DNA from: Glutinoglossum americanum
Lineage: Eukaryota; Ascomycota; Geoglossomycetes; Geoglossales; Geoglossaceae
Length of the DNA stretch: 64,000 nt
NCBI GenBank assembly: GCA_020080175.1
Contig: JAGHQL010000032.1
Coordinates: forward strand, 62,001-126,000
Reading direction: 5' to 3'
Part shown: positions 1 through 64,000 of the stretch, piece by piece
How the letters are laid out: every line of letters begins with the position of its first letter
Position numbering within the stretch: position 1 is the stretch's first letter
Made by a program: the position numbers and the translations under genes
The notes under the pieces: model-generated
The model's input: only the letters and a program-made list of their open reading frames with translations
What the model was told of the DNA's origin: nothing
The model's database searches: none

Positions 1-745
1 AGCAAATCTCCGCCGCCCACGCCGCGAAGGCTTCACACTGTATTACTTCCCTTCCGATAGATCACAATACTACTGCTTTACTAACTATGAGCATGGAAAC
101 TGCTGTATTTGCGACCAATAGATCCCAAAGCGGGATGCATTTACATGTCACTGAATTGCTTGAGGATTAGATGGTTTTCAGCCATACCATATCGCGCTGT
201 ACCGGCATACACATGCACTTTCGTTGACAGCCTGCCTATAAGGGCTTGAAAAAATTTACCTCAGCCGATAGCGTCTAAAGGACGCCATAGCGTGGTAGCA
301 GTCTCAAAACAACAAGTCAAAATCCTCCTGCAGGGTCCAACTTTGTAGATCTCCCGTCTTGCGTGGGGGCGCCCCGCCAGGCTACTTCCACGCGCTCCTC
401 CTCACCGATGATTGGATTGAGCCTATTAGCAGAGGTTCTAATAGTGAGGATCTAGATCCGTTGATCCGATCGCCCCCAAAATGCTCCGAGATGGACCTAT
501 TTTTCTTTAGGCAGTTGTTGAACACCTACGGAATTGCATGTCCACGTCGTTTTATGTGGAAAGAACATGCCCACCCAAAATTGCCCAAATTTGACGATGT
601 GGGGTAGAATATTAAGTTCAGCCCAACACGAGTGCCCCTCTCACCAAACCCATACCATCACCACACTATTCAAGCCCATCGAAAAGTCAGCACCACAAAG
701 CGTTCCAACTTGCAAAGTAGACAAGATCTAGAACAAATTACGAAT
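1..745. other. Intergenic, upstream of the ACBP gene
   Basis: No supported gene. Short open frames between about 360 and 900 lack codon logic and family similarity, and one merely overlaps the first coding exon that follows. The last 100 bases or so probably hold the 5' leader of the acyl-CoA-binding protein gene. Confidence 0.5.
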
Positions 746-1210
746 ATGTCGGAATTCCCCCAGTCCGAAGAATTTCAGAATGCGATTATCGACAGCCGAA
801 AGCTGAAGTCCAAGCCCGGCCAAGATGAATTACTTGAGGTGCGTCATTCACAACCCAACATTTGCTTACCTCCAAAATTACTTTTCTTGCTTAGCTGATC
901 GATCTGGATAGTTATATGGGCTCTTCAAGCAAGGCACCCAAGACCCGCCCATCGAGAAATCCGATACTCCTGGGACGTTCGACTTCAAGGTATTACCCCA
1001 TCCTTCTTTTCTCCTGTAGACTTTCTGCTGATAGTTGAACCTCACCCTCTGAAGGGCAAAGCCAAGAAGCGCGCGTGGCAAGCGCTTGTCGATGAAGGAG
1101 TGACCCCTCAGGAAGCACAGTCACGTTATGTGGCGCTAGTGGAGAAGCTGAAGGAGGCCTACGGGTATGATGCGGATAAAGAACCGGAAGTCGTTGGTGG
1201 TGGATCATAG
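746..1210 (+). CDS. Acyl-CoA-binding protein (ACBP)
   Basis: Small cytosolic carrier that binds long-chain acyl-CoA esters and delivers them to lipid synthesis and trafficking. Three exons, 746-838, 912-989 and 1055-1210, join in frame to 108 residues, close to the usual 85-105. The family pattern is plain: an N-terminal helix, then LYGLFKQGT in exon 2 (the YGLYKQAT motif), FDFKGKAKKRAWQAL spanning exons 2 and 3 (the K-W-x-A-W motif; here the first W is K), and a final helix ending in YVALVEKLKEAYG. The glycine-rich last residues are a tail outside the fold. The start is the ATG at 746, the first in frame with MSEFPQSEEF. The introns are GT-AG and phase 0. It lies alone, about 430 bp upstream of CDC73 on the same strand. 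Confidence 0.93.
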
Positions 1211-1642
1211 ACTAGAAAGCTCTGTTACTGATAAACTCGGGTGGAGGAGACTTACTTTCGGACTTCTTCCCTCTCTGGTGGAATAAGACAATCGAAGAGA
1301 TGCTTCCTCTTGTTATTGAAATACGAAAGATACACGCGTATCGTTAAATCAATACAGTGTCCGCTATAGCATGCTCATGGAGGAGGAGTAGCATGTCTCA
1401 CATGGCGGCAATACTCCCAAGATCCCTTGTCGATATTGGATATCGATCAAGAACCTCCTTTGTCAGTGTTTTCACATCTAGAACATTGGACAGATTTGTA
1501 CGCGCTCTTGATTGGTCGCACGTGCAACACCAGTAACTTGAATTGAATTGGGCTTAGCTCCACATCAACAAATGAGGCTCCGCCGTGAACTCCATCCTCG
1601 AGCCCTTAAACATTTTGTATGCACTTTTATTTTGAAAGGATC
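1211..1642. other. Intergenic between ACBP and CDC73
   Basis: 432 bp holding the ACBP 3' end and the CDC73 promoter. I see no gene or repeat in it. Confidence 0.5.
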
Positions 1643-3002
1643 ATGGCACCTACAGACTTGCTCCTATCCGATCCGCTGAATCATTTGAGGGACTCCATTG
1701 CCAACAACAACCCTCCAATACCCACTTCATCTGCCGAATCTACCTCATCTGATGCCGACTTAAGTCTGGCCGTCGCAACCCATTTATTCTTCCCTACACC
1801 ATCACCTCAATCATTCTCATTAGACACCCCAACGCGATTCGCTTCTTCTAACAAACCTGTTGATCTCCGAAGTATCTACTTCGCCTGGCTGAAGAAAGAT
1901 GTCGCAATCCCTGACTATATCGCCTCGGCACAGCGCCTCAGCGACGAGCTCTCAGCGGCTGGAAAGGGTGGGAAGGTACAAAATTTGGTCTTCGTTGAGA
2001 GACTTGATCTCATCACCTGGCTAGAGGGCGCATCAGAGGAGAGTGAATATATTCAACCATTGGCGACAGACCCCGCGGCAGCCCAGGCAAGTGGGCAGCC
2101 CCTAGCCACTTCGGGAGTCGCAGGTGGGGTTGCGCCGGCTGCGGCTGGAGGCGCTAGTAGAGGTGGAAAGGTGATCAATCCTAGACTGGCCGTGATATAC
2201 AGTGGAGAGAGGAAGATGGGCGATAGGAACTGTATCTTGAGAGGGATTAAACCCACTGTAAGCACAATAGTGGTTCTCCGGCTACGGACTTCATCACTGC
2301 AGCATACTGATAGAAAGCTAGGACTTCTCCCATGTCCGCAAGACAGCTGAATCCTTCCTTGGCCGCTCCCGCAACAAGCAGGGTCAGCATACATCTTCCG
2401 TGGTCTCCTCTCTAAACGCAAACCCTTCGCTTGTCTCTCTACCTAAGAAACGCGGCAGCCGTCCTGACCCAATAATACTGCTCTCGCCCTCCGCATCTTC
2501 CCTCCTCCGTATGAGTAATATCAAATCCTTTCTCGAATCTGGCATTTATGTCCCTCCCGACTCGGCGCTCGCTGGTTCCTCTAATACTGCCTCGATTCTA
2601 CATATATCTCGGATGCTCCCGTCTGTCGATGCCAGTCGTCCCCTCCGCTTCATTCTTGTCGACACCCCTGAGCAGTTCAAACCAGACTACTGGTCACGAG
2701 TGGTGGCAGTCTTCACCACAGGGCAAACTTGGCAATTCAAGTCTTACAAATGGCAATCGCCCTCCGACTTGTTCAGGAACGTACTTGGGATTTATGTTGG
2801 GTTGCGCGGTGAGGATGTGCCAAATAGTGTCAAGGGTTGGGGCAGAGGTGTTATGAGTACGGCGATCGAAAAATGGAACAACCATTCCGGAGTGCAGGGG
2901 CGGTGGAGGGATAGGGAGGTAGTCGAGGGGATCTGGGGTAGTATAGAGGAGGCAATGAAAAGTCGAGGCTGGGGTAAAGATGGTGGACCGGCTATAAGGT
3001 GA
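1643..3002 (+). CDS. CDC73: Cdc73, subunit of the RNA polymerase II Paf1 complex
   Basis: Component of the Paf1 elongation complex (parafibromin in animals), which couples RNA polymerase II elongation to histone H2B ubiquitylation and 3'-end processing in the nucleus. Two exons, 1643-2257 and 2322-3002, give 431 residues. The N-terminal half carries the signature VDLRSIYFAWLKKDVAIPDY and KVQNLVFVERLDLITWLEGA. A low-complexity A/G linker follows at about residues 145-180. The C-terminal Ras-like fold starts near residue 260 with RPDPIILLSPSASSLLRM and runs through FILVDTPEQFKPDYW and VVAVFTTGQTWQFKSYKW to the end. The ATG at 1643 gives MAPTDLLLSDPL, the conserved start; the open frame upstream of it is untranslated. 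The intron is GT-AG, phase 0, and restores DFSHVRKTAE. Length matches fungal orthologues. Confidence 0.95.
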
Positions 3003-3392
3003 TGGGCCGTGAGGAACAGGGTGATTAGAGATAGTCCGCTTAATTGTTCATGTAGAGAAGGAGGCCTCTTTTTGTTAAATAAGCGTGTCTGGCAAGCATA
3101 TGGCGTTATTTCTAAAACCGTGCACTCTTGCAAAGCGCAGGCTTTAGGCATAGTTTCAAGAGGATTTGGATTTTTTTAGTAATTAAAGCAATTTATTTTG
3201 TGGCCTTGAAGAAATCTGGGGTTGCGGATTTGTGTCAAGTAGATGGTAATTTTCGTAGGACAACAGGAATCTCGGGACCGAGGTTTTGGTCTCATTTTGG
3301 GTTAAGGAGGCTTAGATAAGAATTTCCCCTCTCTAGCCACACGCGACTTGTTGAACCACTTTTAAGGGATTTTACGGGACAAATTTTCCGTC
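3003..3392. other. Intergenic between CDC73 and the tRNA gene
   Basis: 390 bp with AT-rich stretches (for example around 3165-3200) and no supported gene. It includes the CDC73 3' end and the 5' flank of the tRNA-Ile gene. Confidence 0.5.
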
Positions 3393-3517
3393 GGTCGTAT
3401 GGCGCAATTGGTTAGCGCGTGGTAAATACCCCATGTTTCTGCGGCAAATTCATCAACTAATTAGTGTGTTAGGTGCTAATAACGCCAAGGCTGTGGGTTC
3501 GAGTCCCACTATGACCA
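3393..3517 (+). tRNA. tRNA-Ile(AAT) with an insert in the anticodon stem
   Basis: Removing 51 nt leaves a complete cloverleaf. The acceptor stem pairs GGTCGTA (3393-3399) with TATGACC (3510-3516), and A at 3517 is the discriminator base. The D stem is GCGC/GCGC, the T arm is GTGGG-TTCGAGT-CCCAC, and the anticodon arm is TGGTG-CTAATAA-CGCCA with anticodon AAT at 3478-3480. The internal promoters are present: A box at 3400-3411 and B box at 3496-3506, followed by a T run for RNA polymerase III. The insert splits the 5' strand of the anticodon stem, so a standard 37/38 intron does not explain it: the bases after the D stem offer no T33 or anticodon upstream of the insert. It is either a tRNA with an unusual intron or a disrupted copy. 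Confidence 0.82.
3424..3474 (+). other. 51-nt non-canonical insert/intron inside tRNA-Ile
   Basis: It lies between tRNA positions 30 and 31, and its edge is ambiguous by 3 nt because GGT is repeated at both ends (3421-3423 and 3472-3474). Nuclear tRNA introns of fungi normally lie one base 3' of the anticodon. The GGT repeat would fit either slippage in boundary choice or a short target-site duplication around a 48-nt insertion. The insert contains the 10-bp palindrome ACTAATTAGT, part of which resembles the anticodon loop CTAATAA. Confidence 0.7.
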
Positions 3518-3526
3518 CTCTCTCTC

Positions 3527-3535
3527 TTTTTTTTT
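3527..3535 (+). terminator. RNA polymerase III terminator of the tRNA gene
   Basis: A run of nine T on the coding strand begins 10 bases after the tRNA discriminator base, the usual position and form of a Pol III stop. Confidence 0.8.
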
Positions 3536-4203
3536 CGGTCGCTATTCGAGGTACATGGTGACAAGGCTTCGACGGTTAAAACCCTTCCTTCCTCGCAAGA
3601 AAGAAAGCTTCCGGAGCTCGTAAATCGTATGCCTAAAAATAGAATAAGCTTCACGACAACTACATTGAATAAAACGGCAAGGACGGCACTCTCGTTGTTG
3701 AAACATTTAAAAAGGCTTCATTGCATAAAAGCCGAATGTTTAGATCCGAAGACCATTACTAATCTTTCGCTATCTATTGTCTTGGCTCTAACTTGGCTAA
3801 ACTCCAGTAACTGTTCGTAACCAATGGTAAGTTGAGGTCTACAGTTAGCCGCCAATACATCCCCTTCACAGGATCTTTTGGTGCGGCTTCATTCCCCTTT
3901 CATTCGTGCAACTACCAATTAGGGAAGTGCCCGTAGCCATTGGGGGATACCTTTAGTTGTGGAAGTCTGCATAGAGGTTGTCTGGTGCAGTAGGGATCTC
4001 TCAGCATATATAACTCGCGATGTTAATTACATTTTATGAACTTCAAGTAACTATCCATTTTTTGAAAGCAAGAGAGCAAGAATCGGTACTGTAGACATGG
4101 CTATGAAATTTCAAACCCTCCCTTCTGGGTTGGGTGGAAACCAGCGTGGCTAGCAGGTATTGCTAATACTGATATTCTTGCTCGCTACTATAAATAGAGC
4201 TAT
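3536..4203. other. Intergenic between tRNA-Ile and the TDP1 3' end
   Basis: 668 bp. Short open frames at 3469-3654 and 3629-3820 overlap the tRNA or are too short and featureless to support. It contains the 3' flank of TDP1 (minus strand). No repeat is recognised. Confidence 0.45.
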
Positions 4204-6532
4204 TCAGAAGTCTCCAGTACCGTAAGCTATTCCTCTCCAGTCCGGCTCCACATAGCTGCTAGTCGCACACCAGGGCATGCTGGATTCAGCATATGGCACA
4301 AGGGGCAGGTCGTACGGCATACGAATGCCCACAAATGTTCGCCTTTCGCTCTCCTCGCTATCAGAACGCTCGATAAAAGGCAGGTTTTGCTTAAAGGATG
4401 GAGCCATGTCAATATTTTCTGATCGTGTAGGTGGAATTCCTCGTTCCTTCCATAGTCCAGGCCATACGACTACTCCGATCTCCCAGCTACATATCCTGAC
4501 CTCCCCAGAAGCATTGGGAGCTGCACCCCACGCCTGCATCGAAAGGTTTGCGGAAGTCACCATAGCCCAGTCGATCCTATTCATAGAGGAATCGGCAAAC
4601 CGTACATAGGTCTTGATATGAGGAGCCGCCCTATTTCGCCCAGCCTGGCGAACACCTGGCGATGGCTTTTCGGTTTTTGACGGCGACCCGCCTACATCGC
4701 TAGCCCAGTGGCAGAGATAAGGTCTCATGTAAGCGACTTGTTTCGCTTGAGCGGCACTTTGGATCTTCATATGTATGGATCCACCCGAATGATATCCATC
4801 TAGGGATCTCCGGATCTCATCAGCTGTAGGGAATACGACAGAAAATTTTGGCTTAAGCAGGGACGGCGGTGACGCCACAGGGGAGCACGACGGGGATGCA
4901 GTCGATGCTGCGGAGAGGGCGCCGAAGAAAGTTTCGGCGAGCCACTTGTTACTTTGACCGAGGCTAGCTATCGAGGATACCTGCAAATGAGAGTCATGAG
5001 TGGGTTGTTCGATATTGCCGACCATATTGGGAGGCAATGACTCGCCTGGACTACTACCTGAGGCCGGTCCCCTTTAGGAGTGGCCCGGCAGGCAATATAG
5101 CTTAAAACCCTCTTCAAACCAGGCCAGCCCCATAACGCATCCGAGACCCTAGAGCTTCCAATCTTTTGCCTAGACGGGGTACTTGCAACTAAGGCAGCTC
5201 TAACTTCACCAAAGTCATAATTTTCAAGTTCTTTAACCAGCTTGCCAGTCTTGCCTTGACCATACACACGAAGATAGGCCAATAAATCATGCTTAAACCT
5301 GGCGCCGCTCCCGATCTCAATGGTGTCAGATGATAGCGACTGCTTTGGAGCGTTAGAGCTGTGGTTGAGAAGTAAGGGAAGCAAAGGAGACCTCCACACG
5401 GCTTGGGTCATGTTTGTCCAGTCAAAAGGTATCATGTTCGCAGTGTGTATGACGACTCTGATTGTCGTTAGCCGGATATTCTAAGTGCAAATGCCAAATG
5501 GTGAAGAACGCACTGCACAGAGTTATCGTGACGGATTAAGATCATCATTTTTGAGTGATGCGTTCCAAAGGCTTCTGGCATATAGGCGGTAATGAGTTGG
5601 ACATTCGGATATCGTTTTGCTGTCTCCTGTAGTAAGACCGGTTAGATTGTGCCCCCCAGTCGGTTTGGCAGCGAATAGAATCTAGAAATGGCATTACACA
5701 CCTCGAGGCTAAGCCTGTGCGGATCTTCTTTCTTCCATGAGCCGTGAATAATTTTGACTTGGACAAGTTTCCGAACATCCTGATCGAGGTTGTTCCTAGC
5801 AGCCGCAAACATTCACTAAGCAACAATACTAATTTCCCTTTTGAATGAAAGATTAAGGGCCGAGGAGCTGCAATCTAGACCCAACTTACATAAGAAATTC
5901 AATATCAAACATATAATTGAATTGCCAGCACTCTTTAATCATAGGGTCCCCCAGAATGTCTTTTAGCCTGATTGTATCGATGTTGCTTGAGTCGGGTACG
6001 TCCCGAATTCTAGTGAGATGAAATGGAGACGAAACAACCTTGACATTGTCAACCTCGATTTCGACGGGAGTTTCTGCTTGAGTCTCTCCGGCAGCTTGAG
6101 GATGTGGAGCTTTAGAATTTCGTTGGACAAGCGGAGGAGAGATTGAACGTTCTAGAGAAAAGAGCTCAGGAACATGGTCACGCGTATCCGCCCGAAAAGA
6201 TCCAGCCTTTGGATCTCCAGTTTCTAGTACCCTTTGCCTCTTCGCTTTAGGTAGATCGTCAGCAGAGGGCTCCCTCTGATTAGGCATCTCTAGTGGGACC
6301 GTTATTTTGATATTAGATGTAGGCTTTCGGGCTGATCGCTTGGGCACCGTTTGCACTGTTTGTGGGCCTTGTGTTAGGTAAAACCCACATTCCCCTCTAG
6401 TTCACCTAGTTGAAGAAGTTGGTTTTCTAGAGGGATTGCTGGCTTAGCATTATGGCGTGCTGTCCGGGACGGACCCTTATACAAAGTATTTGCCTCTCCT
6501 GATGCGCGTTCTCTCGACGACCACGCTAACAT
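4204..6532 (-). CDS. TDP1: Tyrosyl-DNA phosphodiesterase 1
   Basis: Nuclear repair enzyme of the phospholipase D superfamily that hydrolyses the 3'-phosphotyrosyl bond left by trapped topoisomerase I. Exons on the minus strand: 6532-6406, 6355-5890, 5795-5702, 5626-5514, 5457-5046 and 4980-4204; 662 residues. Both catalytic HKN motifs are intact: THHSKMM (H253, K255) and PHIKTYVRFAD...VTSANLS (H525, K527, N549). Other landmarks are VKIIHGSWKKEDPHRLSLE, HTANMIPFDWTNM and SSIASLGQSNKW. The first 190 residues look disordered. The long second exon has no ATG before MPNQREP, only GTG, so I add a first exon (MLAWSSRERA...) whose phase fits. Start there is less certain; the alternative is the internal ATG of MPNQREP. 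One intron (5045-4981) keeps the conserved VVVQ-VSSIASLG only with a GC donor. The gene diverges from Argonaute. Confidence 0.9.
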
Positions 6533-7734
6533 CTTCGCGAAAGCCAGAGTGGTTGTAAGGACATAGGGCGTATATGATTCTGGCCACCTTCATCAACACA
6601 CTTGTGCGGGATTTTAATAGATTACACCAAACTTCATTATTTAGTAAGTTAGGGGCTATTACCGCTACCGCACACTAGAATATCTCATTCTGCAGTGCCC
6701 CCCATTGCTTCTAGTAATGTTACTTTGCCTTTCTCAGTAGTCTATATCGTTTCGCAGCTTATTTTTAATGCCGTTTCACCGCACCTACTTTATCTATCAA
6801 TCTATCAATCTATCCCTAGCGCTTAAATTTCAACATCATATTCAATTTCCACACTGCTTGCCTTCAATTACTTTCAAACCTCATACTACACACACTGCTT
6901 GCCTTCAATTACTTTCAAACCTCATACTACACTTCACTACATTCCGTAGTAGTCTAGTTGCTCTAGGTACAGTCCCTCGTTCATTTCTCATTACCTGGTC
7001 ACTGCCTCACCCCCTATTTTGGAATTAGAGCCTATTCCTCAGTATTTCGTTTAACTCCTTCTTGTAGCCATCGCTTCTACACATAGTCTTACACTTGTAA
7101 CCTCTGTTTGCTGTCTTACCTTCTTTGCTTCTCACTTAAAACGCCACTCGCTCACACACACATCGATCCCATTTACTTACACTTAGCCATATCACCTACC
7201 TTAACCTCATGAACTTTCACACCTCTTCCAGCTAGCTCACAGTGAGGTCTTTTATTCCAACTGCTCTAACCTAGTCCTTCCTGATCTTCGGTACGCTTCA
7301 ACCCTTCTTACCCCCAATTCAGACATTTTGCGTACGTATATAGTTTATGCTTCATAAGCTCACATCAAGTTACTAATTACCCCTCATTACGCTATCTATC
7401 CTCTCTCTCTTGCCTTGCCTACTCTCACCTTCTGTCACATATACTCTGCTTCTCTCACATCTCCCCTCATCACTAATTTACCTACTACGTCCTTCGGGGC
7501 ACTTAATCTGATAGCTAAATCTCTCTTCTGTAAGCCTAAAAACTACCTATTGCGTTTCCCACTCTCGGATCGACTCTCCCCTAATACTCTCTTTGTTTTT
7601 CAATTATTATCACTATTACTTGTGTTTCTTTAGCCCTTGGAATCCTTGTCAATTCCTAACTTCGTCGGCCCTAACAAATTCTTTCACCCTAATAGGGCGA
7701 CTTATAGCCCATTCTACTCATACATATCTTAACC
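6533..7734. other. Divergent TDP1/Argonaute promoter region, pyrimidine-rich
   Basis: 1.2 kb between two divergent starts. From about 6760 to 7734 the plus strand is strikingly poor in G and rich in C, T and A, with CTATCAAT-like short repeats near 6790-6812, an exact 41-bp tandem duplication at 6851-6932 and C/T runs near 7380-7470. This looks like a long promoter and 5' leader of the Argonaute gene. Open frames inside it (6768-7028, 7415-7633) are low-complexity and not supported as genes. Confidence 0.6.
6851..6932. repeat. Exact tandem duplication, 2 x 41 bp
   Basis: Bases 6851-6891 are repeated without a change at 6892-6932. The unit begins ACACTGCTTGCCTTCAATTA. Perfect identity points to a recent duplication within the presumed Argonaute upstream region. 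Confidence 0.95.
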
Positions 7735-10700
7735 ATGTCCGACTACGGTAGCCACCGTAGGCGAAACGACGAACGCCCACTAGACAAGCGTTCTGGGAAC
7801 CGCCGTTCAGTTAGCCCCCGCGGGGACCGTCGCGGTGACCCCTATGGGCGTCGTGACGACCGCTCCAGTTTTGATTCTCGTGGTGCGCATGGGGGAGATC
7901 GTTCTGGTAGGGGTGGTTATGGCGGAGACCGTGGGAGGGGTGGTTATGGTGGTGGTAGAGGTAGGGGTGGCTATAGTGGGGACCGTGGCGGTAGAGGCGG
8001 TCATGGTGGTAGTGGTCACAATTTCGCCCCGTCTACCCTACCTGACCTTCCCCGAGAGGTTGGGGTTCCTCAAAATGGCCGCAAGTTCGAGCAGCCGGGC
8101 GCTCCAATGAAAGGCACCGCTGGTCGCCAAACCAAGGTTATTGTGAATCACTACGAGATTCAGAGTCTACCCATCATAAAAACTTATGCATATGATGTAG
8201 GTTGCTACCTGTTATACCGCTCAAATTCTAACTAACCACTTTGATGTCAGATCCGCATGAAAGTTCCCCCGTCATCTCAGCTACGAGGGAGTGATGTAGT
8301 CACACCAACTCAGATGGCGAAGGTTTTACTTCACGACACCGTGACATCCTTTTGGGGGAAGCGGTTTCTTTTTGATGGTAATGTCACACCCGGCTCCGCA
8401 CTCTCGGTTTGGATGGTCCTAACAAGCTCGCATAGGTGTCTCTCTTGGCTGGTCTCCTGACGAGATTGTTCCTATTGGCGAGATGAGAACGACAATCATT
8501 GACCTTCCTGGACAACACCCCGATAGGGTCAACCAGGTAGAGATGTCAATCCGGTGCACCGGTACCCTTAACATCGCTGCACTTGTTAAGTCCATTCAGA
8601 GCGGGAAAACCCCATTGGACCCAATGGGTGACGCTACCCTAGGGAACCTCCTGAAGTGGCTGGGTGCGCTTTTCCGGAAGGACCCCGCGGGTCGTTTTGT
8701 TACTCGCCCCAACACAAACGCTTACTTTGAGAGGTCGCGCGAGACATCTGTGCCTCTTCACTCAACTAATGGTGTACTTGAAGCATGGCGTGGGATGTTT
8801 CAAACGGTTCAGATACGCTTTGGTCGGCTTACTATTAATGTCGACACTGCTACCACGGCATTCTGGACTCCGGATAAGAACTTGGTTGAACTATGCCAAG
8901 CTCTGGCAGGCATACCCTCGGATCTTGAGGGATGGTTCGAGCAAAACTCCTCTCGGTTCTTTCATGAATGTTCACGATTGGTGGGTATTTTCTTCCAGGT
9001 CCGCCATCTGAAGCCGGAGCGAAATGCCCGGAAAGTTAGATTTTCGAAATGGAGTTCGAAGAACGCCGTTCAGACTGAATTTGATGAAAAAACTGGACCA
9101 GATCAAATCACTAAGACGAATGTCTGCGAGTATGTTATCCCCATCCCTGGTTGATCTGGAACCATACCTGACTCTTGATAGCTACTACGAGCGGAAGTAT
9201 AACATCCACTTAAAGTATCCATTGTTGCCCCTTGTGGTTAGCAAGGATGGAGAGTTCCCGCTTGAGTTGTGTTTTTCTGCTGAGGTACTGAGTTAAATGT
9301 GTCGCCCTATCTGCTCGCCTGCTAATCGATTTCCCCTTACAGGGAGAGCGTTTTAAGGAACCGCTTCAAGGCGCTGAGACCGCAGACTTCATTAGATTTG
9401 CTACGAGCCCTGCGACTACCCGTGTCCAGCAAATCACGGAAAATGCTAAGAAACTTCATTGGCACGAGCTTGCTCTTCCAAAAGAATTCGGTATCTCTGT
9501 TAAGCCACATATGCTCCAAGTTGACGGGCGAATTTTACCAAGTCCTACACCTCGGTATGGCTCAGGTACGGAGAATCGCCCTGTTGAGATGGGACGCTGG
9601 AATCTCCGCGGAAAGGGCTTCCTTGAGGTAAGTATCTACGTATACCTGTTTGCCATATTGCTGACACTTGACAGCCTATGGCTATTAAGTCTTGGGGCCT
9701 TATGTATTTCCCCGCCGGGGCAAGACAGCCGGTGGAAGATCAAGTCTTGCAACAGTTTGCTATGAGCATCTCTCAGTCATTTAGCTCCGTCGGCATACGC
9801 ACCCCGCGCGACTTGCCTGCTTATCTACTAGGAAACCCCTACGGGGATACCCGTGTTATGATTGCTGAATTGATTAGCAAGTCGCATAAAGTACACGGCT
9901 GTCGCCCAGATCTTTTAGTGTTTCTACAGCATGGACCAAATGACGGAATCTACCGTGCTATAAAGAACATCTGCGACATTCAGTATGGTATTGTATCTCA
10001 AGGTTGGCGTTTATTCCCATCCTGGTTCTTGGATTCATCGCTAAGGACTCGTAGTAATGCTGGTGGAGAAATCTGTGCTCGGCCGAGGCTCACAGCAGTA
10101 TCTCGCCAACATTGCTCTCAAGGTTAACGTCAAACTGGGAGGCATCAACTCCATCGTTCGCGAGCCACTTTTCGAAAAGAGCCGCTGGATGATGGTGGGA
10201 GCTGATACTTCCCATCCGAGCCCCGGGCAATTGAGGATGAACCCTCCCCCACCATCATTTGCCGCTGTATGTGGCTCGTATGATAAGTATTGCGCGAAAT
10301 ACACTGCAATTGCTACCGCCCAAGGCGGCAAGGAACAGCTCATTTCTGGGTTTGATGATATAGCTCGGGAATTACTCAAACGATTCAAAGAGAAGAACAA
10401 TGGGCAGCTGCCTGACTCTATCATGTACTATCGTGATGGCCTCAGCGAGGGCGAATTTAGCCAGATCATGGCGGTTGAGGCTGAGCCCCTTAGAGGCAAG
10501 TTCTGCATCCACCACGCGTTATAGGCCCCAGCATATACTAACGTGAAAGATCCAGTTATCTGCAAGGAATTAAGCACTGGGAAAGTCCCTAAGATTACTG
10601 TTGTTGTATGTGTTAAACGTCATCATACGCGCCTCTTTCCCACCGAAAAGGGTGACAAGCTTGGGAACGTACTTCCTGGCACTGTGGTGGAGAATTCTGC

Positions 10701-11132
10701 GCAGAATGACATCTGTAAGCTCTTGAACGCATCTTAGTTTATAGATTGCAAGCGTGCCCATCGCTGATCACCCAAACTAGATCTGGTTGCCCATCCCGGA
10801 CTCCAAGGTACAGTACGACCTACTAGATACGCTATTCTCGGGGACCAGAACAATCTGTCCGCCGACGACTTCCAGCGCGTCACTTATAATCTGTGCTATT
10901 CTTATGCAAGGGCAACAACGGCAGTCTCACTTGGTACACCGCTTCCGACCCTAGCATTTTTCCTTATTCCACAAAAGTTATCCGCTAACTTCTAGTGCAT
11001 CTAGTTCCCCCGGTCTATTACGCCGACCAAGCCTGCGAGCGTGCTAAACTACATGTCCGTCGCATCGAGGATGATTCCCAGATTCTCGGCGAAGTCCACG
11101 AGAATCTCAAGTATAGGATGGTATGGAAATGA
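7735..11132 (+). CDS. Argonaute, RNA-silencing effector
   Basis: Small-RNA-guided silencing protein, QDE-2/Ago1-like. Exons: 7735-8196, 8251-8377, 8436-9129, 9182-9284, 9343-9627, 9675-10002, 10055-10495, 10550-10714, 10781-10933, 10996-11132; 964 residues. Residues 1-100 are an RGG/RGGYGG box. Then come the N domain (YAYDIRMKV, RFLFDGVSLGWSP), L1, PAZ (CDYYERKYNIHLKYPLLPLVV), MID (DLLVFLQHGPNDGIYRAIK) and PIWI (GADTSHPSPG, YRDGLSEGEF, KRHHTRLFP, HPGLQGTVRPTRY, PPVYYADQACERA). Catalytic D of GADTSH and D of YRDG are present, the fourth residue is D (YYAD), and the glutamate-finger position reads KEQ. RPTRY replaces the usual RPTHY. The intron at 10496-10549 needs a GC donor (AGAG|GCAAGT). All joins keep frame, so the gene looks intact. 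Confidence 0.95.
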
Positions 11133-12090
11133 TACAAAAGTTTAATTGCGGGAAAGCTGTTACTGACTCTGGTTTAGTATTGGCAGTAGGGGAGAGATTC
11201 CCTAGTCCCCTATATATACAACTGGTTTTCTGGTTGTTGTATTTCCTCGTAGAAAGCAACGTGCTTTCTCACAATATGCCCTTCTTGTCGTTTCCTGTCG
11301 GGAACGTACATATATCAGAAAGTCCCTATTAACTTCACCGTTCTTCATTTCTCTTTTCGTTCGTACGATACTCCGTACGATTCTCTTTAATGCTTAATGT
11401 GGCGGCGGAGGAAGATGAAACAAGGATATGGCACACGCCAACCGTTGAAAACAAAAAACTTGATTTCTCGTTTCTCATTTCATTTCAGTTTTTTTCTTAC
11501 TTTGAATTGGAGGACCTCGTATATCGCTCGTTGTTTGGTCCCTCCTTTAAAACTCCGCTCCACTGGAAAAAGAGCATGAGAATGTGCCCATAATTGCAAA
11601 TGGATAACATCTACCATGAACTCGATCGGCTGGCTGAGGTTAGGTATGGGTAAGAACCCCTTCGTCTAGCTCTTTTTACCCGGCGTCTCTTTCGGAAAGC
11701 TTCTGGCTCCGCCGTCACTACGCCGATGGAACTTCATTCATATGTACCCCTTACCCACTACCTACAGGATTGGATTGTCCGTAGGTTCATGCTTGCTTTC
11801 GGAGCACTTATAACCCTCGAAGCAAAAGGGTCCACTCTTAGGCCGTAGAGATTTCGGCACTCATCTTCTCTCTCAGCCTGCTTTACCGTCCCCTACATAT
11901 TGAGGTTATCATGCTTATCATACTACGTCACCTACGTGAAGGGGAACTGATAAAGCTATGGAGGATTTTGTCGGTATATCTCCCTGTCTAACTGTCCCCA
12001 GTCTACGTGATGGAGGCTGTGAGAACAAAACCTCTTGTCTATAGAGTCTGCAATGCAAGAGAAGCACCATAGCCACACGAAAAGCTGAAG
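11133..12090. other. Intergenic between Argonaute and the Nudix gene
   Basis: 958 bp between convergent gene ends. Short frames at 11123-11332 and 11390-11593 have no recognisable content. I looked for 5S rRNA or tRNA folds in 11600-11900 and found none. Nothing supported. Confidence 0.45.
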
Positions 12091-12774
12091 TCATGCATTT
12101 TCCATCAATTTCCTGACTCTCTCAAAATCTCTCTTAACTCGTTCCCGATCCGCCTTGTGTAGACCGAACCCGTCCAACATGACATGGCGCTGATCCGGAG
12201 ATATGAAGGTGTATTTCCCCTCGTCTTCAAAACTCTTGTCGACATCCGTTTCGGTAGCCCATCCGTAAAATTGATGCTCTTCGGGGTCCAGGATGATGGG
12301 GATATCTTCCAGCCCCGAAGAGGTATCTGTATCGTTGCTGGTATCGAAAAAAGCCTTCGCTTGCATTCCTACAGGCATCTCTGCGGCCTCAATCTCGAAG
12401 TCCAATTTCAACCACCGCCTACTCCCACCAGACCCACCGCGCGTCACAAACTCCGTGCCGTCGCCAACCTGCCTGACGAATCGCGTCAGCCGCAGGCCCG
12501 TCTCCTCGAATACCTCCCGCGCGACAGAGTGCAGGATTGTGGGATCGCTGGCCTCAACAGATCCACCGGGTATCTCCCAGCAACCCGGGAATGCGCGTTC
12601 GGCAGCCGCACGCTGCACGAGGAGGATGCGAGGCTCAGCGTCATAAGCGAAGATTAAAGCACCTATGGCAAGGCGGTCATAGTTGGGGTGTTCTCTGAGC
12701 CATGTCCGAAGTGGGACTGCGAGAGGTTGCAGGTCCGGGGGAATGTGGATCGAGATGGGTACAGGGTTGGACAT
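12091..12774 (-). CDS. Nudix hydrolase
   Basis: Single-exon 227-residue Nudix-fold pyrophosphatase acting on a nucleoside diphosphate linked to another moiety; the substrate cannot be told from sequence. The Nudix region reads CWEIPGGSVEAS...ILHSVAREVFEETGL (about residues 66-94). The metal-binding REVFEETGL core is intact, while the first half of the box departs from G-x5-E by an extra residue, as in the fungal subgroup with a GGSVE-x3-ATILH type box. The fold begins at YDRLAIGALIFAYD (residue 34). No signal peptide or membrane segment is visible, so it is probably cytosolic. The start is a true ATG (MSNPVPISIHIPPD). It converges with Argonaute. Confidence 0.88.
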   Translation of the reverse strand: MSNPVPISIHIPPDLQPLAVPLRTWLREHPNYDRLAIGALIFAYDAEPRILLVQRAAAERAFPGCWEIPGGSVEASDPTILHSVAREVFEETGLRLTRFVRQVGDGTEFVTRGGSGGSRRWLKLDFEIEAAEMPVGMQAKAFFDTSNDTDTSSGLEDIPIILDPEEHQFYGWATETDVDKSFEDEGKYTFISPDQRHVMLDGFGLHKADRERVKRDFERVRKLMENA

Positions 12775-13830
12775 TACTAGGAATATGATTTGATGTTGTG
12801 GGATAAGGGGTTATCCCGTAGCTAGTTCAACCCCCAAACAGTTAGATGACTAAGCATTCCAACCCAACTACCTAGGTAACAGGACAAAACCCCCGTAGAG
12901 TTTGGAGAGACCATATTTTAATTCAAAAGCTGCATTTGAGTTAAAATTTCCCCAAAATTGCCTGTTCCTCGCGCCATTTTTGGTTTTCTCCTCTTAAGAA
13001 ACTAGGACTTGTGCGCCCTTACTTGGAAATTTGGAGGGGCCTTTGTCTTACTGCGCAACCCCGCACCAATTCCAGGGAGTAATAAGCTCTAACTTACACC
13101 GAAGCCAGAAGCGGACCAAGTCCCTCACGGGAAAGACAAGTTTGAACTCACTCTCTCTTTGCTATTCCCACTAACTTTAGGTAAAAACTGCTCATTCGAC
13201 TCGGATATGCTCCTCCTGACGAGAAGCGGATATCGCGCTCCACGATACTACCGCCCAGATTTCTAACCAAAGTTACCTAAACTTCTACAAGCCCTGACCG
13301 ACGGCGGCCGCTATGAGCAATACTCCTAGTATTTTACATTCCCGGCACTAACACCGAGCTAGATGGTTAGTTCTTTTACGTCGCCGGCTAGGTCATATCA
13401 ACGGTGTATCTAACTTGCTCATCGTGAGTCTGGGCGTCGAGTCTTGGCATCCTATCCATTGGACACCTGTCTTGCGAAATGTGCTCACCGGGGATAATTT
13501 GTTTTTACTTGGTCTGCTACCCCGGTCTACAATTGAGCGGGTATGCGGTAGTTTTTATGCCTCTTTCGACACCTACCGCTAGTTTGGTGATGCTTTACCC
13601 TCGCGCCAAGAAGCTACCATCTTGGCGGTCTTGGTATTCAATTTTGTTTTTTGCGAAGTCAAGATAGTAGTGTTTACCAAAGGTTCAAGGCTCTCTTAAA
13701 TACCATGGAGACTCCCTGGCCATCTACTCTCAGTGTGCCTGTCCGGTTGGATATCCAGTCAATTGATTTATTTATTCTTTGAGATTCCCTAAAGCAACTC
13801 AAGTCTCACACGACCAATTGCCTCGAAATT
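12775..13830. other. Intergenic upstream of the Bim1-like gene
   Basis: 1.06 kb serving as 5' flank of the Nudix gene (minus) and of the Bim1-like gene (plus). A 62-codon frame at 13479-13667 has no recognisable motif. No repeat or mobile element could be identified. Confidence 0.45.
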
Positions 13831-14576
13831 ATGCTCAAAGTACTCACGATTGTTGCCTTGCTACTGCAGCTAGCATCTGCACACTTCTCCGTTCAGTACC
13901 CGTATTGGCGGGGAGATTCTTTTGCGACCCAGTGGACTAGACCATGTTAGTACATTTAACTGACACCCTAAACTTCAAGTCTAATCCCCTTCTCTTTAGG
14001 CGGTGGTGTCAACCAGTCGTTGTCAGACAACAACCGTACTCTTTGGCCGTTAGACGGAGGCATCGTCCAATTCAAGGGTTCTCATCCTTGGGCAATCACC
14101 TACGTCAACCTTGGCCTAGGTGGTAGCAACACCACTGTCTTCAACATCTCTCTCGTCGCAGGCTTCAACCAGACCGGCAATGGAACATTCTGTTTTCCAG
14201 AAATCAAATTGCCTTCGTCGCTATCGATCACGGAAGGGCAGAACGCCAGTATTCAGGTCATTCAAGTCGGAGAGACGGGATCATCTTTATACAATGTATG
14301 TTGAGACTAAGGGGTCTTTGTAGGTCTTCCGGAAAATTCTAACCAAGCCTGCGATAATAGTGTGCGGACATTACTTTTAGCAAGAACGCCAGCCCACCAT
14401 CTTGCACGAACTCATCAGGCATTGGCTGGACACCCCTTGAGGCTTCCTCCACCTGCCCTGCTAGTGCGAGCGGCAGCGCCAAAAGCGGTGCGGTGAGCAT
14501 TAGACCGGATGACCCATACCACTACGCCGTGGCGTTCGTTGCAGCTTTATTGGCTCTGGTTGCAAACTCCATGTGA
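13831..14576 (+). CDS. Bim1-like copper-binding cell-surface protein (X325, LPMO-like)
   Basis: Secreted, probably GPI-anchored protein of the X325/Bim1 family, which adopts an LPMO-like fold, binds copper through an N-terminal histidine and in Cryptococcus (Bim1) supports copper uptake. Exons 13831-13945, 14000-14295 and 14361-14576 give 208 residues. The signal peptide MLKVLTIVALLLQLASA ends just before H18, which becomes the copper-ligand N-terminus. Family features follow: HFSVQYPYWRGDSF, TRPCGGVN, NRTLWPLDGG, HPWAITYVNLGLG, ISLVAGFNQTGNGTFCFPEI and QVGETGSSLYNCADITF. Several N-glycosylation sites are present. A Ser/Ala-rich stretch and a hydrophobic end (YAVAFVAALLALVANSM) fit a GPI signal. 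Its plus-strand neighbour downstream is a ferroportin-like gene. Whether it takes up copper here is inference. Confidence 0.9.
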
Positions 14577-15772
14577 AAGCGGTTGAGCAATTTTTTTGAA
14601 TGTGTGTACCGCCCGATGTTTGAATGAATGATGTAGGGTACATATGCATGTAGCAGCCATTTCCACACTCCACATTTGAAGTCGAGTTCATGGCGGCATT
14701 TGTTTCTCAAGTAATTTTGTAAGACGGGGTTTGCCTGGCGAGCACCACCCCTAGTTGACCGTCATAGTTGAATTCTAACGACCATATTATATAGTAGGTT
14801 AAGGAGATGCTCCTACAGCACGACACAGAGACTCGGTGCAAGCAAAACATCCATAGCCTAACGCAAAGGAAAGTAAGGAATGCAGCATGCGTAATCGGGT
14901 TGTTGCCGGCCATTGTGAATCATGAGGCGCTCAGGTGGTAAGTTCCCCCTTGGATATTGCGCCGCGGTATAGTACCGCAATGCAGTCGTGATACCCTAGG
15001 GAGAGTTCCTGAGATTATGGGGCTCTTTCCTGACCGTAAACGCCGTGGCTTAACGGCAGTCCCTGGGCCGACGCCCGTGGTTACGAAAACCCCTCCCGAA
15101 CATATATAGCATGATGTAATGGCGTATATTGGGAGGTTATTTGGCACTATAAGGGATCCCGTGTAACTCATGGTACCAGAGATGCCTTATATGTCGATTT
15201 GTCGTGTATTATCTTCGTTGCGAAAAGACCCTTGCTGGCCCCGGTCGACCGGGGTAACCTTCTTGGGCTAGCTCGTCCTGTGGGTTAACGGGATCTCTTA
15301 GCCGGTAAGTTGGAAGTAGAGTAGAGGGCCTCTTGTATTTCATAGCAGTGGTTTGCCCGAATTTTAGGCTTTTTGCCTTAGTTAGCATCTTTTTTTCCTA
15401 CTTTTCCTCTATGAGTTCTGTCCCATCTCCAATCTCAGTCTTAGTCATCCCAGTTCTCTAATCGCTCTGCCGTTGATCTGCCATGACTTTGACCATATGG
15501 ATGGAAATAGTGATGGGGTGAACTACAAGGGGCTGCCCTACATGAACCCGATCCTGACGAAATAAAACTTTTGGCGTCTGAAGGAAGTAGTTACGGTTGT
15601 ATGTGCATTTGAAAAGTGGTAAGCAGGTAATTGAAATCGTGGTATTCAGCTGGTTATACTTATTCAGAATAATTTCTGTCGAATTACCAAACATCGAGGT
15701 GGAAGGATTGGATCACGGGTCGGATCGAGCATCACCACATCTAGCTGTTGGCCAACTATTGGATTTTTGATT
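14577..15772. other. Intergenic between the Bim1-like and ferroportin-like genes
   Basis: 1.2 kb without a supported gene. Small minus-strand frames (14500-14710, 14920-15171, 15458-15694) show no family content. It holds a 16-bp perfect palindrome (15239-15254) and a T-rich run near 15392-15400. The final few hundred bases should be the promoter of the transporter gene. Confidence 0.45.
15239..15254. repeat. Perfect 16-bp palindrome
   Basis: CCCCGGTCGACCGGGG reads the same on both strands. It sits about 520 bp upstream of the ferroportin-like start. It could be a binding site for a dimeric regulator, but a single copy gives no proof. Confidence 0.4.
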
Positions 15773-17594
15773 ATGGACAGCGGGGCAATACCTCTAGTCC
15801 CCTCCATCCCAGACAGAGATGGTGAGCCTCGTGCTCTAGCCTCAGTTATCCGTCGATTATATATCTCACATTTCTTATCAACATGGAATTCTCGTGTTTT
15901 TGAATTCGGTGCCGTGCTCTTTGTCGCCAACATCTTTCCTGGTACGCTCATGCCCACGTCGGTTTATGCACTAGTTCGCGCGGCCTCTGCAATGTGTATA
16001 GCCCCTACAGTTGGGCAATATATCGACCAGAGAAATCGCCTTGATGTTGTGAGGTTTTCTATTGGTAGGTTCTACAGTGGTACCCCCCTCAGAAATGGTG
16101 GATAGTTATTTCCCAGAACCAGGGCTTACTGAGTGCTATATGGTTTTGATGGGGATAGTCGGACAACGGACTGCAGTAGTGGTGTCCTGTTTGGGGTTCT
16201 TGGTACTACTAACCAACTCACCGGTTATCCAAGGACTTAAGCTCCTGGTGCTGGGGGCTCTAATTCTCTTAGCTTGTGGAGAGAAGCTGTGTTCTGTCAT
16301 GAACATGATTGCGGTTGAGCGAGATTGGGTAAAGACCTTACGGTCCGACGTTTTTGAAACACTGTTGAACAGCGAAGTAGGTTGTGGTTATCGCCGAGAA
16401 TACTGAATTTCATCTTGAAGGTCTGTACATTGCCAACTCCGCCCATTCTCCCTCTCTAATTTATCCACAAATACTAAATATGAACAACGGAAAGCTCTGA
16501 ATCCCCAAATGCGAAGGATCGACCTCATTTGCAAGCTTGTTGGCCCGCTTGCTATATCTCTAGTTGATGGTATCTCAACTAGGGTTGCTGTCTGGGTTAC
16601 CCTAGGCCTTAATCTAGCATCAGTAGCAGTTGAGTACTATGCAATCGCTAAGGTGTGTCTAGAGATCTCACTCTAGAGATATACTGACCACCATGTGAGT
16701 TAGGTCTACGAAATGGTACCGGCACTTCGAGTCCACCGTCCGCAAAGCTCTGAACCTGGGACCATCCCATCCGGGCTCTTGGGGAGAAATACTTCGCAGA
16801 CCCTGCTTGTGCAGCTGGCTTTCCGGATATCGTCAATCCAAAGAGGGCTTTTGTTTTTCATCCGGCACTCAGTATCTCTTCCCTCAATTGCTTTGTCACT
16901 ACTCTATTTGACGGTGCTTTCTTTTGGCGGCCAAATGGTCACATACCTTCTCTCGGTCGGGTACACTCCGACACACATTGGGATTGCAAGAACGGTTTCT
17001 GTGGCCTCCGAGCTTTCCGCCACTTGGTGGGCTCCAATGGCTACGACAAAGATTGGCTCTGTAAGAGCGGGTCTGTGGTTTCTTAATTGGCAGGCTGCAT
17101 GTATTGCAGGCGCGGTGGGGTTCTTTTGGGTGGTTAGGTCACCACTTACAGCTGCATCAGGACTAGTGGTTGGAGTAATCATGAGTCGAATTGGACTCTG
17201 GGGGTTTGACATTTGCGCGCAAACTACTATACAGGAGGTATGTAGTCGTGTGCCTCCCTTGGCCATTGCCAGTTTTTGCTTGCTAGCGATGCAGCCTAAA
17301 ATCATCCTCTGTCAATAGGAAGTCGAACCTGGCTCCAGGGGTGTTTTTTCTTCCATTGAGGCAGTCTTCCAGAATGCTTTTGAGCTCTGTTCTCTCACAC
17401 TAACCATAGGTTTTGCCCACCCAGACCAGTTTCGTTACCCTGTGTTGGTGAGCTTAGTGGCAGTTTCCATCGCAGGTGCATTATATGCAGAATTCGTGAG
17501 AAGGAGGAGAGGACATCTCTTTCATATCTCAAGTTGTGTTGGGGGCAAAGAGCGCATAGAACAGCGACAATGGCGAAGGATGGAGTTCACCTAA
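15773..17594 (+). CDS. Ferroportin-type solute carrier (SLC40 family)
   Basis: Integral membrane transporter of the ferroportin family, whose animal members export Fe(II); the fungal substrate is unproven. Exons 15773-16064, 16159-16328, 16381-16420, 16495-16652, 16704-17237 and 17319-17594 join in frame to 489 residues. Diagnostic stretches are LYISHFLSTWNSRVFEFGAV, PTSVYALVRAASAMCIAPTV, VGQYIDQRNRLDVVRFSI, MNMIAVERDWVVVIA, MRRIDLICKLVGPLAISL and, late, a run of hydrophobic helices (about 480 residues with 10-12 segments, as in the family). Start: ATG at 15773 (MDSGAIPLVP), the first in frame. Exon 3 is only 40 nt but supplies VVVIAENTEFHLE, which the family needs. It follows the Bim1-like copper gene on the same strand. 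Confidence 0.88.
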
Positions 17595-18173
17595 ACCCTG
17601 CTTTCGCATAAATTGCCGGAACGATTTGGGAGGAAGAGCGTTCTCACGCGGTAGCGTGATAAGAATTCGTACGGTCCGTCTAGTCACCCTGAGCATGGAG
17701 TCTGTAGAAATGCAACGAACACGGGATAAACTAACCCTAGCCACCTCGATCTTTGTATGCATATCCTAGAGCACGCGGTGAGACTCCCAGCAAAGTTTCA
17801 ATATTTTTAGAATCTCTTATGCCGAAGTAGGCATTGAGTGGCAGTTGCCGCTTTATAGAACCTCAGTTGTCCCGCGACCTTGGCTGGAGACATCAAAACT
17901 ACTTGTACTTCCTGTCCACTTCACAAATCGGCTATCTGCTTTATTTTCGTTCACAGCTTTGTAGATAAGCTCAGTGCAATCTCCGAGTTTCAATTGGCCT
18001 AAAAGCTTGTGTGATTTCGTTTGATTCACCTGTCATCTTCCTATATAACAGAGCTCCGATACCGACGATCCGTTCGTCTCTTAAGATACTGGCAAATTTG
18101 TTCTACACTTGCATATTTGAGATTCAGCTGTCTTTTGACTATTACCTTATCGGAGTCTACTCGTTAGTTGGAT
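17595..18173. other. Intergenic between the ferroportin-like and MFS genes
   Basis: 579 bp. No supported gene. It contains a TATA-like element 132 bp upstream of the next start. Confidence 0.5.
18042..18048 (+). promoter_or_regulatory. TATA-like element upstream of the MFS gene
   Basis: TATATAA lies 126 bases before the ATG at 18174, a plausible core-promoter distance for a fungal gene. No other support. Confidence 0.35.
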
Positions 18174-20493
18174 ATGACATTTCAAGGCGAACACACACCA
18201 TTGCTTACGGCTACAAGTTCCGACACCGGAGCAGATGAGGGCGGCAGCGATGGCAGATTAGATAATGAGAGTCTGTGCAGCAATCTTAGCATTGATGCTG
18301 ACGAAGAGCCCCTCGATCTCCTCCTGGCGAGGTTTGGCTCTCCGGTTGCACCACTAGGTCTTGATGGCGGAATCCCCGGCGCGCCTCTTGTGCGGAGGGG
18401 CCGAGTTCCACACAACTCTGCCAGGATAAGATGGAAACCGAGCCACTCTAGCTTTATAGATGGGGCGGAAAGTGCGAGGCGAAGGTCCATCAGCCCGGTT
18501 ATATCCTATACAAGCAGGCTCTCGAATCGCTCGAATCTTGTAGATGATGATACTGGTGATGGGTCGAAACCAGACCAGAAAAGCAGGTTTCTAGGAGGCG
18601 TGAGTGACGCGCAGTTCTGGGCGATATTTTTTGGAGTCCTGCTTGTGGTTTTCGTAAGTTTGTGTGTCAGGGCTTTTGTAGACGATGCCTTATCCCAAGA
18701 TGTCTGGCTAGGTAGCATGCTTCGATTCTACATTGATGGCGTCCAGTCACCCAGTCGTCACATCTTATTTCCAATCATCGAACGCTGCTTCCTGGTTGTC
18801 AACGTCGTTCCTCCTCACATCTACAGCGTTTCAGCCGATCTTTGGTCGCATATCTGACACCATCGGCCGCAAACCCCCCTACTTGTTTACATTGGTCGTT
18901 TTTGCCATAGGTACTGTATGGTGTGGGTCGGCGCAGAGCATCTTCAGCTTTATCATGGCAAGAGCAGCTTGTGGCCTAGGAGCTGGGGGAGCTATGGCGA
19001 TGGGGTCGATTATCAATACGGACCTTGTTCCCATGAAGATCCGGGGGACGTACCAGGCATATCTGAACTTGGCATATGGGATTGGGTGTTCCTTGGGGGC
19101 GGCAATGGGAGGTTTCCTTGCTGATGCCCTGGGATGGCGATGGGAATTTTGGATTCAAGTTCCTGCAATCACCTTATGTCTTATGGTTGCGGCATTGACA
19201 ACACCAGATGATCTCGGGCCACAACTCGCAAAACGATCCGGAACGAGCCTCTGGCAGACCATGAAGGGATTCGATCTTGCCGGGTCGTTTCTTCTGACAA
19301 CTTCTGTGACGTTCCTCATCCTTGCTCTGAACCTTGGAGGCAATGTTCTCCCGTGGGCGGACTCCCGCATCATTACCGCCTTTATAATCTCTGGCATTAC
19401 TGGAAGCGTGTTAATCGCGGTTGAAAAGAGAGCGGATAAACCTGTTTTGCCATTAAAAATTTTGTTCAGCAACCCAAGGGGCAATCTTGTGTTCTCTAAC
19501 TTCTTTGCAAGCATGACAATGAGTATAGATTAACCCCCAGCCTACGGTTGAAGCTGTTTTTGGCTGAATTTGGTAACAGATACTGTTCTCTTCAATGTGC
19601 CACTATATGTAAGCCTGATTCCCGAAATGATTATTGCGTATTCAGAGCTGATACAATCCCTGGGTATTACAGTTTCAAGCAGTTCTGCTCGATAGCGCTA
19701 CACGCTCCGGCACCCGCCTTGTCCTGCCGTTTCTCCTAAGCATGATTGCTGGAGTTTCGACAGGTCTTATAATCACTTGGTCTACAAGGATGAAGCCGAC
19801 ACTCATGCTTGGATATGCCCTACTTCTGATCGGATCGATACTGCTCGCAATTATGAAGGGAGGCTTACCTACTTGGGTTTATAACTGGATAATTGCCCCA
19901 GCCTGTCTAGGTCAAGGTTTTGCCTTTCCCTCCACTACAATGGCAATGCTCGTGACAAGCCATCAAGAAGATATGGCAGTCGCTATAAGCACTCTAATGC
20001 TCTGGAGGAGTTTAGGCACGGTCATGGGTGTTGCAATTAGTAGTTTGATCATGCAAAACACTCTACTGCTCTTCCTAACGCAATTTGTTACGGGCCCAGA
20101 TAGAGAGGAGGTAATCACTTGGAACCGCTGCAAAGATTTTGGAAGGACTTCAACTGATTTTTGGCGATGCCGACAGGTTATCTCTAAAGCACGTAAGTCT
20201 GTGGAAGCTATAACGCATCTAAGCAAGCGCTATCAAGGCCAAGGTAAGCCTTTGAACAATACCAAAGCCCTCACAGAGCACCTGTAGTGAGCTAGGCTAT
20301 TTTGTTGTGTGTAAGGGCTTCTCGTAGCAGCCTCAAATCTGACATGTTGCCAGTCATCGACGCGTACTCGGCATCCCTTCAGCTGGCTTTCATCTCCGCT
20401 ATCGTGACAACGGCCATCGCTATCCTTCTCGTTTTATATATCGATATACCAAGGCTGAGTGATAGGCATGAGACTGTTGCAGCTGATGATTGA
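18174..20493 (+). CDS. Major facilitator permease, DHA2/vacuolar amino-acid (Vba/Fnx1) type
   Basis: Proton antiporter of the 14-helix DHA2 branch; the Vba1/Fnx1 group moves basic amino acids into the vacuole. Exons 18174-18653, 18712-19522, 19580-19608, 19673-20110, 20177-20243 and 20354-20493 give 654 residues. About 145 hydrophilic, Ser/Asp-rich N-terminal residues precede the first helix (FWAIFFGVLLVVFVACFDST). Motif A is clear: GRISDTIGRKPPY. Other landmarks are ARAACGLGAGGAMAMGSI, NTDLVPMKIRGTYQAYLNLA, ADALGWRWEFWIQVP and RSGTRLVLPFLLSMIAGV. The 29-nt exon 3 restores MNTVLFNVPLY, a conserved stretch that reads into stops without it. It ends VIDAYSASLQLAF plus a last helix. Vacuolar location and substrate are inferred from family likeness. 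Confidence 0.88.
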
Positions 20494-21337
20494 TGACTAG
20501 AGGCGGAAAAACGCCCTTTGTCTTCACTTCACGCTCAGGGGTGACTTGGGTAATGAGCTCAATCTATCCATAAGGAGATTAGTAGGCTATAGGTTTTTAT
20601 CTAAGTGACCCATTCGGGTCACCATATCTATCGACCATCGTGAGATTGTAGCGTATTTTATTTGTTATGGTTATCAGCACATCGTTTGCTATGGCAGCAA
20701 TGCCTTCCGGTTAACCCGTCAAACATAAATATACGTCTGATTTGTCTACATGCATTCTGTCTGGAGGAGCCTCACATCTCCCATCATGCCAAACCCTTGT
20801 CCCACCCCCGAGATCGGCTGTCTAGGTACATGCCGATACCTTGTGGAACCTGGGTGGTTGCATCCCGGCAAGTGGGCGGGGGAGCGTTGCTGTAAAACGG
20901 CAGTTTTTGCAACAACGGGAGGGATGGTAGTCATTACACAATATTCCCCCCTCTTCCCCTCTTCTCCCACGATACCCATATAAATGCGTAACTTCTAGTC
21001 CGGTGAGAAGAGAGAAACTTTTATATTTTCATTGAGTACAGTTGTTGCATATACCTGATAACTCAGTAGCCATACGGTGATTTAGATGGTTCAGCGTCAC
21101 AGCACGCGGTGTCCGCTCCAAGTACATCGGGAAGCACGGCGCTGTGCGACGTTTCTCCCGGGTAGAGCGGGGAGAAGATAAGCTCTTTGTGTAAGTTTTT
21201 AACAGTGCGAGGTTGTTGATAATGGAAAATGGGGGACGTAGTTTCAAGGGCGGTAGCAGGAATCTCAGCGAGAGGCTATGGGAGCGTGTTTGTAGATGGG
21301 ATATTGAAACGATCTCACAGATTGTTATTTTATACAT
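20494..21337. other. Intergenic between the MFS and PPR-like genes
   Basis: 844 bp between convergent ends. Overlapping short frames on both strands at 20662-20983 and 21029-21521 look like chance. No RNA gene or repeat recognised. Confidence 0.45.
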
Positions 21338-23167
21338 CTACATATTAGCCGTAGCTCCAAGCTCGCGGCCAATCTCTCGTTCATCGAGTCCAAGTCGTTT
21401 GAACATTTCCTTGCCCCACACGAATATTGAATCGAGATTGTCGCCTCTCCTAACATTGGATACATGTCCCTCCTTCCCCAATATTTTCCTTGCGGGTGAA
21501 AATTGTTTCTTCAACAACTGATATTCAAAGGTACCCGTTCTCCCCGCCCTTTCTTTTAACGCACCCTGGATAATTATCCGGACAGTACCGATGTTAGGTT
21601 TAAGCCCATTACCGGCCCATCTGCGCTCCAAACGCCTTATTTGCTTTACCCTTTCTGACGTGTGCAGGAGACCTAAGTGCGCTGAGCCTAGACGTCTCGA
21701 CGAGCTTTCACACCTAGCGTTTTCGTCACCAAGTTCCAAGACGGGGAACCTGGAAGTTGGTATTATCTGCAAGCTAGAACCTGCACCTATACCGGCGCAA
21801 TCTGGGGTTCGACACCATAGGTCCCAGAAGTGTCTACCCTCCTCGCTTCCCCGAGTCTCAACAATACCCGTTAATAGTGTGTTGAAGGTAGTTGTGGCTA
21901 GAAATCGGGTGTCTTCAGGTTTCCACGAATCCAACACGTCGTGTTGAATATCGAAGTGCGACGGTAGCGTAGTGTGTACCATGTACCGAAGGAGGTTCAT
22001 ATACTTATCGCCAGGCCAGTAGTGCTTCTTCAGGGGTTTGGGCTGCCCGAAATGCCCATTCATGAGCTTGCACAGGATAGCCTTTGCTCTTTTCAGGGAT
22101 GCGGATTTGGCCAGCAGCTCAGCGTCGGTAGCAGCCATAGACGTATCTCTTCCGAGCCTCAAGATAGCCACAACCAGCTTTGCAAGTTCCAATTCGCCCC
22201 AGCGATACTTCCGATGCGAGTGTATGAAACCAAGAATATCCTGGACACCATCCCATCTACGGAGGTCAATTTCACACCGTAAAAGTGCCTTCACCATGTC
22301 TGTCGAGAACGGACGCGACACTTTGCTGACAACTTTAGATAGTAGCTGCATGTCGGATGTCGCCGATGCAAAGTTCACCAGCAAAGGCGCAAGAAAAACG
22401 TTCGAATAGATACTCTCAGGAATGCCCGGCCCATCCGCATCACGGGAGTAAAGAAGCCACCTGCCCAATTCGAATTCCTGATTCTCAGTGATTACACCAA
22501 AGAAATCTGCAAGGGTGGGGCCTGGGATTGTGTAGTAAAAGTGTGGTTTCAGATAATCGAGGGGCTCCCGCCCAAAATACTTGTCTTCATCCCCAGCGGC
22601 AGAGCGCGATTTAAATCTGACAAAGAAGTCTTCAATTGCCATCAGTTTGGCGGAATCCATTATATCCTGTAATTGAGACCAGACACGAAGGCAGGCGTTT
22701 ATATGGCCGGAGCGAGCGTAAAGTCCGAGTAGATGGTGAAGCACATATCCAGTGATGGCAGAGTAGCCGAGACCCCGACCTACTGCGCTGCGATTATCAG
22801 GTCCTCTGGTCTGTGGATGCTTGATGATTCTCTTTGCTCCATGATCGGACGCTAGGTTTAGAACCCGTTCCAGCTCTTTTGGGTTTGTCTGCGCCCGAGG
22901 ACCTGCTGCATTTAAAGCACACAAGATAACCTGATCATGAGAGAGTATCCTGTTGCCATAGGCTGCAGATAGAGATGGCGATCGATGCTGAGGAGGTCTA
23001 GTGATCAACGATCTGCCGTATCCACCAAGTGTACAGGATCTACTCGCTCCATCTGGTGAGCGAGAGGCTATAGAAGGGACGAGAAAGACTGGAATAGACA
23101 CGGAGCCAGTGCAGCTACTCCCACCATTGGCAAAGGGGCGCAGGAATGGTCGCGAGCAAATTTGCAT
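21338..23167 (-). CDS. PPR-like, probably mitochondrial protein of unknown function
   Basis: Uninterrupted 609-residue frame starting with a true ATG. The first 60 or so residues are rich in Arg, Ser and hydrophobics with almost no acid (MQICSRPFLRPFANGGSSC...), which fits a mitochondrial presequence. The middle is helical with weak repeat character, for example GYVLHHLLGLYARSGHINAC and later helix pairs, resembling pentatricopeptide-type helical repeats of fungal mitochondrial RNA-handling factors. The end is basic (RRLERRWAGNGLKPNIGTVR), and such 'GLKPN' turns are typical of PPR units. I cannot name an orthologue. A role in mitochondrial mRNA processing or translation is a guess from architecture. 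Single-exon structure differs from most neighbours. Confidence 0.75.
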   Translation of the reverse strand: MQICSRPFLRPFANGGSSCTGSVSIPVFLVPSIASRSPDGASRSCTLGGYGRSLITRPPQHRSPSLSAAYGNRILSHDQVILCALNAAGPRAQTNPKELERVLNLASDHGAKRIIKHPQTRGPDNRSAVGRGLGYSAITGYVLHHLLGLYARSGHINACLRVWSQLQDIMDSAKLMAIEDFFVRFKSRSAAGDEDKYFGREPLDYLKPHFYYTIPGPTLADFFGVITENQEFELGRWLLYSRDADGPGIPESIYSNVFLAPLLVNFASATSDMQLLSKVVSKVSRPFSTDMVKALLRCEIDLRRWDGVQDILGFIHSHRKYRWGELELAKLVVAILRLGRDTSMAATDAELLAKSASLKRAKAILCKLMNGHFGQPKPLKKHYWPGDKYMNLLRYMVHTTLPSHFDIQHDVLDSWKPEDTRFLATTTFNTLLTGIVETRGSEEGRHFWDLWCRTPDCAGIGAGSSLQIIPTSRFPVLELGDENARCESSSRRLGSAHLGLLHTSERVKQIRRLERRWAGNGLKPNIGTVRIIIQGALKERAGRTGTFEYQLLKKQFSPARKILGKEGHVSNVRRGDNLDSIFVWGKEMFKRLGLDEREIGRELGATANM

Positions 23168-23765
23168 GAATCGAGGATTGTGGGAGGTGGTGTAAGTGAG
23201 GATTTTCGGTTCGACGAACTATCCTAGCGAGTGATGAGGTAAACAAAATTTCTTGATGCTCTACAGACTAAATACATGCCTCAGGTTTAGGGTTGAGTTG
23301 TGCTTAACTCTTTCTCCAAAAGCCCGCCTCAAGATGTATGCTGCAATTGAGCAAGGCGAAAACAAAATAAACATTAAATAGCCGGTTCATGTTCTATTTC
23401 GTGCAATGGTTCGCAATTAACTTGAGACAGCTATGCATGTGCCTCAACAACAATCTAGACCGGCTATGCTCTCCCACCACCACAAAAAAAATGGAGGATA
23501 AGTGGAAAGCGGGTCTATATGATATAAAATCTGAATTAGAACTCTTAGCCAGTTGAGCCATATTCGGACTAAATCTGGTTTTTCTTTGGTTGTGTTAATC
23601 AGCTTGTTTGTTTTCGTTGAAGGTCGCTAAAGCCGGGTGGACATCTCCCTACTCCGTCATCTCGACAACCTTAACACACGTCAGTCTTTTACGGACACGG
23701 GCGTGAACGGAGGTTTCATAGACTCAACTCTCGGCAACCTCAAAGAACTGTGCGTATCTTCAACT
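23168..23765. other. Divergent intergenic region, PPR-like / zf-PARP genes
   Basis: 598 bp of promoter DNA between divergent genes. No supported gene. The open frame beginning at 23637 only becomes coding at the ATG at 23766. Confidence 0.5.
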
Positions 23766-25687
23766 ATGGGTACTTATCGTGTTGGTATGTGCTCTATTAG
23801 TTTTGTTCCCGCTCAAGACCTGAAACGCTATTATGGCCATCTCGTTACCAGTTTTCATATCATATACTAACCGGAGCAATTACCAGAGATCTCGGAAAAT
23901 AGCCGCGCTGGCTGCAAGAACACTAAGTGTAAGAACCTAGGTCTCAAGATACAAAAGGGCGAATTGCGTTTAGGAACACTGCTGGAGATCGGCGAACATA
24001 AGAGCTGGAGCTGGAAGCATTGGTGGGTCGTATATCCATGCATCTTTGGTTGAAGCTATATCAAGCTCTTCCTCTTACATTCACCAAAGGGGGTGTGTCA
24101 CTCCTGTACAAGTTCAGAACATCAAGAACTCTATCTCCGAGAATCTTGATGATTTGGATGGGTATGATGAGGTGTCGCCTGAAATGCAGTTAAAGATTAA
24201 GGATGCTATCGAGCAGGGTCACGTTGCTGACGAAGATTGGTCTGGGGTAAGTGCTTGACTTGCACACGTTCATAACAGTGGGCTAAAAAAAATTCACAGG
24301 ATGTGGAGCTCAATCGTCCAGGGAAGAAAGGAATGCATAAGCGTACTTCAAAAAAGGAAGCCGGAGAAGTATGCATTCTTGCACTTTCTTTTCTGATATC
24401 TCCGCGTAACCGTATCGTGTTTGCATAAGTCATGTGCTTGCACTTTGCGCCTCTGGTTTCAAACTATCGTCCAAGATCCGCGTTTTCCTTTTCTACTCCT
24501 CCCCCTTCCACCACCTTCTTTGCCACGCCCCACAAAACCACTTTTTGCTCGCTTTATAGAATCATGTTTTCCCGCCTGATTTCCTCGAGCCCACGGTCCT
24601 CAAACTCGTTCTCTACCGCATTGATCACATATATATATGAGCCAGAGGATGACCTTTCTGGGGGCGTTACTGTGACTGAGATCATACTGGATCCAATAGA
24701 GGTGAACACCTGCTATGGATCCTTGAACATCTCTGCTGCTTGATATTGTCTTGTACCGCTTACAAGGAGCTGACTTTCTGCTAGGAGCATGAGGACGAAG
24801 CTGATGCGGGGAAGAGCGACGATAAACCGGCGACTAAAAAGCGCAGCCGCAGCAAGAAGGATGCTGAGGACGAGGAAAAACCGGCGGTGACTAAAAAATC
24901 TAAGACTGGATCCAAGAAAGCCAAGCCTACTGCCACTGCCGCTACTGATGTCGCGAATGACGAAGAAGAGGGGGAGAAGGCCTCAAAGAGGACTAAAGCC
25001 GCCGAAAAGAAAGCCAAGAAGGTTGTTGATGATGTCGCGAATGATGAAGAAGGTGGGGAGAAAACTCTAAAGAAGACTAAAGCCGCCGGGAAGAAAGCCA
25101 AGAATGCTGCTGATGATACGGCAAATGGTGAAGAGGAAGCCCCAAAGAAGGCTAGAGCCGCTGGGAAAAAACCCAAGAAGGATACTACTGCCGCTGAGGG
25201 GGATATCTCGGCCGATGGTAACGAGGCAGCGGCCGCGAGGAAGACTAGATCGGGCGGTAAATATAAACCAGCACCAGCTGTTGTGGATGAATCCGGGTCG
25301 GACGTTGGCGAGAAACCTGCTCCAGCCAAAGCCACCAAAAAGAAGGCGGATAAAGGTGGAAAAGACAGATCCGCTCCTAAAGAGGCCGCTAAGGTCAATG
25401 GGAAGACCTCTCCTATTCCTAAAGGCCGTAAAGCGATCCCTAAGTCTGCCGAGCGTGTGGAAGACTCGGATGACGAAGATGTCGAAGGACCCGCAGAACC
25501 CAAGAAGACTACCAAGGAATCTAAGGCTGAAACTAAGACGAGCGGAAAGGGAAAGGCGAAAGATGGAGATGCTGCGAAGGCCAGTGCTCCTAAGGAAAAG
25601 AAGTAAGTTACATAAACTGCGTGTCAATCTAGGCGACTAAGTAATGTCTATCTCTCTAGGGCTAAGAAGGCCACCGCCAAGAAGTAG
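23766..25687 (+). CDS. PARP-type zinc-finger protein with lysine-rich tail
   Basis: Probable chromatin or DNA-break binding protein. Exons 23766-23784, 23887-24022, 24090-24246, 24300-24368, 24785-25602 and 25660-25687 give 408 residues. Residues 1-85 are a PARP-type zinc finger: MGTYRVEISENSRAGCKNTK then C16/C21 (C-x4-C spacing), GELRLGT, SWSWKHWGC with H51/C54, then VTPVQVQNIK. This finger recognises DNA ends in PARP1 and DNA ligase III. No PARP catalytic domain follows. From about residue 130 the protein is a Lys/Ala/Asp/Glu-rich tail with imperfect repeats of about 34 residues (KRTKAAEKKAKK, KKTKAAGKKAKN, KKARAAGKKPKK), like histone H1 tails, ending AKKATAKK. The 19-nt first exon and 416-nt fourth intron are unusual here. 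The tail start and the long intron are the least certain parts. Confidence 0.85.
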
Positions 25688-26798
25688 TGTCGAGATTTTC
25701 GGCCAGGAAATGGACGGTTTGGGTTTCGTCCTCTTTTAGTCATCTCCGCGTGCTTTTCTTCCATAAATCGCTTGCGATGGTTTAATGGTTTTCTTGATGG
25801 TCCTGTCGTCCTCTAATGTTCATAATCTGGTTCTTGCATCTGAATCGCATCACCCCCGGTTCTAATAGATAGGGCTCCCGTAGATTCTCACCCCCCCGAA
25901 GGGGCATTATTTTCCCTTCCTCAACTGCTCTCTCAGAATCTCGGGAATTTGGTGTTGAGCGCTTTTTCCGCTATCCCTTTACAGGCTTAGAAGAGGACCT
26001 AAGCTACTTCAGGAAATACTGGGTACTGGTAATCGGGGAATGAGTAAATCACAGCAGCCCTCAGCGCTCTAGTTCACCCCTCTTTTGTGGCTTGTATTTG
26101 TTTCTATCAGATACATTCGGCCAGGCTGCGCTCTCTTATTAGTATATTCGCTTTCACCAAAGCGGATGTCAACAGCTGGCAATCCTCCTTGTAACTTGAG
26201 TTTGGCCTGAACCCCGCACTGATCCACTTGCTTATGGTAGGCCTTGGGCGACTCTGGGTAAGTGCTACGGTCTCTTTGCAAATCGTATATCCTCATTCAT
26301 TTGAATCTTGATACGCATGAAAGGAAATATTATACCTCTTATAGGCCTTCCTAGTGCGTCTGTTTACCGCGGACTCGCGTCGCTGGGCTTGTCAAATCTC
26401 CTCTCCATCCAGCAATCTTCCTTTGGATGGCATGCTTCGCCGGAGCTAGAACCCATACCTCCCCACTAGGTACCCGCACGCTGGTTCGGGACAAACAAAA
26501 CACACCAACTCTTTTTCCTTGAAGAAATACCCAAACCCTTCAACTACCATCCACCAGTGCTGACTACAAAGGTGGGGGCCTCACATAAGTGCCTGTATAC
26601 TGTGAGTTCTCCATTTCTTCTAACTTAGCCCCACAGAAGAGATCATGCAACCAAATTTAGAGCAACTAACCTTGCTTGTCAACAACTAGGGCTGCTATCC
26701 ACCCTGCACTGTAAGATCAAATCACCCCGTCGCTCACCACACCAGGGGTTTGTGCTGCCCCCTCTATAGCCGGATGATGCACTCCACTAATTAGCCAA
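25688..26798. other. Intergenic upstream of the helicase gene
   Basis: 1.1 kb. No supported gene. A 75-codon minus-strand frame at 26069-26296 has no recognisable content. The last part should be the helicase promoter. Confidence 0.45.
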
Positions 26799-29700
26799 AT
26801 GGACGGCAGTGCCAGTTACCAGAGGGTAATCACACATCGCCAGCTTTCGCCTCCCTTTGGCACAACGTTGACAACGCTAACAACGCCTGCTCGTTCGATA
26901 TCCACACGCCCCTTTAGTTACCCAGACTACGAGGCCAAGTTTGTGTGTATAGGGACATAGAAGACCCAATGTCAACCGCGACGGACCTCCGCGCACATGT
27001 ACTTCCGCCCTGGTTCATGGAATACTCGGCCACGGTTGGCCTGTGCATGGACTATCATGCTGGTTACTGCAGCCGGGGGGCAAGTAGATGCGACAGGAAA
27101 CACGACGTTAGAAGGGTCCTCAAGCTTCCTATTCTTTGTAGCAACTTCTGGTTAGGTGACTGTAAAGTTAAGGCACCGATTTGTGACCGTGGATGTCATC
27201 CATGCAAAGATTTCTCAAGGTGTGTCAAGCTGTCTTGTTCCGAATGTCCGAATACCCTCTGGCAGAAGGGCCCATATCTCAAGAAGCAAACTGTCTACTT
27301 TTTGCTTGCACTACCAGGTTCTGACTATCAGCAGTCGTACCTGCGAAAATTTTATCTGTCCATATGATCACAATTACAAGTTGGGACATAATGGCGAGCT
27401 CTTGGGCCCTTTCCCAACGCGTATTAATAGTGAACCGAATTACTTATCCTTACAGCCCCGACTCTTTGAACAAACATTCGACGACAAGGGGCCCGGCCAA
27501 CTCTCCGGTCATGGCTATCGCCATGATAATGATCACGTCAACATCAGGCACATTCAAATATTACCCACCATGGATGAGATTCTCTCGCAGCGACCTCCTT
27601 TTATGCCACGCAAAGACGTCACGTCCTGGCATTTTCTTCCACGTGGCGTCTCGCGGCTTATTGACACCCAATTTCGGCAGCTCAGGTATGACTCAATCGA
27701 GAGTGTCATTGATAGTACTTACTACACTTGCCAACTACTTGCTTCATCATGCATTCTGGATGCCAGTGAAAACTTCCATGTAACTCCGAAGGGCAATCGC
27801 TTCAGGGCTTACTACGACATCACTTTCGAAGGGCTTGGGTGGCACAATTATAAAGGGCTAGAAGTCGAGATTAGTTTCGCATGCCCCCCTCACCTGCAAG
27901 GCTGGAAGTTGTCTACATCAGATGTTCTCGAGAGGGGGATGCTGGTGGCTCTTGTGGGTCTGGATCTAGATAGCCCAGCTCTGTCAACAATATTTTTCGA
28001 GGTCTCGTTCACCAAGTCAGCTGAAGGTATGAGAAGTAAAGGTAACGGAGTTAGAGGTAGGGAAAAGCCCCCAAGCAGTCTATCATTCCAGTTATCTCGG
28101 CCGCTTACCCTCCTTTAGCCAACATGAGGATGTGCCTGGCAGACCCAGAGAATGAAGATGACTGCCGTCGAGTCCTTTATTACTCCCAATCCATACAACA
28201 TGGTAAATTCATTCTTGTTGAATACCCTGGTGTTTTGCCCGCTGGATTCATGCACACCTTGAAACGCCTTCAGCATCCTGATACGCAGTTGATACCATTC
28301 TCTCAGGAGATAGCCCCAGGTAACATTATTGGAAGAAGCCTTCCTGGTAATGAACCGCCGGCATATGCAATCGCTAAAGAGTTCACTTACAATTTGACTT
28401 CGCTCAGGACTCCGGGAAGGGAATTTGATACCCCTGAACTTCGAATACCTCTATCTTTTTCAGCTAGCGATTCTACAGAGTCCCTAAGTATGCTACTAGA
28501 CCAGACTTCGCTGGACGAAGGGCAGGCTGCCGCGTTACTCGCCTGTCTTAACCGTGGGCTAGCATTTACCCAAGGGCCACCTGGTACCGGAAAGACTTAT
28601 CTTGGCGTTGCCTTGGTCAAAGCCATTCTTGCATCGCGACCCGAAAACGCAAAATGGCCAATTGTTGTGGCTTGTATGACCAACCATGCTCTTGACTCCT
28701 TCTTGAGGGATTTGTGTGACCAAGGCGTCCAGAATATTGTTCGGCTTGGAGCTGGTAGTAAACAGAAATGGACTGAGAGTATTTCGTTGTGGAGGGCGCG
28801 GAAAAGCAAGATACCTGGAATGCGGTTCAACCGATGGAAAGCAGCCATTCGTAGAGTTGAGGGTTAGCCCGACCCCCCGTCTTGAGATCGTGTTTAGGAT
28901 ACAATGCTGACCGTCCTAGGCCTGACTCGTGAAGGGGATCAGTTCTGTCAATCGTTTAGCATGCCCGAGCTGTCTTGGCACGTGCTCAGGGAGTATATTC
29001 AAGAAAATTATAATGGTTACTATCAACAATTTGCCTCTCTAGAAGCTGCAGGGAGTGAGCACGGAGCAGATAATTCCCTCGCACGCAAAGCCGAAGGGTT
29101 TGGCTTTATGTGTTGGATAAAGGAGGTGGACATAAACGCTGAAGAAGCCTTACTCAGAAACTTCCATTTATATCTTGGCAAATCAGCGGTCTCGGACGTC
29201 GGATTCCCGATCGTCCAGCAAATGCTAAAGGAGATATTTTGTTCAAAGAATCTGCATATTGCAACTACACTGGGGGAGCCAAGTATATGGCAGATGTCAT
29301 CATCTGAACGGCAACAACTTGTGGAGCGTTGGAGGTCGGAGGTTGGTACAATCAAATTAGTGGAGCAGGTTGCGGAGCTTCACCGTCGCCATCAAGAGGC
29401 TAGACAAAACGAACAGCGGATACTCGCCGATAATACTGGCGTCCAGCTTAAGATGCGTAAGTTCAGGGTACCTGATGGGGCGATGTTATGACGCTAACTG
29501 TTTCTTGATCAGAGGACGTAATTGGGGTAACGACAACCGGTTCAGCGATGTACTCCGAGCTTCTAAAGATAGCCGGCCCCAAAGTAGTCATTTGTGAGGA
29601 GGCAGGCGAAGTCATGGAGCCTCACACCCTATGTACTCTTTCGCCCACTATAGAACATGGTATTTTTATTGGGGATCCGGAACAGCTTCGGTAAGCACCC

Positions 29701-32700
29701 ATGTGCTCTGAACTAACCCGGGAAGTGTCTAACCGCTATTCAGACCACAGGCAATGGAGCAATCGCTCTCTCTAGAGACTAAAATGGGCGTCCTATACAG
29801 GTTGGATGAGTCCCTGTTTGAGAGGCTCATGAAACCTGCCGACCCTGAGACAAAGCCTATCCCGACTACCCAACTAAGCATCCAGCGTCGGATGTTTCCT
29901 GATATTGCTGACTTGTCTCGTGCAACGCTCTACCCATCACTTCAAGTAAGTATTACCCATAACAAGAAGTACTATTTCCTCCGCTAAATTAATTCAAAGG
30001 ACCACATATCTACAACAATGCATGATCCTGTTGCCGGAATGGTGCGAAGAATGTACTGGCTAGATCACACAGAACCGGAAGATGAAAGCGGTGCTGATTC
30101 ATACTCTAACCCATTTGAGGCTGAGATGATTCGAGGTCTAGTTAGATATCTTATTTCTCAAAATCACTATGGTGTGGGGGATATTGCGGTCGTTGTACGT
30201 TTGCCATTCGCGTATCAAGATAAGATCTAACTTGAAATAGACGCCGTATAAGGCGCAATTGTCGCTTTTGCAAACACGGCTTCATGCTCAATGCTCAGTT
30301 TATCTAAGCCAGGCTGATATTGAACAGCTCCAAGAAGATGAACTAATCACCGAAGGGGCAATCAACGCAAATAGCCTTACGGATGTGGATATGTTCCATC
30401 TCCTCCGAACTGCAACAATGTGAGCCTTAAGGAGGTACATAGCCTAGAACAGATGGCTAACCAATATCTTAGCGACAATTTTCAAGGTGAAGAGGCCAGA
30501 GTCGTTATATTGAGTACTGTCAGGAGCAACTCTGAAGGCCGTGTTGGGTTCCTCAGGACTGAGAACCGCGTAAATGTAGCCTGCAGGTGAGTGACAAAAT
30601 CAGGGGCTCTCAGCGTGTTGCTAATCAACCATTGCAGCCGAGCCCGCGATGGGTTCTACATTATTGGTAATGCAGGCTTGATCGGTAGTGTCAACATGTG
30701 GGCAAAAATAATGTAAGTCCCGGCTCAAAGACATCAGCGGTAGCCTACTTATAAGGACTTAGAGATGTGTTCCAGAAAAAGGGCTGCATCGGAACCTCTC
30801 TTACCGCACATTGCTCGAGACACCCCTTTTCCTCCAACACAAAAGAGGTATTCAAACCAAGAGATTTCGCTTTCATTCAACCGTGTAGAATCAAATGCGG
30901 ATACATATTCGAATGCGGACATGTTTGCGATTATTTGTGAGTGAGCGACTAGACCAATATGATGTAATGTCATATTCTAACGACTTCCACAGTTGCCACC
31001 CAGCGCAACTGCATAAGTACCGGCTCTGCCAAAAACCATGCAAGCGTAAGCGCGCTTGCAGACACCATTGTACAAAGTCATGTCATGAGCCTTGTGGGGA
31101 TTGTGCCGCAATCGTCTCCGTTTCGATGCCCTGCGGACATGTCATCGAGATGCGGTGCTCAGACTGGACGGCCGGACCATGCAAATGCACTTACGCTACC
31201 CAGAATATTCAATTGGGGTGTGGCCATCAGTATAAAATTTTGTGCTCAAGCGGTCAGATTGGAACCCCAGATTGCGATGCTCCATGTGCAGAATTATTAC
31301 CGTGTGGGCATAGCTGTGCTGGGAAGTGCCGAGACTGTGGTCACACCTCAACACATTTGAGTTGTGTAGCTTCATGTGAAAAGGAGTTGGCATGTTCTCA
31401 TAAGTGTAAACAAACGTGAGTTTTCCGCCACCATTAGTTTTAGTAGTGCCGCTCTAACACATACAATTAGTTGCCACTCAGGACCTTGCGGGCCGTGTAA
31501 GCGACCTTGCCTGAAAGCATGCGATCATGGATCATGCCCAAATACCTGTGGCGATGAGTGCGATCCATGTGTCTTGCCTTGTGCCCGCGAATGCGAGCAC
31601 CAGGCAAAATGCACAGTAATCTGCAGTTTGCCTTGCACTCGGCTACCATGCTCTAGGCAATGCACCAGTGGTACGTTATAACGCAGAAGATTTCTACGGG
31701 CTAGTACCAGCTAACACACCCGCCGATAGTCCTTGACTGCGGTCATACATGCGGCGGCCTATGCGGGGAGAAGTGCCTTGAGACTTGCCAGGAGTGCACC
31801 ACCGGCGTTAAGTCAACAACTCCAAAGATTCAACTTCCCTGTGGCCATTCCTTCGATGCGGAATGCCTCGACAGACACGTCCGACTCAGTGATATCTATA
31901 GGATAGATGGTAAGGTCACAATTACCGGCTTTCGTCAACCTGTTCAAAGTATTACATCTATTCTAGGCTGTCCAACTTGCTGTGAACCATTATCTAATGT
32001 GCGGAGATATGCGTCGCTTCACAAACTTAAAGATCTGCATACAGAGGTCGATCTGACTTATGGAAAATTTGGGCAAATGCTGGGTAGATTCCAGAATTTA
32101 CTTTCACAGCACGAGAGGAGCCTCCAAATGCGATTTGCAACTTTCTGCAGCGGCATCTCGTCGAGTCCACTTGCAAACAGCCGAAACCAATACCTCATTC
32201 AACAGCGCGGTTGTGAACTCGATGAGCTGCAGACCATAATCTGCAATTTTCGTGGTGAGTTCAGTATCTTGAGTCCTCCTATCGACCCCGGGGAATCCTG
32301 ACTGAGCTACAGATGAGTTTGTTGAGCCATTCGAACATGGCATTAAGAATATAACGTTACTTCTGGCCAGCCCTACTGATTACCCTGTGCCCGTACTCTC
32401 ATTCGGACTGAGGTTTAGGCTACTCTACTTCAGGTGTCGCCTCACGACGCTCAACGAGGGTCTCGCAACCGCGCGATTCTTGAGGCAACAACGTGACCCA
32501 ACTAAAACCCTTCAGGGTATTGGGCTTGGTCTGTACATGCTAATGCGGCAGCATGTTCACGAATACGCTGAGGAAATTGATAAACACATCTCAGGATGCA
32601 ACGAAAGGCAACTTAAGTCCCTCGAAGTGGAGTTCCGTCTAGTACAGAGCTGCTTTGTTGGCTGTGCGAACCAAGTCGAGCATAATCTATTGCGCCATAA

Positions 32701-33061
32701 AATCGACAACAAAACCAGTTTTGACAGAGTCACCGAGCTCATCCAGGCTTACCCAGACACAGCCGGTAGACTAAAAGACATAGTGAACCCCATCCAAAGG
32801 TTTGCGGATGGCAGCCCGTTGCGTGGGCCCCTTCATGAACTCCTAGGAGGCAAGGACATTCACCAAGAGTTAGGGAGACACAAAATCGGGTACCTGGCTC
32901 ACTGTGAAAACGGCCATCCCTACTCCACGAAGACATTCAAGCACTGCCCAGAATGCGGCCCCAAGGCCTCGCCGCTCATCGATTACAATGCGATGTTGGC
33001 GTCAGACTCGGCCACTTGGGTCGCTGATTTCAAGAAGACCATGGCCTTGGGGAAGAAGTAG
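26799..33061 (+). CDS. ZNFX1/Hrr1-type SF1 helicase with NF-X1 zinc fingers
   Basis: Upf1-like RNA helicase of the ZNFX1 family; S. pombe Hrr1 of this family works with RNA-dependent RNA polymerase in RNAi heterochromatin. Sixteen exons (26799-26825, 26918-27219, 27335-28026, 28119-28862, 28920-29456, 29513-29690, 29744-29945, 30000-30194, 30241-30419, 30473-30586, 30638-30712, 30763-30936, 30993-31415, 31471-31670, 31730-32254, 32313-33061) close in frame at 1771 residues. N-terminal CCCH-like fingers include CKDFSSRTCENFICPYDH. Walker A is QGPPGTGKT, motif II VVICEEAGE, then IGDPEQLRPQ, the Q-rich STVRSN and VACSRAR. Next come repeated NF-X1 Cys/His modules (CGHVC, CGHSC, CGHTC) and a C-terminal CENGH-CPEC finger resembling the RZ type. 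The tiny first exon is the least sure part; ATG at 26969 is the alternative start. Confidence 0.92.
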
Positions 33062-33654
33062 GCTTCGTGAGGATACCCTCCCCATGAAACCCTAAAAAAA
33101 AAGATCGGTATCTATTTCAGTCGACAGTTATGACAACGGTAGTTCCACCTTAGGATTAGGCGGGAGGTGGTTGATCGACCGGTTTGATACCCACGCTCAG
33201 GGAATGGGGGGAGAAAACAATTTGTATCCAACTCTATCCCAAGAGCGTTAGAAAAGTGTTTCCTGTTCCGCCGTGGAGAGAGGTCGCGCAATGGAGTCAG
33301 AGAATCCATCGCAGATTTGTTTTTAGAAAGGTTAGAGGTTTCTTCCTGCCACTAATCTCCCAACTACCCTTCAAATAGAGCAAAAACGCATGAGACAGAA
33401 ACCTAAATTTCTTCACTTCCATTGCTGAGGAAAATAAACTTTTTCCCGTCTCTATCCCAAGGATAGCAGACTCGAGTTCCAAAAAGGTTCAATCAAAGAA
33501 CTAGATCATTTAGATTCCGCGCCGTAAATCTACTATAGTATCATATACAGGAAGTTGGGCAAGCTAATAATTGCTCGAGTCAGGCCACTCACTCCCCTCT
33601 AAATCCTCCCGCTAGATGCACCACCACCCACCGAAAAGAAGAGAAAAAGCACTA

Positions 33655-33876
33655 AGGATAATTTCTCAAATACCATGACTTTTCACTTCACCCACCCGGA
33701 TGCCACAGAAAGTTTACTAGAATACTACACAAGTCAAGGGGGGGGGGGATTGCATATACAACTGACGATACTGGTAATTTTTGTGTATTCACTTGTGTAG
33801 CATTCTAGTAAACTTTTTTATAGTATTTGAGTAAATAAAATGAAAAGTCGTGCGTAGTATTTAAGAAATTATCCCT
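33655..33876. mobile_element. MITE, Tc1/mariner-like, with long imperfect inverted repeats
   Basis: The ends are inverted copies: AGGATAATTTCTCAAATAC on the left, and AGGGATAATTTCTTAAATAC when the right end is read on the minus strand. The match continues inward in both arms (GACTTTTCA, AGTTTACTAGAAT, CTACACAAGT), so most of the 222 bp folds back. Both ends are flanked by TA (33653-33654, 33877-33878), the target duplication of Tc1/mariner elements. There is no coding capacity. A run of G (about 33739-33749) interrupts the centre. It is a non-autonomous element needing a transposase from elsewhere. Confidence 0.85.
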
Positions 33877-34029
33877 TAAAAAAAATAAAAATAAATTGTG
33901 ACTAGGTACTACCATAAGGATGGTGACCTGGTGGAAGACGAGATTCGGGGGCGGGGAGCGGCTTCAAAGGTGGTAAAGTTGATCGAAGAGGGGGGAACCG
34001 GTATCAGAGGCTACATACTATGCGAGATT

Positions 34030-34330
34030 GATACGATTGGATGAGATACGCCATAGCCAAACGCCTCGAAGAATATGATAGGTTAACAGCGGGAACGGAA
34101 AAAGAAAAGGAGCCGCCAATAGCAAGGGACCTGGCATTACTAAGACGACTCCCCCAAGACAACTAGAAGGGCCACAAGCTAGTAGCTAGGTGGGAAGGGC
34201 CGTAGTGGCTGAAGAAGATACAAAGTACGGTCAGCTAGGGTAGATAACGGACCTAAACTCAGAAGAGGAGCTAGGACGATACCATATCAATGACCTAAAG
34301 GCCTCCGTACCTAGGACAGAGTACAGCTCG
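34030..34330 (+). mobile_element. Fossil retroelement fragment (polyprotein tail-like)
   Basis: Short stretches resemble the C-terminal tail of fungal retroelement polyproteins (the 'R-W-E-G-P' and 'G-R-Y-H' type motifs). Only this end part is seen, with no terminal repeats found, so LTR versus LINE origin cannot be decided. It is broken in several places and looks old. Confidence 0.35.
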
Positions 34331-34562
34331 GTCAAGTGGGAATGGGGAACCGCGGTAGAGGAACGACTGGGATGGGATGGGGAGTGAACGAGGAGGCACA
34401 CAAAGCCATGGTTCCGGACCTGGCATGTGACCAAAGGGGGAGCGACTCTACCGGGGGCCCAAGAACGCCTTCCCAGGACGCACGGCGTCTATATCCTAGT
34501 CTAGGCAAATGGTATTGGTGGAGGAAGAAAGCTGGAAAAAACCCCAGTGAATATTTACCCCC

Positions 34563-36631
34563 TTAGATAGCTTCAGCGCCGAGAGAGGAGTGGCGTCCCC
34601 TCGAGGATTGTTCATCATGATCCACCGCCTCAACTTTCAAATCATTAGTTTTCGTATTCGCGTAAAGTTCGTGTATGTGCTGTGCTTCTTGATTATCTAA
34701 CTCTTGCAGAGGCCTCTGCGACCCTAGCTCATGTGTGCGCGATTCTGGCCCTGACATTTCAACGGCGTTATAGTAGTTGTGGCTCTCCCCTGGTGGTGGC
34801 GGTATGGCGGGCTCAGGTTGTCGTCTTCTGTATAGGAAGAAGCTTAGAGAGACAAGTAGAACCAGGCCTACGAAGCCACCGGCTACGCCTCCAGCGATGG
34901 CACCAACAGGGATATGGCTGCTGCCCTGAGAGTTGCTGTCACCCGGAGATTTGCCGTCGCCCGGAGATTTACCGCCGCCTGGAGAATTACTGCTGGAGGC
35001 TGTAGCGGAGGAACTACTACCGGTCGTTGTTGGTCTGTTGGCGGTCATAATGTCTTCAAGTGCTGAGTCATTCCATGAACCCGGGTATCGTGAACTAGTG
35101 ACATTGTTAGTCCTAAGCCAGGCAGCATATATTTAGGAGCTGCAGTGGTGTTACTTTTGAGCATAGTAAGATTTTATCATCTGCGGCGGGACATATGCTG
35201 CTGCGTGTGCATCATAACCGCTCGCCCACATGAGATCTGTCATATCGAAGACCCCTAGCCCGTTCTCCCATTGGTCTGGGATCGAGGCCAAGGGTATATT
35301 AGCATCGCGTCCACCGATCACAAGCATCTGGCGACCGCCGACAAGCTGACAGTCGTGATTGGAGCGCCTTTGCGAAGTGGAATTGGATACACGGAACCAA
35401 ACAAACGATGGCAAGGATAAGATAAAAACTTCTGTAAAGTCTGCGATAATCGGATCGACAATTTTATCTTCTCTATGACCTCCGTAGATGAAGCTTGAGA
35501 CGATGGTTAGTTTTTGAGAATAGAGGCGCGCGGGGGTGGATATCTTGCTTCTGTTGTGGTGGTGCGCAAAATGGTTCGGGCTTGTGTTTTACTTTTACCC
35601 TTTTGGGGAGTGAACTCACATTTCATAAGAACTATTGTCTGCTGCCGAGACGCCAGTCATGCAAAACTCCGTACGCGGGGAAGGAATATCCCCACTAGCT
35701 GTTTGAGAATGCCACCGTCTGGAGGATATATCATAGAGCGAGACATGGCCCATATCTATCAGATCCAACCCTGCTTCGTACTGAAACGTCTGGTTTGGAG
35801 GCACGCTGCCTCCTAAGACCACCAATACTCCCTCTTGGCCAAATATTGGTACAAACTGTGCCTCTCCAAGGACCCTATATCCGCTGGGTGAGCTTGCCGA
35901 GGAACTTTCATTGGTCCAAGAGCTCTTTTGGAAGTCGAAGGTTGTCAGACCAGATACCGAGACGTTCATTGGGATGCTGTACGTGGGAGGCTGCATAACT
36001 CCCCCAAGGCTGTAGAAAGCCTTCGAGCTGGATGTGAACTGAGATCCATAAACTCCAATTAAACTAGACCCAGAAGCCTTGATGGGAGTGCTGATTTGTT
36101 CCCACGATGCGCCTCCGGACCCGTCCGGCTTGAATCCCCAGATTGCGTTATTCTGAACCGAAGGATAAGGCCATCCACCAAACGAGTATACCATTTCTGA
36201 CACAGGGTCGTACCAAATCATCGGACGCCGGGAATTAAGATAACCAGTTGGTTTGGTGGTGCTGACCGCATTAACGGTGCTGTTTGTCCATGATGATGAC
36301 AGCGAGATCGCTACTGTTGAGCTGACTGCACCGGGCTGGGTTGGTATTTTCCGTAACTAGTAAGCTATTCTGGGCGATATCTTACATTCTTGAAGTTTGA
36401 TTTTGCTATCCTCAAGAGAGACGACCTCCCCTCCGTCAATATAGAGCCAATTGTCGACAATAGTAGCTAAGCGACAGCTTTAGTTAGCTGCGTTGGACTC
36501 CCTATAGCAATAGGAGGAAGCGAATTGCGCTACCTACATCGTTGTAACATCCACAGTACGAAGCCTGATGGGAGCCACGAAGAGTGGGCTATTTGAGCGA
36601 CCGCGCAAACGATGGCCAAAGCAACCCGCAT
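34563..36631 (-). CDS. Kelch-repeat membrane protein with signal peptide
   Basis: Type I surface or secretory-pathway membrane protein. Exons on the minus strand: 36631-36538, 36466-36386, 36325-35620, 35493-35155 and 35094-34563; 583 residues. MRVALAIVCAVAQIAHS is a signal peptide. Kelch-like blades follow: NWLYIDGGEV, MVYSFGGWPYP, AFYSLGGVM, VLVVLGGSVP, FIYGGHRED and MLVIGGRDA, a six-bladed propeller pattern with several N-x-S/T sites. After a Ser/Gly-rich stalk (about residues 425-455) a single helix, AIAGGVAGGFVGLVLLVSLS, is followed by FFLYRRRQPEP and an acidic cytoplasmic tail of about 90 residues. Ligand and role are unknown. It resembles fungal Kelch 'cell wall anchor' proteins. The divergent GT34 gene shares its upstream region. 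Confidence 0.85.
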
Positions 36632-37948
36632 GGTTTAGAGGCCACGGTCTCTTTTAAGGAACGGAACAATGCATCGCGATGAGGGTCGTCTACGGTCCCG
36701 TAGTCATGGGGGTCCTTCAATCATATACTCTATGGCGCAAGGTACTGGTAATTTTTTGTGCTGACCTCTGTGGTATTCTACAGGGCCCTCCGTTGGGTTC
36801 CGTTGGACCCTGCAGGGATCTGAAATTCCATCTCATAGTACACCGTCACATCACGACCAATATGTTCGGGGGGGACTCTAATTAGATTTCAACCTCCGGC
36901 TCCAGTGGCCAGGTCAAAAGACTGGGGAAGTTTTTGGGGTCGCTTTTAAGGTTCTGGAGGATCTAAGCCCTGGGCGGGTGTCTTGGAACATAAACCATAG
37001 CGACGGGACTATTTAGACTCCCCAAACATGCCACATCTCGGCAGAACCCCGAGTTGCATCATCTTGGAAACTCCCTATGTTATTTTCGGTAGTCCTGGCC
37101 CTCTGCCATCCTTATTCCTGGCTTCGTTTACGCCTACTTGTATGGCGGGGCCGTGATAATGCAGGGTAGCTATCACGGTAGTTGACCCAAGCCCGACCTG
37201 TTTAATATCAATCCTTGGTACTTGTACCGTGGGTAAAGAACTATGGATTTCTTCCGGCTTATATCTGGGAAAAGCAGTATTGACATGTAGGCATTTTCTG
37301 CAGGTTGTGTGTGTGTATGTGTGTATGTATGTAAGTAGTACGGTGCGAGAGGCGTGAAGGGATAGGGGTAGCGTGGCTTCTGGAGGAGCCAACAGTGCAT
37401 TTTCTATCGCCCCGGAGAAGGCGCAAAAACCCGGGTCTTGCACAGATTTGGTCACGTGGGTTGGGGGTTGCTCGGCTGTTTCTGCATATTTTTAGGCCTC
37501 TCGCGTATGTAATTTACGATCCCTACAAAGGAGCATTTAACAGCTGTAGTCATTGGCAGTGCTATCGGGGAACTAGTGACTGTATTTACACCAAACACTG
37601 CTTTGGCCATAAAATAGAAGAGCGTATTGCACCGTATTCATATAAAAGTTTCGATTGCTTGTAGCGACAAAGTGGCCGGTGGTTTGAAAAATTGATCTGC
37701 GTGCGTCAACGCCTAGCGCTAGAGTGAGTGGGTGGGGCGGCGTCAGAAGACAGATTTTCGTATTCAGCCTCAGGTAAGCCTGAGCAATGTAAGCTCAGCG
37801 AATCACCCCCTTCAGCTTATATATACCGACCATGCCGTAGTCTTGACGTGAACACTGCAACACCGTTATCCTCCTTCGAGATTCTTGGAGGCACTTACAT
37901 ACTGCTTAATTGCATCTCTAAAGGCGGGGACAAAGCCCCTGAAGCAAG
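36632..37948. other. Divergent region between the Kelch and GT34 genes
   Basis: 1.3 kb. A GT/AT microsatellite lies at 37306-37333. A frame open from 37728 lacks an ATG and only becomes credible after the splice into the GT34 gene. No other gene is supported. Confidence 0.5.
37306..37333. repeat. GT-rich microsatellite
   Basis: About 28 bases of TG and TATG units, a simple sequence repeat prone to length change. Confidence 0.85.
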
Positions 37949-39335
37949 ATGCTGTCAGGTCGTCGGTAAGCCCCTTGATCTTCCTTGCTGCTCGCGATCG
38001 TCTCTTCACGGAAGGAAAGGAAGTCACTTATCGGATAGAAATCGCAGGGTAGCGACAGTGCTCCTTGCGGCTCTGACTGTTTACTGCATCACCTACGTAC
38101 CGTACCCATACCGAACGGGCGGCTTCAAGAGCCCCACAAATGCGAACGGATCATTATCATCAGGATCGCCATGGCTATCATCACCAACATCCCCCTCACC
38201 ATCGGATAAGGGCGACCATGTGGAACCCGTTGACTTTACCCACCGCCAAAGCTGGCGTTTCGACGTCGACCCTTTCAAAAAGTTCAATCCCAAGGGCCCC
38301 AAACCAGAGAACATCATCATCCTAACAGCTACCGACGGGAATGGGAACAATGCGGAGATCCCGGATCTGCTCGAGAACGTCGGTCACAATCGTCAGGAGT
38401 ATTGCGATTACCATGGGTATATTTGCGTGTTTACGAATATCACGAAGTACGACCTCGAGGATAAGCACCCGGTACGTTTCTTTCTCTTCTCTATTCTTGT
38501 AGGGTAGAGGGCGGGATAGACCATTTAATGGATACTTCCATTACCACAAGGGGCTATACATGCAGAGCAGGAAACAATCATGCGTTCCCGCTCCAACCCT
38601 GTCAAGGATCCTATCCACCCCCTCCCCTCTTTCGTTCCAACTGCAACCCGGCTAACGTAAGACAAAAACCTCCAGGTCTGGGCCAAAATCCCCGGCATAG
38701 CGCAGGCCTTCCATGAGCACCCAGACTCTGAGTGGCTCTGGTGGCTCGACATGGACGCCATAATCATGACACCCTCCATCGACTTGAGTTCTCACATCCT
38801 CTCCCACACCGCCATCGCCTCTAGCATAAAAAAGAATGAGCCTATTAAGCTTGGTAGCGAGAAAGCCGTTAGCAATGTAACTACTGCCGCGAACCCCCTC
38901 CCCGCCGACATTGATATACTCGTTGCTCAAGATCAAAACGGGATCAACGCTGGCAGCTTCATGATTCGGCGCAGCCTGTTCTCGCGGTTCCTCCTAGACA
39001 TGTGGACAGAGCCCCTCTTCATGAGTCTCGATGCGCCTGGCCGGGAACAAGACGCTCTCATGAACTTCTTCCTCGAACACCCAATTGTGAGGGAACACAC
39101 TGGCTTGGTAGAGATGCGGATGTTCAATGCTTATTCGGTGGGGCCTCCAGGGTATGGATGGAGGGACGGAGACCTGGCGGTGCATTTTGCGGGTTGCTGG
39201 GTTGATCATCACTGTATGGAGGCGTTTCAAGAGCACTGGAAGAAGAGAGGGGAGGTTAGGAACTTGCCGCATGGGGAGGAGAAGTTGAGGAAGGCTAATC
39301 AATACAGGGGGTGGTCACTTCCTACGTATTCATGA
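37949..39335 (+). CDS. GT34 family glycosyltransferase (Mnn10/Gma12-like)
   Basis: Golgi type II membrane enzyme adding alpha-linked mannose or galactose to glycans, as Mnn10/Mnn11 and Gma12 do. Exons 37949-37965, 38024-38471 and 38676-39335 give 374 residues. A short basic tail (MLSGRRHLSDRNRR) precedes the anchor VATVLLAALTVYCITYVPY. A Ser/Pro stem runs to about residue 95. The catalytic domain shows IIILTATDG, HGYICVF, VWAKIPGIAQAF, the metal-binding DxD in WLWWLDMDAIIM, QDQNGINAGSF, REQDALMNFF and HFAGCWVD. The first exon is 17 nt. It is chosen because the open frame upstream of the second exon has no ATG and the join keeps a sensible cytoplasmic tail; that start is moderately sure. The 204-nt intron 2 is long for this window. 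Confidence 0.87.
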
Positions 39336-39887
39336 GTGGGTGGCGGATCCTGCTTCTTTCTCTCTTTCGTTTGGTATTTACAGCATGTACCAAAGATCTC
39401 TTCGATTTTTTCCCTTGCCATCATCTCCTCATTCTCGCTCTTCTGGCGCTCATGTACCACCACCATTTGTAATTTTGGATTCCTGGAGTTCCGGAGAATG
39501 GGTGGGTAGCTTTTTTAGGCCTCCCAAAAAAGGGGATATGATATATATATATCCAAGTTCATACACCTGTTGTGACTGCGATGGTTTGGATGCTTTTGCC
39601 CTGTTTATACAATTTTTGCGCCCAGAGAGGCGGGATGAACGCGGGAGAAGATAATTAGGCAGCGCTGGTGAATGAATGAGCATTGAATCCTGAATAAGTA
39701 TACGGACGTTTTTAATTACTAAGTTATCGTTTTTTTCGTTCGCACAGATGATAATGCCCTACGGTTCTCCGTATAAATTTGTTTCTTCGGCGAGCCAAGG
39801 AAGCCCAAATGGCAGTTTTCAACGTTCGACATTTTTGCGCAGAGGAAGCCATGTCTAGCCTAGAATAGAGAGGAGCTTGCTCTTGAC
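39336..39887. other. Intergenic between the GT34 and BCS1 genes
   Basis: 552 bp. A short TA run is at about 39539-39550. No gene supported. Confidence 0.5.
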
Positions 39888-41550
39888 ATGGGACCTCTAA
39901 CGACTCCGCCAGCGCTGCCGCCGGCACCTCCAGAGACACCGATAGGGTATGTGTCCCCGCGGGATCAATCGAGTAAGCAGTTCGGGGGTGTTTCGTCGGG
40001 CAGTGGGGACGGGAATATCTTGACTCAATTGGCGGGGAATCCGTTTTTCACAGCCGTTGGTCTCCCGCCGATTACACCCGCTACATTCTGCCATTCCTTC
40101 TGTTCTTGCATTTACGGAATGGGCGACGAGGAAGCAAATGCTGATCTGGAATTGAATCGTCTAGGGATTCGGACTCGCTGGTCTAGGTGCCGTCCTCGCG
40201 CTCGCACAACGAGGCGTCCGTCAAGGCGCAGCGCTCCTTAGGAGGCGGCTCCTCGTCGATCTGGAGATCAGCCGGAACGATGAGTCTTATCAGTGGTTTT
40301 TACATTGGATGTCGCAGTACCAACGGGCGCAGATTTCTGGCACCTCTGTTTTGGCATCGGAGCGAGCAAAGCTTGATGGAGGAGGAGCGACAACCATAAT
40401 GAAGGACGAGAAACCCAGTATACTAACCTCAATAATCAAAAAACTAACCCCGGGTCTCCACCATCTCTCCATCCAAACCTCCAAAATCAACAACCCAAAT
40501 GGCAGCCTAAACACACACTTCTCACTAATCCCCGGCCCAGGCCGACACATCCTCCGCTATAAAAACACCTTCCTATCAGTCCACCGCGTGCGGGAGTCTA
40601 AAGCCCTCGACCTCCAAACCGGCACCCCTTGGGAGACGGTCACGCTCACAACCCTCTACTCCCATAGGCATATTTTCGAATCCCTCTTCACGGAAGCCCA
40701 CCAACTGGCCATGCAACTCCAAGAGGGAAAAACCATCATCTTCACTGCTTGGGGCACGGAATGGCGTGCTTTTGGCCAGCCCCGGAGGAAAAGACCCCTT
40801 GAGTCCGTCGTTCTGGATAAGGGGATAGCGGAACAGATCGTGAGGGACGTGAAAGATTTCCTAGGGTCTAGTGAATGGTATTCCTCCCGCGGCATCCCGT
40901 ACAGGAGAGGCTACCTCCTCCACGGGCCCCCCGGAAGCGGTAAATCCTCCTTCATCCAAGCCCTAGCCAGCACCCTCGACTACAACATCTCCCTCCTGAA
41001 CCTCTCCGAACGCGGCCTGACCGACGACCGCCTCAACCACCTCCTAACCAACACCCCAGCACGCACCATAATCCTCCTCGAGGACATCGACGCCGCCTTC
41101 ACCACCCGCAGAACCCAAACCTCATCCGACGGCTACCGCGGCGCAAACGTGACGTTCTCCGGCCTCCTCAACGCCCTCGACGGCGTCGCCTCCGCCGAAG
41201 AACGCATCGTCTTCCTGACCACGAACCACGTCCACCGCCTCGACCCGGCGCTCGTCCGCCCGGGCAGGGTCGACATGTCGGTGCATCTTGGATACGCCAC
41301 GAGGTGGCAGATTGAGCGGCTGTGGGGGAGGTTTTACGGCGAGGATTTGGACCCTGGGGGAGAGGGGAAGAGGAGGTTTTTGGGGAGGCTGGAGGAGGTG
41401 GGGTTGGTGTCTAGGGAGGGGGAAGAAGGGGAGGGAGCGGTTAGTACGGCGGCGTTGCAGGGGTTATTTCTTTTCCATAAGGGGGATGTGGAGGGGGCTG
41501 TTGCGGGGGTGGAGGGGTTAGTTGGGGGGGAGAGAGGGGACGTGGTGTAG
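39888..41550 (+). CDS. BCS1: Bcs1, mitochondrial AAA chaperone for complex III
   Basis: Inner-membrane AAA-ATPase that moves the folded Rieske iron-sulfur protein into the cytochrome bc1 complex. Exons 39888-40055 and 40165-41550 give 517 residues. A Pro-rich N-terminus leads to the membrane segment around residues 53-75 (NPFFTAGFGLAGLGAVLALA), where the intron join is phase 0 and restores the family sequence. The Bcs1-specific domain follows (SQYQRAQISGTSV, TLYSHRHIFESLF). The AAA module has Walker A GPPGSGKSS (about 310-318), Walker B TIILLEDIDAAF (about 357-368), FSGLLNALDGV and FLTTNHVHRLDPALVRPGRVD. The C-terminal quarter (41330-41550) is very G-rich and encodes a Gly/Glu-rich tail, less typical of the family. 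The ATG at 39888 is the only start in frame. Confidence 0.9.
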
Positions 41551-42023
41551 TGGGGAATTTTGAGTACTGTGTATTATACAGATGTGCACGCATGTAAAAT
41601 AAAACTCGTGGTATCAGAGTGGCGATTTGGGAAACCGCTAGACTACTCTTCAGTAAGTTATTTACATCACCCATAGCCTGATTGGATGAACGATTGGTAT
41701 AACTCTCGCCTTTCCTCTCTTTCCGCCAACCCCCTTACAGTAAGTTCAGGGAGTCATGCTTATAGACCTATACTTGGGCGCTCAATGTATCTTATTGGAT
41801 GCTGTATAGTACTGTATTGTGAGGACCTTCTATCTATCTATCTGGCCAAACAATACTCTCGTTATTTTAATTTTTTTGCAGGTGAGAATAGGCAAAGTTA
41901 AGCGCCGCCATCCATGAGATCCTGACCGTTAGCGAAACCGACCCATGTGATACGACTATGAACTCCCCTCTCGAAGTCCCGGGCCCGACGAAGGAAAGTT
42001 GAGATGGAAAAGGGAGGACAGTT
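41551..42023. other. Convergent intergenic, BCS1 / E2 gene
   Basis: 473 bp between convergent gene ends, with a short CTAT repeat near 41830-41842. No gene. Confidence 0.5.
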
Positions 42024-45000
42024 TTAGGCTTTGGTCTTTCCGCCTGGCTCTGCATCTTCAGCAGCAACAGCAGTGATACCGCTTTCTAGTTCCTCGAGCA
42101 AATTTCTCCCTTTGCCAGCCCTGGTCCAACTACGGTGCGTGCGCCATGAATGGGCATCTCGGGGGTCGTAGCTCTTGATGCATGCCGCGGACGCTGACCA
42201 CTCAGTGACAGTTTCGAGAATCTTAGCGCCGTTGATAGTAAAATGCTCCTTGACAACATCCTATAATAGTAGTCAGCATACTGCTTCATTAGGTTGCGGT
42301 GAAGGAAGTGGGGCTTTCCTTCCATATCCCCGTTCTCTTTTCCGGGTCTGTTAGCCAATCTAGCATGGCGTAGCGGACGCATTGGACTTTGACATAGTTA
42401 TTAAAGTTTTCGCTAGCACTATCTCTACCACTCGGTTCCACGCGACCAGGTTCATTGTAGTATGGCTTTGGGCAGAGGATCATGGACTGAATAGAAATGA
42501 AGACCTGCAGTAGGGTAGAGAGGCGAGGCTGCCACATCTCAGAAGGAGCGCCAGACCAGGTACCTAGAATCGAAAGACAGACTAAGGCCTGGGGTTAGTA
42601 GGTTTTCTAAATTGGAGATATTGGCCACGCACCTTTGCCGTCAGGATAGAGATTTGGGTTGAAACCAACGGTTCCGCCGCCAGTAGTTTTGAGTTGGCAT
42701 TTTGGGGGGCAGTTCGGATATGCCTCGGGACACCATACATCGAACTCAAATAACCCACCTTCGTATGGCGTGCCCTCAGGACCGATGATCAAGCATTTTA
42801 TGACATCTGGCCTCCCATCGCTGACTCTAACGAAAATCCCTTCTGGGAGCGAGGTTGCCATGGTAGCAAGCTCTTTGGTGAGGTGCATTATTCTGCCTTT
42901 AGGGGAGTGGCGTAATGACTGAATCTCAGTCATGTGATAGTGGCTGCTTGTGAAGTCATTAATATGTTCGAATGAGTGGTTCTGATGGAAACGCATTTGC
43001 CTCTGACGATAGGACTGCGCGCTTTCCTCCAGGGAGGACCCGGTGTTGCTGGGTTTCTTGAGGTCGTCGTCAGAAGCCTTCTGCTTCCCCTTGCCGTTTC
43101 CACGGGGTCGGCTCTGCCCAACTTGTTCTCGTGCACGTTGTTTGCTCCATTCAACACTTGGCTGCATGCTTTCAAATACGCTAACAATCTCAACGCAGAG
43201 AGCGATGGTGCTCATGTCTTCGCCTTCGATATCCTGATAGTCTGATGTCCCTAAGCCCTTCATTATGACTCTCGCTTGCTTCACAAGCTTCTCTAGCAGT
43301 TCCCAGAGTGTCGTGGATGTATCATTTTCAAGCTCCAGTTCGCCTTCACACCCAGCGATTTTGAGGAGTCCCGATGACATTCGCTTGATTTCACGTGGAA
43401 GACCGAGGAAGGAAGCAATCGGTGTACATTGGCCAATCCTCCTCGTTAGTCCGAGTAGAGCCACATACAAGTCGGATCGCTTAGAGATGTCTGTCATGCT
43501 ATCGTTTCTTAGTAGTTCCTCCATCTTTTCGCCAAGCCACGAGGCGTTCAGCATTGTTAGAAGGATGTCGACATCCACCGGGTATGTATGATGGCTTGGT
43601 AAATCGTACTCTTTAGGCATTGCTTCAGTCAGCATCTTGAACATGCTGCGCAGCACCTTATCTTGATGCTCCTGTCTTAGGTTCCTTCGCTCCACATGTA
43701 TGCTGGCAACTCTAGCTACTCGTCGACTAGGTGGGGGCGGCACATGAGGGGATGTGTTTGAAGGCCAAGCCTGCGTCCAAGAGATTTCTGAGCCATTTGA
43801 AGGTTTCATGTAGGGGGGAATTGGCGGTTCTGGTGGCGGGGGGATATTCAAAGCGTGAGCCCAATTAGACCCGAAGCTAGACGGAGGGCCATTCTTTGCG
43901 GTCATTTGAGTGAAGCCAGGTAACGGTCCATATGAGAGAGGGGATTGAAAAGGTAGATGCGGGATCGCACCACTATGTGTTTGTGCGTAGTTCTCGAGGG
44001 GATGGGTGTACATATCCCATCCGTGTCCTTGAGGTTTTGTCGAGCTGTTGAGATGCGCTGAAACTTTCGCATTACCTGAATGTATGGATGATGGAGTGTG
44101 GAAAGAAGTATATGGGAGAAAGGTACCTGGTTGATGTAAGTGCGGCTGCGGTATGGGTCCGTCGCGAGGGTTTGGCGCGCCTGTGTTCATCTGATGCTGG
44201 CCAGTACTACTCCGGGTAACGGAAGATAGAATGGGCGGCAGTTGGAACGCGCTTTGGTTCTGCATCACTGGAGAGTGCAGAGGGCTTAGGGGAGCAGATC
44301 GGTGCTGAAAGTTTTGCTGCCCCTGTACGCCATTTGCTAGCTGAGGCTGCAGCGTTGTTTTCTTAGCAGCTCCTGTTGAAGCAGAGCGCTGGGCCAACCT
44401 AAAGGACTTCGAAGCAGACGAGCCTTCATCAGAGTCAGGATCAATGACGATAGAGTCATTCGCAGAACCTCCCATCTTTAGGCTGTTAGCTGCTGTTTGT
44501 TTATTGCTTTCTAGGGGTTTGCTTGCGGGCCTCTCCGATGCTCTACCATATTTAAGGCCTTTTGAGAATGACGAGTGCGACGCATGCACTTGCTTGGCTT
44601 CGTCCCCTGAACTAAGGTCAATCAAGGGCGGCGCCTTCTTTTGTGAAGTTTCGCCATCACCGGAACCAAATTGCTGTATTCGCTCGACCGCTGAGGGCGT
44701 AAGTTTTGGGTTTGTCGAGTGATCCCGTGGATGTGGAAGAGAGTTGTAGACACTGGAAGGGTATTTGTGGTGGGGAAACAGCGATTGGGTATCGTATCCA
44801 AAGACGATCGGCATTTTCTTATTCGCTGTCAGGCTGTCCACATATGCTTTGCTACCCTCATCCACCTGCAACAGCTGCTTTGTGAAAGGGTGATCAAACT
44901 GGTGATTACCCTCAACTGGGGGCCGCCATGCGAGATCAGAGAGCGATCCTGGAGAGGTAGGACACGCCCATTCCGCAGGCTTTGTCCCTTTTGTGGGGCT

Positions 45001-47313
45001 CGCTTCGAGAGTTAGGTCGTCTGGCTTGAAAGATGCTAATCCCGGCGTTTTTGCTTCCTCCACATATTCTGCCATAAAGTCGTGAAACGCCTCGACCATT
45101 GAGAGTTTGTGTGGTGGTGGCTTCGGCGTATCTGAAGCCTTCGGCTGTTTCGTGGTGGCATTTTGGTGGGTTGAGATTTCAGCGGCATCCGGCGATGCTC
45201 CCAGAACAGAATCTGTCGGCGATGCTAGAGAGTCTGCATACTCCTCCAGAGAATCATAATCTTCAAACTCTTCCATATCATGGTAACTGCTGTAGTAGGG
45301 TCCACCCCCATATCCAGTTCCATTTGGCTTCTTATACTTCGAACTCCAGCTTCCATGGCTACTCTTTGCTGAGCTCTTTGTATAAAGGACTCCATCAGAA
45401 AAACCGCCGCTGTTTGGATACTTGGGCGTCACGCCAAGTGGGGCTAAATTATCACTATTGGTCTTCTGTGCATGCCCGAATAGCGACTTCTTCTTCTCTT
45501 GCTTGGACGCTGCGGTGGAGGATTTTGATAAAATGCGATCTTTCAAACCCGCCATTTTCGCAGACATTGATCGAGTTGTCCGCATTGTGTCCAAAGGCTT
45601 GACTAAGTGGTCATCATGGCGGTTATCTCCTGCGTGCTTGCGAATGCGTGAAAGCAATGTCGTAGATTGTGACTGCTTTTGCTTTACCAGAGTGTCCAAA
45701 TCTGATATGAGGTGGGCCTTCGACGTTCCTAATTTGGTCTCCATAAGTTTAAGAGTGCCTTTGAGGCTCTCTTCATTCGCCCAAGTCTCTTTGAAGGTCA
45801 TTTTGGAGTTGTCAAGGATCCTCTTTAGCTCGCAGATCCCGGACATTGTCCGCTTTATGCCCTCCATCTTTTGAACCCAGGCTCCGTAATCCGCTTCTGA
45901 TTCAAGCAAGTCTCTCAACTTTGTTTCGTAGGGTCGGCGCACAGCATCGTAGGGGGGTTGAGGTATTCTGGAAGAAGCTGGACGCTTATCTGGGTTTAGC
46001 TCCCTGTTATAGCCGGCATATTCGCTCTTGCGACGCCTTACAGCATCTTCTTTTTTCCCCTTTAAAACCCATTCATCCAAGGCACCGAGGATAACCAAGA
46101 GGCTTAGGGGGCGAGATGCCTCACAATGCCAAGTCGGGCTTTCCGTTGTAGTGCGCGCTTCGCAATGAGCACCACACTGTAAACAGCTAACCTTTGTACA
46201 AGAACCTTTGCATTTAGCGGTGCCAAACAGATTGAGGTATGAAAGTTCCTTAGTGGCCTCTTCTCCCTTGCTGCCCATATCTGCCACAGTGGGAGCACTT
46301 TCGGAAACCGTTCTAGAGGGTGTGGGCCTAAGTCTACGACCAAAGTTGGCTCTGTTTGGTATTGGCGGGACAGTGTTTTCGGGCGTTTTCGCCATGAAGT
46401 TAGTACCCGTCCACAATCTAATAAGCTCAGCGGCGTTAGAGGCATCAATGGTGAGGTCACCATGACACGTGCGGCAATTGAGGTTCAATCGCTGAGAGGA
46501 GTACCACTGTTGCAACTTAGCCACGCTTGGGGACGGCTCGCAGGGAATGGTAAGGTCGATAACCTCTCTAGGCTTGCTATTAGTGCCGCTACCATGTGCT
46601 AGATCGGCTTTTGTAGATGTAGGGTCGCCTTGTGGTGCCATGGAAGAGCGCGATGCATTTAGGGAAGATCTCCGACGGTTCCCATTCTCCCGTTGCTTTT
46701 CAGTCCCTTTCTCCGCATGTTCCAGGAGTTCCTTAAACATCTTCTCCGTTTCCTCTCTTTTGATGTCTTCCATGCCTGATATTGACCTGAAAAGCTGGAA
46801 ATTGCTTTTCCCGGATGATGGCAAGTCTCCAGACTTCCCTGCGGCAGCCTTCGCTAGCTCAGTCTTTATTGTTTTCTCCTCCTCCGTGTCGCTCGCGTAG
46901 TTCTCGACATCATTCCAGTCACCGGCAGCCCCGTCGTAGATGGAAGCATCATTGAATTCCTCGTCGGAATTATCAAACACATCTAGCTGCGAATCGTCAG
47001 TCATAACGACGTCACTATCGCTGGGATAATTCCCAGCTTCTCGCATTTCTTCTTCCATCAGAGCTCTCGCAAGATCCTCATCTAATGCAAGCTGAGTTTG
47101 CCTCTTGGCTTCGGACTTTGGCGAGAGGGGAGCGGGCTCCTTTAATAGAGGCTTGTCAAGTTGATCTTGCAGCTTTCGGGCAAGAAAAGCATCGCGCTCT
47201 AGATCGCTGAGCTTCGACAGTTTTACTTGTGCTTCCGAGTCGAGACCGTTTACAAGCAGGGAACTCGACGATGCAGATGCTGGGGAGAAGCGTGATGATC
47301 TCTGTCGAACCAT
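42024..47313 (-). CDS. Giant ubiquitin-conjugating enzyme (E2), BIRC6/UBE2O class
   Basis: Ubiquitin E2 with the catalytic domain near the end of a very long chain. Exons on the minus strand: 47313-42633, 42581-42319 and 42260-42024; 1726 residues. The first 1400 residues are mostly disordered (Ser/Pro/Asp-rich, an acidic patch around 95-150), with Cys pairs near residues 275-390 (CRTCHGDL and CLQCGAHC) that look like a zinc-binding segment. The UBC domain begins about residue 1460 (RIMHLTKELATM): GPEGTPYEGGLFEFDVWCPE, FNPNLYPDGKVCLSILGTW with catalytic C1562, and SMILCPKPYYNEPG. These match the BIRC6/UBE2O branch rather than small E2s. The last intron (42318-42261) restores IWK-DVVKEHFTING but has a GA donor. 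If it is not spliced the protein ends early after SPTSFTAT. Confidence 0.88.
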
Positions 47314-47404
47314 TACTTTTAGCCATAAGATATCTTACGTGCATTGACCGCAAGGGAGAAAAATGTAAGATAAAAAGTAAGTTGGAGTGCCTAGGCACTT
47401 CTTT

Positions 47405-47635
47405 CTAGAGCCCACGAACCTTGACTTTCTTCGTTGGACTACCTCCCCGGTCTCCTCGCTCTTGTTCCTGTTCATCGGACCGTTCGTCACCCCGCCCAAT
47501 CAGCCCGGTTCGCACCATCGTATCGGCAGCCAGCGGAGATTCAGATTTCCGCTTCTCAGCTCGGCCGCGATTTCGTAGAAAGTGAGGGCTGGCTACATGC
47601 GCAGGATCGGGAGGTCTATCAGATGATGAGGACAT
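47405..47635 (-). CDS. Possible small basic protein upstream of the E2 gene
   Basis: 76-residue frame from a true ATG, 92 bp upstream of the E2 start and on the same strand. It is hydrophilic and charged (HFLRNRGRAEKRKSES, GSPTKKVKVRGL) with a basic, nuclear-signal-like end. I recognise no family. It could be a short gene, an upstream open frame in the E2 leader, or chance. Confidence 0.25.
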   Translation of the reverse strand: MSSSSDRPPDPAHVASPHFLRNRGRAEKRKSESPLAADTMVRTGLIGRGDERSDEQEQERGDRGGSPTKKVKVRGL

Positions 47636-48936
47636 TTATCAGAGGAAGGATACAAGGATTGTTTGCTAAGTTGCAAGAGAGCGTGTGTGTAGTGAATGGC
47701 CGATACGCGGGTGCGTTGGTCAAGTATCACCCTGTGGAATGTCGATAGGTGGGGTTCTGAAACGGGTTGGAAAGGTGTAATAGCTTGTGGTTATATTGTC
47801 GATTGGTAACTAAAGAATTTTGAGGATCTTGAGAGCCCTCTTGCATGTTCTAAAGAGAGAGGAAGCTTTGGCTGCAATGCAAGTTGAGTGTTATGTCATA
47901 CGAGACAAGTTGTACATTAGCTGTTAGTGGGGCTCACAGCCTCAAGAGCATTCCACTACCTCTGTTTGCCTTGTGAAGTTTAGCTTCGGGCACAGGCGAA
48001 TCCAAGGTGCAAGGTTATGCGGAGCCGCATTCCCACATTTTAACACTGATCGATCATCCTTCACACTCGCAATATAAAGCCTGGATGATAGCATATATTC
48101 TGCGGGACACGATTCTACTATCGACTATTGATAGGGAAATGGTTTCTCAAGACCCATATATCCCAGTCATCGCCTCGGCATTGGAGGGAAAAGACGTCAT
48201 TCATTTAGCAGGACCCGCTAGATTACCACTAATCTCAGAAGAGACCTGGAGTGCTCCACATCGCCAACAGAGAATCTCGTCATAAGAAAACCCACATAGT
48301 GAAAGCCAGGGTACAGTAAACTAGTCGGAATCCCCGGGAAAGAGAGGAAAAAAGAATACTTTTGTTTTGAAAGGAAAACCGAAGGAAATCGCGGAGACTG
48401 GGTAAGACGAAAAACTCGTGGAAAACCTTAGTGCTAGAATGCCATAAGAGATGTATCTAGACGTCTCTGAACGCCGCGAAATGGTAGGCCGATGATGAGT
48501 TCAAAAACACCCATCAATTCCATCACCCTTCATCGCCAGTCCCCTGTAATCGGCATTATCCAAGTCATACGGTTCGGCCATCTCTAACACAGCTGAAACC
48601 TCGAGGCTGGAATTCTCATCAACTTTTTAGCAAAGGACTTTTGAAGTTGTAACCTAACTGGTCATGAATATCGTCATTCATCAAATGCAAATTTCTGGCC
48701 AGCAGTGTCATATCATAACGCGCGGAGCTGCCAGCGGAAACTAGAATCTAAAACTGCAGGACATTTTTTGCGATCCCCTTAAATACCGGCATTGCAGTTC
48801 GTCGCCAGCTACTAATCTCATCCCCTCGCCATGACATCAAATAGTGATAGGCCAACTGACAGCCTTACCACAGGATTTCTTAATATAGATCAACCTCATC
48901 ATACCGCGCTGGCAGACGAGTATCCTGAGGTTGAAA
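47636..48936. other. Intergenic between the E2 and Ifh1-like genes
   Basis: 1.3 kb with no supported gene. A frame beginning with ATG at 48831, just after TTAAATA-type sequence at 48780, runs into the antisense of the Ifh1-like gene and has no recognisable content. A frame at 48007-48285 is likewise unsupported. Confidence 0.45.
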
Positions 48937-51365
48937 TCAAAATATGCTCTTGCTTCTCTTGTGGGCATTTAGCATTCTTCTTTTCGAGCCAGTGCCTGGT
49001 AAAGAGCTTCCACTTGGGCTTGGGCCGAAAGCATGTTCAGCCTTCCGTTTCCGCACCGGAGTTATGGGGCAATTCGCAGCTGCATGTCGTCCACCTTTAA
49101 TTGCAATTCCACGCAATACGGCAGACATGCTTGGAGTAAAGGCGCGCGGCTCATGACGGGTGAGAAATTGACGATGGCGTTGCTGGTTACGATGGAAGGC
49201 GCCAACGACACCCTTATCAAAGTGACTAATCATGCTCTGGGTAGTGTCTCTCCCTTTTATAAGGTTATCTGGCTTGGACGGTGAGTTATGTAGTGAGGAC
49301 GGGGGGTTTGTGACCATAGACGTGGTTGGGGATATAGGCACTCCGGTATCTTGATCGTCGTCATTGTCACTGCAAGATGAACCGCCACCAAAATCGATGA
49401 AGTCCGAGACACTCCAGAGGTCCTCGTCCTCAAGATCATCCTCGTAATCCTCGATTATACCGTTGGAGCCGATACTAGTAAACGGATAGAAAGCTTCAGG
49501 AGGGCCTAGGACCTGGCCACCAAGAATAAACTCATTGCCCGGGGTGCCGTGTAGCAGACCGCCCATCATCAGGTTTCCGCCAGAAAACCCAACTGTTGCT
49601 CCAAAATCCTGGCTAGAGTACCCATCTCCGTCGCTGTCATCAATAAAATTAGAAAAAGCGGTTCGAGGACTATTTCCAATTATACTGCTGTCACTACTTC
49701 CAGGAGGACCGAATTGATGGCTGCGCATGGTTGCCGGTTGAGATGCCGGGAGGATGAGCATACGCTTTCCGGTACTATCTATGAAAGCAATGGGTTTACT
49801 CGGATCTGCAATCCAAGAGCCCATTGAAGGACCGATTCGGCTGGCTTGATTTAGTGACCGCTGAAAGAAAGTCCGGGTGTTCTCGCCATCGCCGACAATT
49901 GACGAAGTAGATATTCGGCGGAGGACAGAACGAGTGGGCGTGATTGTAGGTGGAGGAGGTAAGTCTTCATCGGTTGTCTCGCCTTCGTCGGCTAGTTAAA
50001 CCTTATGTTAGAACCTGTGCACAATTCCTTTCTACCAAAACACTCACACTCATAGCCACTTGAGCTGCCCATGGAGCTATCTATGTCACTAGATTCGTCG
50101 CCACCATCAACCTCTTGGCCAAAATCATCGCTGCCCCTGAAGTCCCAATAGGACCCATCTTCACTCCCACCAAAACCAAAATTATCGTCCCCATCATGAT
50201 CATTCTCGATCATACGGAGGAAGGCAGGATCAAGACGATCTTGATCCAGAAATAAATCGGGGAAAGCTTCATCATCTTCGTCCGACGTATTTGATCCAGT
50301 GCTGTCTGTGACGGGTGCGTCGTCCTCGAACCGGACGTGCCTTGACCCAGATGATCTCTCTGAGACACTGACCGAACTGTAAACCCCATTGCATGTGGGG
50401 GCATCGAGGCTAAGACTGTGATCTAGATGAGTATATTGTTGGTTGAAGAGGGGTATATCATCGAGAAGGAGGCCATCATCGACGTCAAAGTCGCCCCAAT
50501 CGCTTACTCGACCAGACAAGGCGGTACCGCTTCGATTGATCGAGAGTCCGGTTCGAGAGAGACAATCAGTCTCTTCTTCAGAATCGATTATTACTCTGGC
50601 CTCGGCCTTTTCAACATCAGGCTCACCCTCTTCGGAATCACTAATAAGGTCAACCCCTTTATAGGACTCATCGTCGGAGCTTCCAACCACCTGGTCGTCC
50701 TTGTTTCGTGCTGAATTGTTTCCCCCCTGGTCACTGCCCACCACTGCTACCCCATAAGCCAGGAAGCCATTGTTATTACTCAAGCGTCTTACAGATTTCT
50801 TTCTCGGATAGTCCATTTCAAGGCTGCCACTCTCCATACCATCTCCACCATCCTCTTGCAGGATAGAATTTCTTGCGGCCGGCTTCTGAGGGCTGAAGCC
50901 GTTGCTGCTGAGCCCCATCTGATGAATCTTGCCCGTCTTATGGTCACCCGGAGCATTTGAGGCGCTATCAACCGTAGTTGTCTGCTGAATACCAGTGCTG
51001 CGCTTCATCTTCTTTTTGCTACCTGATTCACCAGATGGGGCAATCGCTTCCGACTCTTCCCCATTGTCATCGTCAACCTCTTCGCTGCTATCATCGTCTC
51101 CGTCACTTTCTCCATCGCCAGTGCTTGCGCTAGATTCAGCAATACCAGAATTTTCAGGTCCTCCACTATCGCTTGCACTCTGGCGGTTTATTTTTGCGCT
51201 TTTCGAGTACCGAGATGCGCGGTATCTCTGTTCGCCACTGTTGACAGATTCACAGTCGGCTTGTAGCATCGCATGAGATGTGTTCTTGGATGAGGTAGAA
51301 CGTCGGGTTTGTCGGAGAGAATTTGTATCGCGAGGAGGCGGCATAGCCGCTCTCCGTCGAGGCAT
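48937..51365 (-). CDS. Ifh1/CRF1-like transcriptional coregulator
   Basis: Probable nuclear cofactor of the Ifh1/CRF1 family, which in yeast partners the forkhead factor Fhl1 at ribosomal-protein genes. Exons 51365-50048 and 49991-48937 give 790 residues. The N-terminus is basic (MPRRRAAMPPPRD), followed by long acidic Ser/Asp/Glu stretches. The recognisable part straddles the intron: DGSYWDFRGSDDF, GYESDEGETTDEDLPPPPT, TRSVLRRISTSSIVG, then SWIADPSKPIAFIDSTGKRM. The C-terminus is basic (SKRRMLNAHKRSKSIF). The start is the ATG at 51363-51365: the frame stays open to 51482 but only to a GTG. Family assignment rests on the PPPPTITP and DPSKPIAFIDSTGK blocks and is moderate. Confidence 0.72.
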
Positions 51366-53998
51366 TCGATACGTTTGATGCTTTTGGCTCGTATTCAATC
51401 GAAGGTCCAGATCAGAAAAGTTAAGGAATGGCTTGTAGCCTGGGAAGGAGGTATGGTAGTGTGTGAGTACCGTCTCGTTCACGTCTGGGGAGATAAGAGG
51501 AGGCTGCGGCGAACAATTTTTTTTCGAGATTGTACTGTACTAAGGCCCGATTGTTGTGGACGCCGAGTCGAGTCGAGTCGTCGCCGTGACGATCACGGGT
51601 GGAACTATACTAGAAGGAACTTCTTGCCCGAAAATACTATGGATCGTCGGGTTGCCAGATTGCAAGCAGAAATGCTTCCGACAATCTAAATCAGTATCGT
51701 CGTCGTAGTTGAAATACTCGTTGGCTGGCCGGACTGAGGGGTGTGCACGGAACACACACCCCTCAGTGGTGGATTTACAGCTCAGCGATAGCCTGCGGCA
51801 TGATTATCGACGATGATACTGGAGTGAAATGTCTAATATATCCTGTGAATCTTAGTGGGTCTTCGTCGACGTTTGAGATGGTGTTTGGTGTGAGAAAAGA
51901 AACCGTGATGAGGCGGGCAACGGCTTGATTTTGTGGGTTTCCAGCCCGCACTAAGCGATTGACGCTTTAGGTCTAGCGATGTGACAAGGACTTTTCTTTT
52001 TCACCACAACTCGTTCAAGCCACTGGTGGGTTTTACTCATTGACGAAGCAGCGAATTATGTGTCATATGTTGGCTGAAAATTAATTGGCCAAAGATCACT
52101 AGGTGGTCGGACGCATGTGGGCATGCTTCCGCCGCCTGGTGACCACCTTCGAGATCTCCATTAGGCTCTTGCATTCGGAGAAGTTGTGTTGTCGGTCAAA
52201 CCTTAACCCTCTCTTCCACGAGCCAAATGCTAGACATTGACGCCCTTATTCCAAAAGAGGTCATATGGATCTTCTGCTTAGCTTTGCATTTTCATGACGA
52301 CAGAAGTTTCACCACGTTCAGTGCTATCTAATCGATACATGTATGTACTAGGAATTGCCCTCTCTTCTAGGATAGATCGTCTTACGGGCAGGGTTTCGAA
52401 ACTGCCACTCGCATTGCTCTGCATCTTTTGGCATCGGTTATTTCCAGCAATGAGCCGACAGGGATTTCGTCTGATGGGACAAATGCCGAATCCTCTTACG
52501 AGGCCAATGAGAGGCTGCACTTTGCAGTAACCACGTCGATATCCCGCTGACCGCTTCTTCCAATTTGCGGGGGCAAACTTGGCCTCAGCATCGCAAGATT
52601 TAGGCAAGGCCTACACTCAACATTCAGGGCCAGAGAATCGAAGGTGTTTTACGGTAGGTATCGTAGCAAATGGCCACTTTTATAATGTCTATCCTCACAA
52701 GTTCCAATCTTTCGAATTCTCACCGTTCTTTCGGGGTGGTGCTTGTACGCCCTAAAGAGCGATCAAAAAGGCAAAGCCTACACTGGCAGCGGAATGGTCC
52801 AAACGCCGGGTAGTGGGCTGAGAATGGTAAAGCTCATGGGTGATTGGATCGGATGATGCAACGCGGCTCGTGCAGTGACCCCCTTGCGTCGGCCCGTTGA
52901 TGGTTTGTAGTGCAACATCATTCGAGCGGTGTGAATCAGCATGCAGTCGTATGGACAGGGACCACGTTGAATATTTCCTTTTCCAGTGCCTTTCACCAAG
53001 GATCCGAGTTTCCTCTGGCACAGAACTTCTACATATACATTTACAGTACATACGCATATATGTACTACGTATTTGTATCTTAGAGGCACCCGTTATTGAG
53101 CGACCTGAATTCTGGTTTGGTTTACGATCCATTCTGCATAGCCGGAAGATGACAAGAAAGTGGGCAGGGACTTTCACGTGATGGAGGATCGAATCTTTTG
53201 AGGGGATTTTTCTCCGAGCTTGGACACCTCGCCAAACCAAAAAATGGATGTTTCTCCAAAGATCAACCTCATCAGTTGGATTCGCGACACAGATCCACCG
53301 ATTCGCGTGCAAGCAGGGGAAATCGTCAGGGAAACCATCATCTACCACCACGCAATACGATTTAGATAAGGGCTTAAATTTCTTATCAGTGAGCTTTCTG
53401 TCCTTCATCACCCTTTTAGGGCTTTTTGTTTAGCGAGCGGCCAAGCAACAGCAATGAGATATGATTGGTTCTAAATAAAAAGCAATTAATTACTACTCGC
53501 TGTGGCTGAGCAGTCGGGTTCTAAATCGCCCTATTACCGGAAATAGCCTTGCGGCTGAACGAGGCTCCGGCTTATGCTTTCTCCCGATCTAAGGAGTTGA
53601 TACTCAGGCTTACAACAGCTCTACTACAATAAGAAATCTCTCCATAACACACAACGCCAGGAATATCTATCTAGCTTCATACAGAAATGGTAGCTGTGGA
53701 TCTCCATGATTGATACCCGTCATACGTAAGTGCGTAGGACACGCTATTTACAGACGTTGCTAATGGGAATAGGCATCAAGCTTACCTTAGGACCTTATAG
53801 TCCCGTAACTCACACCTATTTCCTGTTTCCTGAGAACCCTACTGAGAAGTTATACTCGGCTGGGGCACTGTGTTTGCGACAAGGCTACGGCCGTCCATTA
53901 TCCAGAGTGTTCTCTATGCTGAAAGTCCATAACCTATATTGTTAGATTTGGGGATTGAGCAAGTGCCTAAGGGCTAGTACCGCCTGAAGAGGACCAGC
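51366..53998. other. Large divergent intergenic region, Ifh1-like / DUF3433 genes
   Basis: 2.6 kb, the widest gap in the window. It holds a perfect 13-bp-stem inverted repeat at 51733-51767. A 218-codon minus-strand frame from an ATG at 53408 to 52752 has no domain and irregular composition, so I do not call it. A plus-strand frame at 53244-53375 encodes 43 residues of unknown meaning. No mobile element recognised. Confidence 0.45.
51733..51767. repeat. Inverted repeat, 13-bp perfect stem, 9-nt loop
   Basis: ACTGAGGGGTGTG (51733-51745) is followed after nine bases by its exact reverse complement (51755-51767). It lies about 370 bp upstream of the Ifh1-like start. It could be a hairpin or a dimer binding site; CACCCCT resembles C2H2 STRE-like (CCCCT) elements in both orientations. 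Confidence 0.75.
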
Positions 53999-56900
53999 AT
54001 GGCAGACCCCTGGCACTCCCATTCAAATTACTCATATGGATCCGGGCACCCGTCGACGCCAGCCCCTCCAACCCCCGGGCAAGCCACCCCCGTGTCATCC
54101 TCTTCGAATATCTCTACACCAGGCTCATCTGCTGATCATCTTGGGAGTCAACATGGAGGCTACCCATCTTCTGATCATCCTTCCGAAGTAACCAATTATC
54201 CTCCAATGCATACATACGAGATATCTCCCCCGACATCTCCTAGTAATGACCGCTTCCCATATTCGGCCGGTTCGGACCCACACCGTCTCGGATCCGGTCT
54301 CTTTCCTGGGTCAACAGCTCCAGATACCCCAAGAAACAGAGAACTGCACTTGGGTCCGGATTCCCGATCAGCATCGCAGTTCCTACCTACTGATGGACAG
54401 CCTACGATGCTGGATGCACGCGCGCCAACCGATCGCCCCGCTAGAGGCCTTTCATATCCTCCCGTCCTTCTCCCAGCCGCAGCGCCGGCTTATCAGATAC
54501 CTGCAGCGCCAGCCCCCCCACCACTACCTTTGGGTATGAGCTACGACCACGGCAGCATCAACGCAAAGTCGCAAAGTCCCTCTCCCTGGTCCCCCACTGG
54601 CGCTTCCGCCTCATCAGCGAGACGTTCACATACAGGAGGATTTTTGGCAGATAAAGTACTTGGCTCATTCCGGCAACAGAAGTCCTATCGGCAGCTATCA
54701 TCGGGCGATGATGGGATTGTACTAGAAGACCTTCCAGAGGGCGACCTTTCTAACCCCCGTGCGCCGCCACGTCTCAAGAAGCGGGGCGCTTATCACTCAG
54801 CGAAAGATGTTGACTCGGACGATGAGCACGGATCTATCGGCTTTGACATCACCTCCTTCGGGGGAGGGCCAATACTTGAATCGCAGCGATCACTATCGCC
54901 AACGGAGCTTAGGGACGAAAGTGAAAGAAACCTCCGGCGCGAACAAGGGAACTATGCTGCCGAGTTCCATCAACTAGAACAGCTAGAGGCCCAAGGCATC
55001 ACCAACGGGTTAGGCGGTGGTATGTTTGGCATCAGAAAGGAATTCAACGCCCCATCGGATGGACCAATAGCTCCACACTCATTCGTGCCTTCGGGGGAAG
55101 TAAATAATATACGTTCTCGAGTTGGCCTCACCAGAGGCAGGTCTATAAGAGATATTGCCCAAAGGGAGGCAAAACAAACCCAACAAATGGTAGTTGTAAA
55201 TGGTGAGCATCTACCTCTAATCAAGGCTGTTCGTTCTAATAGAATATAGAATATCCTGGCGTTGATTTGGGTGTTCTTGACGGCGGCAGTGCGAGAGACT
55301 TTAGCACTAGTCAGCGAGAGGCTAATGAGAGAGGAGATATCAGCGGGACATCCAAGTCAAGTTACTATTTTCCCCCAGGTAAAAAGAGCCTATCACTTTC
55401 AACCTCCAGTGAAATTCTAATCTTTCTATAGATCCTGAAATGCCAAATTGGAGACCTTTTTCCATGCGCTGGCCATACATAAGCATCCTCATTATTCTAG
55501 CGTCGGCAATGGCCGCTCTCCAAGAATTCTTATTCAGGTTGTCTAACGCACGGTCCAAACGTGATCCCCCAGAAGGCCTGTTGACGTTCAAAAGTCCGAA
55601 AGAGTTGAGCGTGTGGCAATACTTCTGCTGGAAATATATGCCGACTCTCGTAGCTGTAACCTACGGGATCATGTGGCAAGTTGTAGACTTCGAGGTCAAG
55701 CGACTTGAGCCGTATTACCAGCTCTCCAGGAAAGGTGGTGCTCTTGCAGAGGAGTCGCTCAGTATCGACTACCTAACTTTCTGGCATTACCTCACGCCAT
55801 TGAAAGCTATCAGATATAGGCATTGGGCTGTTGTGTACTGCTCCGTGGCAACGCTTCTAGCCGGTTCGATAGCGCCTACTTTGCAGTCAGCATCTGTTGT
55901 CCTTTCCCCCACTCAGAGACTAAGGAAACCTGGCGAACCAAAGTATGTCAATATGCATCACATTTGGTCTAGGGTTCTGAGTGCAACATTTTTTGTTGTG
56001 GCTCTCTTTGGTTTGCTGCTGTTATGGCAACTACGTCGCAAATCTGGTCTCCTGAGTGACCCAAAAGGCATTGCCGGCATCGCAGCCATGGCTACCAAAA
56101 GCCACATTCTAATGGACTTTCAGGGGTTAGATATAGAAAAGGAAGGTAAGATACACAAGACCCTGAGACATCGGCGGTATGTCCTGCACAAGTCCTCTCT
56201 CTGGCAGGGTGAATATGTTCGGAACCGCGGCCAAAGATCCCTGCAGAGTAAAAAGCAAAACCCGCACCCACTCATGCTTCGCAAGAAGGCCGGGATACCG
56301 TATATTATTTCTATCGCCTTATTCATGGGAGTCGTGCCTGTCCTCGTTTTCAATACTAAAGCAAACATAGTTACTGAAAAGGCGCCTTGGTTGTTGACGG
56401 CTGGAGCAGTCATTATCAAGCTCATGTGGAATACACTCGAGTGCGGTATTAGAATGATAGAGCCTTTCTATATTCTCTCAAAACGCCATGCACCGAGCAA
56501 GACGCTTACATTGGATTATACCGGAACAATCCCTGGCTTTATGCCCATCGTCGCATTCCTGAACGGTCATTACCTTGTTGCACTTGTGGGAACGAACGCG
56601 GTGCTTGCGGAGGTTCTCACCGTCTGTGTCTCCTCATTCGGTGTGAAAGGCAGCGACTTCCTCGGTATCGACACGGGTCAACGGGATGGTGAGGAGACGT
56701 TCAGATCCTTTTGGGTGTCGCTCGTTCTTGCTCTGTCAATTCTCCTCTCACTAGCCGTCAGTGCTTGTTTAGTTTACCATTATCGTGGACATGCATTCCT
56801 CCCAAGGCAGCCTGGAACCATTGCGTCGGTCTTGGCGTTTATTCATCAGAGCAAAATGCTATGGGATTTTGTTGACACGGAAACGCTGAATGCGAAGCAG

Positions 56901-57071
56901 ATGACTGTGCATCTTGGGAAGAAGGGAAAGAAATATGGAATTGGATGGTTCACCGGCAGAGATAAAAAGAGGCATTGTGGAGTTGATGAAGAAGAGCTTA
57001 CTTCAAATTATACGCACGGGATCGACCTCAAAGATGCCCTAAACCCTTGGGAGGACTGGGGTCGCTTGTAG
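53999..57071 (+). CDS. DUF3433 multi-pass membrane protein
   Basis: Fungus-specific membrane protein. Exons 53999-55202, 55250-55378 and 55432-57071 give 990 residues. Residues 1-440 are hydrophilic, rich in Pro, Ser and Gly. The rest holds two DUF3433-like blocks, each with helices around a signature: first VKRLEPYYQLSRKGGA with SLSIDYLTFW, then RMIEPFYILSKRHAPS with TLDYTGTIPG. Transmembrane stretches include YISILIILASAMAAL, WAVVYCSVATLLAGSIAP, SATFFVVALFGLLLLW, IISIALFMGVVPVLVF and FWVSLVLALSILLSLAVS. The domain is shared with proteins of the Neurospora SPRAY type, linked to hyphal-tip growth, though I cannot confirm orthology. The ATG at 53999 (MADPWHSHSNY) is the first in frame. Both introns are GT-AG and phase 1. 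Confidence 0.86.
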
Positions 57072-57997
57072 ACCAATATATTCTGCATGTATAGGGTTAG
57101 CGGGCCTACTATGGAGTTCCGTTGTGCCTTTTCGATCTCCGGTTTACGCTGTATGAACAGAAGAGAGGAGTAAATGTTCGTGGCATGAGAGGGAGACTTT
57201 CTTGAGGTTCACCCGGACTCAATTTACAGTCCGAGTGCCCTAGGGGTCGTGCTCATTTCTCGCATCATGTCTGTAGATATACATTTAATACTAGCGCTTG
57301 TTTGGACAACAGATACTTGGTCGCTATTGTTCCGGTTGTATGGAGCCTAGGAGGATTTCTAAAACCCAAATTAAATCGCTCTGCCCAAAATCTCGAGATA
57401 GTTTTGTTACTATAAAGGATGAGGTCCTTTGGGGGAGAAGTTATTATTGAATCAGGTGTCGGCCAAGGAGTGCCAAGCCTACAGCTTCGTCCACCCCAAA
57501 TTACTTGTCCTTACAAACTCCCACATTCACATCAACCCAACAGAAAATCCACCATACGCTCGTCTTCCCAAGGAGACGATTATTATTGCAAAGGGTCATC
57601 CTTAGATTATATTCCCCTATGGGCTACGCCTCAGTTCAAGACTACTCCGCTTCGTTCATTTCTTTCGTCCCAGCCGTAGGCGGCTGCGGAATTGTTCTTC
57701 CACTGGTGAACCCACACTTGGGCACTGGAATTTCCAAGACTGCAGCCAGCTTTGTGTCGCTACTGTGGCTAGTGGCGGTTAGTCCGTCCTGATCTGGGCG
57801 GACGGTAAACTCATTAGGAGATTCGTAAAAAAGAAAGACAAATTGTAGGTTCTAGCTACCTGCAAGCCCGTGTGCCAAGGGTTCACTGACGATTGGGCAA
57901 TAGACCGGCCACGCTTGGGTCGTTTCAAGACATTTCGACTTTCACGCAGCAGACTAGGTGACGAGCTTCACCCGTTTCAAACCTATCTATCGTAGCC
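57072..57997. other. Intergenic between the DUF3433 and kinase genes
   Basis: 926 bp. A frame from ATG 57619 to 57792 encodes 57 residues with two hydrophobic stretches (SASFISFVPAVGGCGIVLPL and SFVSLLWLVAV). It may be a small membrane-protein gene or a relic, and is too weak to call. The rest should be the kinase promoter. Confidence 0.45.
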
Positions 57998-59962
57998 ATG
58001 TTCGCCTTCGATGCAGCAGACAAGCACTTTTCGTCCCCTTTGGCTTCTCCACCTCATTCCCAGGACAGTTCTACAGCTACTGCATCCCAGGGTAGACCAA
58101 GAAATGGAACGCACTCTTCGATGGATGAGAACTGGATTTCACCAGGCTTTGCAGGAGGGAGCCCCATTCGCACGACAACAAACCCACTAGGGCTGTTGCG
58201 CGACGAGAGCCATGAAGGCTGCACGATTGATAAGATAGGCCAACTCACTCTAAAGAGCCGGGTCGAGGTCCAGGCAGACGAGGTCATCCCACTCCCGCCT
58301 GTCCAAATGCCAAGTACAAGTCATAAACTTCCTTCCAATAATATACTCCCAGCACTTAATACGGACGATAGTGTTAGTAGTTCTAATAACAACCTTACAC
58401 ATATCCACGCGCCCCGGCCCTTGACCGGATTTATCCCTGCAATTATGGGCCAGAAAGCCTCCAAGAAGAAAAAGAAGAGGGGCTCGAAGAAGGCGCCGCC
58501 GGCAATGGTAACTGTCAGAGGGTTTACACCAGCGGCTTCTTGTGACGAGGATTCAGACTATTCAGTTACTAGCGCACCGAGTGGGGTGAGTGGAAGGTTC
58601 CACGATGCGCTGAGTGTCACCGGAAGCCCACTATTAAGGCCAGCTTCATCCTGTTCTCAGGGAGGCATCAGTGCGTTAAGACTAAAGCTTGACACCCTTA
58701 ACCTGGGTTCTGGACCTGAAAGGACTATGCTTGGCCGATCAAAGACATGTTTAGTATCAAAAACTGCTAGCGAGGCAGGAAGCACCTCAGAATCGATCAG
58801 CGACGGTGACAATAACGAAATGGATAGTTACCAGGTTCCTCTTGAATCAGACTTCGTCAGTCCCTCGGTCAGTCAGAAAGCTTTGTTTGGCGCCGTGGAG
58901 GGTGGGCTCGTTCAGGATTCGGTCAAACGCAAGATGATCGCCTCAGACTTTGAGCCACTTCGCTGCTTAGGCAAGGGTACATATGGCACTGTCCTGCTAG
59001 TCAGACACCTCGCTACGGGGAGACTATATGCTCAAAAGCAATTTCGCAAGGCATTCCTAACAGTCCATAAAAAGCTTGTCGAGCAGACCAAGGCAGAACG
59101 GGTCATTTTAGAGAGTGTCAATCGGCACCCGTTTGTGGTCAAATTATATTACGCGTTCCAGGACCTTGAGAAGCTCTACCTTATCCTTGAGTACGCACAG
59201 GGAGGAGAGCTTTTTACGCATTTAGCTATGGAGCGCATGTTTAGTGAGGATGTCGCATCGTTCTACATGGCAGAAATGGTTCTAGCGTTGGAGCACCTTC
59301 ATCGCAATGTCGGCGTTGTTTACCGCGACCTCAAGCCGGAAAACTGCCTCCTAGACTCTGAAGGTCATCTTCTCTTAACCGATTTTGGCCTCAGTAAAGT
59401 CGCCGTTGATGGTGAGGACCACTGCAACTCCCTTCTCGGAACCATCGAGTACATGGCGCCTGAAGTCATCCTAGGCAACAACTACGGCATGGCAGTTGAT
59501 TGGTGGTCTCTCGGAGCTCTTGGTTTTGACCTTTTAACTGGTTCCCCGCCCTTTCAGGCTAACAATCATGCCAAAATTCAAGAGAAGATCCTAAAGCAGA
59601 AGCTCTCCCTACCCTACTTCCTCAGTCTCGACGCAAAAGACCTACTCACACGCTTGCTTAGGAAGGAACCAAATAAAAGGCTTGGGGGGAACATGCCGAA
59701 GGACCTACAGACGATCAAGAAACACCGCTTTTTCCGCAAGGTTGACTGGAAAGCCCTGGAGAGGAGAGAGGTGGAGCCGCCCATTAAACCGCTGATTACG
59801 GACCCAGAGCTTGCGGAGAATTTCTCTAAGGACTTTACCGACCTAGCGGTTAGCCCGGTGGCTATGCATCGCCCAAATAATTCTACAGGAGAGACTGATC
59901 CGTTCGGTGGGTTTAGCTACGTAGCAAGCAGCAGTCTACTAGAATGGAGTTTAGATTATTGA
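57998..59962 (+). CDS. AGC serine/threonine kinase, S6K/Psk1 type
   Basis: Single-exon 654-residue protein kinase of the AGC class, closest in plan to p70 S6 kinase and S. pombe Psk1, which act below TORC1 in growth control. Residues 1-310 are Ser-rich and disordered with a basic patch (KASKKKKKRGSKK). The catalytic domain runs from about 316 to 575: GKGTYGTVLLV loop, K of YAQKQF, VVYRDLKPEN, TDFGLS, activation segment CNSLLGTIEYMAPE and DWWSLGALGFDLLTGSPPF. The AGC tail follows with a turn-motif region (LAVSPVAM) and a hydrophobic motif GGFSYV, the S6K-type F-x-x-F-S/T-Y. The T-loop position usually threonine appears as serine. Start: ATG at 57998. Regulation by TORC1 and a PDK1 homologue is inferred from the motifs. 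Confidence 0.9.
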   Translation: MFAFDAADKHFSSPLASPPHSQDSSTATASQGRPRNGTHSSMDENWISPGFAGGSPIRTTTNPLGLLRDESHEGCTIDKIGQLTLKSRVEVQADEVIPLPPVQMPSTSHKLPSNNILPALNTDDSVSSSNNNLTHIHAPRPLTGFIPAIMGQKASKKKKKRGSKKAPPAMVTVRGFTPAASCDEDSDYSVTSAPSGVSGRFHDALSVTGSPLLRPASSCSQGGISALRLKLDTLNLGSGPERTMLGRSKTCLVSKTASEAGSTSESISDGDNNEMDSYQVPLESDFVSPSVSQKALFGAVEGGLVQDSVKRKMIASDFEPLRCLGKGTYGTVLLVRHLATGRLYAQKQFRKAFLTVHKKLVEQTKAERVILESVNRHPFVVKLYYAFQDLEKLYLILEYAQGGELFTHLAMERMFSEDVASFYMAEMVLALEHLHRNVGVVYRDLKPENCLLDSEGHLLLTDFGLSKVAVDGEDHCNSLLGTIEYMAPEVILGNNYGMAVDWWSLGALGFDLLTGSPPFQANNHAKIQEKILKQKLSLPYFLSLDAKDLLTRLLRKEPNKRLGGNMPKDLQTIKKHRFFRKVDWKALERREVEPPIKPLITDPELAENFSKDFTDLAVSPVAMHRPNNSTGETDPFGGFSYVASSSLLEWSLDY

Positions 59963-61040
59963 TTTCATCTCCCTTATCGGTGAGAGTGTCTGCTCATTAT
60001 TAAAAAAAAAAATTTGGGGGGGGCGTTTCTCACTTGCCTTTTTACTCATCCTGTCCCACTATCGATTTCTGGAGAGGTGCGATAGTAGAGCGAAGATCCT
60101 TATCGTCCTACTTAGAAATTTAGGAATAAAGCTATGCTTTTCTTTTTAGGAAATCTACGCGCGTGGCGAAATGGTCTTATTTTCCTATCCCAATACTGAT
60201 TCTTCCCGCGAATTGCTCGACACACAGAATTGAACTGCAGGCCTGATGTGAGGCCGGGCTTTGACTTCCGTTCCTTTGAGTTGGAGGACCTGAGTGACTT
60301 TTCGTTGGGGCTTCAACGCCATAAATATCAAGAGACTAGGCCTGCATTATTACGGGATTCCCAATGCAACACATTTGTTATCCCACAGAACCAGAGGCTA
60401 TGGTGCCCTCTTCAAACGAGCCGCAGAGTCTCAGCTTTCGGGGAGTCTAAGGTACACCTCGTCTGATGGGATGAACTACACCAGTAGGGAATTCTGCTTT
60501 TTATCAAGCAATCAGCTATTCCTACCTCATATCCTACAGGTCTTTAGGTATACGCACAAGTGTTATCCCTTAGCTAGAGGGGCAGAGATCCACGTAGGTT
60601 ATGGACTGGTTTCCGTGTACCCGTGATGTGATCTCATAATGGGATCATATCGCAATTTAGCAGTGCCTGCTCGCTTTCACTACTGGCATGTTTTATTTGC
60701 GGCCGAACTCACCGGTCACCGTTGAGATGGCGACCCTGACAACACTAACACCATGATTAGATATCTGCTTGTTTTACGAAATCGATTTAACGTTATTCTC
60801 AAAAAAGTCGATTAAACCCCATGGAGATTCACCCATGATCGGCCTTCTTATGTACATTTCACATGTGGATTTGGTCCAAATCACGATGCATTACCCTTGG
60901 TTAGCGTATTTTCAGATCCGGTAATTCACTTCTACTTGGTATGAGGGCCTTCTTACACCACTCTCTCTTAGTCACTCGCAATTTTTCGTCTAATTAACAC
61001 CAATTTGAACCATCACGAGTACCCATCAAGAGCAGAGACG
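59963..61040. other. Intergenic between the kinase and DUF7626-like genes
   Basis: 1.08 kb with A and G homopolymer runs near 60001-60023. Overlapping frames at 60230-60626 (78 and 110 codons) lack any recognisable motif. No gene supported. Confidence 0.45.
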
Positions 61041-63498
61041 ATGTCTTCCAATATCAGTTCAAAAGGAAAGGATGTTGTGCAAAATAGGCCTCCCTACCCT
61101 ATCCCAGGCCAGTTGAGTTCACATAGCTTTTCCTTTGGTAAGTGCATCGTAACTCCATAGAAGGCCCCCCAAATGTCTACTGTTCTTCTCAGAGACGAAC
61201 GATGCAATAACACTAACATTCCAACCTCACCAATGCAGATGCTAGCGATCCGATTAGGAATCCATTACCCCCTCCTACAGCTCGCGAAGCCTACCATGGC
61301 CAGGCATCTCAGAGCAACAATGAGATGGAAATTGATGTAACTGACGATGGTGTAAGTGGTTATTTAATGTCCACCCAACTGGAGCCACCATGAAAACATT
61401 TCATTAAATTTCGCCCCAAGGGTTCTTGCGTTATCTAGTTGGGCCGCCATGTATGGTCGTTGTTATAGTTGTGCATTTGCATTCTTTTGTTAGTATAGTT
61501 TATTCATGTTTATTTGGCTCTACCCCTTTATTCCTAAGGAGACTACTAGAGACTTGCTTAAATTCACTCCGTATACCCCTATTTCTTCGCTGGGGATAAC
61601 CCCAGGGCATTCCTCGTGTTTCGGTGAACCACCCTCACATACAGTGGTTCCTGCCAGACTTGATCCTGCAGTTGCCGCACCGATCGGTCATTTTAATTCT
61701 CTCTTTCGGGGCCACTGTGTACTTTCCGTGTTGGTCTGCAAGAGGAGAGTCTAAAGGCTAACATATCAGGTACTATAGATTACATTTGAAAGACCTAAGA
61801 GGACGAGTGAAACCCCCCAAAAGATGATTGAAATACCTACAAAGCGAAATGCATCCGTTCCGCAATCCCTTTATCGACCTCACAAGAGAGCACGAATTCC
61901 AGGTGGTCGTGCTCCCATCCCAAAGCGTGTTACAGCTGAACTCGATTCTGATGACGAGATTATCGTATCGATGAAGAAAGCTGGAAAGTCTTGCACTGAA
62001 ATCGCCAAACGCCTCAGAGATGAGGGGAGAATAAACTACAGAGACAAGACTATAACGTCGCGTTACGTCCGCATCATAAGAGCTCAAGAAACACAGATGG
62101 AGAAAAACGCGGCTCTAGAACAAATAGAGTGGGAGGAAGAAGATGTACGTCCTCCTTTCACTGCTGGTTCGCTCCAAGCTAACGCCAAATATCGGTGTTC
62201 AGTTAGAAGCACTTACTCATGCCGTAGAGGCCGTAGATTACCAAATTCAAGCAGAATTAGATAAGCTTACCAGACGCAAGTGGCAGATGGTGGTCAGTCA
62301 GCTAAGGGATTCGCGCCCAGGGGGCATCTTCTCGCAGGCAGAATGTCAACGTAGATACAGCCAACTAATGAAGGGGGGCGAACTGAATGCCAGCGGTCCG
62401 GAAGTCCAGTCCCATGGCATTCAGGCCAGTGCCCCTCAGGGTAGCGCCCCTCAGGGTAGCGCTTCTGAGGCTAGAGTTCCTGGGGCCAGAGCCTCAAACC
62501 CCAGCGCCCCTCGACCCAGTACTCCCGCTCAACTGGACATCCCCGAGGCCGACCTGGATGAGTCCAATGATGGCCTATCCTTTATACCTGATTCCCACGA
62601 ATCTAGCAATGACACTTTAGAGGGGGGTGATGACAGCGAATACAAAGACGAGGAGTCGCCCAGCGTGGAGAGCAGTGACACCGGATACAACCCCAAGGTT
62701 AGAAGGGGAACAACATTAGGAACTGGCCAAAGTCCTGCCAAGAACGTTGCTAAGCTAACAACACCCAAGGAATCTCCTTCTTGGGCTACACCGCAGAAGA
62801 GCCAGGGAAATGCGACCGGTGACTTCAGCTCCAAGGACCACGATGGGTCTGTGGCCTCGGCTGCTAATACTGAGGGAATTGGCGAGCCCGGTATACCTAC
62901 CAGCAGTGCCATCAGTTCTGGAAATCGTGTCCTCGAAGCAGCAGCTTCTATTGACCTCCCTATTGAACCTACCCTGGCAGTAGCTAGTGGTACTACCATA
63001 GCTAACTATGAAACAACTGAGCGCGGTAACCGCGTCGCCGCAAAAATGCTCGTCTGTGGCCGAGAGATCCCCGAGCCAGCAGCTACAGGTAGGAGACTCA
63101 TTGTCCAAGGCCTCCCAGTCTGGGTCGGAATAGCTGAGCTACAATTCATCTTCCAAGACTTCAGATTGTGGGTTCTCCGCCCTAGTACCTATAAAAGCAT
63201 AAAAGCACCGCGTTGTTATATGACTCCCGCTGACGCTCTTTTTTCACGGTACAGCTGTGGACACGCCAGTTGCGATGAAGAAGATGGATGGTTCGTCGAC
63301 GTAGCCACTGCCAACGATGCCACGCGCGCAGTGGCAACTCTCAACAGGCAGCTCATCATGAACGAGATTATCTCTGTGGTCGTCTACCGTCATCGCGACA
63401 TGCTCGGTTACAGCTTTGGTTGGTGGCCATTGGTCCACCATGCGGATGACTCTGAAGCTTCCCAATCCGGCGCAAACGGGGTTACGGGTAGCGACTGA
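61041..63498 (+). CDS. DUF7626-like helix-turn-helix protein with C-terminal RRM-like domain
   Basis: Probable nuclear nucleic-acid binding protein of unknown function. Exons 61041-61137, 61239-61351, 61779-62144 and 62203-63498 give 623 residues. After a disordered start, residues about 105-165 form a Myb/homeodomain-like unit: DSDDEIIVSMKKAGKSCTEI then AKRLRDEGRINYRDKTITSR, the DUF7626 pattern. A helical LEALTHAVEAVDYQIQAELD region follows with KRKW-like basic residues and an ECQRRYSQL motif. A Ser/Pro/Gly spacer contains short repeats (APQGSAPQGSA). The end (about residues 500-605) looks like an RRM: RLIVQGLPVW as RNP2-like and GWFVDVATANDATRAVATLN as RNP1-like, with a CGHASC insert between. 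The 427-nt second intron is long. The start is the first ATG in frame. Confidence 0.75.
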
Positions 63499-64000
63499 AG
63501 CAGAGCGGCTTTGGATGGCTCAAACGTGGCAAATAGTATCTGTGAAAGAGATTGTTTTTTCCTCTAGGATCAGGAGGGCGGTGGAAAAATGACAAGACGA
63601 GAGAGGCTGGCTAGTTCCGAGGTCAATAAAATGGGGACTGAGAAGATCATGGTTCGCTTTACTTTTATTTTTCTAGAGACTTGATTCTTTACATCATATT
63701 TTCTCGATGACGAAGGCTACGAAGAGCAGGATCATTTTATCCACGATCCCGGTGACACAGCGAGACCTGTAATGCGGAGGGGGGAGGAGGCAGCAGTTCA
63801 GCGGTCGCAACGTCAATCTCAGACGATATATTTCCTTTTTCTCATTATTCCACCGATAATGCGGGGAGCGAGCAAACTCTGTATGTAGGAAAATCGCAAG
63901 GGTTTGCCCCTCACGTCTAGCATAATATTCAACGTAGATGAAGATGAGTCTATCTACGGCTCGCTGTAGTAGGGTGAGACTTCCCTTAGGATTTTAACAT
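63499..64000. other. 3' flank of the DUF7626-like gene
   Basis: 502 bp to the end of the window. No gene seen; any gene beyond is cut by the window edge. Confidence 0.5.

What the first reader, a model, noticed from the sequence alone, without database searches (positions are those of the whole stretch)
3393..3517. tRNA-Ile(AAT) interrupted in the anticodon stem, not at 37/38
Removing 51 nt gives a flawless cloverleaf with good A and B boxes and a Pol III terminator, but the insert lies between positions 30 and 31. Fungal nuclear tRNA introns sit at 37/38, so this would be a non-canonical intron needing an unusual substrate for the splicing endonuclease, or a tRNA gene broken by a short insertion flanked by a 3-bp GGT repeat.
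Basis: partly seen in the sequence, partly recalled or inferred. Interest (0 to 1): 0.7.

Follow-up and report, generated by a model that had tools for sequence, protein, structure and literature searches.

The report
Spliceosome-type introns inside fungal tRNA genes
A fungus appears to interrupt its isoleucine tRNA genes, and one leucine tRNA gene, with the kind of intron normally found in protein-coding genes, so these tRNAs would need the messenger-RNA splicing machine rather than the usual tRNA enzyme.

Summary
Window 3393-3517 is a tRNA gene that becomes a perfect tRNA-Ile(AAT) when 51 nt are removed. Its length (51 nt) and branch-to-AG distance (12 nt) lie within 23 predicted host mRNA introns (46-74 and 10-21 nt). 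The weak point is the 5' site, GTRAAT instead of GTRAGY. A second copy 13.6 kb away has 74 of 74 identical exon bases and a 51-nt insert differing at 13 positions, none in GT, branch site or AG. No intron-free copy was found in the draft genome. The only tRNA-Leu(AAG) gene found has an unrelated 47-nt GTAATT...GACTAAC...GCAG insert at 30/31 plus a 37/38 intron. The genome's U6 gene has such an intron too. Most likely these are spliceosomal introns in Pol III tRNA genes, not endonuclease (TSEN) introns and not a broken gene. Splicing was not observed. Ten full-text searches, whose listings are capped, showed no earlier report.

The parts
3393..3421 (+). tRNA-Ile(AAT) exon 1 (positions 1-28)
   Evidence: Rfam tRNA match; ARAGORN on joined exons
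3400..3411 (+). Pol III A box TGGCGCAATTGG, inside exon 1
   Evidence: sequence; consensus recalled
3422..3472 (+). 51-nt spliceosomal-type intron in its GT-AG placement (28/29)
3422..3427 (+). 5' splice site GTAAAT (GTGAAT in the paralog; off the host consensus GTRAGY at +5)
3455..3461 (+). branch site AACTAAT, predicted branch A at 3460, 12 nt between it and the end of the intron
3470..3472 (+). 3' splice site TAG
3421..3423 (+). first copy of the GGT repeat
   Evidence: placements
3472..3474 (+). second copy of the GGT repeat
   Evidence: placements
3473..3517 (+). tRNA-Ile(AAT) exon 2 (positions 29-73), carrying anticodon loop CTAATAA
3496..3506 (+). Pol III B box GGTTCGAGTCC
   Evidence: one search match at C241:65496-65506
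3527..3535 (+). Pol III terminator, nine T

Best explanation
The 51-nt insert is a short U2-type spliceosomal intron in a nuclear tRNA-Ile(AAT) gene, present before that gene was copied (inferred from the related inserts of the two copies). Pol III makes the precursor from A and B boxes in the exons (inferred). The spliceosome then removes GT...AG through the branch A at window 3460 and restores the anticodon stem (inferred; not observed). A second, unrelated intron of the same type sits at 30/31 of tRNA-Leu(AAG). That precursor also has a 15-nt 37/38 intron, so it would need both the spliceosome and the tRNA endonuclease (TSEN).
For: Signals and spacing: GTR/RCTRAY/YAG, 51 nt, branch-to-AG 12, against 23 predicted mRNA introns of 46-74 nt with 10-21 nt spacing. 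Strict mRNA intron signal 23 coding-flanked candidates against 3 with the branch motif reversed. Chance 8 and 11 of 20,000 shuffles for Ile, 3 of 20,000 for Leu. Paralog C241:51818-51942: exons 74 of 74 identical, insert 13 of 51 different, 0 of 13 key signal positions changed (P 0.011), +3 changed A to G within the allowed R. P of 0 of 74 exon changes at the insert's rate 3.5e-10. T runs after both copies. Two full-length DNA matches to the gene in the genome, both with the insert. tRNA-Leu(AAG): leaving out GTAATT...GACTAAC...GCAG gives a Leu(AAG) with paired stems and a 37/38 intron; one DNA match in the genome; insert interior unrelated to the Ile inserts (z 0.7 and 1.3). Two coding-flanked mRNA candidates share Leu's GTAATT 5' site (L021, L123). 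U6 in the same genome has GTAAGT...GCTAAC...TAG, 70 nt, spacing 12.
Against: No RNA evidence. The 5' sites GTAAAT, GTGAAT and GTAATT lack the +5 G of GTRAGY. The GTRAAT candidates among coding-flanked mRNA introns (window 8143 and 55196, L121 2013) are about 100 nt long or overlap a better GTRAGY site; GTAAAT is only mildly enriched upstream of CTAAT (9 seen, 3.4 expected). eL15 does use GTATCG. With a looser 5' site the mRNA signal is weak (GTR: 119 against 73 control; GTRADT: 16 against 7). The signal was defined after seeing the insert, though it is the published fungal consensus (PMC5832005 section 11). In the precursor the 5' GT can pair within the anticodon stem. No other species could be examined. 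The draft assembly may lack an intron-free copy.
Confidence: 0.88

Rival explanations
1. Non-canonical endonuclease intron: TSEN (or a BHB-type activity as in Cyanidioschyzon merolae) cuts at the anticodon-stem junctions and a tRNA ligase joins the exons.
For: TSEN must work here: 29 of 37 regular nuclear tRNA genes in my partial catalogue are compatible with a single 37/38 intron (28 by script, Tyr by eye). Non-canonical introns exist in C. merolae and nucleomorphs (PMC4090602 passages).
Against: GT-AG ends and a branch site are not expected, nor their sparing in the paralog. I saw no bulge-helix-bulge at the junctions in the minimum-energy folds of the two precursors (read by eye, no dedicated search).
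Confidence: 0.06
2. Broken gene: both copies are pseudogenes with a short insertion, and an intact Ile(AAT) gene is missing from the draft assembly.
For: Draft genome, 317 contigs, completeness not given; about a dozen isotypes that I would expect (from recall) were not seen in my partial catalogue.
Against: 0 of 74 exon changes beside 13 of 51 insert changes; A and B boxes and T runs intact; splice signals spared; tRNA-Leu(AAG) shows the same kind of insert.
Confidence: 0.04
3. A canonical 37/38 intron read with a different anticodon: the insert supplies the 5' stem and loop, giving anticodon UAC.
For: The GGT repeat lets the insert complete the 5' stem (TGGTG in the paralog, TGGTA in the window copy); ARAGORN calls one artificial join of this sort tRNA-Val(tac).
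Against: Position 33 would be A instead of U; the stem would have an A-C mismatch in the window copy; the Ile loop CTAATAA in exon 2 would be pointless; no other Ile(AAT) gene was found.
Confidence: 0.02

Closest known systems
Spliceosomal (mRNA-type) intron of fungal U6 snRNA genes (Tani and Ohshima 1989, 1991; Canzler et al. 2016; titles seen only in reference lists)
   Same: Pol III gene, short GT-AG intron with branch site, removed by the spliceosome (recalled); the U6 match of this genome has one
   Different: Host RNA is a tRNA, whose usual introns are removed by TSEN; exon 1 is only 29-31 nt
Spliceosomal introns of fungal U3 snoRNA genes (PMC5832005, passages and section 11)
   Same: Canonical GT-AG introns with RCTRAY branch sites in a small structured RNA, mostly in the 5' half
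   Different: The U3 match here has no extra length (274 of 274); that paper calls U3 and U6 the only small structured RNAs known to be often interrupted by an intron
Canonical eukaryotic tRNA introns at 37/38 (TSEN)
   Same: Nuclear tRNA intron; read in most tRNA genes of my partial catalogue and also in tRNA-Leu(AAG) itself
   Different: Position, ends, branch site, removal machine
Non-canonical tRNA introns of C. merolae and nucleomorphs (PMC4090602 passages)
   Same: tRNA introns away from 37/38; one gene can carry two or more introns (nucleomorph)
   Different: In the passages seen, C. merolae splicing is tied to BHB motifs and the nucleomorph introns are 3-24 nt; the word stem 'spliceosom' does not occur in that review

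Membership tests
U2-type spliceosomal intron | GT...AG ends | tested here: met
U2-type spliceosomal intron | Branch site RCTRAY at a host-like distance from AG | tested here: met
   AACTAAT 12 nt (Ile x2), GACTAAC 10 nt (Leu); host set 10-21 nt
U2-type spliceosomal intron | Length within the host range | tested here: met
   51, 51, 47 nt; host set of 23: 46-74 nt, median 58 (3 of 26 candidates, 95-111 nt, one of them overlapping another, dropped)
U2-type spliceosomal intron | 5' splice site close to the host consensus GTRAGY | tested here: inconclusive
   GTAAAT, GTGAAT, GTAATT: +1 to +4 and +6 fit, +5 does not
U2-type spliceosomal intron | Removed through a lariat by the spliceosome | not testable with these tools
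   No RNA data
Canonical eukaryotic tRNA intron (TSEN) | Lies between 37 and 38 | tested here: not met
   Permitted placements for Ile are 27/28 to 30/31
BHB-type non-canonical tRNA intron | Bulge-helix-bulge at the junctions | tested here: inconclusive
   None seen by eye in the minimum-energy folds of both Ile precursors; no dedicated search
Group I or II intron | Conserved catalytic core | tested here: not met
   No such Rfam match in the window; 51 nt is too short (recalled)
tRNA pseudogene | Exons free to decay like the insert | tested here: not met
   0 of 74 exon against 13 of 51 insert differences

The most novel reading that the evidence does not exclude
In one fungus two unrelated tRNAs, Ile(AAU) and Leu(AAG), have independently gained spliceosomal introns in the 5' strand of the anticodon stem, so their supply depends on the spliceosome. 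Pre-tRNA-Leu(AAG) needs two different splicing machines, spliceosome and TSEN. In both genes the intron's own first bases rebuild the 5' anticodon stem, so the precursor can still fold like a tRNA before splicing.
Probability: 0.78. Interest if true: 0.85.

Novelty: new variant of a known kind. Interest (0 to 1): 0.77.

Why it matters
Eukaryotic tRNA introns are taken to be the province of TSEN. tRNA genes with spliceosomal introns would show that the spliceosome can act on very short Pol III transcripts beyond U6 and U3, would tie translation capacity to splicing capacity, and would give a clean natural case of intron gain in a non-coding gene. A precursor with both intron types would let one ask in which order, and in which compartment, two splicing systems act on one RNA. 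Tools that expect the intron in the anticodon loop miss or misname such genes (ARAGORN: nothing in the window; Ile or Stop for the Leu gene), so more may be hidden in existing fungal genomes.

Tried and rejected
1) Exact 17-base match to the joined anticodon arm at C35:123975-123991, taken first for an intron-free copy or a retrotransposon primer site: it is the end of the eL15 gene, with no direct repeats of 30 bases or more in the 9.9 kb around it. Rejected. 2) A first attempt to find mRNA introns from coding potential alone (130 picks, no clear consensus) was too noisy; replaced by motif plus coding frame with reversed-motif controls. 3) Common origin of the Ile and Leu inserts (a mobile intron): interiors not more alike than shuffled. 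4) Spliceosomal reading of the odd tRNA-like genes L103 and L048: no shared GT-AG or branch site seen (by eye). Rejected. 5) Other species: the joined gene gave 0 matches in viral contigs, the interrupted one 0 in viral contigs and 0 in genome contigs; these collections are not meant to hold fungi. 6) SSU rRNA search failed on the machine side; not repeated. 7) A covariance model of 24 host nuclear tRNAs could not be run on the genome; it matched 8 of 8 held loci given to it. 8) The B-box and anticodon patterns gave many chance hits (controls; the control, 30, exceeds the 25 matches, most of whose letters I could not read), so my tRNA catalogue is partial.

Full report
What is there. Rfam's tRNA model matches window 3393-3517 on the + strand (48.2 bits). 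The match is 125 nt long. Leaving out 51 nt gives a 74-nt tRNA-Ile(AAT) with all stems paired, called as such by ARAGORN; plain ARAGORN finds no gene in the window. The GGT repeat at the junction allows four equivalent placements of the insert, 27/28 to 30/31. One of them, 28/29, makes the insert begin with GT and end with AG. In that placement it reads GTAAAT...AACTAAT...TTAG, window 3422-3472.

The host. The window is part of contig 241 of an unnamed 25.8-Mb genome in 317 contigs. An exon piece of its ribosomal protein eL15 gene matches 34 of 34 residues of PDB chain 7r81_P1; that this entry is the Neurospora crassa ribosome is recalled, as is the reading of the host as a Pezizomycotina fungus.

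Host introns. In 65 non-redundant sequences (the window among them; 267 kb) I looked for GTRAGH...CTRAY...YAG with an open, coding-like frame on both sides: 23 candidates against 3 with the branch motif reversed. Looser 5' sites separate less well (GTRADT 16 against 7; GTR 119 against 73). With a lower coding cut the strict search gave 60 and 17. From the 26 best of those 60 I dropped three (95, 111 and 95 nt, the last overlapping another) and measured 23: 46-74 nt long, median 58, branch-to-AG 10-21 nt, CTAAC 10, CTAAT 8, CTGAT 4, CTGAC 1. This set was chosen by motif, so it cannot test the motif itself. The tRNA insert (51 nt, CTAAT, 12 nt) lies inside it. Its 5' site, GTAAAT, does not match GTRAGY at +5. 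A homology-verified eL15 intron, GTATCG...TACTAAC...TTTAG, shows that +5 G is not obligatory.

Chance. Of 20,000 dinucleotide shuffles of the insert, 340 (window copy) and 440 (paralog) allowed any GT...AG placement, and 8 and 11 the full signal. Random inserts at random tRNA positions gave 4 of 50,000. The signal was defined after the insert had been seen, but it follows the published fungal consensus (RCTRAY; distance 6-36 nt; PMC5832005 section 11).

The paralog. A second tRNA-Ile(AAT) lies at C241:51818-51942, outside the window. The 74 exon bases are identical; the insert is also 51 nt and differs at 13 places. None of the 13 is at the 13 positions I took as key (GT, +4, the seven branch-site bases, the last three; P 0.011), and the change at +3 is A to G, which the consensus allows. 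The flanks are otherwise poorly alike. If the exons drifted like the insert, 74 unchanged bases would have probability 3.5e-10. So the exons look selected as one tRNA, and the insert would have to leave the RNA. Two full-length matches were found in the genome, both interrupted. An exact search for the anticodon-arm core gave 4 hits, 2 of them these genes. A search with up to 3 mismatches gave 63 hits (control 42). Of its 61 other hits I looked by eye at the 5 with two or fewer mismatches; the script scanned the loci given for 20 of the 63 hits; no further Ile(AAT) gene appeared. The rest were not looked at. A separate tRNA-Ile(TAT) gene has a long intron that fits 37/38.

The second case. All 79 B-box pattern matches were held as DNA and scanned. 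Among them is a tRNA-Leu gene at C302:36437-36580 (Rfam 41.4 bits). It contains GTAATT...GACTAAC...GCAG, 47 nt, branch-to-AG 10, which can be placed between positions 30 and 31. Without it, ARAGORN reads a tRNA-Leu(AAG) with paired stems and a 15-nt intron at linear 38-39, which is 37/38 in tRNA numbering because the D loop has one extra base. Shuffles reach the full signal 3 times in 20,000. It is the only DNA match in the genome. The interiors of the Ile and Leu inserts are no more alike than shuffled sequence (z 0.7 and 1.3; the Ile pair 5.5), so these look like two separate gains.

Other small RNA genes of this genome. The one U6 match is interrupted by a 70-nt GTAAGT...GCTAAC...TAG intron, branch-to-AG 12. 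The one U3 match has no extra length (274 of 274), nor do the 8 5S rRNA matches (120-122 bases). My partial catalogue has 39 tRNA-like nuclear genes: 37 of the 39 rows (two rows without a 5' half left out) plus L009 and L067. Of these, 37 are regular: 5 without intron, 29 compatible with a single 37/38 intron (28 by script, Tyr by eye; the script assumes 37/38, so it shows fit and does not locate the intron), the two Ile(AAT) genes, and Leu(AAG) with both kinds. Two (L103, L048) are odd. About a dozen isotypes that I would expect from recall were not seen, so more interrupted genes could exist.

How it most likely works. Shown: exon conservation, splice-type signals, host-like spacing, recurrence in a second tRNA and in U6. 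Inferred: Pol III transcribes through; the spliceosome removes the insert by a lariat at A3460; ends are trimmed; Leu(AAG) is also cut by TSEN. In both genes exon 2 begins with the same letters as the intron (GT), so the unspliced precursor can still pair a 5' anticodon stem (Leu 5 of 5 and Ile paralog 5 of 5; window copy 4 of 5). This may help precursor folding and end trimming, or may simply reflect the insertion site; I cannot tell which.

What is known. Splicing of the Pol III transcript U6 by the spliceosome is recalled; titles were seen in reference lists. For fungal U3 the authors conclude that the introns are normal spliceosomal introns, with direct evidence in two species, and write that U3 and U6 were the only small structured RNAs known to be often interrupted by an intron (PMC5832005). 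A review of tRNA introns names non-canonical eukaryotic introns in nucleomorphs and C. merolae in the passages I saw, and does not contain the word stem 'spliceosom' (PMC4090602); neither does the tRNAscan-SE 2.0 paper (PMC8450103). Ten full-text searches showed me no title or abstract start reporting spliceosomal introns in nuclear tRNA genes. Those listings are capped (for example 20 of 412, 20 of 45, 3 of 20,770), subscription papers are mostly not held, and I read no paper whole, so this is not proof of absence.

Verdict. It is a new variant of a known kind: a spliceosomal intron in a Pol III RNA gene, with tRNA as a host I could not find described. Direct RNA evidence is the missing piece.

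Noticed in passing
L134:38-181 (G000:C302:36437-36580): tRNA-Leu(AAG) with a 47-nt spliceosomal-type intron at 30/31 plus a 15-nt 37/38 intron; one DNA match in the genome. Used in the explanation.
   Followed up: yes
L127:1501-1680 (G000:C280:33219-33398): The only U6 snRNA match carries a 70-nt GT-AG intron after ACAGAGAAGAT.
   Followed up: yes
L103:77-202 (C273) and L048:1396-1522 (C39): Two tRNA-like genes followed by T runs whose insert holds a stretch of about 35 nt identical in both while the tRNA-like arms differ; no U33-anticodon fits a 37/38 reading. An insert more conserved than the arms suggests a small RNA inside a tRNA-like frame.
   Followed up: partly
G000:C35:123975-123991: A 17-base exact match to the joined Ile anticodon arm lies at the stop codon of the eL15 gene: coincidence of the WRY-stop codons.
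   Followed up: yes
L030 and L032 (C72:44124-44217 and 45533-45618): Two tRNA-Gly(GCC) genes in divergent orientation with the same body but 37/38 introns of different length.
   Followed up: no
L084 (G000:C155:3800-4200): Truncated tRNA-Asp-like 3' half with a T run but no 5' half found.
   Followed up: no
L078 (G000:C122:6400-6800): Fungal SRP RNA, 125 bits, - strand, reaching the end of the fetched stretch; the U3 match lies about 5.5 kb further along the same contig.
   Followed up: no
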